Origin: Blastococcus aurantiacus
GTDB lineage: Bacteria > Actinomycetota > Actinomycetes > Mycobacteriales > Geodermatophilaceae
DNA: 64,000 bases
Direction: 5' to 3'
Assembly: GCF_900102425.1 (NCBI RefSeq)
Contig: NZ_FNBT01000008.1
Location: 1 to 64,000 of the forward strand
Position numbers and translations under genes: made by a program. The notes beneath the pieces were generated by a model. It saw only the letters and a program-made list of their open reading frames with translations, made no database searches and was not told where the DNA came from. Positions 1-64,000 of the stretch are shown here, in pieces (position 1 is the first letter of the stretch; each line of letters starts with the position of its first letter).

Positions 1-449
1 CGCAGCTCGGTGTGCGGACGGGTCGCGGCGACCCGGGCCAGCGCCGCGTCGATGGCGGCGACGTCCACGTCCTGCGCCTCCGCTGAGGCCAGGTTCTCGG
101 CCGAGGCGACCGGCGCGATCGTCGACACCGCCTCCGCGGTCACCGCACCGGCAGCAGCCGCCGCGGCCAGCGACGGCAACTGCTCCAGGGCACGGCCGTT
201 GCGCACCAACCTGCTCGCCTCGCCCGGGGACAGCCGGTGGTGCCCGCGCAGCCACGCCGACATCGACGCCTTGCCGTCGTGGTCCGCCGCCCCGGCCAGC
301 TCGCACTGCCGTACCGTGCGCGCGACCTCGGCCGCCAGCCGGTTCGCCGCCGTCAGCAACGGCTCGAGCCGTTCCAGCAGCGCCGGACCGGACAACCCCT
401 CGATCCGCTCACCGGCGAGCGCGTCCAGAGCCTCGGGCAGCTCGTCCAC
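1..449 (-). CDS. DUF222 (13E12 repeat family) protein, N-terminal part; HNH domain beyond the window
   Basis: The reading frame enters from the left edge, so only the N-terminal 149 codons are visible. The GTG start at 449 is set by an AGGAGG Shine-Dalgarno at 454-459. The protein begins VDELPEALDALAGERIEGL, followed by the alpha-helical pattern LLTAANRLAAEVARTV, a conserved W in MSAWLRGHHRLSPGEASRLV, and an Ala-rich helix AAAAAAGAVTAEAV. This is the usual start of actinobacterial DUF222 proteins, which mostly carry a C-terminal HNH nuclease domain; that half cannot be checked here. Genes of this 13E12 family occur in many copies in actinobacteria and some are DNA-damage induced in Mycobacterium. 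A LexA-like box directly upstream fits that. The enzymatic function of the family is not established. Confidence 0.85.
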   Translation of the reverse strand, partial: MDELPEALDALAGERIEGLSGPALLERLEPLLTAANRLAAEVARTVRQCELAGAADHDGKASMSAWLRGHHRLSPGEASRLVRNGRALEQLPSLAAAAAAGAVTAEAVSTIAPVASAENLASAEAQDVDVAAIDAALARVAATRPHTEL

Positions 450-465
450 GACACCTCCTAGCCGT

Positions 466-481
466 TCGATCAGGTGTTCGA
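466..481 (-). promoter_or_regulatory. LexA/SOS-box-like palindrome upstream of the DUF222 gene
   Basis: The plus-strand sequence TCGATCAGGTGTTCGA matches the actinobacterial SOS box TCGAAC-N4-GTTCGA at 11 of 12 defined positions; the single difference is A to T in the left half. It lies 6 bases beyond the Shine-Dalgarno of the leftward DUF222 gene, where a repressor would block transcription. SOS boxes before 13E12-family genes are known from Mycobacterium tuberculosis. Confidence 0.6.
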
Positions 482-686
482 AGTCTACCGGTGGATGCGC
501 TCAGCCGCGGTGCGAATCCCGAGGTCAGAGATTCGTCCACAGATTCCTGCAGCGCCTCGACACCCCCGGTGCCGGTCGACGAGCCTGGCTCCTCCACGCG
601 GACGGATCGCAGGTGTCGGATCACACGCCCTCCCTCCGGGTGAGCGGACGGAGATGCCTGCCCGGGGACGAGGGAGAATGACCCGC

Positions 687-1682
687 ATGACCCACGTGCT
701 CGACCCCGACGCACTGTCGGACGACGCCCGGGCGCTGTCCGTGCCGCTGCCTCCGTACCGCGACGTCACCCGGTCCGACTCGGCCTTCCGCGCCTTCCTG
801 CACGGCCTGCCCGGCGTCGACCAGGTGGGCGCAGAAGCCCGCGTGGCACAGCTGGGCACACGCTCGATCAAGACCACGTCCAAGGCGTGGGCGATCGACA
901 CCGCGATCTCGATGGTCGACCTGACCACGCTCGAGGGCGCCGACACCCCCGGCAAGGTGCGCAGCCTGGCCGCGAAGGCGATGCGGCCGGATCCCACCGA
1001 TCCGAGCTGCCCGCGGGTCGCGGCGGTCTGCGTCTACGGCGACCTCGCCGGGGTCGCTCGCGAGGCGCTGGGCGACAGCGGCGTGCACGTGGCCGCCGTG
1101 GCCACGGCCTTCCCCAGCGGCCGGGCCAGCCGGGCGGTGAAGCTCGCCGACGTGCGCGACGCGGTGCAGAACGGCGCCGACGAGATCGACATGGTCATCG
1201 ACCGCGGCGCCTTCCTGTCCGGGCGTTACCTGGACGTCTACGAGGAGATCGTCGCCGTGAAGGAGGCCTGCGGTGAGGCCCACCTCAAGGTCATCCTCGA
1301 GACCGGCGAACTGGTCACCCTGGACAACGTCCGCCGCGCCAGCTGGATCGCGATGCTCGCCGGCGGCGACTTCATCAAGACCTCCACCGGCAAGGTGAGC
1401 CCGGCCGCGACCCTGCCGGTCGGGCTGGTGATGCTCGAGGCCGTCCGCGACTTCCGCGTCGCCACCGGGCGCCAGGTCGGCTTCAAGCCCGCCGGCGGCA
1501 TCCGGACGACGAAGGACGCCGTCAAGCACCTCGTGCTCATCAACGAGACGGTCGGCCGCGACTGGCTGGACCCCGGCTGGTTCCGCTTCGGCGCCTCCAG
1601 CCTGCTCAACGACCTCCTGCTGCAGCGGCAGAAGCTCCGCACCGGCCACTACTCCGGCCCCGACCACGTGAGCGTCGACTGA
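687..1682 (+). CDS. deoC: Deoxyribose-phosphate aldolase
   Basis: This enzyme splits 2-deoxyribose-5-phosphate into acetaldehyde and glyceraldehyde-3-phosphate, the last step of deoxynucleoside catabolism. The class I aldolase signature is complete: EIDMVID, the Schiff-base lysine near residue 231 in FIKTSTGK, and the second active lysine near residue 267 in GFKPAGGIRT. The 331 residues make it a longer-type DeoC, as usual in actinobacteria. I chose ATG 687 because GGGAG at 672-676 is 10 bases upstream; ATG 678 is in frame but sits one base from that Shine-Dalgarno. The stop overlaps the next ATG by one base, so it is coupled to an aldehyde dehydrogenase that could consume the acetaldehyde. 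The cognate thymidine phosphorylase lies about 10 kb away on the other strand. Confidence 0.95.
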   Translation: MTHVLDPDALSDDARALSVPLPPYRDVTRSDSAFRAFLHGLPGVDQVGAEARVAQLGTRSIKTTSKAWAIDTAISMVDLTTLEGADTPGKVRSLAAKAMRPDPTDPSCPRVAAVCVYGDLAGVAREALGDSGVHVAAVATAFPSGRASRAVKLADVRDAVQNGADEIDMVIDRGAFLSGRYLDVYEEIVAVKEACGEAHLKVILETGELVTLDNVRRASWIAMLAGGDFIKTSTGKVSPAATLPVGLVMLEAVRDFRVATGRQVGFKPAGGIRTTKDAVKHLVLINETVGRDWLDPGWFRFGASSLLNDLLLQRQKLRTGHYSGPDHVSVD

Positions 1683-3151
1683 TGACTGCCCCGACTGTCC
1701 CGTCCCAGCCCTCCCCCTTCGAGTACGCCCCCGCCCCCGAGTCGCGGTCGATCGTCGACATCGCGCCGTCCTACGGCCTGTTCATCGACGGCGAGTTCGT
1801 CGACGGCACCGGTGAGTCGTTCAAGACCGTGAACCCGGCCACCGAGGAGGTCCTCACCGAGGTCGCGTCGGGCAGCGACGCCGACGTCGACCGCGCCGTC
1901 CGCGCCGCCCGCCGCGCGTTCGAGAAGACCTGGGGCCCGATGCGCCCCGCCGACCGCGGCAAGTACCTGTTCCGCATCGCCCGCCTGCTGCAGGAGCGCG
2001 CCCGCGAGTTCGCCGTCCTGGAGTCGCTGGACAACGGCAAGCCGATCCGCGAGTCCCGCGACGTCGACGTCCCCCTCGCCGCGGCGCACTTCTTCTACTA
2101 CGCCGGCTGGGCCGACAAGCTCGACCACGTCGGGCTCGGGACCCGCCCGCGCCCCCTCGGCGTCGCCGGCCAGGTCATCCCCTGGAACTTCCCGCTGCTC
2201 ATGCTCGCGTGGAAGGTCGCGCCGGCCCTGGCCGCCGGCAACACCGTCGTCCTCAAGCCCGCCGAGACCACGCCGCTCACCGCGCTGCTGTTCGCCGAGG
2301 TCTGCCGGCAGGCCGACCTCCCCGCCGGCGTGGTCAACATCGTCACCGGCGCCGGCGAGACCGGTCGCGCGGTGGTCGAGCACGACGACGTCGACAAGGT
2401 GGCGTTCACCGGTTCGACCGACGTCGGCCGCTCGATCGCGCGGGCCGTCGCGGGCACCCGGAAGAAGCTGACGCTGGAGCTCGGCGGCAAGGCGGCGAAC
2501 ATCGTGTTCGACGACGCCCCGATCGACCAGGCCGTCGAGGGCATCGTGCAGGGCATCTTCTTCAACCAGGGCCACGTCTGCTGCGCGGGCTCCCGGCTCC
2601 TGGTGCAGGAGTCGATCCACGACGAGGTCATCGCGAGCCTGCAGCGGCGCATCGGCACGCTGCGCGTGGGCGACCCGCTGGACAAGAACACCGACATCGG
2701 GGCGATCAACTCCGCCGAGCAGCTCGCCCGCATCCGCGAGCTCTCCGACATCGGCGAGGCCGAGGGCGCGCAGCGCTGGCAGCCGGCCTGCGAGCTGCCC
2801 GACCGCGGCTTCTGGTACCCGCCGACGATCTTCACCGACGTCTCCCCCGCCCACCGCATCGCCCGTGACGAGATCTTCGGCCCGGTGCTCAGCGTCCTCA
2901 CCTTCCGGACGCCGGACGAGGCGGTGGCCAAGGCGAACAACACCACCTACGGGCTGTCGGCCGGCATCTGGTCGGAGAAGGGCTCGCGCATCCTCAAGAT
3001 CGCGGACCAGCTGCGCGCCGGCGTCGTGTGGGCCAACACGTTCAACAAGTTCGACCCGACGTCGCCCTTCGGCGGCTACAAGCAGTCCGGCTACGGCCGC
3101 GAGGGCGGCCGCCACGGTCTGGCTGCGTACCTGGAAGGTGCAGAGCAGTGA
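1682..3151 (+). CDS. Aldehyde dehydrogenase (NAD(P)+-dependent), full length
   Basis: A 489-residue protein with the complete aldehyde dehydrogenase fold. VIPWNFPLL carries the oxyanion Asn, VVLKPAE the cofactor-binding Lys, FTGSTDVG the nucleotide-binding loop, LELGGKAANIV the general-base Glu, and GHVCCAGSR the nucleophilic Cys at about residue 300. It oxidises an aldehyde to the acid. Position directly behind deoC, with stop and start sharing one base, suggests acetaldehyde from deoxyribose-phosphate cleavage as the substrate, but this is inference. A Pro-rich tail of about 20 residues precedes the fold. Its stop codon is overlapped by the GTG of the next gene. Confidence 0.92.
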   Translation: MTAPTVPSQPSPFEYAPAPESRSIVDIAPSYGLFIDGEFVDGTGESFKTVNPATEEVLTEVASGSDADVDRAVRAARRAFEKTWGPMRPADRGKYLFRIARLLQERAREFAVLESLDNGKPIRESRDVDVPLAAAHFFYYAGWADKLDHVGLGTRPRPLGVAGQVIPWNFPLLMLAWKVAPALAAGNTVVLKPAETTPLTALLFAEVCRQADLPAGVVNIVTGAGETGRAVVEHDDVDKVAFTGSTDVGRSIARAVAGTRKKLTLELGGKAANIVFDDAPIDQAVEGIVQGIFFNQGHVCCAGSRLLVQESIHDEVIASLQRRIGTLRVGDPLDKNTDIGAINSAEQLARIRELSDIGEAEGAQRWQPACELPDRGFWYPPTIFTDVSPAHRIARDEIFGPVLSVLTFRTPDEAVAKANNTTYGLSAGIWSEKGSRILKIADQLRAGVVWANTFNKFDPTSPFGGYKQSGYGREGGRHGLAAYLEGAEQ

Positions 3152-4020
3152 TCGGGAACGACCGGCTGGCCGTGCGCAAGACCTACAAGCTCTACGTGAA
3201 CGGCGCCTTCCCGCGGTCGGAGTCCGGCCGCACCTACGAGGTCACCGACGCCAAGGGGCACTTCCTCGCCAACGCCGCCCGGGCCTCCCGCAAGGACGCC
3301 CGGGACGCCGTCGTCGCCGCCCGGGGTGCCTTCGCGAAGTGGTCGGGCGCGACCGCCTACAACCGCGGCCAGGTGCTGTACCGCGTGGCCGAGGTGATGG
3401 AGGGCCGGCACGCCCAGTTCTGCGAGGAGGTCGCCGCCGGCGAGGGGCTCAGCGCCTCGAAGGCGCGGGCCGCCGTGGACGCCGCCATCGACCGCTGGGT
3501 CTGGTACGCCGGCTGGACCGACAAGCTGGGCGCCGTGCTGGGCGGGGCCAATCCCGTGGCCGGCCCCTACTTCGACTTCTCGACGCCCGAGCCGACCGGC
3601 GTGGTGGCGGTCCTGGCGCCGCAGCAGTCCTCGCTGCTGGGGCTGGTCAGCGTCCTGGCCCCCGTGCTGGCGACCGGTAACACCGCCGTCGTCGTGACGT
3701 CGAAGGACCGGCCGCTGCCGGCGGTCACCCTGGCCGAGGTGCTGGCCACCAGCGACGTGCCCGGCGGCGTGGTCAACCTGCTCACCGGCGACGCCGAGGA
3801 GCTGGGCACCTGGCTGGCCGAGCACGCCGACGTCGACGGCATCGACCTGACCGGCGCTCCGCTGAACCGCGCCATGGAGTTCGAGCGGGAGGCGGCCGGC
3901 ACCATCAAGCGCGTGGTCCGCCCCCCGGCCACCGAGCCGGACTGGACCGCCGACCCCGGCCTCACCCGGATGACCCCTTTCCTGGAGACGAAGACCGTCT
4001 GGCACCCGATCGGCCTGTGA
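3148..4020 (+). CDS. Truncated aldehyde dehydrogenase-like protein without the catalytic cysteine region
   Basis: A 290-residue protein related to the N-terminal (cofactor-binding) half of aldehyde dehydrogenases. It has the starting strand YKLYVNGAFPRSESGRTYEV, a degraded PWN motif (VLAPQQSSLLGL), GNTAVVVTSKDRP in place of the cofactor lysine loop, and DLTGAP where active enzymes have FTGST. The Cys-containing domain is absent; the protein ends in FLETKTVWHPIGL. The GTG start overlaps the TGA of the full-length gene (GTGA, 3148-3151), indicating translational coupling. The two genes probably act together, with this one as a non-catalytic partner or a decayed copy. No frameshift is visible, so it is not an obvious pseudogene. 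Confidence 0.8.
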   Translation: MIGNDRLAVRKTYKLYVNGAFPRSESGRTYEVTDAKGHFLANAARASRKDARDAVVAARGAFAKWSGATAYNRGQVLYRVAEVMEGRHAQFCEEVAAGEGLSASKARAAVDAAIDRWVWYAGWTDKLGAVLGGANPVAGPYFDFSTPEPTGVVAVLAPQQSSLLGLVSVLAPVLATGNTAVVVTSKDRPLPAVTLAEVLATSDVPGGVVNLLTGDAEELGTWLAEHADVDGIDLTGAPLNRAMEFEREAAGTIKRVVRPPATEPDWTADPGLTRMTPFLETKTVWHPIGL

Positions 4021-4045
4021 GTCCCAACCGGGTGCCGGACTGTGG

Positions 4046-4975
4046 TCAGCCGACGGGGGCGAAGAGCTCGTTGTGGTCGAACGTCCGACCGGTCGTCCGG
4101 TAGCCGAGATCGGTCAGCAGGTCGCGTAGCCGCTCGTCCGAGGTGACCGCCCGACCCATGGCGTTCTCCTTGATCTCGACGTAGAGCGCGCGCGGTCGCA
4201 GCCGGGCCAGCGTGTTCCGCATGCCGCTCAGCGCCGCGGCCTCGTGCCCCTCGACGTCCAGCTTCACCACGTCCAGCCGCGGAAGCGGCCCGCCGGGGCG
4301 GTCGGCTGCCCAGTCGTCGAACCTGACTGCGGAGACCTCTCCGATCTGCTGCCCTCGGCCGTGCAGGGAACGCACACCGGCGTCGGCGACGGGATAGCGT
4401 TCGTCGGCGAACAGGGGCAGCCGCCCCGGCACGTCGCTGCACGCGGCCTCGAGGACCTCGACGTCGAGGCCGTTGCGGACCGCGGCACCGCGCAGCGTGG
4501 CGGCCGAGTCGGCGGCCGGCTCGAAGGCCAGCACCGAGCCCCCGCCGCCGAGGCGGTGCAGCCGGCGTGCGACGGCGAGGGAGTGCACACCGATGTGCGC
4601 GCCCACGTCGGCCACCACGTCGCCCGGGCGCAGGTGGTTGAGCAAGTGGGCGGTGAAGCGTGGCTCGTAGACCCCGGTGTAGAACAGGACGGCCTGCAGG
4701 TTGTCACGGAGATCCAGCTCCAGCGCCAACCCGTTGCGCCGGACCCGCACGGTCGGGTTCCGCGACCAGCGGTCCGGAATCTTCACCAGCCCGGGGTTGT
4801 CCGCACGCAGCCGCGGCGAGATGCGCCGCACCGTCTTTGCATAGCTGTGCGATGACCGCGCGGTGGCCCGCAGCGCCAGCGCAGCGGTCAGCCGGGCCGC
4901 AACCGGCCGGACCAGCCGCTCGCCGAGGAACAGACTGCGCCAGGCAAGCCGGACCACCGGAGGATCGGCGAACAC
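4046..4975 (-). CDS. FkbM family SAM-dependent methyltransferase
   Basis: About 309 residues. The SAM-binding glycine motif is VADVGAHIGVHSLAVA, the acidic strand is VLAFEPAADS, and KLDVEGHEAAAL is the FkbM hallmark. The family methylates oxygen on sugars and other metabolites; the substrate is unknown here. The N-terminal 80 residues (basic, with LFLGERLVRPVAARLTAALAL) lie outside the domain. The start is uncertain: GTG 4975 is chosen because it lies 6 bases after a -10-like GACGCT; GTG 4957 is in frame, and neither has a clear Shine-Dalgarno. It converges on the aldehyde dehydrogenase pair with a 25-base gap and diverges from the gene at 5096. No other sugar-modification gene is adjacent. 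Confidence 0.82.
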   Translation of the reverse strand: MFADPPVVRLAWRSLFLGERLVRPVAARLTAALALRATARSSHSYAKTVRRISPRLRADNPGLVKIPDRWSRNPTVRVRRNGLALELDLRDNLQAVLFYTGVYEPRFTAHLLNHLRPGDVVADVGAHIGVHSLAVARRLHRLGGGGSVLAFEPAADSAATLRGAAVRNGLDVEVLEAACSDVPGRLPLFADERYPVADAGVRSLHGRGQQIGEVSAVRFDDWAADRPGGPLPRLDVVKLDVEGHEAAALSGMRNTLARLRPRALYVEIKENAMGRAVTSDERLRDLLTDLGYRTTGRTFDHNELFAPVG

Positions 4976-5095
4976 GGGTCCAGCGTCGCGGTTCGCACCC
5001 GTGCGCGCGAGAGCTGCGTCGACGGGCGGCCGGTCGGCACTGACCGAACCCGAATGGTCGGGAGCGCGGGCTTCCCCATCTGGCAGAGTCTCCCC

Positions 5096-6496
5096 GTGGC
5101 CAGGCCCAGCATCGTTCCCATCGCACTGACCCTCGACGACCGAACGGGCTACACGCTGTGGGCTCCTCCGTGGGAGGAGGACGGCGAGGAGTGGCAGGCG
5201 TTCCTCGGCACCACCGTCGAGGTCCGCGCCGACATCAACGACGACGACCCGGAGAACCCGGTGCCCACCGCCGTCGTCCACCTCTTCCCCTCCCCCGCCG
5301 CCCTGGCGGCGTTCTGCCGCTCCAGCACCGACCACGACCTCGCCGACCACCCGGTGTGGCCGGTCGTGGCGGGCCTGGGGGCGGCCGACCTGACCCCCGA
5401 CGACGACCACCGCTTCGACCTCGACGGCGTGTACGACATCGCCGCGGAGAACCCCGACCGCTGGGCGGTCGAGGAGCTGGCCGCCACGATCGACATCGTC
5501 AGCCGGCTGGCCGAGTGCCTCGACACCGCGGACGAGGAGGACGACGACCTGGACGACGACGAGACCGAGTTCGAGGCCGTCGCCGAGCTGGTGGCCAAGC
5601 CCGAGATCGGCTCCCTCGGCCTGGGCGCGGAGGCGTTCGTCGGCCGCTCCGGCGAGGACGCCTGGCTGGGGGTCGGCACCGCGCTGGACGAGCTGTGGGA
5701 GGACGTCGTCGAGGAGCTCGGCGAGCACCTGGACTGGACCGGCGCGGCCACCGTCGCGGTGACCGACTACCCCTCGGCGTCCGAGGCTGCCCCGGTCGCC
5801 GTGGACGACGACCTCGACGACGTGGACGACGTGGACGACGACGACCTCGAGGGGGACGACGCGAACACCGGGGCGTCCGCCGGCGTGCGGACCATCGCCG
5901 GTGGTGGCGGGCGGCTCGTGCACGACCCGGCGGCGGTCGCCAAGGCGGCGGAGTTCTGGGAGGCCGTCGGCATCCTGCCGGTCGAGGTGGTCGTGCCGGA
6001 GGGCGCCGGCCTCACGCTGCGCTGCTACGTCGACGACGTCGCCCGGTTCCTCGGGCGCGACGGCGAGGTGTTCCTCTTCGACACCCCGGCGGAGCTGTCC
6101 CGTTTCTGCGCCGGCTCCGAGACCCACGACCTCACGGAGATCGCGTCCTGGCCGGAGGTCGCCGTCACCGACACCCGGCCGCTGCCGGCCGAGCAGGACC
6201 GCTACGACCTGGCCGGCCTGTCCGAGGTACTCGGCGAGGTGGCCGACGGCGCCGCCGGGCTGGTCGCCCACGCGTCCCTGGCCCAGCCGGTGGAGGGCGC
6301 ACGCGACCTCGCCGAGTACGTGTCCCTGCCGCGCGTCGAGGAGCTGCTCTCCCCCACCGCGCCACTGGGCCGGGCCGTGGCGATCGGCGAGCGCCAGCCG
6401 GACGCCGTGTTGCGCCCGGAGGACGCCGCCGCGGTGCGCCCCGCCTGGGACGAGATCGTCGGCCTGATCAGCGGGAAGCTCGTCTTCCGGGATTGA
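5096..6496 (+). CDS. Acidic actinobacterial conserved protein with an internal duplication (annotated primosomal protein in relatives, function unproven)
   Basis: A 466-residue soluble, very acidic protein. Two related segments are visible. The first has VVHLFPSPAALAAFCRSS, then HDLADHPVWPVV and HRFDLDGVYDIA; the second has EVFLFDTPAELSRFCAGS, then HDLTEIASWPEV and DRYDLAGLSEVL. A low-complexity linker separates them, containing DEEDDDLDDD and a second Asp tract around residues 235-255. I chose the GTG at 5096 (VARPSIVPIALTLDD) because the conserved sequence starts there and a -10-like CAGAGT ends 6 bases upstream. I recall close relatives carrying the automatic name primosomal protein, but I see no helicase, primase or zinc motif that supports it. 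Function unknown. Confidence 0.7.
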   Translation: MARPSIVPIALTLDDRTGYTLWAPPWEEDGEEWQAFLGTTVEVRADINDDDPENPVPTAVVHLFPSPAALAAFCRSSTDHDLADHPVWPVVAGLGAADLTPDDDHRFDLDGVYDIAAENPDRWAVEELAATIDIVSRLAECLDTADEEDDDLDDDETEFEAVAELVAKPEIGSLGLGAEAFVGRSGEDAWLGVGTALDELWEDVVEELGEHLDWTGAATVAVTDYPSASEAAPVAVDDDLDDVDDVDDDDLEGDDANTGASAGVRTIAGGGGRLVHDPAAVAKAAEFWEAVGILPVEVVVPEGAGLTLRCYVDDVARFLGRDGEVFLFDTPAELSRFCAGSETHDLTEIASWPEVAVTDTRPLPAEQDRYDLAGLSEVLGEVADGAAGLVAHASLAQPVEGARDLAEYVSLPRVEELLSPTAPLGRAVAIGERQPDAVLRPEDAAAVRPAWDEIVGLISGKLVFRD

Positions 6497-6510
6497 CCTA
6501 CGAACGACCG

Positions 6511-6546
6511 AGCGGCCGGCCCCGGGAGATCCCGGGACCGGCCGCT
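6511..6546. terminator. Bidirectional hairpin terminator between convergent genes
   Basis: Arms 6511-6527 and 6530-6546 pair over 17 bases with a single mismatch. The hairpin lies between the stop of the acidic protein and the stop of the leftward helicase gene, so it can serve both. A short TTCGTCGTT follows on the plus side. Confidence 0.8.
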
Positions 6547-6563
6547 TCGTCGTTCAGGTGCTG

Positions 6564-8150
6564 TCAGCTGCCGTAGCGCGAGGGGCGGCCGGGCCGCCCA
6601 CCCGGGCGACCGCGGTCGCCGTAGGAGCGCTCACCCGACGCCGAGCGCTCGCCGCCGCCGCCGTAGGACCGCTCGCCCGCGGGCCGCTCACCGGCGGGCC
6701 GGGGACGGTCGCCGTACGAGCGACGCGGGCCGCCACGGGAACCGCTGGGACGCTCGCCGTCACGACGCGGACGGCCACCGGGGCCACCGCCACCGCGGCG
6801 CATGTCGCGCTGCGTGCGCTCCTTGGGCTCCACCGGCACGCCGGCGGCGATCAGGTCGAGGATCGGCTTGTCGCCGGGCCGCGTCCGGTCCAGGGGCGGG
6901 TCGACCTTGGCCGTGCGGAACCGGCGCTTGGCCTGACCGACCTGGTCGGGCAGCAGGAGCGAGACGACGACGCCGCCGGCACCGGCGCGGGCGGTACGGC
7001 CCGAACGGTGCAGGTAGGTCTTGGCGTCCGTCGGCGGGTCGTAGTGCAGGACCAGCGAGACGTCGTCGACGTGGATGCCGCGGGCGGCGACGTCCGTGGC
7101 GACCAGGACCGGCGACCGTGCGTCGGTGAACTCCTCCAGCGCACGCTTGCGCGCCGCCTGGGGCAGTCCGCCGTGGATCGCCTCGGCCTTGATGCCGGCA
7201 GCCTTGAGGTTGTCGGCCAGCCGGTCCACGCCGAGCTGGGTGCGGGCGAAGATGATCGTCCGACCCGGGCGGGAGGCCAACTCCGTGGCCACCTGCAGCT
7301 TGTCGCGGAAGGCCAGCGTGAAGGCCAGGTGCTCGGCCGGGGGCGCCTCGCCGCCGGGGCGGACGACCTCGTGACGGGCCGGGTCCTTGAGGTAGCGCCG
7401 GACGAGGCTGTCGACCTCCCCGTCCAGCGTCGCCGAGAACAGGAGGCGCTGGGAGTCACGGGCGGTCTGGTCGAGCAGCTCCTTGACGACCGGCAGGAAG
7501 CCCAGGTCGGCCATGAAGTCGGCCTCGTCCAGCACCGTGATGACGACCTCGGCGAGAGTGGCCTCGCCCTGGTTGATCAGGTCCTGCAGGCGGCCGGGCG
7601 TGGCGATGATGACGTCGACGCCGCGACGCAGCTGCTGGATCTGGCGGTACATGGGCGCGCCGCCGTAGACGGTTGCGAGCACCACGCCGGTGGCCTGGCC
7701 GAGGGGCGCCAGGTTGTCGTGCACCTGCTGGGCCAGCTCGCGGGTCGGCACGAGGACCAGACCACGCGGGGCGCGACGGCCCTGCTTGACCTCGGCGCCG
7801 ATGCGGGCGAGCAGCGGCAGGCCGAAGGCGAGGGTCTTGCCCGAGCCGGTGGCGGCCTTGCCGAGCACGTCGCGCCCGGCGAGGGCGTCCGGCAGGGCGG
7901 AGGTCTGGATGGCGAACGGGCGGTGGATGCCGCGCCGCTCCAAGGCGGTGACCAGCGGCTGGGGCAGGCCCAGCTGGCCGAACGTGGGGCCGGTGGGCTC
8001 CGCGGGCGCCTCGGTGGTCTCCGGGGTGGTGCTCTCCGCGGCGCTGTTCTCCGTCATGACGACGTCGACCGCGGGGGTGAACTGGGCGGTGTTCTCAGTG
8101 GTGTTGTCAGCGTTGTTCGACTCGAACGACACAGGGTTGACCAAAGTCAT
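6564..8150 (-). CDS. DEAD-box ATP-dependent RNA helicase with a basic RGG-like tail
   Basis: A 528-residue protein with the whole DEAD-box set in order: Q motif GIHRPFAIQTSALPD, motif I AATGSGKT, Ia PTRELAQQV, Ib TPGRL, II DEAD, III SAT, IV IIFARTQ, V VATDVAARGIHVDD and VI HRSGRTARAG. The last 100 residues are Arg/Gly/Ser-rich with repeated GERSYG and YGDR units, typical of RNA-binding tails of DeaD/RhlE-type helicases in ribosome assembly and mRNA turnover. The ATG at 8150 follows GGAG 11 bases upstream; an internal ATG at 8057 is also possible because the first 40 residues are low complexity. A roughly 240-base leader region precedes it. Confidence 0.93.
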   Translation of the reverse strand: MTLVNPVSFESNNADNTTENTAQFTPAVDVVMTENSAAESTTPETTEAPAEPTGPTFGQLGLPQPLVTALERRGIHRPFAIQTSALPDALAGRDVLGKAATGSGKTLAFGLPLLARIGAEVKQGRRAPRGLVLVPTRELAQQVHDNLAPLGQATGVVLATVYGGAPMYRQIQQLRRGVDVIIATPGRLQDLINQGEATLAEVVITVLDEADFMADLGFLPVVKELLDQTARDSQRLLFSATLDGEVDSLVRRYLKDPARHEVVRPGGEAPPAEHLAFTLAFRDKLQVATELASRPGRTIIFARTQLGVDRLADNLKAAGIKAEAIHGGLPQAARKRALEEFTDARSPVLVATDVAARGIHVDDVSLVLHYDPPTDAKTYLHRSGRTARAGAGGVVVSLLLPDQVGQAKRRFRTAKVDPPLDRTRPGDKPILDLIAAGVPVEPKERTQRDMRRGGGGPGGRPRRDGERPSGSRGGPRRSYGDRPRPAGERPAGERSYGGGGERSASGERSYGDRGRPGGRPGRPSRYGS

Positions 8151-8389
8151 GCGGGGTGGGGCTCCGATACTGCTCGGAGCGCGTCCCGTGGAAGAGGAGA
8201 GCGCCGCAGGTACCGGCGTCCTCACTGGCGATCGTGTGCGCCCAGGGATGGAACGCGTGATCTGCACGGATGCGCTCATGCCCGGACAAACCGTCCGGGA
8301 GGATGACCGGCGTTGTGCCGGTACCCCCAGGCTAGCAGCGCCAGCCCTCAGGTGATTCCCCGCGAGGGGGTGGGGACGGTCACCCTCCG
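8151..8389 (-). other. Leader region of the DEAD-box helicase gene with two hairpins
   Basis: No gene fits in this gap. In the direction of the helicase gene, CCGGAC/GTCCGG can pair (8282-8298). Closer to the gene, arms 8174-8180 and 8161-8167 form a 7-bp hairpin whose 3' arm contains the only Shine-Dalgarno-like GGAG. This could hold back translation until the hairpin opens; that is inference. A -10-like TAGCCT reads leftward at 8334-8329. Confidence 0.35.
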
Positions 8390-9475
8390 TCAGCCCCGCA
8401 GGGCGGCGTACCCCGGCCGGACCACGTCGGCGAGCAGGCGCGCGCGCTCGGCGTCGTCGAGGAAGGCCGCCGCCAGGGCACGCTCGGTGACCGTCTGCAG
8501 GTCGTCCCAGCCCCACCCGAACGTGGCGGCGACGTCGGTCAGTTCGCTGGTCACCGAGACGCCGCTCATCAGCCGGTTGTCGGTGTTCACGGTGACCGCG
8601 AAGCCGAGCCGGTGCAGCCGGTCGACGGGGTGCGCGGCCAGCGACGGGTAGGCGCCGGTCTGCACGTTCGACGACGGCGCGACCTCCAGCGGCACCTGCT
8701 CGTCGAGCACCCGCCGGGCCACCGGACCCAGCGCGCCGTCCGCGGCGACCTCGTCGGCGATCCGGATCCCGTGCCCGAGCCGTTCGGCGCGCGCCCCGTC
8801 CAGCGCGGCGCGGATGCTGTCGATGCCGGCCGCCTCACCGGCGTGGATGGTGCGGTGCGCGCCGGCGCGGTCCAGCAGCTCGATCGCGGCCGGGACGCGG
8901 TCGGGCGGGAAGCCGATCTCGGGGCCGGCCAGGTCGAAGCCGACGACGCCCGCGTCGCGGTAGCGCACGACGAGCCCGGCCACCTCCTCCCAGCGGTCGG
9001 CCTGCCGCATGGCGCACAACAGCGCACCGACCCGGATCGGAGTGCCGGCGGCGGTCGCCTCGGCCGCCCCCGCCGCGTAGCCGTCCACCATCGCCTCGAC
9101 GACGGCCTCGATCGGCAGTCCGCCCGCCGTCGACAGCTCCGGCGCGAACCGCACCTCGGCGTGCACGACACCGTCGGCGGCGAGATCGAGCGCGCACTCG
9201 CGGGCCACCCGGTGGATGGCGTCGGCCGTCTGCATCACCCCGACCGTGTGCGCGAAGGTCTCCAGGTACCGGACCAGCGAGCCGCTGTCGGCGGCCTGCC
9301 GGAACCAGTGGCCCAGGCCCTCGGCGTCCCCGGCCGGCAGGTCCCGGTAGCCGTGCTCGTCGGCCAGCTCCAGCACCGTCTGCGGCCGCAGCCCGCCGTC
9401 CAGGTGGTCGTGCAGCAGGACCTTGGGGGCCCGCCGGATCGACCCGGCGTCCAGCGGCGCGGGGACCGCGTTCAC
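8390..9475 (-). CDS. add: Adenosine deaminase
   Basis: Deaminates adenosine and deoxyadenosine to (deoxy)inosine in the cytoplasm. The 361-residue protein has the zinc-binding HxH in LLHDHLDGG near its start, HAGEAAG with the catalytic Glu, SSNVQTGA, and the metal-binding Asp in VNTDNRLMSG. The start is the GTG at 9475, whose GTGA overlaps the TGA of the preceding ABC permease; the conserved N-terminus begins shortly after it. It is the last gene of the leftward nucleoside operon and completes the set of deaminases with cdd. Rightward sequence after it is the helicase leader region. Confidence 0.95.
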   Translation of the reverse strand: MNAVPAPLDAGSIRRAPKVLLHDHLDGGLRPQTVLELADEHGYRDLPAGDAEGLGHWFRQAADSGSLVRYLETFAHTVGVMQTADAIHRVARECALDLAADGVVHAEVRFAPELSTAGGLPIEAVVEAMVDGYAAGAAEATAAGTPIRVGALLCAMRQADRWEEVAGLVVRYRDAGVVGFDLAGPEIGFPPDRVPAAIELLDRAGAHRTIHAGEAAGIDSIRAALDGARAERLGHGIRIADEVAADGALGPVARRVLDEQVPLEVAPSSNVQTGAYPSLAAHPVDRLHRLGFAVTVNTDNRLMSGVSVTSELTDVAATFGWGWDDLQTVTERALAAAFLDDAERARLLADVVRPGYAALRG

Positions 9476-10281
9476 CTGTCCTGCCAGCGGAACGTGCGCA
9501 CGCAGAGCACCAGGCCCAGGACGCACCAGATCCCGAGCACCAGCGCGACCCGGCCCAGCTCCCACGAGCCGGTCGGTTCGTCGGCGGCGAGCGCGTCGGG
9601 CAGGAACACCGACCTCAGCCCCTGCGCCATCCACTTGAGCGGGAAGAGCGCGGCGAAGGTCTGCATCCAGGTCGGGATCTCGCTGAACTGGAAGAAGATG
9701 CCGGAGATGAACTGCAGCAGTAGCGCGAACGGCGTCACGGTGGCCGAGGCCGAGCGCCCGTTCTTGGCGATGCTGGAGATCGCGATGCCCAGCAGCGTGC
9801 AGGCCGCCGCACCCAGGCCGGCCACCCACGTGAAGGTCAGCCAGTCGGTGCCCGTGGGCAGGTCGATGCCGTAGAAGACGACGCCGACCAGCAGCAGCAC
9901 GACCACGCTGATGAGGGTGACGGCGAGGACCTGGACCATCTTGCCGACGAAGTAGGCGCTGGGCGGCATCGGTGTGCCGGCCAGGTGCTTCAGCGTCCCG
10001 TCGGATCGTTCGGTGGCGATGCTGATCGCCATGTTCTGGAAGCTGGCGCCGAGGATGCCCGCGGCGATGATCCCGGCCATGAAGTACTGGGTGAAGCTCA
10101 CCCCGTCCCTCAGGTCGAAGTTCAGGACCGCACCGAAGACCACCAGCAGCAGGACCGGCAGCAGCAGCGTGAAGACCACCGACTCCCGCTGCCGGAAGAA
10201 CTCCTTCAGCTCCACCGAGCTGCGCGAGCGGTAGACCGACGGCAGCGACGGCAGCTGCGTCGTCTCGCGGGTGGCGGTCAC
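9472..10281 (-). CDS. ABC-2 type exporter permease
   Basis: A 269-residue membrane protein with about six hydrophobic helices, including FTLLLPVLLLVVFGAVLNF, ILGASFQNMAISIA, VTLISVVVLLLVGVVFYGI and LGRVALVLGIWCVLGLVL. The charged N-terminal stretch and the SDGTLKHLAGTPMPPSAYFVGK loop are typical of ABC-2 drug or lipid exporters. It overlaps the ATPase gene upstream (ATGA, 10278-10281) and add downstream (GTGA, 9472-9475), so it is translated as part of the same unit. The substrate is unknown. Position inside a nucleoside salvage operon may mean nucleoside-analogue or metabolite efflux, but the sequence does not show this. Confidence 0.88.
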   Translation of the reverse strand: MTATRETTQLPSLPSVYRSRSSVELKEFFRQRESVVFTLLLPVLLLVVFGAVLNFDLRDGVSFTQYFMAGIIAAGILGASFQNMAISIATERSDGTLKHLAGTPMPPSAYFVGKMVQVLAVTLISVVVLLLVGVVFYGIDLPTGTDWLTFTWVAGLGAAACTLLGIAISSIAKNGRSASATVTPFALLLQFISGIFFQFSEIPTWMQTFAALFPLKWMAQGLRSVFLPDALAADEPTGSWELGRVALVLGIWCVLGLVLCVRTFRWQDR

Positions 10282-11183
10282 CGGTCGTCCCCGATCATCC
10301 GCAGGTACACGTCCTCGAGGGTGGGGCGGGCCACGGCCAGGTCGGGGACCTCTCCGGGGAAGCGGGCGGCGAGCTCGGCGACGAACGCGGTGGGGGTCGC
10401 CGTCGCCTCGGTGCGGCGGGCGCCGTCCTCGGTCCAGGTGACCACGGCGGGAGCGGTCTCCCGTCCGCCGAGGGCGCTGGGGACGGCGACCTCGACGAGC
10501 CGCCCCCCGGCGATGACCCCGACCCGGTCGGCCAGCGCCTCGGCCTCGTCCAGGTAGTGGGTGGTGAGCAGCATCGTGGTGCCCAGGTCGCGCAGCGAGC
10601 GGATGAGCGACCAGAACTGCCGGCGGGCCTCCGGGTCGAAGCCGGTGGTCGGCTCGTCGAGGAAGAGCAGCGTCGGGCGGCCCACGATGCCCAGCGCGAC
10701 GTCGAGCCGGCGCCGCTGCCCGCCGGACAGCAGCTTCGCGCGGACGCCCGCCTTCTCCGTGAGCCCGACCAGCTCGAGCACCTCATCGGCGTCGCGCGGG
10801 TCCGCGTAGTAGGACGCCTGCGCGCCGACCAGTTCGCGCACGGTCAGCTGGCTGTCCCCCGATCCCGACTGCAGCACGATCCCCAGCCGCGCCTTCCAGG
10901 CGCGGGAGCCCACGGCGGGGTCCTCGCCGAGAACCCGCACCTCGCCGGCGTCGCGGGCGCGGTAGCCCTCGCAGATCTCGACCGTCGTCGTCTTGCCGGC
11001 TCCGTTGGGGCCGAGCAGCGCGAAGATCTCGCCGCGCCGGATGTCCAGGTCGAGCCCGTCCACCGCGGTGAAGTCCCCGTACCGCTTGACCAGGCCGCGG
11101 ACGGAGATCGCCGCGTCCGGGTCCAGCGGGTCACCGGGACGCGGGCGGGCGGCCACGGTGGCGCCCGGCGGAGGACTGGTCAC
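10278..11183 (-). CDS. ABC exporter ATP-binding protein (paired with ABC-2 permease)
   Basis: Single nucleotide-binding domain: Walker A GPNGAGKTT, Q-loop VLQSGSGDSQLTV, signature LSGGQRRRLDVALG, Walker B LLFLDEPTTGFD and the switch His in LLTTHYLDEAEALAD. The C-terminal part (TLEDVYLRMIG) is typical of DrrA/CcmA-like exporters. GTG 11183 gives 301 residues. A GTG at 11240 overlaps the deoA stop as GTGA and would add 19 poorly conserved residues. I prefer 11183 because a CACACTGTTCAC string before it recurs before folD and resembles a -10 element, but the choice is open. ATGA overlap with the permease shows the two work together. Confidence 0.9.
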   Translation of the reverse strand: MTSPPPGATVAARPRPGDPLDPDAAISVRGLVKRYGDFTAVDGLDLDIRRGEIFALLGPNGAGKTTTVEICEGYRARDAGEVRVLGEDPAVGSRAWKARLGIVLQSGSGDSQLTVRELVGAQASYYADPRDADEVLELVGLTEKAGVRAKLLSGGQRRRLDVALGIVGRPTLLFLDEPTTGFDPEARRQFWSLIRSLRDLGTTMLLTTHYLDEAEALADRVGVIAGGRLVEVAVPSALGGRETAPAVVTWTEDGARRTEATATPTAFVAELAARFPGEVPDLAVARPTLEDVYLRMIGDDR

Positions 11184-11236
11184 GGGTGAACAGTGTGCTC
11201 CCCTCCCCTGTGTGACCTGCGCCGGGGAGATCGCTT

Positions 11237-12517
11237 TCACGCCGTGATGCGGTCCAGGACCAGGGGCAGGGGCGTGTCACCGGTGTCCACGCCGATCGCG
11301 CCCTCGAGCGCCTCCAGCGCGCGCGGGATGCGGGCGGCGTCGTCGGTGTGCAGCTCGAGCAGCGGCTGCCCGGCGGTCACCTGCTCCCCCACCCCCGCTG
11401 TCCAGAGCACCCCCGCAGCGGCGGACACCGGGTCCTCCTTGCGGGCCCGCCCGGCGCCCAGCCGCCAGGCGGCCACCCCGAGCGCGTACGCGTCGAGCCG
11501 GGTGAGCGTGCCGCTGGCCGGCGCCGTCACCACGTGGGTCTCCGCCGGGCGCGGCAGCGGTGCGTCCGGGTCCCCGCCCTGCGCGGCGATCATGCGCCGC
11601 CACACGTCCATGGCCCGGCCGTCGGCCAGCGCGTCCGCGGGGTCGACGTCGGCACGCCCGGCGCCGGCGAGCATCTCGCGGGCCAGCGCCAGGGTGAGCT
11701 CCACGACGTCGGCCGGACCGCCGCCGGCCAGCACCTCGACCGACTCGGCGACCTCGACGGCGTTGCCCGCCGCCCGGCCCAGCGGCCGGTCCATCGCCGT
11801 CACCAGGGCCACGGTGCGCACGCCGGCCGCCTCGCCGAGCCCGACCATCGTGCGGGCCAGCTCGCGGGAGGCGTCGGGGTCCTTCATGAACGCGCCCGAG
11901 CCGGTCTTCACGTCGAGCACCAGGGCGTCGGCACCCTCCGCGATCTTCTTGCTCATGATCGAGCTGGCGATCAGCGGGATCGACTCCACCGTGCCGGTGA
12001 CGTCGCGCAGCGCGTAGAGCAGCTTGTCCGCCGGCGCCAGGTCCTCGCCGGCCGCGCAGATGACCGCCCCCACGTCGCGCAGCTGGGCCAGGTAGGCGTC
12101 TTCGTGGACGGCTGCCCGCCACCCCGGGATCGCCTCGAGCTTGTCCAGCGTGCCGCCGGTGTGCCCGAGGCCCCGCCCGGACAGCTGCGGCACCGCGACA
12201 CCGCACGCGGCGACCAGCGGCGCGAGCGGCAACGTAATCTTGTCCCCGACGCCACCGGTGGAGTGCTTGTCCGCGGTGGGCCGCCCCAGCGCGGACAGGT
12301 CCTTGCGCTGGCCGGAGTCGATCATCGCCTGCGTCCAGACGGCGAGCTCCGCGGCAGACATGCCGCGGAAGAAGACCGCCATCAGCAGCGCGCTCATCTG
12401 CTCGTCGGGCACCTGCTGCTGCGTGTAGGCGTCGATCACCCAGCGGATCTGGTCGGCCGTGAGCTCGACGCCGTCCCGCTTGGCGCGGATGACGTCGATC
12501 GCGTCGTGGCCGGCCAT
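11237..12517 (-). CDS. deoA: Thymidine phosphorylase
   Basis: Phosphorolysis of thymidine and deoxyuridine to base plus 2-deoxyribose-1-phosphate. The 426-residue protein shows the glycosyl-transferase family 3 pattern: helical N-terminal domain (IRWVIDAYTQQQVPDEQMSALLMA), phosphate-binding KHSTGGVGDK, SGRGLGHTGGTLDKLE, SSIMSKKIAEGADALVLDVK and GSGAFMK, then the pyrimidine nucleoside phosphorylase C-terminal domain. ATG 12517 shares a base with the cdd stop (TGATG). The product can feed DeoC once a phosphopentomutase, not in this window, has acted. Confidence 0.95.
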   Translation of the reverse strand: MAGHDAIDVIRAKRDGVELTADQIRWVIDAYTQQQVPDEQMSALLMAVFFRGMSAAELAVWTQAMIDSGQRKDLSALGRPTADKHSTGGVGDKITLPLAPLVAACGVAVPQLSGRGLGHTGGTLDKLEAIPGWRAAVHEDAYLAQLRDVGAVICAAGEDLAPADKLLYALRDVTGTVESIPLIASSIMSKKIAEGADALVLDVKTGSGAFMKDPDASRELARTMVGLGEAAGVRTVALVTAMDRPLGRAAGNAVEVAESVEVLAGGGPADVVELTLALAREMLAGAGRADVDPADALADGRAMDVWRRMIAAQGGDPDAPLPRPAETHVVTAPASGTLTRLDAYALGVAAWRLGAGRARKEDPVSAAAGVLWTAGVGEQVTAGQPLLELHTDDAARIPRALEALEGAIGVDTGDTPLPLVLDRITA

Positions 12518-12957
12518 CAGCCCTGCCCCCGCTCGGCCGCCGCGACCAGGTCGTCCGGGCCGAAGGCGTCGGGCAGGACCTCGCGCATCGGCACGATGCC
12601 CAGGGAGACGGTCTCGATGAGCAGATCGGCCCCGCCGAACTCCCACAGCAGCTGCCGGCAGCGGCCGCACGGCATGAGCGGCTGCCCGTCCCCGCCGACG
12701 CACGCCACCGCGACCAGCCGGCCGCCACCGGAGCGGGCGAGGTCGCTGACCATGCCGCACTCGGCGCACAGGCTCAGCCCGTACGAGGCGTTCTCCACGT
12801 TGCAGCCGGTGACCAGCCGGCCGTCGTCCACCAGGCCGGCGACGCCCACCGGGAACTTCGAGTACGGCGCGTACGCACGGGTCATGGCCTCGCGCGCCGC
12901 CGTCCGCAGGACGTCCCAGGTGGCATCGTCCACCCGCCCCACCACCCCGTCGGGCAC
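12517..12957 (-). CDS. cdd: Cytidine deaminase
   Basis: Converts cytidine and deoxycytidine to uridine and deoxyuridine. The 146-residue protein is the normal size for the homotetrameric form and has all zinc ligands: CAE (with the catalytic Glu) after GCNVENASYGLSL, and PCGRCRQ. The GTG at 12957 is supported by a GGGGAG Shine-Dalgarno 6 bases upstream and shares one base with the TAG of the permease gene. It is coupled to deoA, so cytidine taken up by the transporter is deaminated and then cleaved. Confidence 0.95.
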   Translation of the reverse strand: MPDGVVGRVDDATWDVLRTAAREAMTRAYAPYSKFPVGVAGLVDDGRLVTGCNVENASYGLSLCAECGMVSDLARSGGGRLVAVACVGGDGQPLMPCGRCRQLLWEFGGADLLIETVSLGIVPMREVLPDAFGPDDLVAAAERGQG

Positions 12958-14240
12958 TAGCTCTCCCCTCGCCTGTACACCAGACCGTCGGCCTTGGGCA
13001 TCCGCAATCGCTGGGAGGCCAGCGACAGCACCAGCAGCGTGATCAGGTGCGGCGTGAACGAGACGATGCCCTCGGGCAGCTCCTCGATGGTGAGGAAGCC
13101 GACCAGGCTCAGCGCCGCGAACGCCGCGGCCAGCACCGCCTGGACGTACTTGCCCCGGACGGTCTGGAACACCGCCACGGCCAGCAGCAGGACGGCAAGC
13201 AGGAGGAGCAGCGCGACGACGGCGGTGCGGCTGCGCAGCTGCAGGCCGTCGGCGAACCCGAACAGGCCCGCGCCGGCTGCCAGCCCACCGGGACGCCAGT
13301 TGCCGAAGATCAGCGCGGCCAGCCCGATGAACCCGCGCCCGCCGGTCTGCCCTTCCTTGAAGATGTTGGCGACGAAGACCAGCGCCACACCGCCGAGCCC
13401 GGCCAGCCCGCCGGAGATGACCACGGCGATGTACTTCATCCGGTAGACCGGCACGCCGAGGGAGTCCGCGGCCGCCGGGTTCTCGCCGCAGGAGCGCAAC
13501 CGCAGGCCGAACGCCGTCCGCCACAGCACCACGTAGCTGATCGGCACCAGCAGGATCGCGATGAGGGTGAGGACGCCGACGCCGCTGGTCACGCCCCGCA
13601 GGAGACCCGCGACGTCGGAGACCAGGAACCACTCCTTGCCCGCGAGGTCGCCGAGCAGGTCGGGACCGTCGGAGAGCACGGGCAGGGAGAAGCTCGGCGG
13701 CCGGCTGGACAGGGCCGGCGACTGCGTCACCCCGCCACCGGCCGGGTTGTCGACGTAGAGCAGCTCGGACAGGAACCGCACCAGTCCGCCGGCCAGGATG
13801 TTGATCGCCACACCGGAGACGACGTGGTCGACCCCGAAGGTCACCGTGGCGATGGCGTGGACCAGCCCGCCGGCCGCGCCGAACAGGATGCCGCCGACGA
13901 TGGCGCCGGCCCAGCCCCACTGGTAGCCGGCCCAGCCGGCGCCCCAGGTGCCCAGGATCATCATGCCCTCGAGGCCGATGTTCACTACGCCCGCGCGCTC
14001 GGCGAACAGCCCGCCCAGCCCGGCCAGCCCGATCGGGACGGCCAGCAGCAGCGCGGTCGAGAAGGTCGAGGACGAGGTGAGCGCCTGCTCGCCGGAGATG
14101 ATCCGCACGACCGACAGCAGCAGCATCAGGCCGACGACGATCCAGGTCACCCGGCGGGCGGTGCCGCCGCCGAGGAACAGGTCGGTCAGCGGGCCGCGGC
14201 TCGGGGCCGAGGTCGTGACCGGAGCGGCCGTGGTGCTCAT
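12957..14240 (-). CDS. Nucleoside ABC transporter permease (second subunit)
   Basis: A 427-residue membrane protein of the branched-chain amino acid/ribose permease family (BPD_transp_2). Helices alternate with the conserved cytoplasmic segment FAERAGVVNIGLEGMMILG, a signature of BMP-linked (YufQ/NupC-like) permeases. A further segment, LRLRSCGENPAAADSLGV, is the EAA-like ATPase contact. ATG 14240 overlaps the previous permease stop (ATGA). It forms the channel with the next permease. Two last helices (VVALLLLLAVLLLAVAVFQTV and the C-terminal ITLLVLSLASQ) extend beyond the core found in many homologues. Confidence 0.92.
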   Translation of the reverse strand: MSTTAAPVTTSAPSRGPLTDLFLGGGTARRVTWIVVGLMLLLSVVRIISGEQALTSSSTFSTALLLAVPIGLAGLGGLFAERAGVVNIGLEGMMILGTWGAGWAGYQWGWAGAIVGGILFGAAGGLVHAIATVTFGVDHVVSGVAINILAGGLVRFLSELLYVDNPAGGGVTQSPALSSRPPSFSLPVLSDGPDLLGDLAGKEWFLVSDVAGLLRGVTSGVGVLTLIAILLVPISYVVLWRTAFGLRLRSCGENPAAADSLGVPVYRMKYIAVVISGGLAGLGGVALVFVANIFKEGQTGGRGFIGLAALIFGNWRPGGLAAGAGLFGFADGLQLRSRTAVVALLLLLAVLLLAVAVFQTVRGKYVQAVLAAAFAALSLVGFLTIEELPEGIVSFTPHLITLLVLSLASQRLRMPKADGLVYRRGES

Positions 14241-15418
14241 GACTGCGCCCCCTGCGGCTCGTCGATGCGGCTGCCGGCGGTGCCCGCCGGACCTCCCGGT
14301 GGGCTCTCCGGGGCGGGTGGCCCGGCCTGTCCGCTGTCGCCCTCCGCGCGCCGGCGGGTGATCTGCCGGGCGATCTCGTTGGCGATGACGACGGCGAGCA
14401 CGATCGTCCCCTGGATGATCGTCACGACCGAGGCAGGGATGTCGGCGAACTGCAGCGGCACGGCGGCCCGGTCGAGGAAGGCGAACAGCAGCGCGGCGAA
14501 GGCGATGCCCAGCGGGCTGTTGCGGCCCAGCAGCGCCACGGCGATGCCCAGGAAGCCCAGCCCGGCGGTGAACTCGGTGCCGAAGTGGTGGGTCCGCCCC
14601 ATCAGGTCGGGCAGGCCGATCAGCCCCGCGATCGCGCCGGAGATCAGCATCGTCTTGACGACCATGGCGCGGGCGTCGATGCCGCTGGCCGTGGCCGCCG
14701 AGGGTGACAGGCCCGTGGCCCGCAGGTCGAAGCCGAACCGGGTGCGCTTGAGCAGCACCGAGATCGCGATGCCGACGAGCACCGCCACGATCAGGAAGCC
14801 GTAGAGCTCGCCACGCGGCTGGGCCAGCCCGATCACGTCGAACAGGCCGTTGAGGCCCGGGAACTGGCCGGACTCCGGCAGGTCCTTCGTCGTGATGATC
14901 GCCGCCCCCTCCTCGCTCCCCCGGAGCGGGCCGGTGAGCAGCCAGGAGGCCGTACCCAGGGCGATGAAGTTGAGCATGATCGAGCTGATCACCTCGCTCA
15001 CGCCCCGGGTGACCTTGAGGATCGCGACGATGGCCGCCCACAGGGCGCCGACGGCCATCGCCACGACGATGACCAGCAGGATGTGCAGCGGCGCGGGCAG
15101 CGCCACGGCGGCGCCGGCCCCGGCGGCCAGCACGGTGGCCATCCGGTACTGGCCCTCCACGCCGATGTTGAACAGGCCCATGCGGAAGGCGACGGAGACG
15201 GCCAGGCCGGCCAGGAACAGCGGCACCGCCCGGTTGAGGATGACCACGATCGCCTGGGTCTGCTGGGCGGGGCTGTCCCCGAAGTCGAAGAGCACCCGCA
15301 GCGCCGTCGTGGGGTTCTCCCCGATCAGCAGGATGACCAGCGCGGTGATGACGACGGCGAAGACGACCGCGATCGCCGGTGCGAACAGGGCCGAGCCGAG
15401 GCGGCGGAGTGCGGTCAC
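14237..15418 (-). CDS. Nucleoside ABC transporter permease (first subunit)
   Basis: A 393-residue membrane protein, YufP/NupB-like. It starts with the helix LFAPAIAVVFAVVITALVILLI and contains the family segment FRMGLFNIGVEGQYRMATVLA and the ATPase-contact LRATGLSPSAATASGI. The GTG at 15418 overlaps the ATPase TGA (GTGA, 15415-15418), so the start is set by coupling. The C-terminal 40 residues are hydrophilic and Gly/Pro-rich. Together with the second permease, the two-domain ATPase and the BMP lipoprotein it makes a complete importer of purine and pyrimidine nucleosides. Confidence 0.92.
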   Translation of the reverse strand: MTALRRLGSALFAPAIAVVFAVVITALVILLIGENPTTALRVLFDFGDSPAQQTQAIVVILNRAVPLFLAGLAVSVAFRMGLFNIGVEGQYRMATVLAAGAGAAVALPAPLHILLVIVVAMAVGALWAAIVAILKVTRGVSEVISSIMLNFIALGTASWLLTGPLRGSEEGAAIITTKDLPESGQFPGLNGLFDVIGLAQPRGELYGFLIVAVLVGIAISVLLKRTRFGFDLRATGLSPSAATASGIDARAMVVKTMLISGAIAGLIGLPDLMGRTHHFGTEFTAGLGFLGIAVALLGRNSPLGIAFAALLFAFLDRAAVPLQFADIPASVVTIIQGTIVLAVVIANEIARQITRRRAEGDSGQAGPPAPESPPGGPAGTAGSRIDEPQGAQS

Positions 15419-16989
15419 AGGGCACCCACCGCGCCGTCGGAGGCGCCGGTCATGTGCCCGCCGAGCTCCTCGGGGGTCAGCGAGGACGGGTCGAGCGTGG
15501 CGACCAGCCGTCCGCGGAGCATGACCTGGAGCGTGTCGGACAGGCCGATCAGCTCGTCGAGGTCGGCCGAGATCAACAGGATCCCCATCCCTTCGGCGCG
15601 GGCGTCCTTGAGCAGCTCCCAGATCGCCGACTGCGCGCCCACGTCGACCCCGCGGGTCGGGTGGGCGGCGATCAGCAGGCGCGGGGCGGCGCTCATCTCG
15701 CGCCCGACGATCAGCTTCTGCTGGTTGCCGCCGGACAGGGCGACCGCCAGGGTGTCCGGCCCGGGGGCGCGGACGTCGTAGTCGCGCATGATGCGCTCGG
15801 TGTCCGCGCGCGCGGCGGTCCGGTCGATGAACGGGCCCTTGACCGCCGGCGGCCGGGTCTGGTGGCCCAGGATCCGGTTCTCCCACAGCGGTGCCTCGAG
15901 CAGCATCCCCTGGCGGTGCCGGTCCTCGGGCACGAACCCGACGCCGGCCTCGCGGCGGGCGCGGGTGCTCCACCCGCTGATGTCCTCGCCGCCGAGGACG
16001 ACGACGCCCTCGGCCGGCCGCAGCCCCATGATCGCGTCGACCAGCTCGGCTTGGCCGTTGCCCTCGACGCCGGCGATGCCCACGACCTCGCCCTCGCGGA
16101 CGGTCAGGCTCACGTCGTCGACGGCGGGCCGCCCGCCGAGCGAGGCGACGGTGACCCCGCGCAGCTCCAGCACCGGCGTCTCGCGCACGGTCGAGGTGCG
16201 GGTCTGCGGCGAGGGCAGCTCGGAGCCGACCATCATCTCGGCGAGCTGGCGCGCCGTCGTCGTCCTCGGGTCGGCGCTGCCGACGGTGGTGCCACGGCGG
16301 ATCACGGTGATCGAGTCGGCCACCTTGCGGACCTCGTCGAGCTTGTGCGAGATGAAGATGACGGTGAGCCCCTCGCGGGTGAGCTCGGCGAGGTTGCCGA
16401 ACAGCTCGTCGACCTCCTGCGGCACCAGGACGGCGGTGGGCTCGTCCAGGATCAGCGTCGTCGCCCCGCGGTAGAGCACCTTGGCGATCTCGACCCGCTG
16501 CCGGTCGCCGACGCCGAGCTCCTCGACCAGCACGTCCGGGTCGAGGTTCAGGGCGTACCGCTGGGAGATCTCCCGGATGCGGCGCCGGGCCTCCGCCCGG
16601 TCCAGCCGGCCACCCCTGGTCGGCTCGCTGCCCAGGACGACGTTCTCCAGGACGGTGAAGTTGTCGGCCAGCATGAAGTGCTGGTGCACCATGCCGATGC
16701 CCGCGGCGATCGCGTCGGCCGGGCTGCGCAGCGTCGTCTCGCGGCCGTCGAGCAGGATCGTGCCCTCGTCGGGCCGGTGCATGCCGTAGAGCGTCTTCAT
16801 CAGCGTCGACTTGCCGGCGCCGTTCTCGCCCACGATGGCGTGCACCTCGCCGCGGCGGACCCGCAGCTCGATGTCGCGGTTGGCGACCACTCCGGGGAAG
16901 CGCTTCGTGATGCCGCGCAGCTCCACGGCGTACGGGGCGTCCCCGGTCCCGGCAGCGGCGGCGTGCGCGCCGGCTGGTCCCTCGGCCAT
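15415..16989 (-). CDS. Nucleoside ABC transporter, two-domain ATPase
   Basis: A 524-residue protein with two fused nucleotide-binding domains, as in RbsA/NupO-type importers. Domain 1 is canonical at Walker A (GENGAGKST) and Walker B (LILDEPTA) but has a modified signature, LGVGDRQRVEI. Domain 2 has a degenerate Walker A (GVEGNGQAELV, without GKS/T), the good signature LSGGNQQK, and a Walker B in which the catalytic Glu is replaced (LLIAAHPTRGVD). This asymmetry is normal for the family. ATG 16989 follows GAGAGAGG by about 9 bases. The preceding 264 bases back to the lipoprotein gene hold two strong hairpins. Confidence 0.94.
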   Translation of the reverse strand: MAEGPAGAHAAAAGTGDAPYAVELRGITKRFPGVVANRDIELRVRRGEVHAIVGENGAGKSTLMKTLYGMHRPDEGTILLDGRETTLRSPADAIAAGIGMVHQHFMLADNFTVLENVVLGSEPTRGGRLDRAEARRRIREISQRYALNLDPDVLVEELGVGDRQRVEIAKVLYRGATTLILDEPTAVLVPQEVDELFGNLAELTREGLTVIFISHKLDEVRKVADSITVIRRGTTVGSADPRTTTARQLAEMMVGSELPSPQTRTSTVRETPVLELRGVTVASLGGRPAVDDVSLTVREGEVVGIAGVEGNGQAELVDAIMGLRPAEGVVVLGGEDISGWSTRARREAGVGFVPEDRHRQGMLLEAPLWENRILGHQTRPPAVKGPFIDRTAARADTERIMRDYDVRAPGPDTLAVALSGGNQQKLIVGREMSAAPRLLIAAHPTRGVDVGAQSAIWELLKDARAEGMGILLISADLDELIGLSDTLQVMLRGRLVATLDPSSLTPEELGGHMTGASDGAVGAL

Positions 16990-17170
16990 GGGTGGGCCTC
17001 TCTCTTCCGGTGCGTCCGCGGATGGGCGGACCTCGGCTGGTGCTGTGCGCCGGCGCGGGACGGAGGTCGTCCGTCGCGCACCGGGATCTCCGGGCGGCTG
17101 GTCCGCTGCCCGGCTGCGCGCATGATGTCGCACGCCGCCGCGGGGCGGTGCGGCAGCCCCTTACGGCGAC

Positions 17171-17202
17171 GGCGGGCCCGGGCGCGTGCGCCCGGGCCCG
17201 CC
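17171..17202 (-). terminator. First intercistronic hairpin behind the BMP lipoprotein gene (perfect 15-bp arms)
   Basis: Arms 17171-17185 and 17188-17202 are perfectly complementary GC-only repeats around a 2-base centre. It lies within the operon, between the lipoprotein gene and its transporter ATPase, downstream of a second hairpin. It probably works as a partial terminator or a 3'-end stabiliser that raises lipoprotein output relative to the membrane parts. Confidence 0.75.
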
Positions 17203-17218
17203 GTGGGACCGCCCGTGA

Positions 17219-17247
17219 GCGCGGGCCCGCCGATAGCGGGCCCGCGC
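17219..17247 (-). terminator. Second intercistronic hairpin immediately after the BMP lipoprotein stop
   Basis: Perfect 12-base arms GCGCGGGCCCGC at 17219-17230 and GCGGGCCCGCGC at 17236-17247, loop CGATA. It starts 5 bases after the lipoprotein stop codon in the direction of transcription. No U-tract follows, as usual for GC-rich actinobacterial hairpins. Confidence 0.75.
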
Positions 17248-17252
17248 CTGGA

Positions 17253-18317
17253 TCACGGGGTGGTCGGGACCTCGACGTCGCCGTCGATGATCTGCTGGCG
17301 GAAGTCGGCGATGACGTCCTGGATGTCGTCGATGTAGCCGCCGGACTCCGACAGGCCGACGCCCTCGGTGGAGAGGTCGTTGAGGATGTCCGTGCCCGAC
17401 TCGAGGCTGTCGTCGGCGAAGGAGTTGAGGTACTCCTCCACCGCCAGGTCCACCCGCTTGAGCATGGACGTCATGATCACGGCCTGCTGGTCGGGCGACG
17501 CGCTCAGGTACTGGTCGGAGTCGACGCCGATCGCGCGCTGACCGGCCTCGACGGCCGCCTCGAAGACGCCCTCACCGGAACCACCGGCGGCGTGGAAGAC
17601 GATGTCCGCACCGGCCTGGTACATGCCCTGGGCCGCGACCTTGCCGCCCTCGGGGTCACCGAAGCCGGAGCCGTCGCCGGCCGGCGACAGGTAGGTGACG
17701 TCGACGATGATGTCGGGCTTGACCGCCTTGGCGCCGGCGACGTAGCCGGCCTCGAACTTCTCGATCAGCGGGCTCTGCTGGCCGCCCACGAAACCGAGGT
17801 GGCCCGTCACGCTCTTGGACGCGGCGGCGACGCCGGCCAGGAAGCTGCCCTCCTCCTCGGCGAAGATCAGCCCGGTCAGGTTGTCCACGCCCAGGTCCTC
17901 GACCGAGGTGTCGACGATCGCGAACTGGGTGTCCGGGTAGTCGGCGGCGATGTCGGCGATGATGTCGCCGTACGCGAAGCCGACCGCGATGACCGGGTTG
18001 AAGTCGTTCTCGGCGAGCTGGGTGAGGAGTTCCTCGCGGTTGGAGTCGTCCTCGTTGGGCGAGAGCTCCTCGATGTCCTCGTCGACGTCGCCGCCGAGGG
18101 CCTGCACGGCCGCCTCGACGCCGGCGATGGCCGAGTCGTTGAAGGACTTGTCGCCGCGGCCGCCGGTGTCGTAGGCGACACCGACCTTGAGGGTGCCCTC
18201 GCTGCCGCCGCCGCTGCCGCCGCCGTCGCCGCCGTCCTCGTCGCTGGCGCACGCCGACAGGGCCAGGCCGCCGGCCAGCAGCAGTGCCGCCGTCTTCGTC
18301 ATCCGCGCTCGGCGCAA
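17253..18317 (-). CDS. BMP-family nucleoside-binding lipoprotein
   Basis: Extracellular substrate-binding lipoprotein of the transporter. The 354-residue precursor has a lipoprotein signal peptide ending in the lipobox LSAC, then an acidic Gly-rich linker (SDEDGGDGGGSGGG), then the BMP/Med fold: GVAYDTGGRGDKSFND, IAVGFAYGD, FAIVDTSVED, GFVGGQQSPLIEKFEAGYVAG and IGVDSDQY. The start is probably TTG 18317, because AGGAG lies 6 bases before it; ATG 18302 is in frame but 21 bases from that site. It is first in the leftward salvage operon. BMP proteins of this type bind purine or pyrimidine nucleosides; which ones cannot be read from sequence. Confidence 0.93.
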   Translation of the reverse strand: MRRARMTKTAALLLAGGLALSACASDEDGGDGGGSGGGSEGTLKVGVAYDTGGRGDKSFNDSAIAGVEAAVQALGGDVDEDIEELSPNEDDSNREELLTQLAENDFNPVIAVGFAYGDIIADIAADYPDTQFAIVDTSVEDLGVDNLTGLIFAEEEGSFLAGVAAASKSVTGHLGFVGGQQSPLIEKFEAGYVAGAKAVKPDIIVDVTYLSPAGDGSGFGDPEGGKVAAQGMYQAGADIVFHAAGGSGEGVFEAAVEAGQRAIGVDSDQYLSASPDQQAVIMTSMLKRVDLAVEEYLNSFADDSLESGTDILNDLSTEGVGLSESGGYIDDIQDVIADFRQQIIDGDVEVPTTP

Positions 18318-18558
18318 GACGATCTCCTCTCTGGGGGGACCCGGCCGCCCGGAGGCGGCGCGTCCCGATGATGTTCCTTCCGCGTGTTCCTGGCCGGACG
18401 CCGGAGCGCGCCGCCGCGGGACACGACGCAGAACGCTAACCGCGGGGCCGCGGACCTCCCCTGGCCGCGAGGAGGACTGAGACCCGATCGTTGCGAAGGG
18501 CCCGCCGGATGCCGGGGTTCGGTGGCGGAGGTCACGTGCGGCCCGCGGAGGCGGCCCC

Positions 18559-18564
18559 TACCGT
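18559..18564 (+). promoter_or_regulatory. -10-like element placing transcription start at the D,D-carboxypeptidase ATG
   Basis: TACCGT fits the actinobacterial TAnnnT -10 and ends 7 bases before the ATG, with no Shine-Dalgarno between. That geometry predicts a leaderless mRNA. No clear -35 is seen. Confidence 0.4.
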
Positions 18565-18571
18565 TCGGCGC

Positions 18572-19832
18572 ATGGGACTTCCGCGCGCGGCCCGCGGACC
18601 GGTGGCCGCGCTGCTGGCGGCCGGTCTCGCCCTCCTCCCCGTGCTCGCCGGGGTGCCCTCCGCCTCGGCCGGGGCACCGGCCACCGGCTCGGCCGCGCGG
18701 CCGACGGCGGACCGGTCGGCACCCACCCCGACCGCTCCGCGCACGGGGCGGCCTCCGCAGGGCAGCGCGCCCGACGGCCGCACCGTGGGCGGCGAGGACC
18801 TGGACACCCGCGGGCTCGTGGTGGCCGACGACGCGCCCCCGCTGCCAGGTCCGCTGGCCGCCTCCGGCTGGCTGGTGGCCGACGCGTCCTCCGGCACCGT
18901 GCTGGCCGCCCGGGACCCGCACGGCCGCTACTACCCGGCGAGCACGCTGAAGGCGCTGACGCTGCTGACCTTGGCCCCCCGCCTCGACCCCGCGCAGGTC
19001 GTCGTCGGCACGCCGGAGGACGAGCAGGTGGAGGGCAGCCGGGTCGGCCTCCTCGCCGGCGGCAGCTACACCGTCGGTTTCCTGTTCCAGGCGCTGATCC
19101 TGCAGTCGGGCAACGACGCGGCCAACGCGCTGGCCCGCGCCGCCGGGGGCACGGAGGCCACCGTCGACGCCATGACTGAGACGGCGGAGTCGATCGGCGC
19201 CTACGACACCGTCGTCGGCGGGCCCTCCGGCCTCGACGTCGCCGGGCAGTCGTCCTCGCCCTACGACCTGGCGCTGATCTTCCGCGACCTGGTGGCGGAC
19301 CCGGCCACCGCCGCCGTCCTGACGACGCGGGTCGCGCAGGTGCCGGAGGTGCCCGGCCGCGCGCCCGGCTTCCAGATCCAGAACCAGAACCCGCTGGCCG
19401 CCTACCCGGGCACGCTCGGCGGGAAGACCGGCTTCACCGACGCGGCCCGCCATGCCTTCGTGACCGCCGCCGAGCGGGACGGCCGCCGGCTGGTCGTGAG
19501 CGTGCTGGACACCGAGAACCAGCCGCTGCGCGCCGCCGACCAGGCCGCGTTGCTGCTCGACTGGGGCTTCGCCGTCCCCGCGGGTACCGAGGGGGTGGGC
19601 CGGCTGGTCCAGCCGGCCGACCTGCTGGCCCCGCCCGAGCCCACCCGCTCCGCCCCCCGCCCGGACGAGCCCGCCCCGCCGGTCGCCGCGGACCGGCCCG
19701 GGGACGACGCCTCGCCGCTGGTGGGCGCCGGGCTGGCGGTGGCCGCCGTGGTCGTCGTCGGCGTCACCGTGGTGGGCCGGCGGCGGGCCGTGCGCTGGGT
19801 GCCCGCCCCGGACCGGGCGCCGGGGCGGGGCG

Positions 19833-19852
<20 letters not shown>
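18572..19852 (+). CDS. D-alanyl-D-alanine carboxypeptidase (class C low-molecular-weight penicillin-binding protein, S11)
   Basis: Trims the terminal D-Ala of peptidoglycan stem peptides outside the membrane. The 426-residue precursor has a signal peptide (ARGPVAALLAAGLALLPVLAGVPSASA), a Pro/Thr-rich linker, then the serine peptidase S11 motifs: SxxK in PASTLKAL, SxN in QSGNDAA and KTG in GGKTGFTD. A C-terminal helix (PLVGAGLAVAAVVVVGVTVV) with a basic tail after it anchors the protein. ATG 18572 is the only start before the signal peptide and lies 7 bases from a -10-like TACCGT. Its 3' end overlaps the convergent phosphoesterase gene by 20 bases. Confidence 0.93.
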
Positions 19853-22556
<2,704 letters not shown>

Positions 22557-22579
22557 GGGTCGTCGCCTCCTCGTCCGCC

Positions 22580-22585
22580 TAGGCT
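22580..22585 (+). promoter_or_regulatory. -10-like element for a probable leaderless galE transcript
   Basis: TAGGCT ends 6 bases before the galE ATG in a 35-base divergent gap shared with the aminotransferase gene. There is no room for a Shine-Dalgarno in the galE direction, since the GGAGG here serves the other strand. This predicts a start of transcription at the A of ATG. Confidence 0.45.
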
Positions 22586-22591
22586 GGCGGC

Positions 22592-23545
22592 ATGCGTGTC
22601 CTCGTCGCCGGTGGTGCCGGCTACATCGGCAGCGTAGTGACCGCTGCCCTCCTGTCCGACGGCCACGAGGTCACGGTGCTCGACGACCTCTCCACGGGGC
22701 ACGCCGACGCCGTCCCATCGGGGGCGACGCTGGCGGAGGTGTCGCTGCACGACTCGGCGCCCGTGCTCGCCGACGTCCGGCCCGAGGCGGTGCTGCACTT
22801 CGCGGCGAAGTCGCTCGTCGGCGTCTCCCAGCAGCAGCCGGAGGACTACTGGTCGACCAACGTCGCCGGGTCGCTGGCGCTGCTGGAGGCCATGCGTGCC
22901 GTCGACTGCCGTCGCATCGTGTTCTCCTCGACCGCGGCCACCTACGGCGAGCCCGACCAGGTGCCCATCCGCGAGGACGCACCGACCCGGCCCACCAACA
23001 CCTACGGGGCCAGCAAGCTCGCCGTCGACCACATGCTGACCTCCTACGCGGTGGCCCACGGCTTCGCGGCGGTCAGCCTGCGGTACTTCAACGTCGCCGG
23101 CGCGGCCTTCGGGCTGGGCGAGCGGCACGCGACCGAGACCCACCTGATCCCGCTCGCGCTGCAGGTGGCGGCCGGACAGCGGGAGTCGCTCACGGTGTTC
23201 GGTCGCGACTACCCGACGGCCGACGGCACCTGCATCCGCGACTACGTGCACGTCGCGGACCTCTCGGACGCCCACCTGCTGGCGCTGCCCGCGCCGTCGG
23301 CCGGCGAGCACCGCATCTACAACCTCGGCAACGGCACCGGCTTCTCCGTGCAGGAGGTGGTCGACGCCGCCCGCGAGGTCACCGGCCACCCCATCCCGAC
23401 CACCGACGGCCCCCGGCGGGCGGGTGACCCGGCGCAGCTGGTCGCCTCCAGCGACCGGATCCGCGCCGACCTGGGCTGGGCGCCCCGGCACACCGACCTG
23501 GTGGGCATCGTCCGCGACGCCTGGGATGTGGCCCGGACGCGCTAG
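22592..23545 (+). CDS. galE: UDP-glucose 4-epimerase (extended SDR)
   Basis: Interconverts UDP-glucose and UDP-galactose for cell-surface sugars. The 317-residue protein has NAD-binding GGAGYIGS at the N-terminus, the [10 protein letters not shown] loop, the catalytic Ser segment [10 protein letters not shown], the YxxxK in [11 protein letters not shown], and RYFNVAGA and RDYVHVADL, which are characteristic of GalE. The start is the ATG at 22592, with no Shine-Dalgarno. Its TAG and the stop of the convergent CNNM gene lie in the same CTAG. Confidence 0.93.
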
Positions 23546-24882
23546 CCGGCCGGCGGCGCTCCGCCGTCCGTGCGCGTCCCGTCGTCCTCCGGCGTCGCGG
23601 GCGGGGGCTCGACCCGCAGCCGGGCGATGCGCCGTCCGTCCAGCTCGACGACGGTGATCGCGCGACCCTCCACCTCGATGGCGTCGCCCACCTCGGGCAG
23701 CCGGCCGAGGCCGGCGAGCACGTACCCCGCGGCGGTCTCGTACGGGCCCTCCGGCAGCTGCAGGCCGGTGGCCTCGGTGAAGTCGTCGAGGTTGAGCAGC
23801 CCGTCGACCTCGCGCGGGGCGTGGGGCGACTGGCGCGCCTCGGGCTCGACCTCGGCGTCGTACTCGTCGTAGATCTCGCCGATGACCTCCTCGATGAGGT
23901 CCTCCAGCGTGACGATCCCGTCGGTGCCGCCGTACTCGTCGACCACGATCGCCAGGTGCTGGTTCTCCCGCCGCATCTCGCTCAGCGCGGTCAGCACGCC
24001 GGCGGTGCCGGGCAGGCGCTTGACCTCGCGGGCCAGGTCTCCCACGGTCGCGGCCCGCCCGGCCGGGTGATTGGGCAGGAACAGGTCGCGGACGTGCACG
24101 AACCCGACGACGTCGTCCTGGTCGCGCCCCGACACCGGGAAGCGGGACCAGTTCGAGTCGGCCACCTGCTTCGCCGCGCGGCTGGTGGTCATCGAGGCGT
24201 CGAGGAAGCCCACCTCGGTGCGGGGGGTCATCACCTCGCGCACCTCGCGCTCGCCGGCGCGGAACACCTCGTCGATCAGCCGCCGCTCGTCGCTGCTGAG
24301 GGACTCGTGCGCGGCGACCAGGTCGCGCAGCTCCTCCTGGCTGATCGACTCACCGGCCTGCGTCGGGTCGCCGCCGGTCAGCCGCACCAGCGCGTTGGTG
24401 GACTTCGACAGCAGCCAGATGACCGGCCGGGAGAGCTTCGCGATGGCGTTGAGCGGCGCGGCGACGAGCAGCGCGAAGCCCTCGGCGCGCTGCAGGGCCA
24501 GCCGCTTGGGGGTGAGCTCGCCGGCCACCAGCGAGAGGTAGCTGATCGCGATGGTGACCAGCACGAGGGCGAGGGTGCCCGAGAGACCCTCGGAGACCCC
24601 CCGTTCCTGGAGCCAGTCGGCGAAGGGCTGGGACAGAGTGCTGGCCCCGAAGGCGGCGGAGAAGAAGCCGGCGAAGGTGACGCCCACCTGCACGGCGGCG
24701 AGGAACTGGTTGGGGTCGCTGAGCAGCTTCTGCACCGCCAGACCGCGGCGGCCGGTCTCGGCCATGGCGCGGACCTGGGACTCCCGCAGCGAGACGAGGG
24801 CGATCTCCGCTCCCGCGAACACGCCGCCGATCAGGATGAAGACGACGACCATGACGATGCTGAGCCAGACGTCGTCGCTCAC
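23542..24882 (-). CDS. CNNM/CorC family membrane protein (DUF21, paired CBS domains, CorC_HlyC)
   Basis: A 446-residue protein. The N-terminal DUF21 domain has helices at [33 protein letters not shown] and [22 protein letters not shown], and the typical [17 protein letters not shown]. After it come [12 protein letters not shown] and the two CBS domains (to [23 protein letters not shown]), then the C-terminal CorC_HlyC domain. The family is linked to magnesium or cobalt efflux and homeostasis; old hemolysin names are misleading. GTG 24882 follows AGGAG by about 9 bases. A divergent CAP-domain gene lies 196 bases away. Confidence 0.92.
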
Positions 24883-25078
24883 CGGCGGCGTACTCCTCGG
24901 AACTCGGGGGCGGTGCGGGTCCCCATGGTGCCTGCTCGCGACCGCCGGGCGTAGGTCGCGTGCCCGGTCGCGGTATGGAGCTGCCGCCGGTGACCTGCGT
25001 CTTGTGGACTGTCGGTGCCCTTGTGCTCACGGTTAGTCTCGGGCTGATAACGAATCGTGATCTTCTCCGGGGAGTCCC

Positions 25079-25996
25079 GTGCGCCATCGCCCCACCGGCC
25101 CGTCGCCGTCCGCACGCCATGCGGCGGGCGGCCGTACCCGCCCCACCGAGCCATGCCGTCGCAGCAGCCGGTGGGCACGGTCCCTGGTGGTCGTGGGCCT
25201 CGTGACCGGGTTCGTGATCGCCGCGCCCGTCGTCTCGGGGACCGTGTCGCCGTCCGAACCGCGGGCCGACGGCGACCTCGTCGTGATGGGTCTCGACGGC
25301 CGCCCGACCTCCGCGACCTTCGCCAGCGCCGCCGCGGCACTGGAGCTGGACGCCGACGGCACCGTGCGGGTGGAGCAGACGGCGAGCCGGGCGGAGCGCT
25401 CGCCCCTGCCCGTTCCGGCCCCCGCTCCGATCCCCGCGCCGGCTCCTGCACCCACGCCCGAGCCCGCGCCGGTCGCGGCCCCGGCACCCTCGGCCGCCGT
25501 CCCGGTGCCGGCGGCGCCGAAGCCGGCTGCCGCACCGGCGCGTCCCGCGCCTGCCACCAGCGCGGCGCCCCGGACGGCGCTGCCGGCCGCCCCCGCTCCC
25601 CCGCCGCCGGCCGCCGTGCCGGCCGGGTCCGACCGCGCCGGTCAGGTGCTGGCCCTGGTGAACCAGGCGCGGGCGTCTGCCGGCTGCCGGCCGCTGGCTG
25701 CCGACGCGCGCCTCGCCGCGGTCGCCGCCGCGCACAGCGCCGACATGCGGGACCGCGGGTTCTTCGACCACGTGAACCTCGCCGGGCAGAGCCCGTTCGA
25801 CCGCGCCGGAGCCGCCGGGGTGTCCGCGCGGGCCGAGAACATCGCGCGCGGTCAGCGCGATCCCGCGGCGGTCATGGACTCGTGGATGAACAGCCCGGGC
25901 CACCGGGCGAACATCCTCGACTGCGGCCTGACGCGGCTCGGCGTGGGCATCGCCGACGGCGGCGGCGGCCCCTGGTGGACCCAGCTCTTCGCCTGA
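25079..25996 (+). CDS. Secreted CAP/SCP-like domain protein with a Pro-Ala linker
   Basis: A 305-residue precursor. After about 35 charged residues, the segment WARSLVVVGLVTGFVIAAPVVSG is an uncleaved anchor or signal peptide. A Pro/Ala-rich spacer follows (around residues 105-185). The last 115 residues form a CAP domain: LALVNQARASAGCRPL, AAHSADMRDRGFFDHVN, ENIARGQ, VMDSWMNSPGHRANIL and WTQLFA. Bacterial CAP proteins are extracellular and poorly understood; some bind lipids or act on the wall. The CAP-cavity His residues are present (HSADM, HVN, GHR). GTG 25079 follows GGGGAG by 5 bases. Confidence 0.88.
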   Translation: MRHRPTGPSPSARHAAGGRTRPTEPCRRSSRWARSLVVVGLVTGFVIAAPVVSGTVSPSEPRADGDLVVMGLDGRPTSATFASAAAALELDADGTVRVEQTASRAERSPLPVPAPAPIPAPAPAPTPEPAPVAAPAPSAAVPVPAAPKPAAAPARPAPATSAAPRTALPAAPAPPPPAAVPAGSDRAGQVLALVNQARASAGCRPLAADARLAAVAAAHSADMRDRGFFDHVNLAGQSPFDRAGAAGVSARAENIARGQRDPAAVMDSWMNSPGHRANILDCGLTRLGVGIADGGGGPWWTQLFA

Positions 25997-26020
25997 CCAC
26001 CCGCCACGAGCCTCCTCGCC

Positions 26021-26080
26021 CCAACTACGGGAAAGTTGGCGTTCCACGGACCGAGCGAGGGCCTACTTCCCCGTAGTTGC
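26021..26080. repeat. Palindromic repeat element, copy A (supplies the stop codon of the nuclease-like gene)
   Basis: The ends CAACTACGGGAAAGT and ACTTCCCCGTAGTTG are inverted repeats of 15 bases with one mismatch. The inside closely matches copy B at 27011-27073 in the same orientation (GTTGGC-TTCC-CGG-CCG--GCGAGG-CC-ACTT-CCCCG). The TAG stop of the gene at 26063-26956 lies inside the element, so insertion may have trimmed that gene. It could also fold as a terminator for either flanking gene. Confidence 0.75.
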
Positions 26081-26956
26081 ACGGCGGAGCAGCGCCCGAA
26101 CCCGCTCGACCAGGAGCGCGGTATCCCGCAGATCGGCCGACGTGACGTGCAGGACGGCCCAGCCGGCAGCAGTGAGCAGGTTCAGCCGGCGGCGGTCACG
26201 CACGAACTGCCCGTTCCCGGCGTGCCAGGCACCGTCGTACTCCACGGCCACCCGTAGCTCCGGATAGCCGAGGTCGACACGTGCGAGGAACTCGCCGCCC
26301 TGGCCTCTCACCACGCATTGCGGGACAGGCGGCAGGCCGGCGAGCGTCAGGATCACGCGCAGCCTCGATTCCGGCTGCGACTCGGCCCGCGCATCCGACA
26401 GTTCCACCGCCCTCCGAGCCTGCCGCGATCCGCGGCCGTCCCGCGATGCCGCCGGCTCGCGCAGGGCCACTTCCGCCACGACGCCGCGCGCCAGCAGGAG
26501 GTCCAGGGCTGCCACCGCATCCGGCAGCGGATCCCACCGGGCGATGTCCAGCGCCGTCCGCAGGCCGGTGGTGCACCGCCACTCCCCGACTCGGGCGACG
26601 TCGGAGACGGGTAGGTCGACCCGGCGTACCTGGAGCCCGCGGACCGGCCCGAACCGCACCCCCGCGGGCACCGTGACCTCGACCGGCAACCCACGCCGGT
26701 CGGCGAGCTCGGGCGCGCCGTGCAGGTGGGCCGCGGTGCGTCCGCTGAAGACGGCCGTGGACGGCGAGATGAGACGCGCTCCGCGGATACGGACGTCGAG
26801 CGAGTCCGGGAGGTCTGCGTCCGCGTAGACACCGCGGTACAGCCGCCGCCATGCCTGACTCCGCAGCGCATCGTGGGTGAGCAGGCTGTCGTGGACCACG
26901 TCGCGCGCCCGGAACACGCAACCGACGAGTTCCGGCGGCTCGCGGGGGCGAGGCAC
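26063..26956 (-). CDS. AbiEi-like/DUF559-type protein with a Vsr-like nuclease fold at the C-terminus
   Basis: A 297-residue protein of a type common in actinobacteria. The N-terminal part (VVHDSLLTHDALRSQAWRRL then YRGVYADADLPDSLDV) resembles the winged-helix start of AbiEi-like antitoxins. The C-terminal 90 residues look like a PD-(D/E)XK (Vsr/DUF559) nuclease: PESRLRVILTLAGLP, then the acidic strand FLARVDLGYPELRVAVEYDGAWHA and RDRRRLNLLTAAGW. No partner toxin lies beside it, so a toxin-antitoxin role is not supported. GTG 26956 has no good Shine-Dalgarno. It is bracketed by two copies of a palindromic repeat, and repeat A provides its stop. Confidence 0.7.
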   Translation of the reverse strand: MPRPREPPELVGCVFRARDVVHDSLLTHDALRSQAWRRLYRGVYADADLPDSLDVRIRGARLISPSTAVFSGRTAAHLHGAPELADRRGLPVEVTVPAGVRFGPVRGLQVRRVDLPVSDVARVGEWRCTTGLRTALDIARWDPLPDAVAALDLLLARGVVAEVALREPAASRDGRGSRQARRAVELSDARAESQPESRLRVILTLAGLPPVPQCVVRGQGGEFLARVDLGYPELRVAVEYDGAWHAGNGQFVRDRRRLNLLTAAGWAVLHVTSADLRDTALLVERVRALLRRATTGK

Positions 26957-27010
26957 CGGGCCAGGGTGTCGCAGCCCGGCAGGTGTGCGCTGTCGCCGTC
27001 CACAGGCGCC

Positions 27011-27073
27011 GAGTACCGGGAAGTTGGCCTTCCCGGGCCGGTGCGAGGCCCACTTTCCCCGCAGTTGGTACTC
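27011..27073. repeat. Palindromic repeat element, copy B (upstream of the nuclease-like gene)
   Basis: The ends GAGTACC and GGTACTC are inverted, and the core GGGAAGTTGGCCTTCCCGGG with GCGAGGCCCACTTTCCCCGCAGTTG matches copy A at 26021-26080. It lies 55 bases outside the GTG of the nuclease-like gene and 28 bases from the icd terminator. Two copies in the same orientation about 1 kb apart point to a dispersed repeat family. Confidence 0.75.
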
Positions 27074-27100
27074 GCGTGTCCGTGAGGGGCCCCGGGCGCG

Positions 27101-27138
27101 CGACGGCCCCCGTACCCGGAGAGGTACGGGGGCCGTCG
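27101..27138 (-). terminator. icd terminator hairpin
   Basis: Perfect 16-base arms at 27101-27116 and 27123-27138 with a CGGAGA loop, starting 17 bases after the icd stop. No long U-tract follows, in keeping with other hairpins in this window. Confidence 0.85.
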
Positions 27139-27154
27139 TTCGTCAGGCGCTACC

Positions 27155-28369
27155 TCAGGCCATGGCCTTCTGGAGGTTGGCGTCGATGGCGGCCAGGAAG
27201 TCCTGGGTCGTGAGCCACGGGCTGTCCTTGGAGATCAGCAGCGCGAGGTCCTTGGTCATCTGACCGCTCTCGACGGTGTCGATGCATACCTTCTCCAGCG
27301 TCTCGGCGAACCGGGTCACCTCGGGGGTGCCGTCCAGCTTGCCGCGGTGGGCCAGACCCCGGGTCCAGGCGAAGATCGACGCGATCGGGTTGGTCGAGGT
27401 CTCCTTGCCCTGCTGGTGCTGGCGGTAGTGCCGGGTCACCGTGCCGTGCGCGGCCTCGGCCTCGACCGTGCGGCCGTCCGGGGTGGCGAGCACCGAGGTC
27501 ATGAGCCCGAGCGAGCCGAAGCCCTGCGCCACGGTGTCGGACTGCACGTCACCGTCGTAGTTCTTGCAGGCCCAGACATAGCCGCCCTCCCACTTGAGCG
27601 AGGCGGCGACCATGTCGTCGATCAGCCGGTGCTCGTAGGTGATGCCGGCGGCGTCGAACTTCTCCTTGAACTCGGCCTGGAAGACCTCCTCGAAGATGTC
27701 CTTGAACCGGCCGTCGTAGGCCTTGAGGATCGTGTTCTTCGTGGAGAGGTAGACCGGGTAGCCGCGGTCGAGGCCGTAGTTCAGCGAGGCCTTCGCGAAG
27801 TCGCGGATGGACTCGTCGAGGTTGTACATCGACAGCGAGACGCCGGCGCCGGGGGCCTGGAAGACCTCGTGCTCGATCGGCTCGGAGCCGTCGGACGGCG
27901 TGAACGTCACCGTCAGGGTGCCCGCCGAGGGGAACTTGAAGTCGGTGGCGCGGTACTGGTCACCGAAGGCGTGGCGGCCGACGATGATCGGCTTGGTCCA
28001 GCCGGGCACCAGACGCGGCACGTTCTGCATGATGATCGGCTCGCGGAAGATGACGCCGCCGAGGATGTTGCGGATCGTCCCGTTCGGGGAGCGCCACATC
28101 TTCTTCAGGCCGAACTCCTCGACCCGCGCCTCGTCCGGGGTGATCGTCGCGCACTTGACGCCGACGCCGTGCTTCTTGATGGCGTTGGCGGAGTCGACGG
28201 TGACCTGGTCGTCGGTGGCGTCGCGGTGCTCGATGCCGAGGTCGTAGTACTCCAGGTTCACGTCGAGGTACGGGAGGATCAGCTGGTCCTTGATGAATTG
28301 CCAGATGATCCGGGTCATCTCGTCGCCGTCGAGCTCGACGACGGTGCCCTCGACCTTGATCTTCGCCAC
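27155..28369 (-). CDS. icd: NADP-dependent isocitrate dehydrogenase (homodimeric type)
   Basis: Oxidative decarboxylation of isocitrate to 2-oxoglutarate in the TCA cycle. The 404-residue protein belongs to the eukaryote-like subfamily: [15 protein letters not shown] at the N-terminus, the isocitrate-binding [29 protein letters not shown], and [27 protein letters not shown]. This differs from the monomeric IDH found in many actinobacteria. GTG 28369 follows AAGGAA by about 9 bases. Thirty-eight bases separate it from mdh, so mdh-icd are co-transcribed, with a strong terminator after icd. Confidence 0.96.
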
Positions 28370-28407
28370 GTACTGGTTCCTTACTCTCTGCTGCTCCGAG
28401 CGTTCGC

Positions 28408-29361
28408 TCAGAGGTCGGCTATGTCAGCCTGCTTGGCGCGCACGGCCTCGGCTGCATCGCGCAGCCCGGCCAGCTCGCTCTCGGACAGGTCGCCCTCGAC
28501 GACCGTCCGCACTCCTTCTCGGCCGATCTCGGCCTCGACGCCCAGGTAGACGCCGTTGATCCCGTACTCGCCGTCGACCCACGCGCACACCGGCATGACC
28601 GCGCCGGAGTCCTCCATGACCGCGCGGGCCATGCGGGCCGCCGCGGCCGACGGGGCGAAGTAGGCCGAGCCGGTCTTGAGCAGGGCCACCACCTCCGCGC
28701 CGCCGTTGCGGGTGCGGTCGACGAGGTGCTCGATCCTGTCGGCGGCGAGCACCTCGGTCAGCGGCTTGCCGTCCACCGTGCACCGCGAGGGCACCGGGAC
28801 CATCGTGTCGCCGTGCGAGCCGAGGGTGAGCGTGCGCACCGACGAGATCGGGACGCCGGCCTCCTCGGCCACGAAGTTGGTGAAGCGCGCGGTGTCGAGC
28901 ATGCCGGCCTGGCCCATCACCCGGTGCTTCGGGAACTGGCTGGCCAGCTGGGCGAGAGCGGTCATCTCGTCCAGCGGGTTGGACACCACGATGAGGACGG
29001 CGTCCGGCGAGGCGGCGGCGACCTTCTCCGCGACCTCGCGCACGATCTTCGCGTTGGTCTCGATGAGATCCATCCGGCTCATGCCCGGCTTGCGCGGCAG
29101 ACCGGCGGTGATGACGACGACGTCGGAGTTCTCGGTGCCCTCGTAGGACCCGCCCCCGATGCCGACCACCCGGGTCTCGAAGCCCTCGATCGGCCGCGAC
29201 TGGTTCATGTCGAGGGCCAGGCCCTCGGGCTTGCCCTCGACGATGTCGGTGAGGACGACGGTCTCGAAGATGTCGTACTCCGCGAGACGGAGAGCAGTCG
29301 TGGAGCCGTAGAAGCCGGCACCCACCACGGTGACCTTGCCGTTCCGAGGCTTGTCTGCCAT
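28408..29361 (-). CDS. mdh: Malate dehydrogenase (LDH-like type)
   Basis: Oxidises malate to oxaloacetate with NAD+. The 317-residue protein has the dinucleotide motif [20 protein letters not shown]-site Asp in [26 protein letters not shown], the VSNPLDEMT loop and the catalytic His in [11 protein letters not shown]. The RKPGMSR loop marks malate over lactate specificity. ATG 29361 lies 7 bases after a -10-like TAGGTT with no Shine-Dalgarno, so it may have its own leaderless transcript besides read-through from folD-DUF3017 50 bases upstream. Confidence 0.94.
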
Positions 29362-29368
29362 GGCCGCC

Positions 29369-29374
29369 AACCTA
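29369..29374 (-). promoter_or_regulatory. -10-like element for a probable leaderless mdh transcript
   Basis: On the minus strand TAGGTT is followed by GGCGGCC and then ATG. The motif and spacing are nearly the same as before galE (TAGGCT-GGCGGC-ATG). Confidence 0.45.
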
Positions 29375-29411
29375 GCGCCGTGCACGCCGTCGCGCCTCAG
29401 CGGGTTGCGCG

Positions 29412-29723
29412 TCAGTACTCGAGACTGGGGATGGCCAGCGAGATGGTGGTGAGCGCGAGGCCGGCCGCCGCGAGCAGGACGACGTCCACCGGCCGGCTGC
29501 GCACGGCGAGGAAGCCCACCCGCCGCTCCGGCAGGAACAGGCGCAGGAGCGCTGCCCCCACGAGGGCCAGACCCATGACCGTGAGCCCCCTGCGCCAGTG
29601 CTCGACGGCGACCAGCGTCAGCCCCACCGCGACCACCGCCAGCACCGCGAGCAGGGGCAGCTGGCGCACCAGCCCGGCGACGAACGGGCGCCGGACGTAG
29701 AGCGGCGGCCGGCCCTCGGTCAC
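29412..29723 (-). CDS. DUF3017 small membrane protein
   Basis: A 103-residue protein with three predicted helices: [39 protein letters not shown] and [20 protein letters not shown]. Between them lie [15 protein letters not shown], the usual signature of DUF3017. GTG 29723 overlaps the folD stop (GTGA, 29720-29723). It sits between folD and mdh, as in many actinobacteria. Function unknown. Confidence 0.85.
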
Positions 29724-30589
29724 GCGGTGAGTGCCTCGCGGGCGGCCGCCTGCTCGGCGGCCAGGACGACGTTCTGGAGCAGCATCGCGCGGGTCATCGG
29801 GCCGACGCCCCCCGGGTTGGGTGCCACGTGCCCGGCCACCTCCACGACGTCCTTGGCGACGTCGCCGGCGATCTTGCCGTCGACCCGGCTGACGCCGACG
29901 TCCAGGACGGCGGCGCCCGGCTTGACCAGGTCGGCGGTGATCAGCCCCGGCACGCCGGCCGCGGCGACCACGATGTCGGCCGAGCGCACGTGCGCGGCGA
30001 GGTCGCGGGTGCCGGTGTGGCAGAGCGTCACCGTCGCGTTCTCCGTGCGGCGGGTCAGCAGCAGCCCGAGCGGGCGCCCGACGGTGATGCCGCGGCCGAT
30101 GACCACGACCTCGGCGCCGGCGATCGGGACCTCGTAGCGGCGGAGCAGCTCGATGATGCCCACCGGGGTGCAGGGCAGCGCGCCCGGGACGTTGAGCACC
30201 AGCCGGCCGAGGTTGACCGGGTGCAGGCCGTCGGCGTCCTTCGCCGGGTCCATCGCCTCGAGGACGACGCTCTCGTCGATGCCGGCGGGCAGGGGCAGCT
30301 GGACGATGTAGCCGGTGCACGCGGGATCGGCGTTGAGCTCCTCGACGACGGCGAGGACGTCGGCGAGCGTGGCCGTGGCCGGCAGCTCGCGCTGGATGCT
30401 GGCGATGCCGACCTGGGCGCAGTCGGAGTGCTTGGCGTTGACGTACCAGCGGCTGCCCGGGTCGTCCCCGACCAGCAGCGTGCCGAGGCCGGGACGATGA
30501 CCGGCGTCGGCGAGCGCGGCCACCCGTCCGGTCAGTTCCGAGCGGATCGCCGCCGCCGTCGCCTTGCCGTCCAGGATCGTCGCGGGCAC
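29720..30589 (-). CDS. folD: Bifunctional methylenetetrahydrofolate dehydrogenase/methenyl-THF cyclohydrolase
   Basis: Supplies 10-formyl-THF for purine synthesis. The 289-residue protein has the active-site [14 protein letters not shown] (catalytic Lys and Tyr), [36 protein letters not shown] and the NADP segment [16 protein letters not shown], ending in [14 protein letters not shown] 30589 lies 6 bases after CACACT, a weak -10. A nearly identical string precedes the ABC ATPase start at 11183. PurN and PurH, which use its product, lie 1.3 kb upstream on the same strand. Confidence 0.96.
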
Positions 30590-30684
30590 GTGAACAGTGT
30601 GCCCGAGAGCTCCCGCCGCCCGCGTCACGGTCCTAGGCTCCGTCGTGGCGGGCCCTTCCTCGCCCGCCCGGCCGGAGGTGCGCG

Positions 30685-31212
30685 ATGACCGAACGCGAAC
30701 AGACCCCCCTCGGATCGACGGCGGCCTCCGGTCCCCCGCCCGGCGGGACCACGGCACCGGCGTACTCGGCCGAGCCGGTCGCCCGGCGCGGGCCGGAGAG
30801 CCTGGGCGGGCTGCTGCTCATCCTCGCCGGAATCGCCGCCGCGGTGAGCCTGGTGCTCGACTGGCTGGCGGACGAGGACGGCACCGGCCTGGACCTGGTG
30901 CGGGACGGGTTCGAGGACCTCGGCGGAATCGTGGACAACGGCCTGTGGCAGCCGCTCGCTGTCGTGCTGGGCGGCGGCGTCCTGCTGCTGCTCGGGATCC
31001 TGATGTGGCTCCCGGCCCGGTCGCACCGCTTCCTCGGCCTGCTCGGGCTGGTGGTGAGCGGCGTGATCGTGTGGGCGGTGGTCGTACCGCTCCAGGACGC
31101 CGACTGGGAGCTGGACTTCTTCGGGCCGGGCTTCTGGTGCGCAGTCGCCGTCGCCGTCCTCGGCGTGCTCGGCAGCCTCAAGGCCCTGCTGACGGGCAGG
31201 AAGTACCGCTAG
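30685..31212 (+). CDS. Membrane protein of unknown function
   Basis: A 175-residue protein: a hydrophilic start ([19 protein letters not shown]), then four hydrophobic segments ([77 protein letters not shown]). ATG 30685 follows GGAGG by 6 bases. It is a lone rightward gene in a leftward block. Its TAG lies in the same CTAG as the stop of the convergent pentapeptide protein. Confidence 0.75.
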
Positions 31213-31889
31213 TCGGCCACGAGGGCGCCGTGGGCGCGGGCCACCTGCACCGCCTGCACCAGGTCCAGCCGCACGCCGGTCAGCTCGAAGGACAGCCAGT
31301 TGACCTCGTCCATCGATGCGCCGCGCAGGTCGGTGCCGCGGAGCCTGGTGCCCTGCAGGCGGGCCCGGTCCAGGTCCGCGCCGGTCAGGTCGCACTCCCG
31401 CAGGTCGGCGTCGGTGAGGTCGGCCTCGCGCAGCCGCTGACCCGACAGGTCGAGGCCCGACAGGTCGGCGGCCCGCAGGTTGACGTAGCTCCAGTCGCAG
31501 TCGGTCGACGTCATGGGCCGCAGGTGCGCCCCCGGGAACTGCGAGCCGGTCAGCTTGCAGCCCTCCCAGGTCACGTCGATGAGGGTGGCGCGGTCGAACC
31601 GGCACGAGAGGAACGCCGTCCCGGAGTGCCGTGACCCGCTCAGCCGCACACCGGTGAGCACGCAGTCGTCGAACACGCACCGGCGGGTGACGAGCTCCTC
31701 GAGCGAGGCGTCGTCGAACCGGCAGCGGGTGAACGTGACCGCGTCGAGCTCGGCGCCCCACCAGTCGACCCGGGCGAAGTCCTCGCCCTCGACGACCGCA
31801 CCGGCCTCCGGCGGACCGACGTGCGGCCGGCCCCCTCGCAGGGACCCGACCCGAGCCTGCGAGGGACGGGGGGCGAGGGGGTCCTTCAT
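31209..31889 (-). CDS. Pentapeptide repeat protein
   Basis: A 226-residue protein with many A(D/N)LxX units: FTRCRFDDASLEELV, LRAADLSGLDLSGQRL, READLTDADLRECDLTGADL and LQGTRLRGTDLRGASM. These predict a right-handed quadrilateral beta-helix. Some relatives mimic DNA and protect gyrase, but this group beside purH has no known role. ATG 31889 shares a base with the purH stop (TGATG), so it is the last gene of the purN-purH unit. Confidence 0.85.
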   Translation of the reverse strand: MKDPLAPRPSQARVGSLRGGRPHVGPPEAGAVVEGEDFARVDWWGAELDAVTFTRCRFDDASLEELVTRRCVFDDCVLTGVRLSGSRHSGTAFLSCRFDRATLIDVTWEGCKLTGSQFPGAHLRPMTSTDCDWSYVNLRAADLSGLDLSGQRLREADLTDADLRECDLTGADLDRARLQGTRLRGTDLRGASMDEVNWLSFELTGVRLDLVQAVQVARAHGALVAD

Positions 31890-33442
31890 CAATGGGCGAA
31901 GTGGCGGGTGCCGGTCAGGTAGAGCGGCACGCCCGCAGCGGCCGCCGCTGCGACGACCTCCTCGTCGCGCACCGACCCGCCGGGCTGGACGACGGCGCGC
32001 ACGCCGGCGTCCAGCAGCACCTGCAGCCCGTCGGCGAAGGGGAAGAACGCGTCGGAGGCAGCGACCGACCCGGTGGCCCGCTCCCCCGCGCGCGAGACGG
32101 CCAGCCGCGCGGAGTCCACCCGGTTCACCTGCCCCATGCCGACGCCGACCGTGGCCCGGTCGTGGGCCAGCAGGATCGCGTTGCTCTTCACCGCGCGCAC
32201 CGCGCGCCAGGCGAAGACGAGGTCGTCCAGGCCGGCGGCGTCCAGGGGCTCGCCGGCGGCGAGCGTCCAGCTCGTCGGGTCGTCGCCGGGGGCGTCGATG
32301 CGGTCGGTGGCCTGCAGCAGCAGCCCGCCGCTGATCGGCCGCAGCTCCGTGGCCGCACCGGGCAGGTGCGGCAGGCGCAGCAGCCGGATGTTCTTCTTCC
32401 CGGTCAGCACCCGGACGGCGTCGTCGGTGAACGCCGGGGCGACGACGACCTCGGTGAACACCTCGGCGACCTGCTCGGCCATGGTCAGGTCGATCTCGCG
32501 GTTGGCCGCGATGACCCCGCCGAACGCCGAGAGCGGGTCGCAGGCGTGCGCCTTGCGGTGCGCGGCGGCGATGTCGGGGCCGACGGCGATGCCGCACGGG
32601 TTGGCGTGCTTGATGATCGCCACGCAGGGGTCGGCGTGGTCGTGGGCGGCCCGCCAGGCGGCGTCGGTGTCGACGTAGTTGTTGTAGGACATGGCCTTGC
32701 CGTGCAGCTGCTCGGCGTGGGCCAGGCCCGGCTGGACGGAGCCGCGGTAAAGGGCGGCGCCCTGGTGCGGGTTCTCCCCGTAGCGCAGCACGTCGGCCCG
32801 CTCCCAGCTCGCGGCGACCCACTCCGGGAAGTCCGACTCCCCGTCGGGCGCGAGGACGCTGCCCATCCAGGAGGCGACGGCGATGTCGTAGGACGCGGTG
32901 TGCCGGAAGGCGGCCACCGCCAGGCGACGGCGCTGCTCGAGGGAGAAGCCCCCCTCGGACACGGCGGCCAGCACGTCGTCGTACCGGGCCGGGTCGACGA
33001 CGACGGCCACCGAGGGGTGGTTCTTCGCCGCGGCGCGCACCATCGCCGGCCCGCCGATGTCGATCTGCTCGACGCACTCGTCGGGCGAGGCGCCGGAGGC
33101 CACCGTCTCGGTGAACGGGTAGAGGTTCACCACGACGAGGTCGAACGCGGCGATGCCCAGTTCCTCGAGCTGCGCGACGTGCTCGGGACGGCGGCGGTCG
33201 GCCAGGATGCCGGCGTGCACCGAGGGGTGCAGGGTCTTGACCCGCCCGTCCAGGCACTCCGGGAAGCCGGTCACCTGCTCGACCGGGGTGACCGGGATGC
33301 CGGCGTCGGCGATCCGGCGCGCGGTCGCACCGGTGCTCACCAGCTCCACGCCGGCGCCGGCCAGCCCGCGGGCCAGCTCCTCGATGCCGGTCTTGTCGTA
33401 CACGCCCAGCAGGGCGCGGCGGATCGGGCTGCGGTCGCTCAT
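31889..33442 (-). CDS. purH: Bifunctional AICAR formyltransferase/IMP cyclohydrolase
   Basis: Last two steps of IMP synthesis. The 517-residue protein has the MGS-like cyclohydrolase domain first ([59 protein letters not shown]), then the transformylase domain ([60 protein letters not shown]). ATG 33442 overlaps the purN stop (ATGA), so stoichiometric expression with the preceding transformylase is likely. Confidence 0.96.
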
Positions 33443-34053
33443 CGGGAGCTCTCGTCCTCTCGTTCGGTGGCCGCCATCCGGGCCACCGTCTCCACCAGGA
33501 GCTCGCGCTCCACGGCCTTGATGCGTTCGTGCAGTCGGGGTTCGTCGTCGCCGGGCAGGACGGGCACCTCGCGCTGGGCCAGCACCGGCCCGGTGTCCAC
33601 GCCGGCGTCGACCAGGTGCACGGTCGACCCCGTCACGGTCGCACCCGCGGCCAGCGCGTCGCGCACCGCGTGCGCGCCGGGGAAGGCGGGCAGCAGCGCG
33701 GGGTGCGTGTTGATCAGCCGACCCTCGAAGGCGTCGAGCACCGCCGGTCCGACGATCTTCATGAAGCCGGCGGAGACGACGAGGTCGGGCTCGAACGCGG
33801 CGATCCCCGCGGCCAGGGCCCGGTCCCACGCGGAGCGGTCGGGGTGGTCCCCCAGCGCGCAGACAAAGGTGGGGACGCCGCGGCGACGGGCGTGCTCGAG
33901 CCCCGGAGCGGGACGGTCGGCTCCCACGGCGACGACGTCGGCGGGGTAGGCCGGGTCCTCCGTCGCGTCGAGCAGCGCCGCGCACAGCGAGCCGGTGCCG
34001 GAGATGAGGACGACGACCCGCGCCCGAGACGTCGATCGCCCGGGGCCGCCCAC
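33439..34053 (-). CDS. purN: Phosphoribosylglycinamide formyltransferase (10-formyl-THF dependent)
   Basis: Third step of purine synthesis. The 204-residue protein has the glycine loop [14 protein letters not shown], the catalytic Asn/His in [13 protein letters not shown] and the catalytic Asp in [12 protein letters not shown]. The GTG at 34053 has no Shine-Dalgarno but lies 6 bases after TAGGGT, so a leaderless mRNA is predicted. The first 10 residues ([10 protein letters not shown]) are not conserved. It is coupled to purH by ATGA and follows the DUF6350 gene by 65 bases. Confidence 0.94.
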
Positions 34054-34059
34054 CCCGCG

Positions 34060-34065
34060 ACCCTA
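34060..34065 (-). promoter_or_regulatory. -10-like element for a probable leaderless purN-purH transcript
   Basis: TAGGGT on the minus strand is followed by CGCGGG and then the GTG. It fits TAnnnT with the start of transcription at the start codon. No convincing -35. Confidence 0.45.
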
Positions 34066-34118
34066 CAAGGACCCCGTCCACCCCTGACAGGCTCGGTCCA
34101 GACCTCCGGGGGGGCCGT

Positions 34119-35315
34119 TCAGGCGGAGGCGCGCCAGCGCGTGACCGCCGCCGCGAGCGCTGCGGCGATACCGGCCTGGGCCGCGATCGCCACCCCGGTC
34201 GCGACCGGCGGTGCCCCCACGTGGGCGAGGGCGCCGTCGCCCAGCGAGCCGCCGGCTGCCCAGACGAGGACACCGCACACCACGCCGAGCAGCACGCCGG
34301 CGAGGACGCCGCCCAGCCCCGCCACGACCGATCCGCCGTCGCGGGCGGAGAAGCGGCGGGCCAGCGTCCGGCCGGCGACGAGCCCCGCGAGCACGGGCAC
34401 GGCCTGCGACGCGAAGGCGAGCAGGGGCACGGCCTGGGTGTCGGGCAGCGCCGCGAACAGCGGCAGCGCCGGCACCGGGCCCAGCGTCACGCCGTGCACC
34501 GAGACGAGCGTGCCGCTGCCCACGGAGAACCCCGGGCCCGCGGCGAGGCCCAGGACCGCCCCCGCGGCGTTGGGGAGCAGCAGCACGCAGAGGCCGAGCA
34601 GGCCGAGCGCACCCGCCCCGGCCCCGCCGAGCCGACCGGACACCGCGGCGTACCCGTCGGCGTCGGCGGCCAGCGCGACCGCCACCACGGCGAGGCACAG
34701 GGCGAGCGCGGTGAGGAGGCCGGCCAGGACGCCGCGCAGCACCGGACCGGTCTGGGTGGGCAGCCGGTCGAGGGCCGCGTCCAGCAGCCCCGACTCCCGG
34801 CCCACTCCCCAGCCGGCCGCCGCGGCCGACAGGAGGGCGCTGCCCAGGAGGGCCCGCGGCAGCCCCACCTCGGCGCCCGGCCCGTCGACCACGAAGGCCA
34901 GGACGGCGGTGAGGACGACGTGTGCGCCGGCCAGGACGCCGGCCGCACCGATCGCGGCCCGCGCACCGGAGGGAGCGGAAGCGCGCACCACGACGCGGCC
35001 CGCGCCGGCCAGACCCCACGCGATGCCGATCGTCAGCAGCAGCGGGGCGAGGGCGATCGGACCGGAGGCCACGGTGAGGTCCGTCCCCTGCGCGAGCAGC
35101 CACAGCCGGCCGGCCAGCAGCACCGATCCGCCGACCCCGGACCCGCCGGTGGGGTCGAGGGTGGAGACCACCCCGACGGCCAGCGCCAGGACCGCGAGAC
35201 CGGCCGCCGACACGGCCCCGGCCGCGGCGAGCGCGGTCCAGACCAGCGGGAGGGGCCGGGCCGCCTCCCCGCCGTCCCGACCCGAGCGGGGCAGGCGTGC
35301 CAGCAACGAGACCAC
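34119..35315 (-). CDS. DUF6350 polytopic membrane protein
   Basis: A 398-residue protein with about ten hydrophobic segments, beginning [22 protein letters not shown]. It is Ala/Gly/Leu-rich and lacks transporter motifs. A membrane protein of this kind upstream of purN is a conserved actinobacterial arrangement, usually labelled DUF6350. GTG 35315 is 6 bases from a -10-like CAGAGT; a longer in-frame start at 35357 is less likely. A terminator-like hairpin lies upstream, closing the neighbouring gene. Function unknown. Confidence 0.8.
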
Positions 35316-35382
35316 GGGTCCACTCTGCCAAGGCCGCGCCACCCGTGGTCGGCGCACGCGCCCGACGAGCCCGACAAAGCGA

Positions 35383-35415
35383 CGAGGGCCGGCGGCAGGA
35401 TGCCGCCGACCCTCG
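35383..35415 (-). terminator. Hairpin after the PQ-rich membrane protein gene
   Basis: Arms 35383-35397 and 35401-35415 pair over 15 bases with one mismatch. Its sequence (CGAGGGCCGGCGGC...) is almost the same as the hairpin behind the neighbouring paralogue at 36528-36567. Confidence 0.8.
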
Positions 35416-35436
35416 TGGGTCGTGCCGGGACACCGG

Positions 35437-36384
35437 TCAGGCCGGGCCCTGCGGGCCCGGTGCCGGCGGCGGGGTCGGCGGCACGCCCGGCGGCGGCTGC
35501 TCCCCCTGGTACGGCTGCTGGTACGGCTGCTGGTACGGCTGCTGCTGGTAGGGCGGCTGCTGCGGCGCCTGCCCGTAGCCCTGCGGCGGCTGGCCGTACC
35601 CCTGCGGCGGCTGGCCGGTCGCCGGCGGGGCCCCCGGCACCTGGCCGCCCCCGGCCTTCCGGGCGCGCAGGTCCGGAAGCAGCCGCAGCACGGCGAGGAC
35701 CGCCGCGGCGAGCACGGTCAGCAGGGCGAGGAAGGCGACGATGCTGAAGCCGGCGTCGTCGTCCGCGCCGTCGCTGAGGCCGAGCTGGTCGATCCAGGTG
35801 ATGAGGAACAGCACGGCGGCCAGGCCGGTCAGGCCGGCGGTGACGAAGCTGCGGGGCACGGGCACCCGCACCGTGGTGAACGCCGGGAGCAGCACCCACA
35901 CCGCGGCGGCCAGCAGCAGCAGCCAGGCGAGGACCGCCGGCCAGGTCGCGTAGCCGACGTCGAAGGTGAAGTCACCGAACCCGATGGTGTCGCTGAACCC
36001 GTTGGTGGAGGCGTCGACGTCCTCGAGGCCTTCGTCGTCGAAGCCGTACCAGGGCAGGATCAGGAAGAGGGTGAACAGCAGCGCCGAACCGGCGATGAGG
36101 CGCTCGTAGCGGCCCACCTTCGAGAAGTCCGCCGAGGTCTTCGAGCCGCCGGGAGCGCCGTGGCCGGGCTGGGCGTACCCGCCCTGCGGGGGCTGCTGGC
36201 CCCACGGCTGCTGGGGCTGCTGACCCCACGGTTGCTGCGGCTGCTGACCCCAGGGTTGCTGCGGCTGCTGACCCAAGGGTTGCTGCGGCTGCGCGGGCTG
36301 CTGACCCCACGGCCGCTGGGGTGGCTGCTCGCCGGGGCCCGGCTGCCCGGGTCCGCCGGAGGGCGGCGGGGGCTGACTGGTCAT
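35437..36384 (-). CDS. PQ-rich membrane protein (paralogue of the neighbouring gene)
   Basis: A 315-residue protein in three parts. The N-terminal 105 residues are Pro/Gln/Gly-rich with four QQPWGQQP-type units. A membrane core follows, with helices at LIAGSALLFTLFLILPWYGF, AVLAWLLLLAAAVWVLLPAF, FVTAGLTGLAAVLFLITWI and IVAFLALLTVLAAAVLAVL. The C-terminal tail repeats PPQGYGQ and QQPYQQPY. The core aligns with the next gene (WVLLPAFTTVRVPVPRSFVT against WALLPAVTHLEVGFPRSLVT), so they arose by duplication. ATG 36384 follows AGGAG by 10 bases. Proline-rich disordered tails suggest a scaffold at the membrane; function unknown. Confidence 0.78.
   Translation of the reverse strand: MTSQPPPPSGGPGQPGPGEQPPQRPWGQQPAQPQQPLGQQPQQPWGQQPQQPWGQQPQQPWGQQPPQGGYAQPGHGAPGGSKTSADFSKVGRYERLIAGSALLFTLFLILPWYGFDDEGLEDVDASTNGFSDTIGFGDFTFDVGYATWPAVLAWLLLLAAAVWVLLPAFTTVRVPVPRSFVTAGLTGLAAVLFLITWIDQLGLSDGADDDAGFSIVAFLALLTVLAAAVLAVLRLLPDLRARKAGGGQVPGAPPATGQPPQGYGQPPQGYGQAPQQPPYQQQPYQQPYQQPYQGEQPPPGVPPTPPPAPGPQGPA
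36191..36286 (-). repeat. In-gene tandem repeat, four units of 24 bases
   Basis: Units at 36191, 36215, 36239 and 36263 start ggctgctg and differ by one to a few bases. Each encodes eight residues of the QQPWGQQP type in the N-terminal tail of the membrane protein. The near-identity suggests recent slippage, so copy number may vary between strains. Confidence 0.8.
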
Positions 36385-36527
36385 CTCGGGCCACTCCTCA
36401 GTAGTCGTTCGATCACTGAACGCATGTTCGAGGAGTCGCCCAGCACTGGCAACCTCACCGGCCGCACACTCCCCGTTCGTGGCGGGAACGAGGCCGTCGC
36501 CCGCCGCGCTCGACGAGCCTGGCACAG

Positions 36528-36567
36528 CGACGAGGGCCGGCGGCAGGGCAGCCGCCGACCCTCGTCG
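36528..36567 (-). terminator. Hairpin after the second PQ-rich paralogue
   Basis: Arms 36528-36544 and 36551-36567 pair over 17 bases with one mismatch, loop AGGGCA. It is a near copy of the hairpin at 35383-35415, so the duplication included the terminator. Confidence 0.85.
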
Positions 36568-36587
36568 GCACGTGCGTCAGGAACCGG

Positions 36588-37346
36588 TCAGGCCGGGCCT
36601 CCGGGGCGGTCCGGTCCGCCGGGGGCGCCCGGCTGCCCCGGGGAGCCGGGCGGGCGGTACGTCGGGGGCTGCGCCGGCGGCGGGCCCGGCTGGCCGTGCG
36701 ACCGCGCGTCCTGCCCGGCACCCGACGCGGGCCGGTTCGCCCACTGCGCGGCGCCCGACAGGGCGCCCGGCATCGCCGGGCCGTTGCGCAGTTCGGGCAG
36801 CAGCGAGAGGACGGCGAACCCGAGGATCGCCGCAGCGGTCAGCATCCCGAGCAGGGCGAAGATCGAGAACTCGAAGTCGAAGGTGTCGAACCAGGCGAAG
36901 AGCGTGAGCAGGAACCCCAGGGCAGCCAGGCCGACCGTGACCAGGGACCGGGGGAAGCCGACCTCGAGGTGGGTCACCGCGGGCAGCAGCGCCCAGACGG
37001 TGGCCAGCAGGAACAGGAAGAAGGCGAACTTGACCTGTCCGTCGGTCCACCCGCTGACGCTGACGTCGACGCCGAAGAAGTCGTCGCCGAAGTCGTACCA
37101 GGTGAAGAAGCTGAGGACGAGGAAGAGCAGCGTGAGGCCGGCGATGGCGTAGTCCGCCATCTTCAGCCGCTTCGGGTCGAACGACACATCGGTCCCACCG
37201 GTGTTCGACGGCTGCCCGTAGGCGGAGTGCCCCGGTGGCGGGCCGGCCGCCGGCTGGGAACCTGGCGGGGGCCCGTAGCCCGGCTGCGGGGAGCCCTGCG
37301 GGGGCTGGCCGCCCACCGGCGGTTGCGGAGGCTGGCTGGACGTCAT
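36588..37346 (-). CDS. Pro-rich membrane protein (paralogue of the gene at 35437)
   Basis: A 252-residue protein with the same plan: a Pro/Gln-rich start (SSQPPQPPVGGQPPQGSPQPG), a four-helix core (DYAIAGLTLLFLVLSFFTWY, FAFFLFLLATVWALLPAV, SLVTVGLAALGFLLTLFAWF, FALLGMLTAAAILGFAVLSLL) and a Gly/Pro-rich tail. ATG 37346 follows AGGAG by 9 bases. It lies between sucD and its paralogue, with a strong terminator on each side, so it is probably transcribed alone. Function unknown. Confidence 0.78.
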   Translation of the reverse strand: MTSSQPPQPPVGGQPPQGSPQPGYGPPPGSQPAAGPPPGHSAYGQPSNTGGTDVSFDPKRLKMADYAIAGLTLLFLVLSFFTWYDFGDDFFGVDVSVSGWTDGQVKFAFFLFLLATVWALLPAVTHLEVGFPRSLVTVGLAALGFLLTLFAWFDTFDFEFSIFALLGMLTAAAILGFAVLSLLPELRNGPAMPGALSGAAQWANRPASGAGQDARSHGQPGPPPAQPPTYRPPGSPGQPGAPGGPDRPGGPA

Positions 37347-37465
37347 CGCGGGGGCTCCTCGCAGGAGTGCAGGATGTTCGCGAGGTGGATGCTGGTCCCG
37401 TCCGTCAGCCCGGCGCAAGACACCCGTGCGCGGCGTCTCGTTCCGGTACCGCCCCGGGACGCAGC

Positions 37466-37501
37466 ACTGCCCGGTGACCGCAGCTGCGGTCACCGGGCAG
37501 T
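37466..37501 (-). terminator. sucCD terminator: perfect 36-base palindrome
   Basis: The 18-base halves ACTGCCCGGTGACCGCAG and CTGCGGTCACCGGGCAGT are exactly complementary with no separate loop. It starts 17 bases after the sucD stop. Confidence 0.85.
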
Positions 37502-37518
37502 CCTGAGCTGCTGGCGCG

Positions 37519-38397
37519 TCAGCCGCCGATGATCTCCCGCATGAGCTGCGCGGTCTCGGACGGCGTCTTGCCGACGCGGACACCGGCGGCCTCGAGGGCC
37601 TCCTGCTTCGCCTGCGCGGTACCGGCCGAGCCGGAGACGATGGCGCCGGCGTGGCCCATCGTCTTGCCCTCGGGAGCGGTGAAGCCGGCGACGTAGCCGA
37701 CGACGGGCTTGGTGACGTTGGCCTTGACGAAGTCGGCGGCCCGCTCCTCGGCGTCGCCACCGATCTCACCGATCATCACGATGGCCTCGGTCTCCGGGTC
37801 GTCCTGGAAGGCCTGGAGGCAGTCGATGTGCGTGGTGCCGATGACCGGGTCGCCACCGATGCCGACCGCGGTGGAGAAACCGATGTCCCGCAGCTCGTAC
37901 ATCATCTGGTAGGTCAGCGTGCCCGACTTCGACACCAGGCCGATCTTGCCCTGCTTGGTGATGTTGGCCGGGATGATGCCGGCGTTGCTGCGCCCGGGGC
38001 TGATCAGGCCGGGGCAGTTCGGACCGATGATGCGGGTCGCACCACCCTGCGCGTGCGCCCAGACGTAGGTCGAGTCGTGCACCGGGATGCCCTCGGTGAT
38101 GATCACCGCGAGCCCGATCTGCGCGTCCACGGCCTCGATGGCGGCGGCCTTGGCGAACGGCGGCGGCACGAAGATGACGCTGACGTCGGCGCCGGTCTCC
38201 TTCATGGCGTCGGCGACCGAGCCGAACACCGGCACGCTGGTGCCGTCGAAGTCGACGCTGGTGCCGGCCTTGCGGGGGTTCACGCCGCCGACGATCGCGG
38301 TGCCGGAGGCCAGCATCCGCGACGTGTGCTTCATGCCCTCGGAGCCGGTCATGCCCTGGACGATGACCTTGCTGTTCTCGTTGAGGAAGATCGACAT
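37519..38397 (-). CDS. sucD: Succinyl-CoA synthetase, alpha subunit
   Basis: Substrate-level phosphorylation step of the TCA cycle. The 292-residue protein has the CoA-binding [47 protein letters not shown] and the phosphohistidine in [16 protein letters not shown] 38397 begins [15 protein letters not shown], as in homologues. Twenty-six bases separate it from sucC. A palindromic terminator follows. Confidence 0.97.
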
Positions 38398-38423
38398 CTC
38401 TACAGGTCCTGTTCGCTAGGGCT

Positions 38424-39587
38424 TCAGGCGGCGGCGAGCTCGGCGGCCCGGCGCGCAGCGCCGTCCATCGTGTCGACCACGGTCACGAGCGGGTGGTTGG
38501 CCTCGGCGAGGATGCGCCGGCCCTCCTCGACGTTGTTGCCGTCGAGACGGACCACCAGCGGCTTGGTGGCCTGGTCGCCGAGCTGCTGCAGGGCGGCGAC
38601 GATGCCGTTGGCGACGGCGTCGCAGGCGGTGATGCCACCGAAGACGTTGACGAAGACGCTCTTCACGGCGGGGTCGCTGAGGATGATCCCCAGGCCGTTG
38701 GCCATGACCTCGGCGGAGGCGCCACCACCGATGTCGAGGAAGTTGGCCGGGCGGACCCCGCCGAACTCCTCGCCGGCGTAGGCGACGACGTCGAGCGTGC
38801 TCATGACCAGGCCGGCACCGTTGCCGATGATCCCGACCTCGCCCTCGAGCTTGACGTAGTTGAGGTCCTTCTCCTTGGCCGCGGCCTCGAGCGGGTCGGC
38901 GGCGGCGGCGTCCTCGAGCGCCTCGTGGGCGGGCTGCCGGAAGCCGGCGTTCTCGTCCAGCGTGATCTTGGCGTCGAGCGCCAGCACGGTGCCGTCGGGC
39001 GCCTTGGCCAGCGGGTTGACCTCGACCAGGGTGGCGTCCTCCTTGGAGAACGCGTCCCACAGCTGCACGGCGATGGCGATGACCTGGTCGCGCACCTCGG
39101 GGGCGAACCCGGCGGCGTCCACGATCTCGGCGGCCTTGGCGGCGTCCACACCGACGCTGGCGTCGACGGGGATGCGGGCCAGCGCCTCCGGGCGCTCGAC
39201 GGCGAGCTGCTCGATCTCCATGCCGCCCTCCTTGGAGGCCATGGCCAGGAAGGTGCGGTTGGAGCGGTCGAGGAGGTAGGAGAAGTAGTACTCCTCGGCG
39301 ATGTCACTGGCCTGGGCGACCATCACGCGGTGCGTGATGTGCCCCTTGATGTCCAGCCCGAGGATGTCCTGGGCGCGCGCCTTGGCGTCCTCGGGGTTGT
39401 CGGCGAGCTTGACGCCACCGGCCTTGCCGCGGCCGCCCACCTTCACCTGCGCCTTGACGACGACGGTCTGCCCGATCTCGCGGGCGATCGCCTCCGCCTG
39501 CTCGGGCGTCTCGGCGACACCGCCGGGGAGCACGGGGACGCCGTGCGAGGCCAACAGGTCACGGGCCTGGTACTCGAAGAGATCCAC
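38424..39587 (-). CDS. sucC: Succinyl-CoA synthetase, beta subunit (ADP-forming)
   Basis: The 387-residue ATP-grasp subunit: [21 protein letters not shown] at the start, [20 protein letters not shown] (nucleotide-binding Lys and Gly loop), [20 protein letters not shown] (metal-binding Asn/Asp), [16 protein letters not shown] and [22 protein letters not shown] 39587 lies 8 bases after a -10-like TACGGT and has no Shine-Dalgarno, so it may also be leaderless. It is transcribed with sucD. Confidence 0.97.
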
Positions 39588-39733
39588 GAACAGGGACCGT
39601 AGCCCGCCCGTAACCGGATCGCTGCCCCGGGCGTTGTAGATACGGGTCCGGCGTGGGGTGCATCACAGGCTGCTTCACCCTTCGCAGGGGGAACGTGCTG
39701 GCCCGCCGCGTGTCACCCACCAGAGGAGCCCCC

Positions 39734-41608
39734 GTGCGCCGAGCCGCGACCGTCCTGCTGTCCTCCGTGCTGGCCGCCGGTGGCATGGCCGCCGTAGCGC
39801 CTCCGGCGGCGGCGACCGCGGAGATCGCCCCGCGCGACCTCACCATCACGGTGACCGGTCTGGGGCCGGAGAAGCGCACCTGCAGGATCGACGCCGACCT
39901 CTACGTGCCCGCCGGCGTCAGCCGGAACCGGCCCGCGCCCGCACTGCTCACGACCAACGGCTTCGGTGGCACGAAGGACGACCAGGCCGACTTCGCCCAG
40001 GGCTTCGGCGAGCACGGCTACGTGACGCTGGCCTACACCGGCCTGGGCTTCGTCGACGGCGACACCTGCCCGATCACCCTGGACGACGTCGAGCACGACG
40101 GCGCGGCGGCGAGCCAGCTCCTGCGCTTCCTCGGCGGCGACCCCTCGATCGCGGCGATCGACGACACGACCGGCGAGCGCGTGCGGATCGACCAGGTCGT
40201 CCGGGAGGACGCGCGGACCAAGGTCCGGCACGACCCGCAGGTCGGGATGATCGGCGGCTCCTACGGCGGCCAGATCCAGTTCGCCGCCGCAGGCTTCGAG
40301 AACGCCGCACGGACCAACCGGCTGGACGCGATCGTCCCGCAGATCACCTGGAACGACCTGTCCTACTCCCTCGCCCCCGAGAACAGCAGCCTCCCCGGGG
40401 GCACGGTCCGCAACGGGTCGGCCCGCGCCTCGGGCACCGGCGTCTTCAAGTACCAGTGGGCGGCCCTGTTCACCGCGCTCGGGGCCGCGAACGGCGTCCA
40501 GGACCTGCGGGCCCTGGCCGACCCGGCGCAGTTCACCGCCTTCTTCACGGCCGCGTCCCAGACGCGGAACTGCGCGAACTTCGAACCGCAGGTGTGCACG
40601 GCGCTGGCCGAGGTCGCCACGCTCGGGTACCCGAGCCGCCGGTCCGTCGAGTACCTGCGGTCGAACTCGGTGACCAGCTACATGAGGAACGTCCGGGTGC
40701 CCACGCTGCTGGGCCAGGGCCAGGCCGACACCCTGTTCAACCTGCAGGAGTCGGTGGCCACCTACAGCGCGCTGAAGCGGCAGGGGACGCCGGTCTCCCT
40801 GATGTGGCAGTCCTGGGGCCACAGCAGCTCGGCCCCGCAGCCGGGCGAGCTCGACGAGCGGCACCCCGCCCGATCGCTGCAGGGGGCGGCGGCTCTCGCC
40901 TGGTTCGACCACTACGTGCGCGACCGCGGGCCCCGGCCGCCGCAGGGCTTCGCCTACTACCGGGACTGGGTCCACCGGGCGACCGGCAGCATCGCCAAGG
41001 CCTACGCGGTGGCGCCGTCCTACCCCGTCGGCACGGAGCGCACCTTCCACCTGTCCAGCACCGGCGCGGGCGGCGGCGCCCTGGTCGCCTCGCCCCGGCA
41101 GGTGGCCGCGGGCACGAGCGGCTACACCAGCACCGCGCCGATCGGCCCGAACTACACCGAGACCTCGTTCCTGGACCAGACCGGACCGGTCACCGATCCC
41201 GGCCCGACCGCGATCCGCTTCTCCACGCCACCGCTGGCCCAGCCGCTGGACGTCGTCGGATCGCCGCGGCTGACCGTGCAGCTGACCGCTCCGGCCGTGG
41301 CCCTGAGCCAGCGGGCCGGCCCCGGCGGGCAGTTGGTCGCCTACGCCAAGGTCTACGACGTCGGCCCGGACGGCGCGGTCGAGCTGCCGCGCCGGCTGAT
41401 CTCACCGGTGCGCATCACCGACGTGACCCGGCCCGTGACGATCGAGCTCCCCGGGATCGTGCACCGGTTCGAGAAGGGCCACTCGCTCGCGGTGGTCCTC
41501 GCCGGCGGTGACCTCGCCTACCGGGGCGCCACGTTCCCGCAGCAGGTCCAGCTGACCACCGGACCCGGGCGGGTGCAGCGGCTGACCGTCCCGGTCGTCA
41601 GCCGCTGA
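39734..41608 (+). CDS. Secreted X-Pro dipeptidyl-peptidase/CocE-family serine hydrolase
   Basis: A 624-residue exported hydrolase. The signal peptide is AATVLLSSVLAAGGMAAVAPPAAAT. The alpha/beta-hydrolase domain has the nucleophile elbow GGSYGGQ, the catalytic Asp in GQGQADTLF and the His in WGHSS. The C-terminal beta-sandwich (from TAIRFSTPPLAQPLDVVGSP to FEKGHSLAVVLAGGD) is the X-Pro dipeptidyl-peptidase accessory domain. Relatives cleave peptides or acyl esters; the substrate here is unknown. GTG 39734 is set by AGGAG 6 bases upstream and directly precedes the signal peptide. It overlaps the convergent B12-like gene by 11 bases. Confidence 0.88.
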   Translation: MRRAATVLLSSVLAAGGMAAVAPPAAATAEIAPRDLTITVTGLGPEKRTCRIDADLYVPAGVSRNRPAPALLTTNGFGGTKDDQADFAQGFGEHGYVTLAYTGLGFVDGDTCPITLDDVEHDGAAASQLLRFLGGDPSIAAIDDTTGERVRIDQVVREDARTKVRHDPQVGMIGGSYGGQIQFAAAGFENAARTNRLDAIVPQITWNDLSYSLAPENSSLPGGTVRNGSARASGTGVFKYQWAALFTALGAANGVQDLRALADPAQFTAFFTAASQTRNCANFEPQVCTALAEVATLGYPSRRSVEYLRSNSVTSYMRNVRVPTLLGQGQADTLFNLQESVATYSALKRQGTPVSLMWQSWGHSSSAPQPGELDERHPARSLQGAAALAWFDHYVRDRGPRPPQGFAYYRDWVHRATGSIAKAYAVAPSYPVGTERTFHLSSTGAGGGALVASPRQVAAGTSGYTSTAPIGPNYTETSFLDQTGPVTDPGPTAIRFSTPPLAQPLDVVGSPRLTVQLTAPAVALSQRAGPGGQLVAYAKVYDVGPDGAVELPRRLISPVRITDVTRPVTIELPGIVHRFEKGHSLAVVLAGGDLAYRGATFPQQVQLTTGPGRVQRLTVPVVSR

Positions 41609-41969
41609 GGCCCTCGCGCACCCAGCCGACCAGCTCGGCCGGCGCGGTGTCGTGCGGGAACACCCGCGCGACCCCGGGCGGGACGTCGTCGGCGACGGCG
41701 AAGAGCAGCACGTCCTCGACGCCCCGGTCGGCCAGCAGGTCCCGGAAGCGGGCGAGCGGTCCCGCATCGCCGTCCCGGGGCAGGACGATGCCGACGGCGT
41801 CGGCGTCCTCCTGCACGACGGTCTCGACGAGCTGTCCGGGTGCGTGCGGCCGGTCGGTGTAGACGACCTCCATGCCGGCGTCCCGGAGCGCGCGGGCCAG
41901 GACCTCGGCCGTCCGGTCCCCGCCCTCGCGGTCCGGCCCGGCGATGACCACCCGGATGCGTTCCTCCAC
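41598..41969 (-). CDS. Cobalamin-binding-domain-like protein (methylmalonyl-CoA mutase C-terminal type) without the axial histidine
   Basis: A 123-residue protein matching the B12-binding domain of methylmalonyl-CoA mutase along its length: IRVVIAGPDREGGDRTAEVL, then ALRDAGMEVVYTDR, LVETVVQEDADAVGIVLP and VEDVLLFAV. In true cobalamin binders the first segment reads DGHDRG, and its His is the lower cobalt ligand. Here the aligned bases read EGGDR, so the His is Gly and the preceding Asp is Glu. The SGA-type loop is also missing. It probably does not bind B12 in the usual base-off way. GTG 41969 is 6 bases from TAGGGT, so a leaderless mRNA is predicted. Confidence 0.7.
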   Translation of the reverse strand: MEERIRVVIAGPDREGGDRTAEVLARALRDAGMEVVYTDRPHAPGQLVETVVQEDADAVGIVLPRDGDAGPLARFRDLLADRGVEDVLLFAVADDVPPGVARVFPHDTAPAELVGWVREGLSG

Positions 41970-41975
41970 GGGAGA

Positions 41976-41981
41976 ACCCTA
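41976..41981 (-). promoter_or_regulatory. -10-like element overlapping the stop codon of the upstream membrane gene
   Basis: TAGGGT on the minus strand lies 6 bases before the GTG of the B12-like gene. Its TAG is also the stop codon of the gene at 41979-43040. Confidence 0.4.
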
Positions 41982-43040
41982 GGAGGACCGGCGCAGCCGC
42001 CAGGCCAGCACGGTGAGGACGGCGAAGCCCAGCCCGGCCACCACCAGGCCGACGCCGGGCAGCGTCCAGTCCAGGTCGTCGGAGACGACGGCGTCGCGCA
42101 GGCCGGAGATGCCGGCGGCGAGCACGGTGACGGTGATCGCGAGGAGCCCCCCGACGGCGGCGAGGCGGGGCCGCAGCGACGGCGCGGTCACCGAGCAGAG
42201 CACCAGCGCGCCGGCCAGCAGCAGTCCGCCCAGCAGCGCCAGGCCGGGTCGCTCGAGCAGCGCCTGCGGGCCCTCCCGCGTCACGACGACCTCCAGCCCG
42301 GTGGCCGGATCGAGGACGAGGTCGTCGCGCACGTCGGCCGCCGGCAGCGCCAGGGAGAGCACCGTGCCCACGCCCAGCAGCAGCGTGGTGCCGGCCAGCG
42401 GTCCGCGGACGGCGTCGAGGGTGCCCCGGTCGTCCATCACCGTGCGCCCCCAGACAGCCGCGGCGACGCAGCCGGCGAGCACCGTCAGGGCCAGCGCGAC
42501 GAGGCCCGCGACCCACCCGGCACCGATGTGGATGTCGCTGGTCAGCACCTGCTCACCGGCGAGGACCTCGACGCCGGGGCGGTCGGTGGAGCTGCGGCCG
42601 CGGTAGAGCTCGATGAGCAGGTTGCCCAGGGACAGGGCGCCGGCGACCGACGCGTAGGCCAGGCCGAACTTGGGGACGGTGCCCCGGACGAGCAGCACGC
42701 CCACCGCACCACCGACGAGCGGGACGAGCAGCGTGGCGAGGACACCCAGGACGCTGCCGCCCAGGACGAGCTCCTGCCCGTCCACCTCGAGGTAGGTGGG
42801 GAAGGCGGAGACCAGGCCGGCGAGGGCGGCCAGCAGGAGCAGCACCCCGGCGAACCGCGCGCCGGCCGGAACGGTGCCGATGACCAGGCCCTCGCCGCCG
42901 GAAGGGCCCGGGCGTCCCGGGCGCACCCGGTCCCTGGAACCGGCCGCGGCCGCGCCCCCCGCTGTCCGGGGGCGGGCGGCGCGGGCTGCCCCGGTTCGGG
43001 CGTCGCGGGCAGGCACGCAGTTCCCCTTCACGTCGGTCAC
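41979..43040 (-). CDS. Polytopic membrane protein of unknown function
   Basis: A 353-residue protein. About 50 basic, disordered residues come first, followed by eight to nine hydrophobic helices (for example FAGVLLLLAALAGLVSAF, LVPLVGGAVGVLLV, VAGLVALALTVLAGCVAAAV, TLLLGVGTVLSLALPAA, LLGGLLLAGALVLCSV, VVAGLGFAVLTVLAW). GTG 43040 follows GAGG by 7 bases; a second in-frame GTG at 43031 is possible. No enzyme or transporter motif is visible. It abuts the B12-like gene and diverges from the lipase gene. Confidence 0.75.
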   Translation of the reverse strand: MTDVKGNCVPARDARTGAARAARPRTAGGAAAAGSRDRVRPGRPGPSGGEGLVIGTVPAGARFAGVLLLLAALAGLVSAFPTYLEVDGQELVLGGSVLGVLATLLVPLVGGAVGVLLVRGTVPKFGLAYASVAGALSLGNLLIELYRGRSSTDRPGVEVLAGEQVLTSDIHIGAGWVAGLVALALTVLAGCVAAAVWGRTVMDDRGTLDAVRGPLAGTTLLLGVGTVLSLALPAADVRDDLVLDPATGLEVVVTREGPQALLERPGLALLGGLLLAGALVLCSVTAPSLRPRLAAVGGLLAITVTVLAAGISGLRDAVVSDDLDWTLPGVGLVVAGLGFAVLTVLAWRLRRSS

Positions 43041-43199
43041 GAACCGGCCTCGATCGGGACACCCCTCGGGGGCGTCGGTGTGACGGCCACCACACACGGG
43101 CATTACCGTCGGGTGAACGGAGCACAGAGGGGTGCACCGCTCCCGGCAGGCACGCCGAGCACGGCACCGCCGGACGGACGACACGGGGAGATCCAGGCC

Positions 43200-44093
43200 A
43201 TGCGACCGACGGGCACTCCGGGCTCCGAACCAGCGTCGCACACGACCGCCGCTCCGGAGGCCGCGCCACGGAGTGCCCTCCGCGCACTCTGCAGCCCGGC
43301 GACCCTGACCGGCGGCCTCACCGAACTGGCCTGGGTCGGCGCCCACGTCCTGATGTACCCGCTGGGGACGAGGACCGAGCAGCTGCAGCCCGACTCCCTG
43401 CACCGGCCGGGCCGGTCCCCCGCCGTCCGCGCGCTCTTCGCCGCCGACCCGCTGGCCGCCCGCACGCCCGTCCTGCTGGTCCACGGCCTGGTCGACAACC
43501 GCTCGATCTTCGCCGTGATGCGCCGCAGCCTGCGCCGCCGTGGCTTCGCCTCCGTGTGCTCGTGGAACTACAGCCCCCTGCTCCGCGACGTCGCCCGGGC
43601 CGCCGAGGACCTCGGCGCGCACATCGAGCGCATCTGCGCCCAGACCGGGCACGACCGCGTCCACGTGGTCGGGCACAGCCTGGGTGGGCTGATCGCCCGG
43701 TACCACGTCCAGCGGCAGGGCGGGGACCGTCGCGTCGACTCCCTGGTCACGCTGGGCACGCCGCACGGCGGGTCGGTGCTCGCCCATGCCCTGCCGACGC
43801 CGCTGGTGCGTCAGCTCCGGCCCGGCTCGCCCGTCCTGCAGGATCTGGCCGAGCCCGTCGACCGGTGCGACACCCGCATCACGGCGATCTACAGCGACCT
43901 CGACCAGCTCGTGCTGCCGACGTCGGCCGGCCGCTGCGACCACCCCGACCTCGATGCCCGCAACGTGCTCGTCCGAGGGGTGGGGCACATGTCGCTGCCC
44001 ATCCACCGCGGAGTGCTGGACGAGGTCGCCCTGACGCTGGCCGGCGGCCGCGCCGCGACCGCCGACCGCGCACCGGTGCACGCCGTCGCCTGA
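43200..44093 (+). CDS. Alpha/beta-hydrolase, triacylglycerol lipase/esterase type
   Basis: A 297-residue protein. VLLVHGLVDNRSIF gives the oxyanion-hole strand, HVVGHSLGGLIARYHVQ the nucleophile Ser, SDLDQLVLPTSAG the acid, and GVGHMSLPIH the catalytic His. TLGTPHGGS is typical of class I lipases. The N-terminus (LRALCSPATLTGGLTELAWVGAHVLMYPL) contains a hydrophobic segment that may anchor it but is not a clear signal peptide. ATG 43200 follows GGGGAG by 9 bases. Acyl-ester or lipid substrate; specificity not visible. Confidence 0.85.
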   Translation: MRPTGTPGSEPASHTTAAPEAAPRSALRALCSPATLTGGLTELAWVGAHVLMYPLGTRTEQLQPDSLHRPGRSPAVRALFAADPLAARTPVLLVHGLVDNRSIFAVMRRSLRRRGFASVCSWNYSPLLRDVARAAEDLGAHIERICAQTGHDRVHVVGHSLGGLIARYHVQRQGGDRRVDSLVTLGTPHGGSVLAHALPTPLVRQLRPGSPVLQDLAEPVDRCDTRITAIYSDLDQLVLPTSAGRCDHPDLDARNVLVRGVGHMSLPIHRGVLDEVALTLAGGRAATADRAPVHAVA

Positions 44094-44183
44094 CCGGCGG
44101 CCCACCCGGCCCACTCCGTTTCGTTACCTGGGGCACAACTCACGACACGGACCGTGATGTGCTTGGTAGCGCCCTTACGCGTC

Positions 44184-44200
44184 GTTACGGTTCGGTCACG
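44184..44200 (+). promoter_or_regulatory. MtrA-like direct repeat upstream of the M23 peptidase gene
   Basis: GTTACG at 44184 and GTCACG at 44195 are direct repeats on one face of the helix (11-base spacing). MtrA response regulators of actinobacteria bind GTnAC-type direct repeats before cell-wall hydrolase genes, and the downstream gene is such a hydrolase. A further GTTAC is at 44123. The rest of the 190-base gap shows no gene. Confidence 0.35.
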
Positions 44201-44283
44201 GCGCCGGTACCCACCGGCGGCGCCCCCGCTCCCCCGACGGGCCGCACCGAGCCCTCGCGGAGCACTGTCCCGGAAGGTGCGCC

Positions 44284-45210
44284 GTGTCCCCCACCAGTGC
44301 GCCCACGCTCCTCGAGCGGCCGGGCCCCGAGGACGGCGCCACCGGCCGCATCGAGCTCGGTCGCGGCACCCCCGCGATCCCCGTCCCCCGTCCGGCGACC
44401 ACCGCGCCCATGCGCGCCGCGGCTGCCGCTGACGCCGAGGCCGCCGCCGGGAACGCCGTCCCCGCGGAGACCGCCGAACCCGTCGTGGCCGACCCGGCCG
44501 GTCCGGCCCCGCAGCCCGGCGCCCGCCGCCGGCTCCCCCGCTTCGCCGCGCTCCGGCGCCTCCCGCACCCGCCCGGCCGGCGCGCACCGATCTGGTTCGC
44601 CGCCCTGGTCGCCGGCGCGCTGGTCGCCGGCGCCCCCGCGATCCTCGACGGGAACGCCGACCGGTCCGACGTCACCGCGTCCGACCTCGGGCTCGGCACC
44701 GACCTCGACCACGGCTTCAGCGGAGGTCTCGAGGACGCCGACGTGCGCCGCGGGATCACCGAGGCCGAGGCCCAGGCCCGCCTCGGCGAGCTGGCCGCCT
44801 CCCGCGCCGCCCGCCAGCCCAAGACGGTGCTGCCGGTCACGGGCCGGCTCACCACCTGCTTCTGCCAGCGCTGGGGCACCATGCACTACGGCCTCGACCT
44901 GGCCGCCCCCCTCGGTACGCCCATCTTCGCGGCCTCCGACGGCGTCGTCCTCCGGGCCGGCAGCGCCTCCGGCTACGGCAACGCCGTCTACGTCCAGGAC
45001 GCCGACGGCAACGTCCACATCTACGGCCACATGCGGTACTACGACGTCTCCGCGGGCGACATCGTGCACGCCGGCGACCAGATCGCGAAGGTCGGCAACG
45101 AGGGCCAGTCCACCGGCCCGCACCTGCACTACGAGATCCACCGCGGGGGCATGCACGGCCGGCCCACCGACCCACGCGCCTGGCTCGCCGAGCGCGGCGT
45201 CTCTCTCTGA
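44284..45210 (+). CDS. Membrane-anchored M23 family metallopeptidase
   Basis: A 308-residue protein with a long Pro/Ala-rich cytoplasmic start, one helix (APIWFAALVAGALVAGAPAI), a short helical stalk (ITEAEAQARLGELAAS) and an extracellular M23 domain. The zinc site is HYGLDLAAP (HxxxD) and HLHYEIH (HxH), with the GYGNAVYVQDADGNVHIYGHM strand between. It should cut peptidoglycan cross-bridges or act as an activator of other wall enzymes. A CFC pair before the domain could form a disulphide. GTG 44284 follows GGAAGG by 6 bases; an MtrA-like repeat lies 84 bases upstream. Confidence 0.9.
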   Translation: MSPTSAPTLLERPGPEDGATGRIELGRGTPAIPVPRPATTAPMRAAAAADAEAAAGNAVPAETAEPVVADPAGPAPQPGARRRLPRFAALRRLPHPPGRRAPIWFAALVAGALVAGAPAILDGNADRSDVTASDLGLGTDLDHGFSGGLEDADVRRGITEAEAQARLGELAASRAARQPKTVLPVTGRLTTCFCQRWGTMHYGLDLAAPLGTPIFAASDGVVLRAGSASGYGNAVYVQDADGNVHIYGHMRYYDVSAGDIVHAGDQIAKVGNEGQSTGPHLHYEIHRGGMHGRPTDPRAWLAERGVSL

Positions 45211-45217
45211 TCTCTCG

Positions 45218-45234
45218 TCGGCCTCCGGCCGACA
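45218..45234 (+). terminator. Short hairpin after the M23 gene
   Basis: Perfect 7-base arms GTCGGCC and GGCCGAC, loop TCC, 8 bases after the stop codon. Confidence 0.5.
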
Positions 45235-45287
45235 CCGCGGCCACGTGCCGTTCCCCTGCTGCGCTGAGCGTGTCCTGCGCGCTCGTC

Positions 45288-45307
45288 GGGGGACCCTCTG
45301 GGCCCCC
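45288..45307 (-). terminator. Hairpin after pcrA
   Basis: In the leftward direction GGGGGCCC and GGTCCCCC pair with one mismatch and a 4-base loop, 10 bases after the pcrA stop. Confidence 0.5.
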
Positions 45308-45317
45308 GCTCCTCAGG

Positions 45318-47615
45318 TCAGAGCTTGACGAGGGGGGCGTAGCGCAGGACGAGGCGCTTGGTGCCCCCGGAGCCGAAGTCGACGGTGGCCTGCGCCTTGT
45401 CGCCCGCGCCCGTCACCTCGACCACCGTGCCGAGGCCGAAGGCGTCGTGGCTGACGCGGTCGCCGACGTCGACGGAGACGACCTGCCGGTTGCCCACGCC
45501 GCCGCGCAGGCCACCGGTGGACAGGCCGGTCGCCGCCACCCGCGTCTGCGCCGACCGGTAGCCCGTCGAGGGCGCCGGCGTCGGGTCGAGGCGCTCCCAG
45601 TGGATGGTCTCGGCCGGGATCTCGTCCAGGAACCGGGACGGCGGGTTGTAGGCCGGCTGGCCCCAGCTCGTGCGCACCGTGGCCCGCGAGATGAACAGCC
45701 GCTGCTGGGCGCGGGTGATGCCGACGTAGGCCAGCCGGCGCTCCTCCTCCAGCTCGCGCGGGTCGCCGAGCGCGCGCAGGTGCGGGAAGACGCCGTCCTC
45801 CAGGCCGGTCAGGAAGACCACCGGGAACTCCAGGCCCTTCGCCGTGTGCAGCGTCATCATCGTGACCACGCCGGCGTCGTCACCGGTGACCGGGATCTGG
45901 TCGGCGTCGGCCACCAGGGACACCTGCTCGAGGAAGTCGGTGACCGTGCCGTCGGGGTTGGCCGCCTCGAACTCGGCGGCGACCGAGATGAGCTCGTTGA
46001 GGTTGTCCACCCGCCCCTCGTCCTGCGGGTCGGTGCTGGCCTGCAGCTCGGCCAGGTAACCGGTGCGGTCGAGGATGCTCTCCAGCAGCGCGGCCGGGCC
46101 GGAGCCGGTCTCGACGAGCTGCTCGAACTCCTCGAGCAGGGCCACGAACTCCTGGATCGCCTTGAGCGAGCGGGTGGCCAGCTCCCCCACCTCGGAGCAG
46201 CGGCGCAGCGCGGAGGCGAACGCGATCCGCTCGCGGTCGGCGAAGTTCTCGATACAGGCCTCGGCCCGCTCGCCGATGCCTCGCTTGGGGGTGTTGATGA
46301 CCCGGCGCAGGCTCACGATGTCGGTCGGATTGGCGACGACCTTCAGGTAGGCCAGCGCGTCGCGGACCTCCTTGCGCTCGTAGAACCGGACCCCGCCGAC
46401 GACCTTGTAGGGCATGCCGACCCGGATGAAGACCTCTTCGAAGACACGTGAGGCGTTGTTGGTCCGGTAGAAGACCGCGATGTCCTTGGGCTGGGCGGCG
46501 CCCTCGTCCACCAGCGCGTCGATCTGCTCGGCGACCCAGGCCGCCTCGTCGTGCTCGTTGTCCGCGACGTAGCCCTCGATCAGCTCGCCGTCACCGGAGT
46601 CGGTCCAGAGGTTCTTGGGACGACGGCCGGTGTTCTTGGCGATGACCGTGTTCGCGGCCTTGAGGATGCGCTGGGTCGAGCGGTAGTTCTGCTCGAGCAG
46701 GATCGTGGTGGCCTGCGGGTAGTCGCGCTCGAACTCGTCGATGTTGCGGATCGTGGCCCCGCGGAAGGCGTAGATCGACTGGTCGGCGTCGCCCACGACG
46801 CACAGCTCGGCCATGGGCACCGGGCCCTCGCCGGTGCCCACCAGCTCGCGGACCAGCATGTACTGCGCGTGGTTGGTGTCCTGGTACTCGTCGACCAGCA
46901 CGTGGCGGAACCGGCGGCGGTAGTGCTCGGCGACGTCGGGGAACGCCTGCAGCAGGTGCACCGTGTTCATGATCAGGTCGTCGAAGTCCATGGCGTGCGC
47001 CTGGCGCAGCCGCTGCTGGTACAGCGTGTAGGCCTCGGCGAGCACCTTCTCCGGCGCCGTCCCCGGGACGTAGCTCTCCTCGTCGATCAGCTCGTTCTTC
47101 AGGTTCGACACCTGCGCGGCCAGGCTGCGCCCGGGGTAGCGCTTCGCGTCCAGGTCGAGGTCGCGGGCGACCATCGTCATGAGCCGGACCGAGTCGCCCT
47201 GGTCGTAGATGGTGAACGAGGACTTCAGCCCGAGCTTGCCCGCCTCGGCGCGCAGGATGCGCACGCACATCGAGTGGAACGTCGACACCCACATCGCCCG
47301 CGCGCGGGGGCCGACGAGCTGGGCCACCCGCTCCTTCATCTCGCCGGCGGCCTTGTTGGTGAAGGTGATCGCCAGGATCTCGCCGGGCTGGGTGTGCCGG
47401 GCGCCGAGCAGGTAGGCGATGCGGTGCGCCAGCACCCGGGTCTTGCCCGAGCCGGCACCGGCGACGATGAGCAGCGGCCCGCCCTCGTGGACGACGGCCT
47501 GCCGCTGCGGGCCGTTGAGGCCGGCGAGCATGCGGTCCAGTTCCCGCCCCAGGGACCCGGGCGCGGAGCGCTGGAGTGCGGCGGTGCCGGGGAGGGCCTG
47601 CTGGACGCTGCTCAT
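45318..47615 (-). CDS. pcrA: UvrD/PcrA-type ATP-dependent DNA helicase
   Basis: A 765-residue superfamily 1A helicase for repair and replication-fork maintenance. Motifs in order: GLNGPQRQAV (Q), VAGAGSGKTRVLAHRIA (I), TFTNKAAGEMKERV (Ia), VDEYQDTN (II), VGDADQSIYAFRGA (III), LEQNYRST (IV), VVTMMTLHTAKGLEFPVVF (V) and EERRLAYVGITRAQ (VI). The C-terminal extension ends in DAFGLGTVVEVTG, the Tudor-like segment that binds RNA polymerase in PcrA. ATG 47615 is preceded by a -10-like TACAGT but no Shine-Dalgarno. It diverges from the chorismate mutase leader. Confidence 0.95.
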   Translation of the reverse strand: MSSVQQALPGTAALQRSAPGSLGRELDRMLAGLNGPQRQAVVHEGGPLLIVAGAGSGKTRVLAHRIAYLLGARHTQPGEILAITFTNKAAGEMKERVAQLVGPRARAMWVSTFHSMCVRILRAEAGKLGLKSSFTIYDQGDSVRLMTMVARDLDLDAKRYPGRSLAAQVSNLKNELIDEESYVPGTAPEKVLAEAYTLYQQRLRQAHAMDFDDLIMNTVHLLQAFPDVAEHYRRRFRHVLVDEYQDTNHAQYMLVRELVGTGEGPVPMAELCVVGDADQSIYAFRGATIRNIDEFERDYPQATTILLEQNYRSTQRILKAANTVIAKNTGRRPKNLWTDSGDGELIEGYVADNEHDEAAWVAEQIDALVDEGAAQPKDIAVFYRTNNASRVFEEVFIRVGMPYKVVGGVRFYERKEVRDALAYLKVVANPTDIVSLRRVINTPKRGIGERAEACIENFADRERIAFASALRRCSEVGELATRSLKAIQEFVALLEEFEQLVETGSGPAALLESILDRTGYLAELQASTDPQDEGRVDNLNELISVAAEFEAANPDGTVTDFLEQVSLVADADQIPVTGDDAGVVTMMTLHTAKGLEFPVVFLTGLEDGVFPHLRALGDPRELEEERRLAYVGITRAQQRLFISRATVRTSWGQPAYNPPSRFLDEIPAETIHWERLDPTPAPSTGYRSAQTRVAATGLSTGGLRGGVGNRQVVSVDVGDRVSHDAFGLGTVVEVTGAGDKAQATVDFGSGGTKRLVLRYAPLVKL

Positions 47616-47716
47616 GACGACATCACTGTAAGCCGATCGGGGGACACTTCTCCGGCGCCGTCCACCCCGTCCTCCCCGCCTCGGGCGCGGTCCTGGCCCG
47701 CGCCCGGAGGGTGTGG

Positions 47717-47722
47717 CAGACT
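47717..47722 (+). promoter_or_regulatory. -10-like element before the aromatic leader peptide
   Basis: CAGACT ends 7 bases before the GTG of the leader peptide. The same CAGACT sits 6 bases before the GTG of the gene at 48514. The leader would then be translated from a leaderless mRNA. No good -35 is visible. Confidence 0.4.
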
Positions 47723-47729
47723 CCGTCCC

Positions 47730-47792
47730 GTGCTCGCCACTCACAGCTTTTACTACGGCCACCGGGATCCGGTCGCCGTCGCCGCTGGCTGA
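47730..47792 (+). CDS. Aromatic leader peptide (FYY) of the chorismate mutase attenuator
   Basis: A 20-residue open reading frame, VLATHSFYYGHRDPVAVAAG, ending in TGA at 47790. Phe-Tyr-Tyr in the middle is what a leader peptide would need to sense charged tRNA-Phe and tRNA-Tyr, the end products of the pathway that chorismate mutase opens. It stands 90 bases before the chorismate mutase ATG and 16 bases before a terminator hairpin. It is too short for normal gene calling. GTG as start has no Shine-Dalgarno but is 7 bases from a -10-like element. Chance is possible, but residues, position and hairpin agree. Confidence 0.7.
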   Translation: MLATHSFYYGHRDPVAVAAG

Positions 47793-47808
47793 GCACACGC
47801 CGCACCAG

Positions 47809-47846
47809 ACGCCCCGGGCCCGATGGCTCCGGGGCGTTCTTCGTTT
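47809..47846 (+). terminator. Attenuator terminator before chorismate mutase
   Basis: Arms ACGCCCCGG (47809-47817) and CCGGGGCGT (47829-47837) pair perfectly, and GCC/GGC extends the stem across one bulge to a CGAT loop. The stem is followed by TTCTTCGTTT, the best U-rich tract after any hairpin in this window. It sits between the leader peptide stop and the chorismate mutase gene, not after a gene, so it must act on the gene downstream. Confidence 0.75.
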
Positions 47847-47882
47847 CCGGGGCAGCACGGGCTCCCTCCCGGAAGGACACCC

Positions 47883-48161
47883 ATGAGCACCTCCGCCACG
47901 ACCGCCGTCACCGGAGCCGAGATCGACCGGATCAGCGCGCTCCGCGAGGAGATCGACGCCTGCGACGCCGCGATCATCGAGCTCGTGCAGCGCCGGCTGT
48001 CCGTCTCGCAGGAGATCGGCGCCGTCCGCAGGGCCAGCGGCGGCACCCGGCTGAACCTCGCACGCGAGCAGCAGGTGCTCGCGCGCTTCCAGGACGCGCT
48101 CGGCCCCGACGGCGCCGCACTCGGGATGATGCTGCTCCGTCAGGGCCGCGGGCGGCTCTGA
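47883..48161 (+). CDS. Chorismate mutase (AroQ type, small monofunctional)
   Basis: A 92-residue all-helical protein that converts chorismate to prephenate, the branch point to phenylalanine and tyrosine. It matches the AroQ helix 1 pattern: IDRISALREEIDACDAAIIELVQRRLSVSQEIGAVRRASGG, taken in parts as IDRISALREEID, the catalytic Arg/Lys region LVQRRLSVSQEIGAVR, and NLAREQQVLARF. Helix 3 is shorter than in E. coli, and actinobacterial short forms often need DAHP synthase as a partner for full activity. ATG 47883 follows GGAAGG by 7 bases. Control by the leader peptide and terminator upstream is likely. Confidence 0.88.
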   Translation: MSTSATTAVTGAEIDRISALREEIDACDAAIIELVQRRLSVSQEIGAVRRASGGTRLNLAREQQVLARFQDALGPDGAALGMMLLRQGRGRL

Positions 48162-48165
48162 CGGG

Positions 48166-48214
48166 CTCGCTGCAGGGACCCGCCGCGAGCTCGCGAGTGG
48201 CGGGGGGCAGCGAG
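48166..48214. terminator. Bidirectional terminator between convergent genes
   Basis: CTCGCTGC (48166-48173) pairs with GCAGCGAG (48207-48214), and inside it CCCGCC (48179-48184) pairs with GGCGGG (48199-48204); the centre GCGAGCTCGC is itself palindromic. It fills the gap between the chorismate mutase stop and the stop of the leftward gene. Confidence 0.75.
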
Positions 48215-48220
48215 GTCCTC

Positions 48221-48514
48221 CTAGAGCCAGGCGCGCCAGACGAGCGAGTCGTCGTCGCTGAGCGCCGCCGCCTCGAGCACGTCGCCCGGGCACCGCTCGC
48301 GCAGCTCCTCGCCGAGCGCGCGGGCCTGTTCCAGCGCGGACCCGAGGTCCTCGGCGTCGCACTCGGTGGAGGCCCGGAGCGCAGCACGGTCCGGCTCCCG
48401 CCAGACCCGCAGCTCCTCGTCCCCCGGGCGGAGCCCCGCTGCGACGGTGTCGACGGTGTCGTCGTCCACCTGTGCGGCGGCTCGCAGCACGGCGTAGATG
48501 GTGAAGGTGGGCAC
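48221..48514 (-). CDS. Small conserved hypothetical protein
   Basis: A 97-residue acidic, soluble protein starting VPTFTIYAVLRAAAQVDDD and containing two Cys (STECDAEDL and ERCPGDV) and many acidic residues. No signal peptide, helix-turn-helix or enzyme motif is seen. GTG 48514 lies 6 bases from CAGACT, which resembles a -10. Codon use and the absence of an overlapping alternative support it as a real gene. I do not recognise it; the ferredoxin-like strand-helix pattern is only a guess. Confidence 0.6.
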   Translation of the reverse strand: MPTFTIYAVLRAAAQVDDDTVDTVAAGLRPGDEELRVWREPDRAALRASTECDAEDLGSALEQARALGEELRERCPGDVLEAAALSDDDSLVWRAWL

Positions 48515-48560
48515 CCGGCGAGTCTGCCCGGTCGGGCACCACGGGTGACGGCGGCCCGGA

Positions 48561-48587
48561 TGTCACACCCGCGCGGGCCGCGTCGTC
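48561..48587 (+). promoter_or_regulatory. ECF41-type promoter
   Basis: TGTCACA at 48561-48567, 16 bases, then CGTC at 48584-48587. This is the published ECF41 promoter form (TGTCACA, about 16 bases, CGTC). It lies 38 bases before the ATG of the carboxymuconolactone-decarboxylase-like gene, which is followed directly by an ECF41 sigma gene. Confidence 0.8.
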
Positions 48588-48625
48588 TCCATCGTCAGCA
48601 TCCCGACGACGGAGAGGTCGCCGCC

Positions 48626-49177
48626 ATGACCCGCATCCCGCTCGACCCGCCCCGCTCGACCTTCGTGCGGCTCACCGAGTGGTACTCGCGCCGCAGGTTC
48701 GGCACGGTGCTGGACCCGGGCGCGGCCATCGCCCACAACCCGCGGGTGCTGCGCACCTACATCCGCTACGAGCAGTCCCTCGCCCGGTGGGACCGCCTGG
48801 ACCCGACGCTGAGCGCGCTGGCCGTGATGGCATCCGCGGCGACCGTCGGCTGCTCCTGGTGCCTGGACTTCGGGTTCTGGGAGAGCACCACCCGGGGCAT
48901 CGACCCGGCCAAGCTCCGCGACGTCCCCCGCTGGCGGGACAGCGACCGCTTCACCGACCTGGAGCGGCAGGTGATGGCCTACGCCGAGGCGATGACGACG
49001 ACGCCGCTGGAGGTGACCGACGAGATGGTGGCCGGGTTGCGCCGCTCCCTGGACGACGCCCAGCTCGTCGAACTGACCATGATGATCTCCGTGGAGAACT
49101 CGCGCTCGCGCTTCAACAGCGCTCTCGGCCTCACCAGCCAGGGCTTCCGCGACCGCTGCGAGAGCCCGGCGCGATGA
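48626..49177 (+). CDS. Carboxymuconolactone decarboxylase/AhpD-like protein (ECF41 target)
   Basis: A 183-residue protein of the CMD/AhpD fold. The redox-type Cys pair is in VGCSWCLDFGFW (CxxC), and the helix ERQVMAYAEAM and the C-terminal MMISVENSRSRFNSALG complete the domain. Such proteins are carboxymuconolactone decarboxylases or alkylhydroperoxidase-like redox proteins. ECF41 sigma factors are typically paired with a gene of this class (COE: carboxymuconolactone decarboxylase, oxidoreductase or epimerase). ATG 48626 follows GGAGAGG by 8 bases. It is ATGA-coupled to the sigma factor gene. Confidence 0.9.
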   Translation: MTRIPLDPPRSTFVRLTEWYSRRRFGTVLDPGAAIAHNPRVLRTYIRYEQSLARWDRLDPTLSALAVMASAATVGCSWCLDFGFWESTTRGIDPAKLRDVPRWRDSDRFTDLERQVMAYAEAMTTTPLEVTDEMVAGLRRSLDDAQLVELTMMISVENSRSRFNSALGLTSQGFRDRCESPAR

Positions 49178-50082
49178 GCGACCTGCTCGACGTCTTCGAC
49201 CAGCACCGGCGGCTGCTGTTCTCCGTGGCGTACCAGATGCTCGGCAGCGTCGCCGACGCCGAGGACGCCGTGCAGGACGCGTGGCTGCGCTGGTCGGCGG
49301 GCGACCGCGACGACGTCGCGGACCCGCGTGCCTACCTCGTGCGCGTGGTCAGCCGGCTGGCGCTCGACCGGCTCGACTCGGCGCGCACCCGCCGGGAGAG
49401 CTACGTCGGCCCGTGGCTGCCCGAACCGCTGCTCACCGGCCGGGACACGGTCGCCGCGGGACCGGCGCCGACCGACCCGACCGCGGCAGCGGAGCTCGGC
49501 GAGCAGGTCTCGATGGCACTCCTCGTCGTGCTGGAGACCCTCTCCCCCGCCGAGCGCGCCGTGTTCGTCCTGCGGGAGGTCTTCGGCCTGCCGGTGGCCG
49601 AGACCGCCACCGCGCTGGGCCGCACCGAGTCCGCCGTGCGGCAGATGGCGCACCGTGCCCGCGAGCACGTCCAGGCCCGGCGGCCGCGGTTCGACACCGA
49701 CCCCGGAGCGCAGCGGGCGGTCACCGAGCGGTTCCTCGCGGCCTGCGCCGGTGGGGACGTGGAGGCGCTCCTGGCCGCGCTGGCCCCCGACGCGGTGCTG
49801 GTCAGCGACGGCGGCGGCAAGGCCAGGGCGGCCCTGCGGCCGATCACCGGTGCGGACAAGGTCGCGCGGTTCGCCGTCGGGATCGCCTGCCAGGGCCTGG
49901 CCCTGCCGGGCCTCCGCGTCGAGATCCTCGACGTCAACGGCGCCTCCGCCGTGGTGGCCTGGGCCGAGGGCGTTCCGCTGATGACGATGTCCCTGGTCGT
50001 GGCCGACGGGCTGGTCACCCAGGTGCTCGTGGTGCGCAACCCCGACAAGCTGGCGGGGCTCGCCACCCGCTCCCCCGGGTGA
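49174..50082 (+). CDS. ECF41-family RNA polymerase sigma factor with a SnoaL-like regulatory tail
   Basis: A 302-residue extracytoplasmic-function sigma factor. Region 2 is FDQHRRLLFSVAYQMLGSVADAEDAV taken from residue 8, region 4 is LSPAERAVFVLREVFGLPVAE with TALGRTESAVRQMAHRARE. After it comes a SnoaL-like domain. All three ECF41 signatures are present: WLPEP in the linker between regions 2 and 4, DGGGK in the tail, and NPDKL near the end. No anti-sigma gene is adjacent, as is usual; the tail itself modulates activity. ATG 49174 overlaps the previous stop (ATGA), so the sigma factor is made from the ECF41 promoter at 48561 and can drive itself. Confidence 0.95.
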   Translation: MSDLLDVFDQHRRLLFSVAYQMLGSVADAEDAVQDAWLRWSAGDRDDVADPRAYLVRVVSRLALDRLDSARTRRESYVGPWLPEPLLTGRDTVAAGPAPTDPTAAAELGEQVSMALLVVLETLSPAERAVFVLREVFGLPVAETATALGRTESAVRQMAHRAREHVQARRPRFDTDPGAQRAVTERFLAACAGGDVEALLAALAPDAVLVSDGGGKARAALRPITGADKVARFAVGIACQGLALPGLRVEILDVNGASAVVAWAEGVPLMTMSLVVADGLVTQVLVVRNPDKLAGLATRSPG

Positions 50083-50202
50083 CCCGACGGCTCGGAGCCG
50101 TCCGCGGCGGATGTGAAGGACCGGTCCGCGCCACACCCGCTACCCCCGTCACAGACACCCCACGGGACGCGCAGCCTCCCCGGGCGGACCGGCCGGTCTG
50201 CA

Positions 50203-50208
50203 TATCGT
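50203..50208 (+). promoter_or_regulatory. -10-like element for the CDP-ribitol synthesis gene
   Basis: TATCGT ends 7 bases before the GTG at 50216. No Shine-Dalgarno lies between, so a leaderless mRNA is predicted. It would start the rightward cell-surface polymer genes. Confidence 0.45.
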
Positions 50209-50215
50209 TCGCCGC

Positions 50216-51709
50216 GTGACCAGATTGCGGAACGTGGCTGTCGTGCTTGCCGGGGGAACGGGTACGCGGGTCGGCCTCGCCATCCCCAAGCAGCTCATCA
50301 AGATCGCCGGCAAGCCGATCATCGAGCACACGATCGGCACCCTGCAGGCCTCGCCGCAGATCGACGAGATCATCGTGCTGATGACGCCGGGCCACCTGGA
50401 CGCCATCCACGCCATCCTGCGGCCCGGCGGCTACCCGAAGGTCACCCGCGTGCTGGAGGGAGCCGACACCCGCAACGCGACGACCCAGCGCGCGCTCGAC
50501 GCCCTCGGCGCGGAGGAGTGCAACGTCCTCTTCCACGACGCCGTCCGACCGCTGCTGAGCCAGCGGGTCATCGCCGACTGCGTGGACGCCCTGGACGAGT
50601 TCGAGGCCGTCGACACCGCCATCCCGTCGGCCGACACGATCATCCAGGTCGACGAGTCCGGGCGGACCATCGACGACGTGCTGAAGCGCGGCCTGCTGCG
50701 CCGCGGCCAGACCCCGCAGGGCTTCCGGCTCTCGGTGATCCGCCGCGCCTACGCCGAGGCCGCCCAGGACGCCGACTTCGAGGCCACCGACGACTGCACG
50801 GTGGTGCTGCGGTATGCACCCGAGGTGCCGATCGCCGTCGTGCGCGGTGAAGAGCGCAACATGAAGATCACCGAGCCGATCGACGTCTACATCGCCGACA
50901 AGCTCTTCCAGCTCGACAGCCACGAGGCGCCACGCCCCCGCTACGAGTCGGAGTACCGGGCCGCTCTGGCCGGCAAGACCGTCGTCGTCTTCGGTGGCTC
51001 CTACGGCATCGGTGCCGACATCGCCCGCATGGCGGAGTCCTACGGCGCCATCACCAAGGTCTTCAGCCGGTCGGCCACCAACACCCACGTGGAGCGGCGC
51101 GCGGACATCGTCGCCGCCTGCGAGCAGGTGCTGGCCGCCACCGGCCGCATCGACTACGTGGTGAACACGGCCGGCATCCTGCACCGCGGCGAGCTGGCCG
51201 AGACCAGCGAGGAGACCGTCTACTCGGCGACCGAGGTCAACTACCTCGCGCCGATCCACATCTCCCAGGTCTTCCAGCCCCACCTGAAGAAGACCAACGG
51301 ATCGCTGCTGCTGTTCACCTCGAGCTCCTACACCCGCGGTCGCAGCGGGTACAGCCTGTACTCCTCGGCGAAGGCCGCCGTGGTCAACCTGACCCAGGCG
51401 CTGGCCGACGAGTGGGCCGGCGACGGCGTGCGGATCAACTGCATCAACCCGGAGCGGACCGCCACGCCCATGCGGACGAAGGCGTTCGGCGAGGAGCCCG
51501 AGGGCAGCCTGCTCACCTCGGAGGCGGTCGCCGAGACCTCCCTCGACGTGCTGATCTCCGCCTTCACCGGGCACATCATCGACGTCCGTCGCGAGGACGC
51601 GCTGGCATCCCACGTCAGCGCGTCGGTGACGGCCGAGCTCCTGCAGGGCGACACGCTGGGCGACCTGCCGCCCGTGGACGCCGACCCGACCGCCGTCCAC
51701 GGTGGCTGA
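50216..51709 (+). CDS. Bifunctional ribitol-5-phosphate cytidylyltransferase/ribulose-5-phosphate reductase (CDP-ribitol synthesis)
   Basis: A 497-residue fusion. Residues 1-235 form an IspD-like cytidylyltransferase: VVLAGGTGTRVGLAIPKQ, ADTRNATTQRALDAL, LFHDAVRPLLS, RRGQTPQGFR and DDCTVVLRY. Residues 245-480 form a short-chain dehydrogenase: VVVFGGSYGIGADIAR, NTAGILHRGEL, TSSSYTRGRSGYSLYSSAKAAV (Ser and YxxxK, quoted as TSSSYTRGRSGYSLY and SSAK) and INPERTATPM. This matches the Haemophilus Bcs1/Acs1 pairing that reduces ribulose-5-phosphate and couples the product to CTP. It makes CDP-ribitol for a ribitol-phosphate polymer. The next genes belong to teichoic-acid-type families. Confidence 0.9.
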   Translation: MTRLRNVAVVLAGGTGTRVGLAIPKQLIKIAGKPIIEHTIGTLQASPQIDEIIVLMTPGHLDAIHAILRPGGYPKVTRVLEGADTRNATTQRALDALGAEECNVLFHDAVRPLLSQRVIADCVDALDEFEAVDTAIPSADTIIQVDESGRTIDDVLKRGLLRRGQTPQGFRLSVIRRAYAEAAQDADFEATDDCTVVLRYAPEVPIAVVRGEERNMKITEPIDVYIADKLFQLDSHEAPRPRYESEYRAALAGKTVVVFGGSYGIGADIARMAESYGAITKVFSRSATNTHVERRADIVAACEQVLAATGRIDYVVNTAGILHRGELAETSEETVYSATEVNYLAPIHISQVFQPHLKKTNGSLLLFTSSSYTRGRSGYSLYSSAKAAVVNLTQALADEWAGDGVRINCINPERTATPMRTKAFGEEPEGSLLTSEAVAETSLDVLISAFTGHIIDVRREDALASHVSASVTAELLQGDTLGDLPPVDADPTAVHGG

Positions 51710-51742
51710 GCGCCGCCTCCCGCGCGCTTCCCACCGGGTCCC

Positions 51743-52615
51743 GTGACCCGCGGACCCGTCGTCGGCGTCGTCGTCCTGACGCAGGGCCGCCGGCCCACCG
51801 ACCTCGACCGGGCGATCCGCTCCGCGCTGGCCCAGCGCGGGGTGGTCACCGACGTCGTCGTCGTCGGCAACGGCTGGCAGCCCGTGGGCCTGCCGGACGG
51901 CGTGGCCGCCCTGGGGCTGCCGGAGAACGTCGGCATCCCCGCCGGACGCAACGCCGGAGTGCCCCGGGTGACCGGCGACCTGCTGCTCTTCCTGGACGAC
52001 GACGCCACCCTCACCGACCCGGACTTCCTCGCGCAGGCCGTGCGTCGGTTCGACGCCGACCCGCACCTCGGCCTGCTCCAGCCGCGGGTGGACGGACCCG
52101 GCGGGGTGCCCGGACCGCGGCGCTGGACGCCACGGATGCGGGTCGGCGACCGGCGGCGGAGCAGCCCGGTGTTCTCCGTGTGGGAGGGCGCGGTGGTCGT
52201 CCGGCGCGCGGTGTTCGAGCGGACCGGCGGCTGGCCCGAGCCGTTCTTCTACGCCCACGAGGGCATCGAGCTCGCGTGGCGGGTGTGGGACGCCGGCGCC
52301 GCCGTCCGCTACGCCGGCGACCTCGTGGTCGAGCACCCGCTCACCGTCACCACGCGCCACCGCGACTTCTACCGCCTCAACGCCCGCAACCGGGTGTGGC
52401 TGGCCAAGCGGAACCTGCCGTGGGTCCTGGGCGTCCCGTACGTGCTCACCTGGACGGCGCTGCAGGTCGCCCGCTCGGTCCGCTCCCCCGCCACGCTGCT
52501 CCCGTGGTTCCGCGGCTGGCTGGAGGGCTGGCGCACCGACGCCGGACCGCGACGCCCCCTGCGCTGGGCCACGATCCTGCGCATGGCCCGGCATGGCCGG
52601 CCCCCGGTGGTCTGA
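51743..52615 (+). CDS. Glycosyltransferase family 2
   Basis: A 290-residue GT-A fold enzyme. VGVVVLTQGRRPTDLDRAIRS opens the nucleotide-binding fold, GIPAGRNAGVPRVTGDLLLFLDDDATL contains the DxD-type metal site, and HEGIELAWRVWDAG holds the ED-like acceptor motif as EGIEL. A C-terminal hydrophobic stretch (LGVPYVLTWTALQVARSV) may sit at the membrane. It should add a sugar to the polymer or its linkage unit. GTG 51743 lies 33 bases after the CDP-ribitol gene, with no clear Shine-Dalgarno (GGGTCCC only). Confidence 0.88.
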   Translation: MTRGPVVGVVVLTQGRRPTDLDRAIRSALAQRGVVTDVVVVGNGWQPVGLPDGVAALGLPENVGIPAGRNAGVPRVTGDLLLFLDDDATLTDPDFLAQAVRRFDADPHLGLLQPRVDGPGGVPGPRRWTPRMRVGDRRRSSPVFSVWEGAVVVRRAVFERTGGWPEPFFYAHEGIELAWRVWDAGAAVRYAGDLVVEHPLTVTTRHRDFYRLNARNRVWLAKRNLPWVLGVPYVLTWTALQVARSVRSPATLLPWFRGWLEGWRTDAGPRRPLRWATILRMARHGRPPVV

Positions 52616-52654
52616 CAGGTACCGTGCGACTCGGCCGATCCGAGGAGCCTCCGA

Positions 52655-53887
52655 GTGCCGTTCCCTTTCCCTGCAGTGCCCGCGCGCGTCCGCTCCGGCG
52701 GTGGCCGTCTGGTACGTCGGCTCGGACTCCTTCCCGGCGGTGAGCCGGACGGGCTGGGCGAGGACGCCGTGCTCGCAGGTGCCGTGCTGGAGCAGCGCGT
52801 GGTCGTCTTCTTCCCCGAGCCCCTGCGCAACGTCTACCAGCTGGCGCAGTGGCTGCCGGCCCTGGAGGCGCTCCACGGCCGCCGCGGCGTCGCCGTCGTC
52901 ACCCAGGACAGCCGGACGACCGCCTGGCTGCGCCGGCGGACGTCCCTGCCCGTGCTCTGCGTCGCCCGCACGGCCACGCTCGACGGCATCGTGCAGCGCA
53001 GCGACGTCGCCCTGGCCCTGTACGTCAGCCACCACCCGCGCAACTTCCAGATGCTGCGCTACTCCTCGGCCGGTCACGTCTACATCGGCCACGGCGAGAG
53101 CGACAAGGCGGTCTCCGCCTCCAACCAGCTCAAGGCCTACGACCGGGTCTTCGTGGCGGGGCCGGCGGCCGAGGAGCGGGTGCTCGCCGAGCTGCTGTGG
53201 TTCGACCGCTCCCGCCTGGTCCGCATCGGCCGGCCGCAGGCGGCCACCGCGGCGCCGCGGTCGGCGGCAGCCGTGCCCACCGTGCTCTACGCACCGACCT
53301 GGGAGGGGGCCCAGCCGTCGATGGCGTACAGCTCGGTGCCCACCCACGGCAGCGCGCTGGTGACCTCGCTGGTGGCCGCGGGCATCCGCGTGGTCTACCG
53401 CCCGCACCCGCGGACCGGCGCCAACCGCCGGGAGGTCGCGGCCGCCGATGCGGCGCTCCGGCGGCTGCTCGACGCCCCGGACGCCCAGGGCACCGGGAGC
53501 CGCACGGACGCCGACCGACCGCTGCAGGAGGCGTTCGCCGAGGCCGACGCCCTGGTCACCGACGTCTCGTCCATGGCGGTCGAGTGGCTGCCCACCGGCA
53601 GGCCGCTGGTCGTCACGGTGCCGGCGGACCCGGCTGCCGTCGTCGCCCCCTCGCCGCTCCTCGATGCCGTCCCCCGGCTGCCCGCCTCCGCGGCCGATGC
53701 CACCGGGACCCTCGTCCGCCGGTGCCTGACCGACGACCGGGAGGCGCCGGCGCGCGCCGCGCTCGTGGAGCACTACCTCGGCGGGTCGGACCCGGCCGCC
53801 GCGCTCACCCGCTTCCTGGAGGCGTGCGACGACGTGATCACCGCCCGGGACACCCTCCGCAGCGCCGTGCCCGGGGTCGGCCGATGA
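52655..53887 (+). CDS. CDP-glycerol/CDP-ribitol phosphotransferase-like protein (HGESDK subtype)
   Basis: A 410-residue soluble protein. It shares the Glyphos_transf (TagF/TarL) fold motifs: YIGHGESDKAVSAS, LYAPTWEGAQPSMAYSS, VYRPHPRTG and VTDVSSMAVEWLPTGRPLV. The catalytic His residues of TagF correspond to those in HGESDK and RPHP. It resembles the protein at 58684 far more than the one at 62079, so there are two subfamilies here. No membrane anchor is seen. It could transfer ribitol- or glycerol-phosphate from the CDP-alcohol. GTG 52655 follows AGGAG by 8 bases; the stop overlaps the next ATG (ATGA). Confidence 0.85.
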   Translation: MPFPFPAVPARVRSGGGRLVRRLGLLPGGEPDGLGEDAVLAGAVLEQRVVVFFPEPLRNVYQLAQWLPALEALHGRRGVAVVTQDSRTTAWLRRRTSLPVLCVARTATLDGIVQRSDVALALYVSHHPRNFQMLRYSSAGHVYIGHGESDKAVSASNQLKAYDRVFVAGPAAEERVLAELLWFDRSRLVRIGRPQAATAAPRSAAAVPTVLYAPTWEGAQPSMAYSSVPTHGSALVTSLVAAGIRVVYRPHPRTGANRREVAAADAALRRLLDAPDAQGTGSRTDADRPLQEAFAEADALVTDVSSMAVEWLPTGRPLVVTVPADPAAVVAPSPLLDAVPRLPASAADATGTLVRRCLTDDREAPARAALVEHYLGGSDPAAALTRFLEACDDVITARDTLRSAVPGVGR

Positions 53888-54687
53888 ACGTCGAACGCCC
53901 CGAACGGCCGACCATCGCGGAGCTGCGCGAGGTCACCCAGCCTGCGACCATCAGGGGACGGCGCACGGCCGAGCACTGGACCGGCGACCTGTACATGCGC
54001 CGGGTCTCGCCCTACCTGACCCGGCTGCTCCTGCGGGCGGGCCTGTCGGCGAACGCGGTCACCGCGCTGATGATCGTCTCCGGTGCGGCCTCGGGGTTCG
54101 CCCTGCTCGTTCCCGGTCTCGCGGGCGCGGTGCTCGCCGTCGCGCTGACGCAGCTGCAGATGCTCTGGGACGCCAGCGACGGGGAGGTGGCCCGCTGGCG
54201 GAGGACGTCCAGCCCGCTGGGCATCTTCCTGGACCGGGTGGGCCACTACCTCGCCGAGTCCCTCATCCCGATCGCGCTGGGCGTCCGCGCGGCCGGGGGG
54301 CTCGACGACCTGTCGGACGGCTACGGCTGGACCACCCTGGGCGCACTCCTCGCGGTGGTGATCGTCCTCAACAAGTCGCTCAACGACATGGTGCACGTGT
54401 CCCGCGCGGCCGCGGGGCTGGCGAAGGCCCCGGACGACGAGGCGACCACGGCACCGCGCTCGGGTGGGCTCGCCCGCCTGCGCCGACTGGCGCGGTTCCT
54501 GCCCTTCCACCGGCTGTACCACTCGATCGAGCTGAGCCTGCTGGTGCTGGTCGCGGCGGTGGTCGACGTGGTCATCGGCGATCTCACGGGCACCCGCGTG
54601 CTGCTGACCGTGCTCCTCCCGGCGGCGCTGCTGGCGGTGGCCGGTCACTTCCTCGCCATCGTGAGCTCGTCCCGGCTGCGCCCCTGA
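53884..54687 (+). CDS. CDP-alcohol phosphatidyltransferase-family membrane protein with a variant catalytic motif
   Basis: A 267-residue integral membrane protein with about six helices. The CDP-AP motif D-x2-DG-x2-AR-x8-G-x3-D-x3-D appears as WDASDGEVARWRRTSSPLGI then FLDRVGHYLAE, so the final Asp, the general base in known members, is His. Everything else in the motif is intact. The family joins a CDP-alcohol to an alcohol acceptor; the adjoining CDP-ribitol gene suggests a polymer-related substrate, not phospholipid. ATG 53884 overlaps the preceding stop. A basic loop (RSGGLARLRRLARFLPFHRLYH) separates the last helices. Confidence 0.85.
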   Translation: MNVERPERPTIAELREVTQPATIRGRRTAEHWTGDLYMRRVSPYLTRLLLRAGLSANAVTALMIVSGAASGFALLVPGLAGAVLAVALTQLQMLWDASDGEVARWRRTSSPLGIFLDRVGHYLAESLIPIALGVRAAGGLDDLSDGYGWTTLGALLAVVIVLNKSLNDMVHVSRAAAGLAKAPDDEATTAPRSGGLARLRRLARFLPFHRLYHSIELSLLVLVAAVVDVVIGDLTGTRVLLTVLLPAALLAVAGHFLAIVSSSRLRP

Positions 54688-54704
54688 CCCCCGGCCGTAC
54701 CCCA

Positions 54705-54720
54705 TCGGCAGCTCTGCCGA
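54705..54720 (+). terminator. Weak hairpin after the CDP-alcohol transferase gene
   Basis: TCGGCAG and CTGCCGA pair around CT, 18 bases after the stop, followed by CTCATTCGTC. The 215-base gap to the next gene otherwise shows only a -10-like TAGACT at 54781. Confidence 0.35.
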
Positions 54721-54902
54721 CTCATTCGTCACGGCTACCCCACGCGGCAGCTGGCATCCCCGGGATCCGGAACCCGACCGTAGACTTCGGTCACCCAGCG
54801 CGACCGCCCGGATACGGACCAATGTCGGCCGGAGTTCCCGCCACGCGCAGCAGCGGAGCCCTCTCCACCACGGATCGGCTCCCCCACGCATAGGAGTTCC
54901 CG

Positions 54903-56990
54903 CTGTCGAACACCGCGGCTCTCGACACGTACCCGGCGGCGGTCACGCCCCCGACGACGACACCCCCGTTCCGCAGTGACATCCAGGGGCTCCGGGCCGT
55001 CGCGGTGGGCCTGGTGGTCATCTACCACCTCTACCCGGACGCGCTCACCGGTGGCTTCGTCGGCGTGGACGTCTTCTTCGTCATCTCCGGCTTCCTGATC
55101 ACCAGCCACCTGGTCCGCGAGCTGCAGCAGCACGGCCGGGTCGACGTCCTCGGGTTCTGGGCCCGCCGCGCCCGCCGGCTGATGCCGGCCGCGGTCCTGG
55201 TCCTGCTGGTCACCTGGGTCGCCTCGGTGTTCCTGCTGCCCGCCTCCCGGCTCGACGCGGCCGCGCGGCAGGTGGCCGCCAGCGCCGTCTACGTGCAGAA
55301 CTGGCTGCTCGCCGGCGACTCGGTCGACTACCTGACCGCCGAGGACGCGCCCTCCCCCGTGCAGCACTACTGGTCGCTGTCGGTCGAGGAGCAGTTCTAC
55401 GTCGGCTGGCCGCTGCTGTTCGTGCTCGCCGCCTGGCTGTGCCGCGGGAGGGTGCGCAGCTGGCGCACCGCTGTCCTGGTGCTGGGGGGCGGCGTCGCCC
55501 TGGCCAGCCTCGCGTTCTCGGTGGTGCTCACCGCCGGCGGCAGCGGAGCCGCCTACTTCGTCACCCACACCCGGGTGTGGGAACTGGCCGCCGGCGGGCT
55601 CCTCGCCGTCGTCCTCGCCACCCGGCGGTCCTCGCTGGGCCTGGCCGGCCGGTCCGTGCAGTGGTCCGGGCTGGTCCTCATCGCCGGGTCCGCGTTCTGG
55701 TACGACAGCGGCACCGCCTTCCCCGGAGCGGCCGCGCTGGTGCCCGTCGGGGGCGCCCTGCTGGTGCTCGCCGGCGGCGGCGGCGAGCAGCACGTGGGGT
55801 TGCTCGCCTCCCGCCCGGCCACCTGGGTCGGCGACCACTCCTACGCCCTGTACCTCTGGCACTGGCCGCTGATCGTCCTGTGGGAGAGCCACTCCGGCGG
55901 GGACATCGGCGTCCTGGACGGACCGGCCCTGCTGGTGGTCGGCCTGGCGCTGTCCTGGCTGACCAAGCGACTGGTGGAGGACCCGGTCCGACGCAGCCGC
56001 TCGCTCGCCCCGCGCGGGCGCGGACTGGCGCTGACGCTGGCCGCCGTGATCCCGGTGGCCGTCGTCGCCCCGCAGGTGCTGGCGTCGGACGGGCCGCCGC
56101 CGGTCGTCGTCCTGGACGCGGCGCACCCGGGGGCCGCCGCACCGGGCGGCGACGCCGAGCCCGTGGCCGACTCGGTCGCGACGATGCTGCCCGCGGCCGA
56201 CGACGCCGTCGCCGACCGTCCGGGCTACTACTCCCAGGGCTGCGAGGTGGGCATCGGCACTCCTGGCACGACCCGCTGCGAGTTCGGCGTGCCCGACGGC
56301 GCCGTCACCGTCGCCCTGGTCGGTGACTCCAAGACCGGCCAGTGGCTGCCGGCCTTCGAGGCGCTGGCGGAGGAGCGCGGCTGGCGGATCGTCACCTACC
56401 TGCGCAGCCGTTGCGCGTGGACCGCCACCGCGACGACGGTCGGTGTCGACGACGAGAGCGCGTACACGGACTGCGCCGTCTGGGGCCGGGACGTGCTCGA
56501 CCGGCTGCTGCAGGACCCGCCGGACCTGCTCGTCACCACCGACCGTGCCGTGGTGGGCACCGTCGACCACCCCGAGGTCGACGAGGTCAGCCACCGCCAG
56601 ATCGGGCTCGGGATGACCACCTACTGGGAGGAGGTCATGGCCGAGGGCACCCGGGTCGTGGCCATCCGCGAGACGCCCGAGATGGGCGTCAACGTGCCCG
56701 ACTGCCTCAGCACCCGCGGGGCCGCCCTCGCCGACTGCACCGCCGACCGGGACGAGGCACTGCCGGAGCAGACCCCGACCGTGGTGGCGACCGAGGCGAT
56801 GGACGGCCAGGTGCCGCTGGTGGACCTCACCGGGCTGCTGTGCCCCGGCGACGGCAGCTGCCCGCCGGTGCTCGGCAACGTCCTGGTGTACCGGGACGCC
56901 CACCACCTGACCCGTACCTACACCGTCTCGCTCGCCCCCTACCTGGAGCGGCAGCTCGTGGCGGCCGGGGTGGTCGAGCAGACGCGCTGA
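54903..56990 (+). CDS. Acyltransferase-3/SGNH fusion (OafA-type surface O-acyltransferase), apparent CTG start
   Basis: A 695-residue protein. The N-terminal half is an acyltransferase-3 membrane domain with the family start FRSDIQGLRAVAVGLVVIYH (catalytic His), GGFVGVDVFFVISGFLIT, and about ten helices. The C-terminal half is extracellular with the SGNH nucleophile in VALVGDSKTGQW and the Asp/His in YRDAHHLTRTY. It O-acetylates a sugar or polyol outside the membrane. No ATG, GTG or TTG lies in frame between the TAG at 54891 and GTG 55005, which would delete the conserved start. CTG 54903, 6 bases after AGGAG, is the likely start. Confidence 0.85.
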   Translation: MSNTAALDTYPAAVTPPTTTPPFRSDIQGLRAVAVGLVVIYHLYPDALTGGFVGVDVFFVISGFLITSHLVRELQQHGRVDVLGFWARRARRLMPAAVLVLLVTWVASVFLLPASRLDAAARQVAASAVYVQNWLLAGDSVDYLTAEDAPSPVQHYWSLSVEEQFYVGWPLLFVLAAWLCRGRVRSWRTAVLVLGGGVALASLAFSVVLTAGGSGAAYFVTHTRVWELAAGGLLAVVLATRRSSLGLAGRSVQWSGLVLIAGSAFWYDSGTAFPGAAALVPVGGALLVLAGGGGEQHVGLLASRPATWVGDHSYALYLWHWPLIVLWESHSGGDIGVLDGPALLVVGLALSWLTKRLVEDPVRRSRSLAPRGRGLALTLAAVIPVAVVAPQVLASDGPPPVVVLDAAHPGAAAPGGDAEPVADSVATMLPAADDAVADRPGYYSQGCEVGIGTPGTTRCEFGVPDGAVTVALVGDSKTGQWLPAFEALAEERGWRIVTYLRSRCAWTATATTVGVDDESAYTDCAVWGRDVLDRLLQDPPDLLVTTDRAVVGTVDHPEVDEVSHRQIGLGMTTYWEEVMAEGTRVVAIRETPEMGVNVPDCLSTRGAALADCTADRDEALPEQTPTVVATEAMDGQVPLVDLTGLLCPGDGSCPPVLGNVLVYRDAHHLTRTYTVSLAPYLERQLVAAGVVEQTR

Positions 56991-57014
56991 TCCCGGGCGG
57001 GATCCGCAGCACGA

Positions 57015-57064
57015 ACGACGGCGCCCGGCGTCCGGACCGAGGTCCGGGCGCCGGGCGCCGTCGT
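57015..57064. terminator. Strong bidirectional terminator between convergent genes
   Basis: Arms 57015-57037 and 57042-57064 pair over 23 bases with one mismatch. It lies 25 bases after the acyltransferase stop and 9 bases after the leftward pyruvyl transferase stop. Confidence 0.85.
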
Positions 57065-57072
57065 CCGTGCGG

Positions 57073-58605
57073 TCAGGACCGGCGGAGCCTGCGCGCCAGG
57101 CGGGCGGCCGTGGAGGGCACGACCGTGGCCTTCTTCTCCGCGGTCCGCAGCTCCTCGCGCAGCTGGGCCACCTCGCGGCTCTGCGCGTCGATCAGGGCCC
57201 GCTGCTCCTCGATGACCGTGGTCGCCTGCTCGAGCCGGGCCGCCTGCGAGCGGACGTCCTTGGCCAGGGCCGCCAGGGTGACCTTGGGGGCCGGGGTGAG
57301 TCCGAACGGCGGGCGGTACCCGCCCACGGCCCGGCTCTTGTCGGCGGTCGCACCCTGGCGCAGCCAGCGCAGGCGGGGCACCAGCGTCGCCGCGGACACG
57401 TCGTCGGCGACGACGCTGGTCACGGCCGGCGGGTAGTCGGTCGCGGCGACCTGCGACTCGAACTCGGGGTTGGCCCGTCCCTCGTTCCAGATGTGGTCGA
57501 TGCGGTTGCGGTCGAGGAACGCGGTGTACCGGGCGAAGCGCTCGGCCTGGCCGGCGTTGTACCGGGAGAAGTCCTCCGCCGCGTACAGCTCGGCGGCGTC
57601 GAAGCCCTCGGGCAGCTCGTCGAGGAGCCGGTAGGGGATCTCGTGGTACTGCGCGAGCTCCAGCGTCCGGGAGTCGTGGGTCAGCACGACGGCCGGCGTC
57701 CCGGCGAGCAGCGCGGCGATGTTGCCGTGGATGCGGGTGCCGAAGGAGAAGTGCCGGTCCGCCAGGTGCGAGATCCACGGCACCGGGTCCAGGAAGAACC
57801 GCACGCGGTCCTGCCGGTACAGCGGGTGCCCGCTGTGCACCGGCATGTCCGGATCGGCCACCTTCGCCGGGTTCTCACCCCACAGCAGCAGGGCCAGCCG
57901 GACGTGCTCCTGGGCGATGAAGTCCAGGTGCGGGTACCGCTCCATGTGCTGGCGGGTGATCTCCGCCATCCGCTGCGCCGACGGCGTGACGTTCAGCGAG
58001 ACCAGGCTGTCCGCGTCCAGCGCGTCCAGCTTCTTGGTCACGGGGACACCGTCGGGCCCGACCATCAGCGAGGGGCAGCCGATGACGTCGACGGCGTCGT
58101 CGGGGAAGCCCAGGTTGCGCAGGTAGGCCTGGGTGATCTCGCCGCGGACACCGATGGAGGCCGAGCGCTCCAGCACCGCCTTGACGAACGCGGTCGCGAC
58201 GGCGTCGACCTCGGTGTCACCGGTGTCGCCGGTGCCGGTCACGGGCAGCTGCGTCCCGATCCCGACCACCGTGACGGGGATGGTCAGCTTGTCGATGAAG
58301 GCGGTCAGCCGCCGCAGGTTCTTGAGGAACTGCGGGCGGAACGCGTTGGCCAGCGGGAGCACGAAGTGCGAGAACTCCTCGTTCACCCGCGCCGCGTACG
58401 CGTCGTCGACGTCGTTGATCTCCGACAGCAGGGAGTTGGACACGACCTCGGTCCCGGGCGTGCTGACGGCACGGTGGACCGAGTCGGTGAACAACCGGTT
58501 GCCCACGTTGGCACCGAAGACCCCCCACCCGTTGCGGGCCAGCGAGGCCTCGGCCGGAACAGGAAGCAGCGGCCCCTTGCCGGATCGGATCAGTACTCGG
58601 GTCAT
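57073..58605 (-). CDS. Polysaccharide pyruvyl transferase family protein with a C-terminal coiled coil
   Basis: A 510-residue protein. The first 370 residues follow the PS_pyruv_trans pattern: GWGVFGANVGNRLFTD, VVGIGTQLP, IGVRGEITQAYLRNLGF, IGCPSLMVG and the hallmark FGTRIHGNIAALLAGTPAVV. Residues about 440-500 form a heptad-rich coiled coil (LAKDVRSQAARLEQATTVIE, EEQRALIDAQSREVAQLREE) with a basic end. The enzyme adds pyruvate ketals to sugars or polyols from phosphoenolpyruvate; such ketals are known in actinobacterial wall teichoic acids. ATG 58605 follows GGAAGAG directly. It precedes no gene within its transcript and ends in a strong hairpin. Confidence 0.88.
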   Translation of the reverse strand: MTRVLIRSGKGPLLPVPAEASLARNGWGVFGANVGNRLFTDSVHRAVSTPGTEVVSNSLLSEINDVDDAYAARVNEEFSHFVLPLANAFRPQFLKNLRRLTAFIDKLTIPVTVVGIGTQLPVTGTGDTGDTEVDAVATAFVKAVLERSASIGVRGEITQAYLRNLGFPDDAVDVIGCPSLMVGPDGVPVTKKLDALDADSLVSLNVTPSAQRMAEITRQHMERYPHLDFIAQEHVRLALLLWGENPAKVADPDMPVHSGHPLYRQDRVRFFLDPVPWISHLADRHFSFGTRIHGNIAALLAGTPAVVLTHDSRTLELAQYHEIPYRLLDELPEGFDAAELYAAEDFSRYNAGQAERFARYTAFLDRNRIDHIWNEGRANPEFESQVAATDYPPAVTSVVADDVSAATLVPRLRWLRQGATADKSRAVGGYRPPFGLTPAPKVTLAALAKDVRSQAARLEQATTVIEEQRALIDAQSREVAQLREELRTAEKKATVVPSTAARLARRLRRS

Positions 58606-58683
58606 CTCTTCCTTCTCTCACTCGATCACGTCCGGACGTCGCCGGACATGGGAGGGCGTCGGTGGCTCACCAGGAGCACCAGG

Positions 58684-60534
58684 TCAGGTGGGTTCGCCCA
58701 CGGTCGCCCGCGGCTCCGGCTGCCGCCGGTGCGCGCGGAGGGCCAGGGCCTCGACGGCGGCCGCGAAGCGGTCGGTGGCAGGCACGTCGTCGCGGCCGAG
58801 CAGGTGGGCGCGCACGGCTGCCCGGCGCTGCGCGGCGGGGTCCGGCCCACCGGTGAGGACGTCGAGCAGCGGGCGGGCCGCGTCGGCCCCGGGCGGGAGG
58901 ACGACGGCCGCACCGGCGGCGGGGAAGCGGGCCACGAACTCCTCCGGGTCCCCGCCCCGGGGATCGCACACCGCCGCCGGCTTGCCGCTGGCCAGGAAGT
59001 CGGTCAGCACGCTGGACACGTCGGTGACGAGGGCGTCGGCGGCGTTGAGGCAGCTGATCAGCGGGAGCCGGCCGGGTGGGACCACGACGTGCGCCCCCGC
59101 CGGGACGGCGGCCAGCAACTGCTCCCCCCGGGCGACCTCGGCCCGCTCCGCTGCTGCGGCCGACGGCTGCGCGGCACGCTCCGGGTCGACGGACTCCGGG
59201 AGGAGGGCAGGGCCCAGACCGGCCCGCTCGTTCGCCTCGTCCAGCAGGGCCACGACCTGCCGGTGCGCGGCGTGGACCGCGCCGGAACGACGTCCCGCGT
59301 AGGGATGCGGTCGGTAGACCAGGCGTACCGGCACGGGGCCGCCGAGCAGCGCCCGGACCAGGGCCGGGCCGTGGGTCGCCACGGACGAGTAGTCCTGCTC
59401 GGCGTTCCACCCCTCCCACGTGGGGGCGTAGAGCACCGTGACCGGCTGCCCGGGTGACCGGTCGTCCGCCGGCCGCACGAGGGCCACCTGGGGACGGCCG
59501 ACCTCGACGAAGGCGTCGGGCCGGACGCCGACGTCGGCGCGCAGGTAGCGGTCGCGGCCGGCGGGCCCGGCCACCCACACCTCGTCGTAGGCCTTCGCGA
59601 AGGGATTGGCGGAGGCGTTCTTGTCGCTGTCGCCGTGGCCGATGAACGCCGATCGCACGCCGGGCACCCGCAGCATGTGGATGTTGTTGCCGACGTTGGC
59701 CACGAACAGGGCCACCTGCGCCCGCTCCATGGGCAGCGACAGCAGGTCGGTGGCGCCGGGCACGCAGAGCGCGGGCACGGTCGTCGGCGGCAGCTTGTCG
59801 AGGAGCGCACGGTTGCGCAGCACCAGCATGGCCGGCTGCGGCAGCTGCTCCAAGGTGGGCAGCCAGGTGACGACCTCGTGCACCGACTCCGAGCCGGCCC
59901 CCGCGTACAGGAGCACGGTCGGCGGCTCCTGCACGAGGTGGCGTCGAGCGGCGGCCAGCACCTGGCGGCTGCGGCCGCGTTCCCGTCGCAGGGTCAGGCC
60001 CCACCGGAGCACCGCGAGGAGCCCCACCGCCGATCCCAGCGCCATGACCAGCACGGCGGGCCCGAGGTGGTCGGCCAGCAGCAGCCCCGACACGTAGAGG
60101 GCCAGCTCGGGCACCAGCGGCAACCACACCCTCGCGGGACGGGGCACGGTGGCGACGCCGCCGACGCCGGGCAGGCCGCGCGACGTCGGATGCCTCTCCA
60201 GACCCTCGGCCCGGCCGTCGACCAGGTCGACGGCCATGGAGGCGAGCAGCAGCACCGCGGCGGTGACGGCGACCCACGCCGTCCCGGCGTGGCCCCAGGA
60301 GGCCGCGCCCCCGGCCACGAACACCAGCAGGCGCAGGGAGAGCCACCCCGGCCCGGCCGGCTCCGGCCGGCGGAGCGCGTCCAGCGCGGCAGCGCCCGCC
60401 AGGGCCGCGCTGCCCAGCTCCGGCGTCCCGAGCAGCCCCGCGACGACGGCGACGCCGACGAGCAGCAGCTGACCGGCCACCGCTCCGGCGGGGCCGGCGC
60501 CGAGACGGCGGATGGACGCGGCGGGCGCGGTCAC
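58684..60534 (-). CDS. Membrane-anchored CDP-glycerol/ribitol phosphotransferase-like protein (HGDSDK subtype)
   Basis: A 616-residue protein. The first 190 residues hold five or six hydrophobic helices (AGAVAGQLLLVGVAVVAGLL, LRLLVFVAGGAASWG, AWVAVTAAVLLLASMAVDLV, LYVSGLLLADHLGPAVLVMAL). The rest carries the phosphotransferase motifs FIGHGDSDKNASANPF, LYAPTWEGWNAEQDYSS, YRPHPYAG and VTDVSSVLTDFL. It is a clear relative of the soluble protein at 52655, with an added membrane domain. GTG 60534 overlaps the stop of the ABC ATPase (GTGA), tying polymer assembly to export. Confidence 0.85.
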   Translation of the reverse strand: MTAPAASIRRLGAGPAGAVAGQLLLVGVAVVAGLLGTPELGSAALAGAAALDALRRPEPAGPGWLSLRLLVFVAGGAASWGHAGTAWVAVTAAVLLLASMAVDLVDGRAEGLERHPTSRGLPGVGGVATVPRPARVWLPLVPELALYVSGLLLADHLGPAVLVMALGSAVGLLAVLRWGLTLRRERGRSRQVLAAARRHLVQEPPTVLLYAGAGSESVHEVVTWLPTLEQLPQPAMLVLRNRALLDKLPPTTVPALCVPGATDLLSLPMERAQVALFVANVGNNIHMLRVPGVRSAFIGHGDSDKNASANPFAKAYDEVWVAGPAGRDRYLRADVGVRPDAFVEVGRPQVALVRPADDRSPGQPVTVLYAPTWEGWNAEQDYSSVATHGPALVRALLGGPVPVRLVYRPHPYAGRRSGAVHAAHRQVVALLDEANERAGLGPALLPESVDPERAAQPSAAAAERAEVARGEQLLAAVPAGAHVVVPPGRLPLISCLNAADALVTDVSSVLTDFLASGKPAAVCDPRGGDPEEFVARFPAAGAAVVLPPGADAARPLLDVLTGGPDPAAQRRAAVRAHLLGRDDVPATDRFAAAVEALALRAHRRQPEPRATVGEPT

Positions 60535-61274
60535 CGGGAGAGCCCGACGTCCGCCCGGTAGCGCTCGATGACCTCGTCGATCGGGCCGTCGAAGAGCAGC
60601 TCGCCCTTGCTGAGGTACAGGCCCCGGGTGCAGAAGCGGCGCAGCTCACCGAGGTGGTGGGAGACCACGAACATGGTCGTGCCGCTGGTGCGCAGGTTCT
60701 TGATCCGGCGGTAGCACTTCTTCTTGAACGCCGCGTCGCCGACCGCGAGCACCTCGTCGATGAGCATGATCGGCTCGTCCAGCCGGGAGACCACGGAGAA
60801 AGCGACGCGCACCTTCATCCCGCTGGACAGGTGCTTGTAGGGCGTGTCCAGGAAGTCGCCGATGTCGGCGAACTGGACGATCTCCGGGAACTTCTCGTCG
60901 ATCGTCGACTTGCGCATGCCGTGCAGGCCGGCGATGAGCCGGATGTTCTCCCGGACCGTCAGGTCGGGCACGAAACCGCCCGTGATCTCGATCAGGGGCG
61001 CCACACCGCCGCGGACGTCGAGCGTGCCCTCGTCGGGCAGCATCACGCCGGCGATGAGCTTGAGCAGGGTCGACTTGCCCTGCCCGTTGGCCCCCACCAG
61101 ACCGACCGACTCCCCCGGCATGACGTCGAAGGAGACGTCGCGGACCGCCCAGAAGGAGCGGTCCTCGCGGGTGCCACGATCGTTGCGGAACAGGAAGTCG
61201 CGGGCGCTGCGGTGCCGTCGCCCGGTGGAGAAGCGGATCCCCACGCCGTCGACGGAGACTATCGGCGTCTGCAT
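60531..61274 (-). CDS. ABC transporter ATPase for teichoic acid/polysaccharide export (TagH/Wzt-like)
   Basis: A 247-residue ATPase. Walker A is VGANGQGKST, the signature LSSGMKVRVAFSVV, Walker B PIMLIDEVLAVGD and the switch His VVSHHLGEL. The KHLSSGMK form, the EVLAVGD Walker B and the PLIEITGGFVPDLTVREN loop mark the polysaccharide/teichoic acid export group. It lacks the C-terminal carbohydrate-binding domain seen in some Wzt proteins. ATG 61274 follows GGAG by 9 bases, 4 bases after the permease stop. Confidence 0.93.
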   Translation of the reverse strand: MQTPIVSVDGVGIRFSTGRRHRSARDFLFRNDRGTREDRSFWAVRDVSFDVMPGESVGLVGANGQGKSTLLKLIAGVMLPDEGTLDVRGGVAPLIEITGGFVPDLTVRENIRLIAGLHGMRKSTIDEKFPEIVQFADIGDFLDTPYKHLSSGMKVRVAFSVVSRLDEPIMLIDEVLAVGDAAFKKKCYRRIKNLRTSGTTMFVVSHHLGELRRFCTRGLYLSKGELLFDGPIDEVIERYRADVGLSR

Positions 61275-61278
61275 GAGC

Positions 61279-62082
61279 TCAGATCTCCTTGAGCACCGTG
61301 CGTTCCAGCCGCGCGAAGACCATCCACCCGACGACCAGGACCAGCACGGAGACGACCGCTGCCGTGGCGACGTGGGACCACACGACCTGGTCCGGGAAGA
61401 ACGCCGCCCGGTACAGGGAGAACACTCCCGTCAGCGGGTTGAGCGCGAACACGGCGCGGTACTCCTCGGGAATGTCGACCGCCCCGTAGATCACCGGGGT
61501 CACGTAGAACCACAAGCGCAGGACGATGCGGACCACCCGCTCCAGGTCCCGCACCAGCACGATCAGCGGGGACAGCAGCAGGCCGAGCCCCGCCAGCAGC
61601 ACGGTCTGCAGCACCAGCGCCAGCGGCGCGTACACCACCTGCCAGTGCAGATCCGCGCCGAAGGCGACGGCGAAGATGGCCAGCACCGGCAGGCTGAGCA
61701 GGAACTCCAGGCCCTTGCTGGCCACCAGCCGGAGCACCCACACCTCCCGTTGGACGCTGGTCGAGCGGACCAGCTTCTCGTCCACGCGCAGGGCGCGGGC
61801 GGTGTCGGTGACCGCGCCGTTGAACCAGGTCCACGGCAACAGCCCCGCCAGCAGGAAGACGATGTAGGGCTCCTCCCCCACCGTACGCTCGAAGATGGTG
61901 GTGAAGACGAACCAGTAGACGACCGCCATCAGCAGCGGGTCGAGCACCGACCACAGCCAGCCGAGCGCGGATCCGGCGTAACGCACCTTCAGGTCGCGGA
62001 CGACCAGCAGGGCGAAGATGCGGCGGGACCGCCACAGGGCGGAGGCACGCGAGGTCGCCGGCCTCAGCACGGCCGCGCTCAT
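61279..62082 (-). CDS. ABC transporter permease for teichoic acid/polysaccharide export (TagG/Wzm-like)
   Basis: A 267-residue ABC-2 type permease. The N-terminal LLVVRDLKVRYAGSALGWLWSVLDPLLMAVVYWFVF is the family signature, here given as LVVRDLKVRYAGSALGWLW. It is followed by PYIVFLLAGLLPWTWFNGAV, five to six helices and the WFYVTPVIYG segment. With the ATPase it moves lipid-linked polymer across the membrane. ATG 62082 overlaps the stop of the upstream gene (ATGA). Order transferase, permease, ATPase, transferase in one leftward operon fits an ABC-dependent polymer pathway. Confidence 0.93.
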   Translation of the reverse strand: MSAAVLRPATSRASALWRSRRIFALLVVRDLKVRYAGSALGWLWSVLDPLLMAVVYWFVFTTIFERTVGEEPYIVFLLAGLLPWTWFNGAVTDTARALRVDEKLVRSTSVQREVWVLRLVASKGLEFLLSLPVLAIFAVAFGADLHWQVVYAPLALVLQTVLLAGLGLLLSPLIVLVRDLERVVRIVLRLWFYVTPVIYGAVDIPEEYRAVFALNPLTGVFSLYRAAFFPDQVVWSHVATAAVVSVLVLVVGWMVFARLERTVLKEI

Positions 62083-64000
62083 GCATCCCCTCGCGGGCCC
62101 ATGACGGCGTCCACCAGGCGAGCCGCCGCGTGGCCGTCCTCGAGCTCCATGTACTCCAGCCGGAACCGCTCCCGGGCCAGCTCGTACCGCGCCGTCGCCT
62201 TCGGCAACCGGGCGAGGACGGAGAGGACCTCGGCGGTGGTGGAGACCAGCGGCCCCGGCGCGGTCGGCTCGTAGTCGAAGAGCCAGCCACGCGCCTTGTC
62301 CTTGTAGACGTCGAGGTCCGGCACCAGGAAGATCATCGGCTTGCCCGTGACCGCGTAGTCGAACCGCAGCGAGGAGTAGTCCAGGATCGCCGCGTCCGAC
62401 GCCAGCACCAGGTCGGAGATCTCGGGGTGGTCGGTGACGTCGATGACGTTGCCCCGCCGCTTCGTCCGGGTGTTCATCCGGGCGTTCATCGCGTGACCGC
62501 GCACCAGGAGCACCGTCTCGGGCCCGACCGCCGTCGAGAACTGCTCCACGTCGAGGAAGTCGACCATGCGGGACCTGAACTCCGAGGTGGAGAGGTTGTC
62601 CCGGTAGGTCGGGGCGTAGAGCACCACGCGCTGGGAGTCGCGCAGCCCCAGGGCCTCGCGGGTCCGGCGGCGGGTCGCGGCGGCGTGCTCGTCGACGAGC
62701 ACGTCGTTGCGCGGGTAGCCGATCTCGAGCATCTCGCCCTCGATCCGGAAGGCGTCCCGGAGCAGCGGCGTGGCGTAGCGGGCCGGGGACACCACGTAGT
62801 CCCAGTCGCGCATCCGGCGGTCGAAGGACTCGATGCGGTGCCGGGCGTACCCCGACTTCTCCCAGTACGGGTGCCCCATCAACTTGAAGGGGTAGCCGTG
62901 GAAGGTCTGCACGTAGACCTGTCCCGGACGCTTGTGGGCCCAGTCGGGCTGGTGCACGTTGTCGAACACGTAGCGGGCCGACGCCATCAGCTCGTAGTGC
63001 TCGCGGCTGTTCGCGACCACGGGGATCCCACCGGAGGGCACTCGCACCGAGTGGTCCCGGACGACCCAGTAGAGGCTCAGGTCGCTGCCCCGTCGCTGCA
63101 GCTCGCGGTGCACGGCCAGCCCGTCGGAGGTGTTCTCGCCGTAGAAGGAGCGGAAGAGCACGGCGTCGGGACGCGGCGTGAGCTCGTCGTCCAGGTGCAG
63201 GGCGCGCAGCCGCCGCTGGTTGCGGGCGCCGACCTCGTCGGCGGCCAGCGGAGGCTCCACGATGAGCGTGACGACGCCCTGCGGCGAGCGCTCCAGCCGG
63301 CCGTGGAGGCCCGGCGTGACCACCTGGAGCGGGAAGCGGGCGATCGCGGTGTCGGCCGGTTCCAGCGCCACCGGCCAGGTCTTCCCGTCCGCGTCCACGG
63401 TGCGGGTCACGAGGGCGTAGCGGCCCACGGGCAGGGCTGCCGGGCCCCGGCCCCAGGGGTCCTCGGTGAGCGGCAGCCTGGCGGTGAAGGAGCGGCCGTC
63501 GCGCTGCACTGTGCCCAGGACCTCCCGGCCGGTGGCGCGCCAGCACAGCTCGAGCTGGTCGTCGGTGGTCGTCGAACCGGCGACCACCAGCTGCTCGTCC
63601 TCCACCCGCCAGTCGGTCACGTCGACGACCGTGCCGTTCTGCACGGCGGTGACGTTCCCGGCCGCGGTCCTCCGCAGCTGGACGCCGCCACCGGCGGCCA
63701 CCGTGGGGACGACGCCGCCGAAGCCGACCGGGCGGTCCCGCCCGTCCGCCCCGGAGGCCCGGACGGTCCAGTAGCGCGGACGGCGGGTGCCGCGCGGGAG
63801 GTGGAGGGTGGCCGACACCAGGCCGTCGTCCCCGGCGGGGACGGTGCGGGCGTGCACCACCTGGTGGGCACGCCGGAGCGACACTTGTTCCACCGGCGCA
63901 CCGGCGGTCACCCGGAGCTGCACCGACAGCTCCGGACCGGCGGAACGGGCGGAGGCCAGCACGACCTGCGGCCGGTGCGTGTGGAGGACGAAGTGCTCGG
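62079..64000 (-). CDS. CDP-glycerol glycerophosphotransferase family protein (TagF/TarL type), N-terminus beyond the window
   Basis: At least 639 codons; the frame stays open to the right edge (EHFVLHTHRPQVVL reads in frame before any start), so the N-terminus is missing. The first 280 visible residues are beta-rich and carry no known motif. The C-terminal 350 residues are a typical glycerol/ribitol-phosphate polymerase: FRSFYGENTSDG, VYVQTFHGYPFKLMG (catalytic His), GYPRNDVLV, LYAPTYRDN, VRGHAMN and LDYSSLRFDYAVTGKPM. With CDP-ribitol made nearby it is the best candidate for the chain polymerase. It overlaps the permease start (ATGA, 62079-62082). Confidence 0.9.
   Translation of the reverse strand, partial: EHFVLHTHRPQVVLASARSAGPELSVQLRVTAGAPVEQVSLRRAHQVVHARTVPAGDDGLVSATLHLPRGTRRPRYWTVRASGADGRDRPVGFGGVVPTVAAGGGVQLRRTAAGNVTAVQNGTVVDVTDWRVEDEQLVVAGSTTTDDQLELCWRATGREVLGTVQRDGRSFTARLPLTEDPWGRGPAALPVGRYALVTRTVDADGKTWPVALEPADTAIARFPLQVVTPGLHGRLERSPQGVVTLIVEPPLAADEVGARNQRRLRALHLDDELTPRPDAVLFRSFYGENTSDGLAVHRELQRRGSDLSLYWVVRDHSVRVPSGGIPVVANSREHYELMASARYVFDNVHQPDWAHKRPGQVYVQTFHGYPFKLMGHPYWEKSGYARHRIESFDRRMRDWDYVVSPARYATPLLRDAFRIEGEMLEIGYPRNDVLVDEHAAATRRRTREALGLRDSQRVVLYAPTYRDNLSTSEFRSRMVDFLDVEQFSTAVGPETVLLVRGHAMNARMNTRTKRRGNVIDVTDHPEISDLVLASDAAILDYSSLRFDYAVTGKPMIFLVPDLDVYKDKARGWLFDYEPTAPGPLVSTTAEVLSVLARLPKATARYELARERFRLEYMELEDGHAAARLVDAVMGPRGDA

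Follow-up and report, generated by a model that had tools for sequence, protein, structure and literature searches.

A probable Phe- and Tyr-sensing attenuator upstream of a stand-alone chorismate mutase gene in Blastococcus aurantiacus and related actinobacteria

Chorismate mutase (CM) is the branch point to phenylalanine and tyrosine. Enterobacterial leaders of the pheL type are phenylalanine leaders with a Shine-Dalgarno start. In enterobacteria pheL-pheA and pheST are under leader control by charged tRNA-Phe, pheA encoding a chorismate mutase-prephenate dehydratase (PMC11802643), and in Corynebacterium glutamicum the AroR leader upstream of the DAHP synthase gene aroF is a Phe-Tyr-Phe attenuator (PMC11802643, citing Neshat 2014; mentioned in PMC7356990). 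Here and below, these two papers, PMC1262725, PMC8079986 and PMC13236596 are cited for those of their parts that were available to us. Leader-peptide control of trp, leu, ilv and cys genes is described for Actinobacteria in PMC1262725, the available part of which reports no conserved RNA structures upstream of phenylalanine/tyrosine operons. Eight leader peptides of Streptomyces lividans (leu, trp, ala, ilv, met, thr), none of them for Phe/Tyr, appear in the available part of PMC8079986, and the ilvB1 attenuator of Mycobacterium tuberculosis combines an amino-acid leader with a terminator and comes with a codon-change reporter (PMC13236596).

Our analysis of a 64,000-nucleotide stretch of Blastococcus aurantiacus DNA (the window) suggests that a stand-alone CM gene is very probably under the control of a transcription attenuator of the ribosome-mediated kind, with charged tRNA-Phe and tRNA-Tyr as its signals. 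We base this reading on anatomy, conservation, covariation and constrained folds, and infer from them the transcription start, stalling, termination and the response to amino acids. An earlier note had proposed a probable aromatic attenuator before the CM gene, an interpretation that the comparison between relatives strongly supports; its coordinates for leader, hairpin and palindrome all hold. Like AroR-aroF, the element would be an actinobacterial ribosome-mediated attenuator, the AroR leader carrying Phe-Tyr-Phe; however, AroR-aroF controls DAHP synthase and responds to Phe and not to Tyr (PMC11802643), whereas the downstream gene in the window encodes CM. The DAHP synthase position is shared by a layout in two other families (f60 and f62, discussed below) and not by the window element. 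Unlike pheL-pheA and pheST, the leader here carries both Phe and Tyr, is probably leaderless and has a start-stop helix. The trp, leu and ilv leaders of Streptomyces and Corynebacterium, in the descriptions available to us, are likewise leader peptides of the same class, several of them leaderless and some with terminators, but for other amino acids, and ilvB1 differs in serving branched-chain amino acids (PMC13236596).

At the gathering threshold the element belongs to none of the known Rfam leaders, T-boxes or riboswitches: 15 loci gave no gathering hits, and the three sub-threshold matches in an 8-kb stretch about the site do not overlap it. The mechanism is of the known trp/phe type; CM as its target and its breadth are apparently undescribed in the literature searched. 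Among the matches listed in our search, outside which most subscription papers fell, no title or abstract describes a CM attenuator, and the word chorismate is absent from the main texts of PMC4833913, PMC2965389, PMC4633059 and PMC11550727. Neither chorismate nor Rv0948c occurs in the available main text of PMC13236596, whose further candidate loci (Extended Data Fig. 5) may overlap the CM gene. In C. glutamicum CM is controlled through a complex with DAHP synthase (PMC11802643), and a CM attenuator conserved across many families of actinobacteria would be a further, transcriptional layer. It would also run against the published negative for Phe/Tyr operons, as given in the available part of PMC1262725, and would offer aromatic-product engineers a removable cis element.

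The CM gene (47883..48161, ATG at 47883, on the forward strand as are all features below unless stated) encodes a protein of 92 aa that scores 102.8 bits against NF005894 (cut-off 73), by which it is a high-GC-type chorismate mutase, and 78.6 bits against TIGR01808 (cut-off 52.15). A Shine-Dalgarno-like GGAAGGA (47871..47877) precedes it. The gene stands alone: the next ORF judged a gene (48221-48514) lies on the opposite strand, and the upstream neighbour, which encodes the DNA helicase PcrA (45318..47615, reverse strand; TIGR01073 993.9 bits, cut-off 911.2), is divergent. By the CM gene the nearest named relative is Blastococcus sp. TF02-09, the CM protein being 96% identical.

Between pcrA and CM lies a leader ORF of 20 codons that reads VLATHSFYYGHRDPVAVAAG from a GTG to its stop codon (47730..47792), exact to the base as the earlier note gave it, and conserved in relatives. 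This short ORF holds clustered codons for the end products, as in attenuators of the trp/phe type, namely TTT TAC TAC (Phe-Tyr-Tyr, 47748..47756), a cluster conserved in the family. A putative promoter, the extended -10-like motif TGTGGCAGACT (47712..47722, hexamer CAGACT at 47717-47722), lies 7 nt before the leader GTG. Of 136 distinct leaders, 109 have a YANANT motif that stops 6 or 7 nt short of the start codon, 3 have one at another spacing and 24 have none; these are raw counts without a shuffle baseline, and where several matches occurred the one nearest 7 nt was taken. At this fixed spacing the transcription start would fall on the leader start codon. The transcript probably opens with the leader GTG, and the suggestion that the leader peptide is leaderless is supported by the constant spacing.

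A hairpin, P2 (ACGGCCACCGGGATCCGGTCGCCGT, 47755..47779, -15.4 kcal/mol), begins inside the last Tyr codon, at its second base; the core of P2 is the palindrome ACCGG-GAT-CCGGT (47761-47773). The palindrome had been suspected of taking part in an alternative fold, and it does so in our folds: the loop and 3' arm of P2 pair with the 5' arm of the terminator. The left strand of this antiterminator, GGGATCCGG (47764..47772), is drawn from constrained prefix folds with the ribosome on Phe or the first Tyr (Tyr1), from covariation and from the family swap test, and its right strand, CCGGGCCC (47814..47821), within the terminator 5' arm and loop, from covariation and folds. P2 is in this sense a protector hairpin, holding the antiterminator strand when no ribosome is present. 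A further helix, P1, was absent from the earlier description and is supported by the MFE fold and the family swap test; it joins the start region (GTGCTCGCCA, 47730..47739) to the sequence around the stop codon (TGGCTGAGCAC, 47786..47796), and may perhaps block late ribosome loading.

The computed intrinsic terminator between leader and gene consists of the stable hairpin reported earlier, which is present as ACGCCCCGGGCCCGATGGCTCCGGGGCGT (47809..47837, -24.5 kcal/mol), and of an imperfect, broken T run, TCTTCGTTT (47838..47846). None of 200 shuffles folds as well as the region 47730-47846 (z -3.69), and the same holds for the terminator hairpin alone (z -3.97). A plain terminator scan found nothing and did not list the hairpin at 47809-47837, an omission that the interrupted T run presumably explains. 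Across leaders the terminator hairpin has a median of -25.8 kcal/mol, usually with T-rich sequence after it; the 9 bases 3' of the hairpin hold 4.3 T on average (136 leaders), the terminator finder used for leader counts still misplacing the hairpin of at least one locus, L060.

How could a ribosome on the leader select between these structures? We folded the prefix to 47829 with a ribosome footprint of assumed size masked. Without a ribosome P1 and P2 form. With the ribosomal A site on Phe the antiterminator forms at -26.9 and on Tyr1 at -24.5, on the second Tyr a shortened antiterminator remains (-20.6), and with the ribosome at the stop there is only a small local hairpin (-5.8). Thus in these computed folds a ribosome placed over the sensor codons releases an antiterminator that excludes the terminator, although full-length equilibrium folds favour the terminator at all four ribosome positions tried. 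Since the terminator wins there in every state, the choice between terminator and antiterminator must be kinetic, falling while the RNA is still being synthesised, as it does in the classical trp attenuator. Moreover, when the ribosome stands at the stop, the left strand of the antiterminator is directly behind it, so that P2 must re-form after release.

We propose that the transcript would start at the leader GTG and that a ribosome would follow RNA polymerase closely, translating the 20 codons of the leader. When Phe or Tyr is short, this ribosome would stall on TTT-TAC-TAC with the left arm of P2 beneath it; the rest of P2, its loop and right arm (47764-47772), could then pair with the left arm of the terminator (47814-47821), the terminator would not form in time, and polymerase would read through into the CM gene. 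When Phe and Tyr are both plentiful, the ribosome would reach the stop and leave, or would never load, P2 would re-form together with P1, and the terminator would end transcription near 47846.

Under strict criteria, set after leaders had been inspected, 129 of the 151 distinct upstream regions of CM contain leader and terminator, as does none of 906 dinucleotide shuffles, and it is mainly this conservation that excludes a chance origin of leader and hairpin. The criteria are an ORF of 12-32 codons, an F/Y pair followed by G, a stem-loop of -17 kcal/mol or better lying 5-31 nt after the leader stop, and at least 3 T in the 9 nt after the stem-loop. The count excludes duplicates, regions shorter than 200 nt, L101, which is a record from Clostridia, and the truncated L096. 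Six loci came without a location (L155, L158, L159, L179, L183 and L187, the last of which does show a leader); the leader ORF was picked by hand in L124, L125, L126, L128, L153, L162 and L172, and the terminator in L123 and L154.

The CM gene occurs in 109 of 112 genomes of the family (Geodermatophilaceae), in 382 of 397 of the order and in 48 of 148 of the class. The family upstreams examined comprise 30 loci, a further 72 (one Clostridia, one cut short) and 9 handled by script, seven of the most diverged genomes with CM (52-58% identity) being left out; those beyond the family comprise 20 from better-scoring matches, 26 located of 29, and 30. Within the family 78 of 79 distinct regions pass, so that the F/Y codons and the hairpin are conserved in close relatives, as the earlier note had asked one to check. 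The element is nevertheless not peculiar to Geodermatophilaceae, since 17 further family labels within its class each have one or more passing regions. With the labels f2-f62 kept anonymous, the passes are 7/8 in f16, 5/5 in f15, 10/10 in f33, 3/3 in f13, 5/5 in f2, 2/2 in each of f5 and f12, 2/3 in each of f3 and f4, 1/2 in f11, 6/18 in f8, 1/1 in each of f36, f46, f50, f14, f9 and f7, 0/3 in f32, and 0/1 in each of f10 and f6. We take the families with the element to include Streptomyces-, Micromonospora- and Mycobacterium-like ones. Among the misses, looser aromatic leaders are visible by eye in L119, L134, L156, L157, L172 and L190, and f32, with 0/3 by the strict test, yet shows an FYG leader by eye in two of its three regions.

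In f8 the 12 of 18 regions without the element look like real losses. In three upstream regions of this family (L141, L143, L171) a -10-like motif and a short ORF keep the same spacing, but no F/Y cluster is left, and the short ORF is followed by another hairpin, which has GGTCTG...GGTGAA-like sequence; here the attenuator has perhaps been replaced by another regulator. Upstream of CM in L169 there is a terminator-like hairpin with a short leader frame that lacks Phe/Tyr codons. The present element is absent from the CM upstreams of two small genomes (L176, L177), which we take for Corynebacterium. A record titled Bacillus sp. AZ43 (UNVERIFIED_ORG, L047) carries a Geodermatophilaceae-type CM and leader, and its organism name looks wrong. 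The pattern TTTTACTACGGNCACCG, used as a class-wide search, was too strict and found the window only (1/148).

The hairpins also carry compensatory changes, which the earlier note had named as a thing to look for: P2, terminator, antiterminator and P1 all covary between families. In most families P2 measures 25 nt (26 nt in f33) and opens at base 2 of the final aromatic codon. In an alignment of 41 distinct 25-mers, restricted to the 25-nt forms and including 13 of 17 distinct family forms, 91.6% of cells are paired as compared with 29-45% in slid registers, a percentage inflated because the 25-mers were placed in their best-pairing register. This alignment has 24 double-change cells against 8.7 after shuffling (reached by 0/500 shuffles); how many pairs show such a change is not unusual alone, 36/500 shuffles reaching the same count. 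A second alignment holds 33 of 37 selected leaders from many families (L060, L118, L153 and L168 left out), and P2 and terminator together show 42 double-change cells in it against 16.5 (0/500); the terminator helix is 95.3% paired, with 3 of 9 pairs changed on both sides. For the antiterminator, whose register was derived on this same second alignment, there are 22 double-change cells against 11.8 shuffled (0/500) and 80.1% pairing against 22-68% slid, and percentage, cells and score drop in every slid register. Pairs with a double change are again less telling, 160/500 shuffles reaching their number and a slide of -1 giving 5 such pairs against 4.

On average, a family's P2 fits its own terminator better than the terminators of other families. 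In P2-terminator duplexes from 21 families the cognate pairs average -18.98 kcal/mol and the swapped pairs -17.06, so that swapping terminators between families costs about 1.9 kcal/mol on average, and 2 of 20000 permutations do as well. The exceptions are f6, f10, f36 and f50 (4/21), which do worse on their own terminator than other families' leaders do, and f11, which ties; the family of the window takes ranks 8 and 9 among the 21. For P1 the corresponding values are -14.46 and -11.63 kcal/mol (0/20000), the cognate helix being weaker than the swaps in 5/21 families. Both tests use at most 4 members per family and permute families as if these were independent of each other, although they are not entirely so, and some start choices are doubtful, e.g. 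in L138. Clear compensatory swaps between families are GGACTCCGG with CCGGAGTCC (f15), GGGCCGCGG with CCGCGGTCC (f8), GGAGTCCGG with CCGGGCTCC (f16) and TTGTCCGGG with CCCGGGCAA (L117).

Could the hairpin act on translation instead? In a translational-level leader, stalling would expose or hide the CM ribosome-binding site or couple translation, and the hairpin would be no true terminator. The broken T run and the candidate mycobacterial cysteine leaders without obvious terminators (PMC1262725, in its available part) fit such a scheme, but we consider it unlikely, as the conserved alternative pairing targets the left arm of the hairpin and not the CM Shine-Dalgarno sequence, 33 nt beyond the hairpin, and the hairpin has the strength and the T-rich sequel described above. 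It is very improbable that the conserved peptide is itself active, be it as a small product or as a nascent-chain arrest peptide: beyond the cluster, residues vary freely between families (GTGSPAAVGRA, GTRTPAPVIA, GYRSAVPVGI, GNRPTGCHGRAA) while the P2 pairing is kept, and P2, P1 and the antiterminator can account for the conservation of these residues within the family (GHRDPVSVTAG), which would suit an active peptide.

Finally, a plain terminator of some other transcript, next to a chance ORF and without regulation, is hardly credible. Similar hairpins do occur elsewhere in the genome (L192, L193, L195 and L196, which resemble ordinary terminators), but pcrA is divergent, so that no known gene ends at the hairpin, and both the 129/151 regions against 0/906 shuffles and the covariation speak against this explanation.

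In a wider search, a covariance model of the CM leaders was run on 296 genomes of the phylum. The CM element scored 42-91 bits in 14 genomes, and there were weaker matches at 30-39 bits. Of these weaker matches, the ones retrieved come mostly from families f60 and f62, which lie outside the class. Each of the 12 loci retrieved from f60 and f62 (L212-L217, L219, L220, L222-L225) has an aromatic leader followed closely downstream by an ATG-GTN-GTN-GT start. The downstream gene was available in full for three (L213, L215, L219), and the two that were profile-tested, L215 and L219, encode DAHP synthases (TIGR01361 357.5 and 388.8 bits, cut-off 267.75). In L216, the one locus folded, there is a P2-like hairpin, a terminator, and an antiterminator in the prefix. 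Trp stands inside the aromatic run in 7/12 of these DAHP synthase leaders, e.g. MSRSFGFWFFYGGRRPA, and anywhere in 9/12, as compared with 1/136 CM leaders with Trp inside the run (Fisher p 1e-8 for 7/11, before the twelfth locus, L220, whose run has no Trp, and with kinship ignored). Since DAHP synthase feeds Trp, Phe and Tyr, and CM only Phe and Tyr, the split in Trp codons fits end-product sensing, and the Trp-containing version is a natural test of leader codons versus pathway logic.

More generally, there may be a phylum-wide aromatic attenuator module, an idea for and against which we see the balance as even: one ancient RNA framework (leader ORF, P2 from the last aromatic codon, P2-terminator antiterminator) whose sensor codons would have been retuned per gene, to Phe/Tyr for CM in one class and mostly to Trp/Phe/Tyr for DAHP synthase in another group, with losses marking handed-over control. 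Four low phylum matches, L218, L221, L226 and L227, show no convincing aromatic leader. In the window's own genome the model gives 10 matches at E up to 1, headed by the window element at 90.9 bits with the next at 27.9. Loci exist for seven of the nine lesser matches (L192-L198), and no other F/Y leader is present on either strand of these seven. As copies we rejected L192, L193, L195 and L196, which look like ordinary terminators, and L194 and L198, which are the opposite strand of the same window element; L197 is unexplained.

The sensor codons themselves vary to some extent. In nearly all family upstreams examined the leader follows VLxxxxF[YFSAP]YG[HYL]R[DVS]PV[SA]VxAG with small variations, a pattern found in Blastococcus, Geodermatophilus, Modestobacter, Klenkia (whose leaders end in VPQR), Trujillonella and Goekera. 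Of the expected F/Y cluster the first Phe and the last Tyr are kept, while at the middle position Phe is frequent, with Ser, Ala or Pro there in a few relatives' leaders; family loci skipped by the automatic F/Y filter have TTT-TCC-TAC, TTT-GCC-TAC or TTT-CCC-TAC. The first sensor codon, at 47748-47750 in the window and in the family leaders, is nearly always TTT, and the Tyr codons are the common TAC. Among 77 family leaders 77 of 92 Phe codons are TTT and 15 TTC, and in other families the leaders contain 69 TTT and 55 TTC. By comparison, TTT accounts for 0 of 36 Phe codons in two long genes of the window taken together (pcrA, 25 TTC; ORF 50216, 11 TTC). The preference for TTT at the first sensor codon could possibly reflect a tuning of stalling, or else avoidance of pairing.
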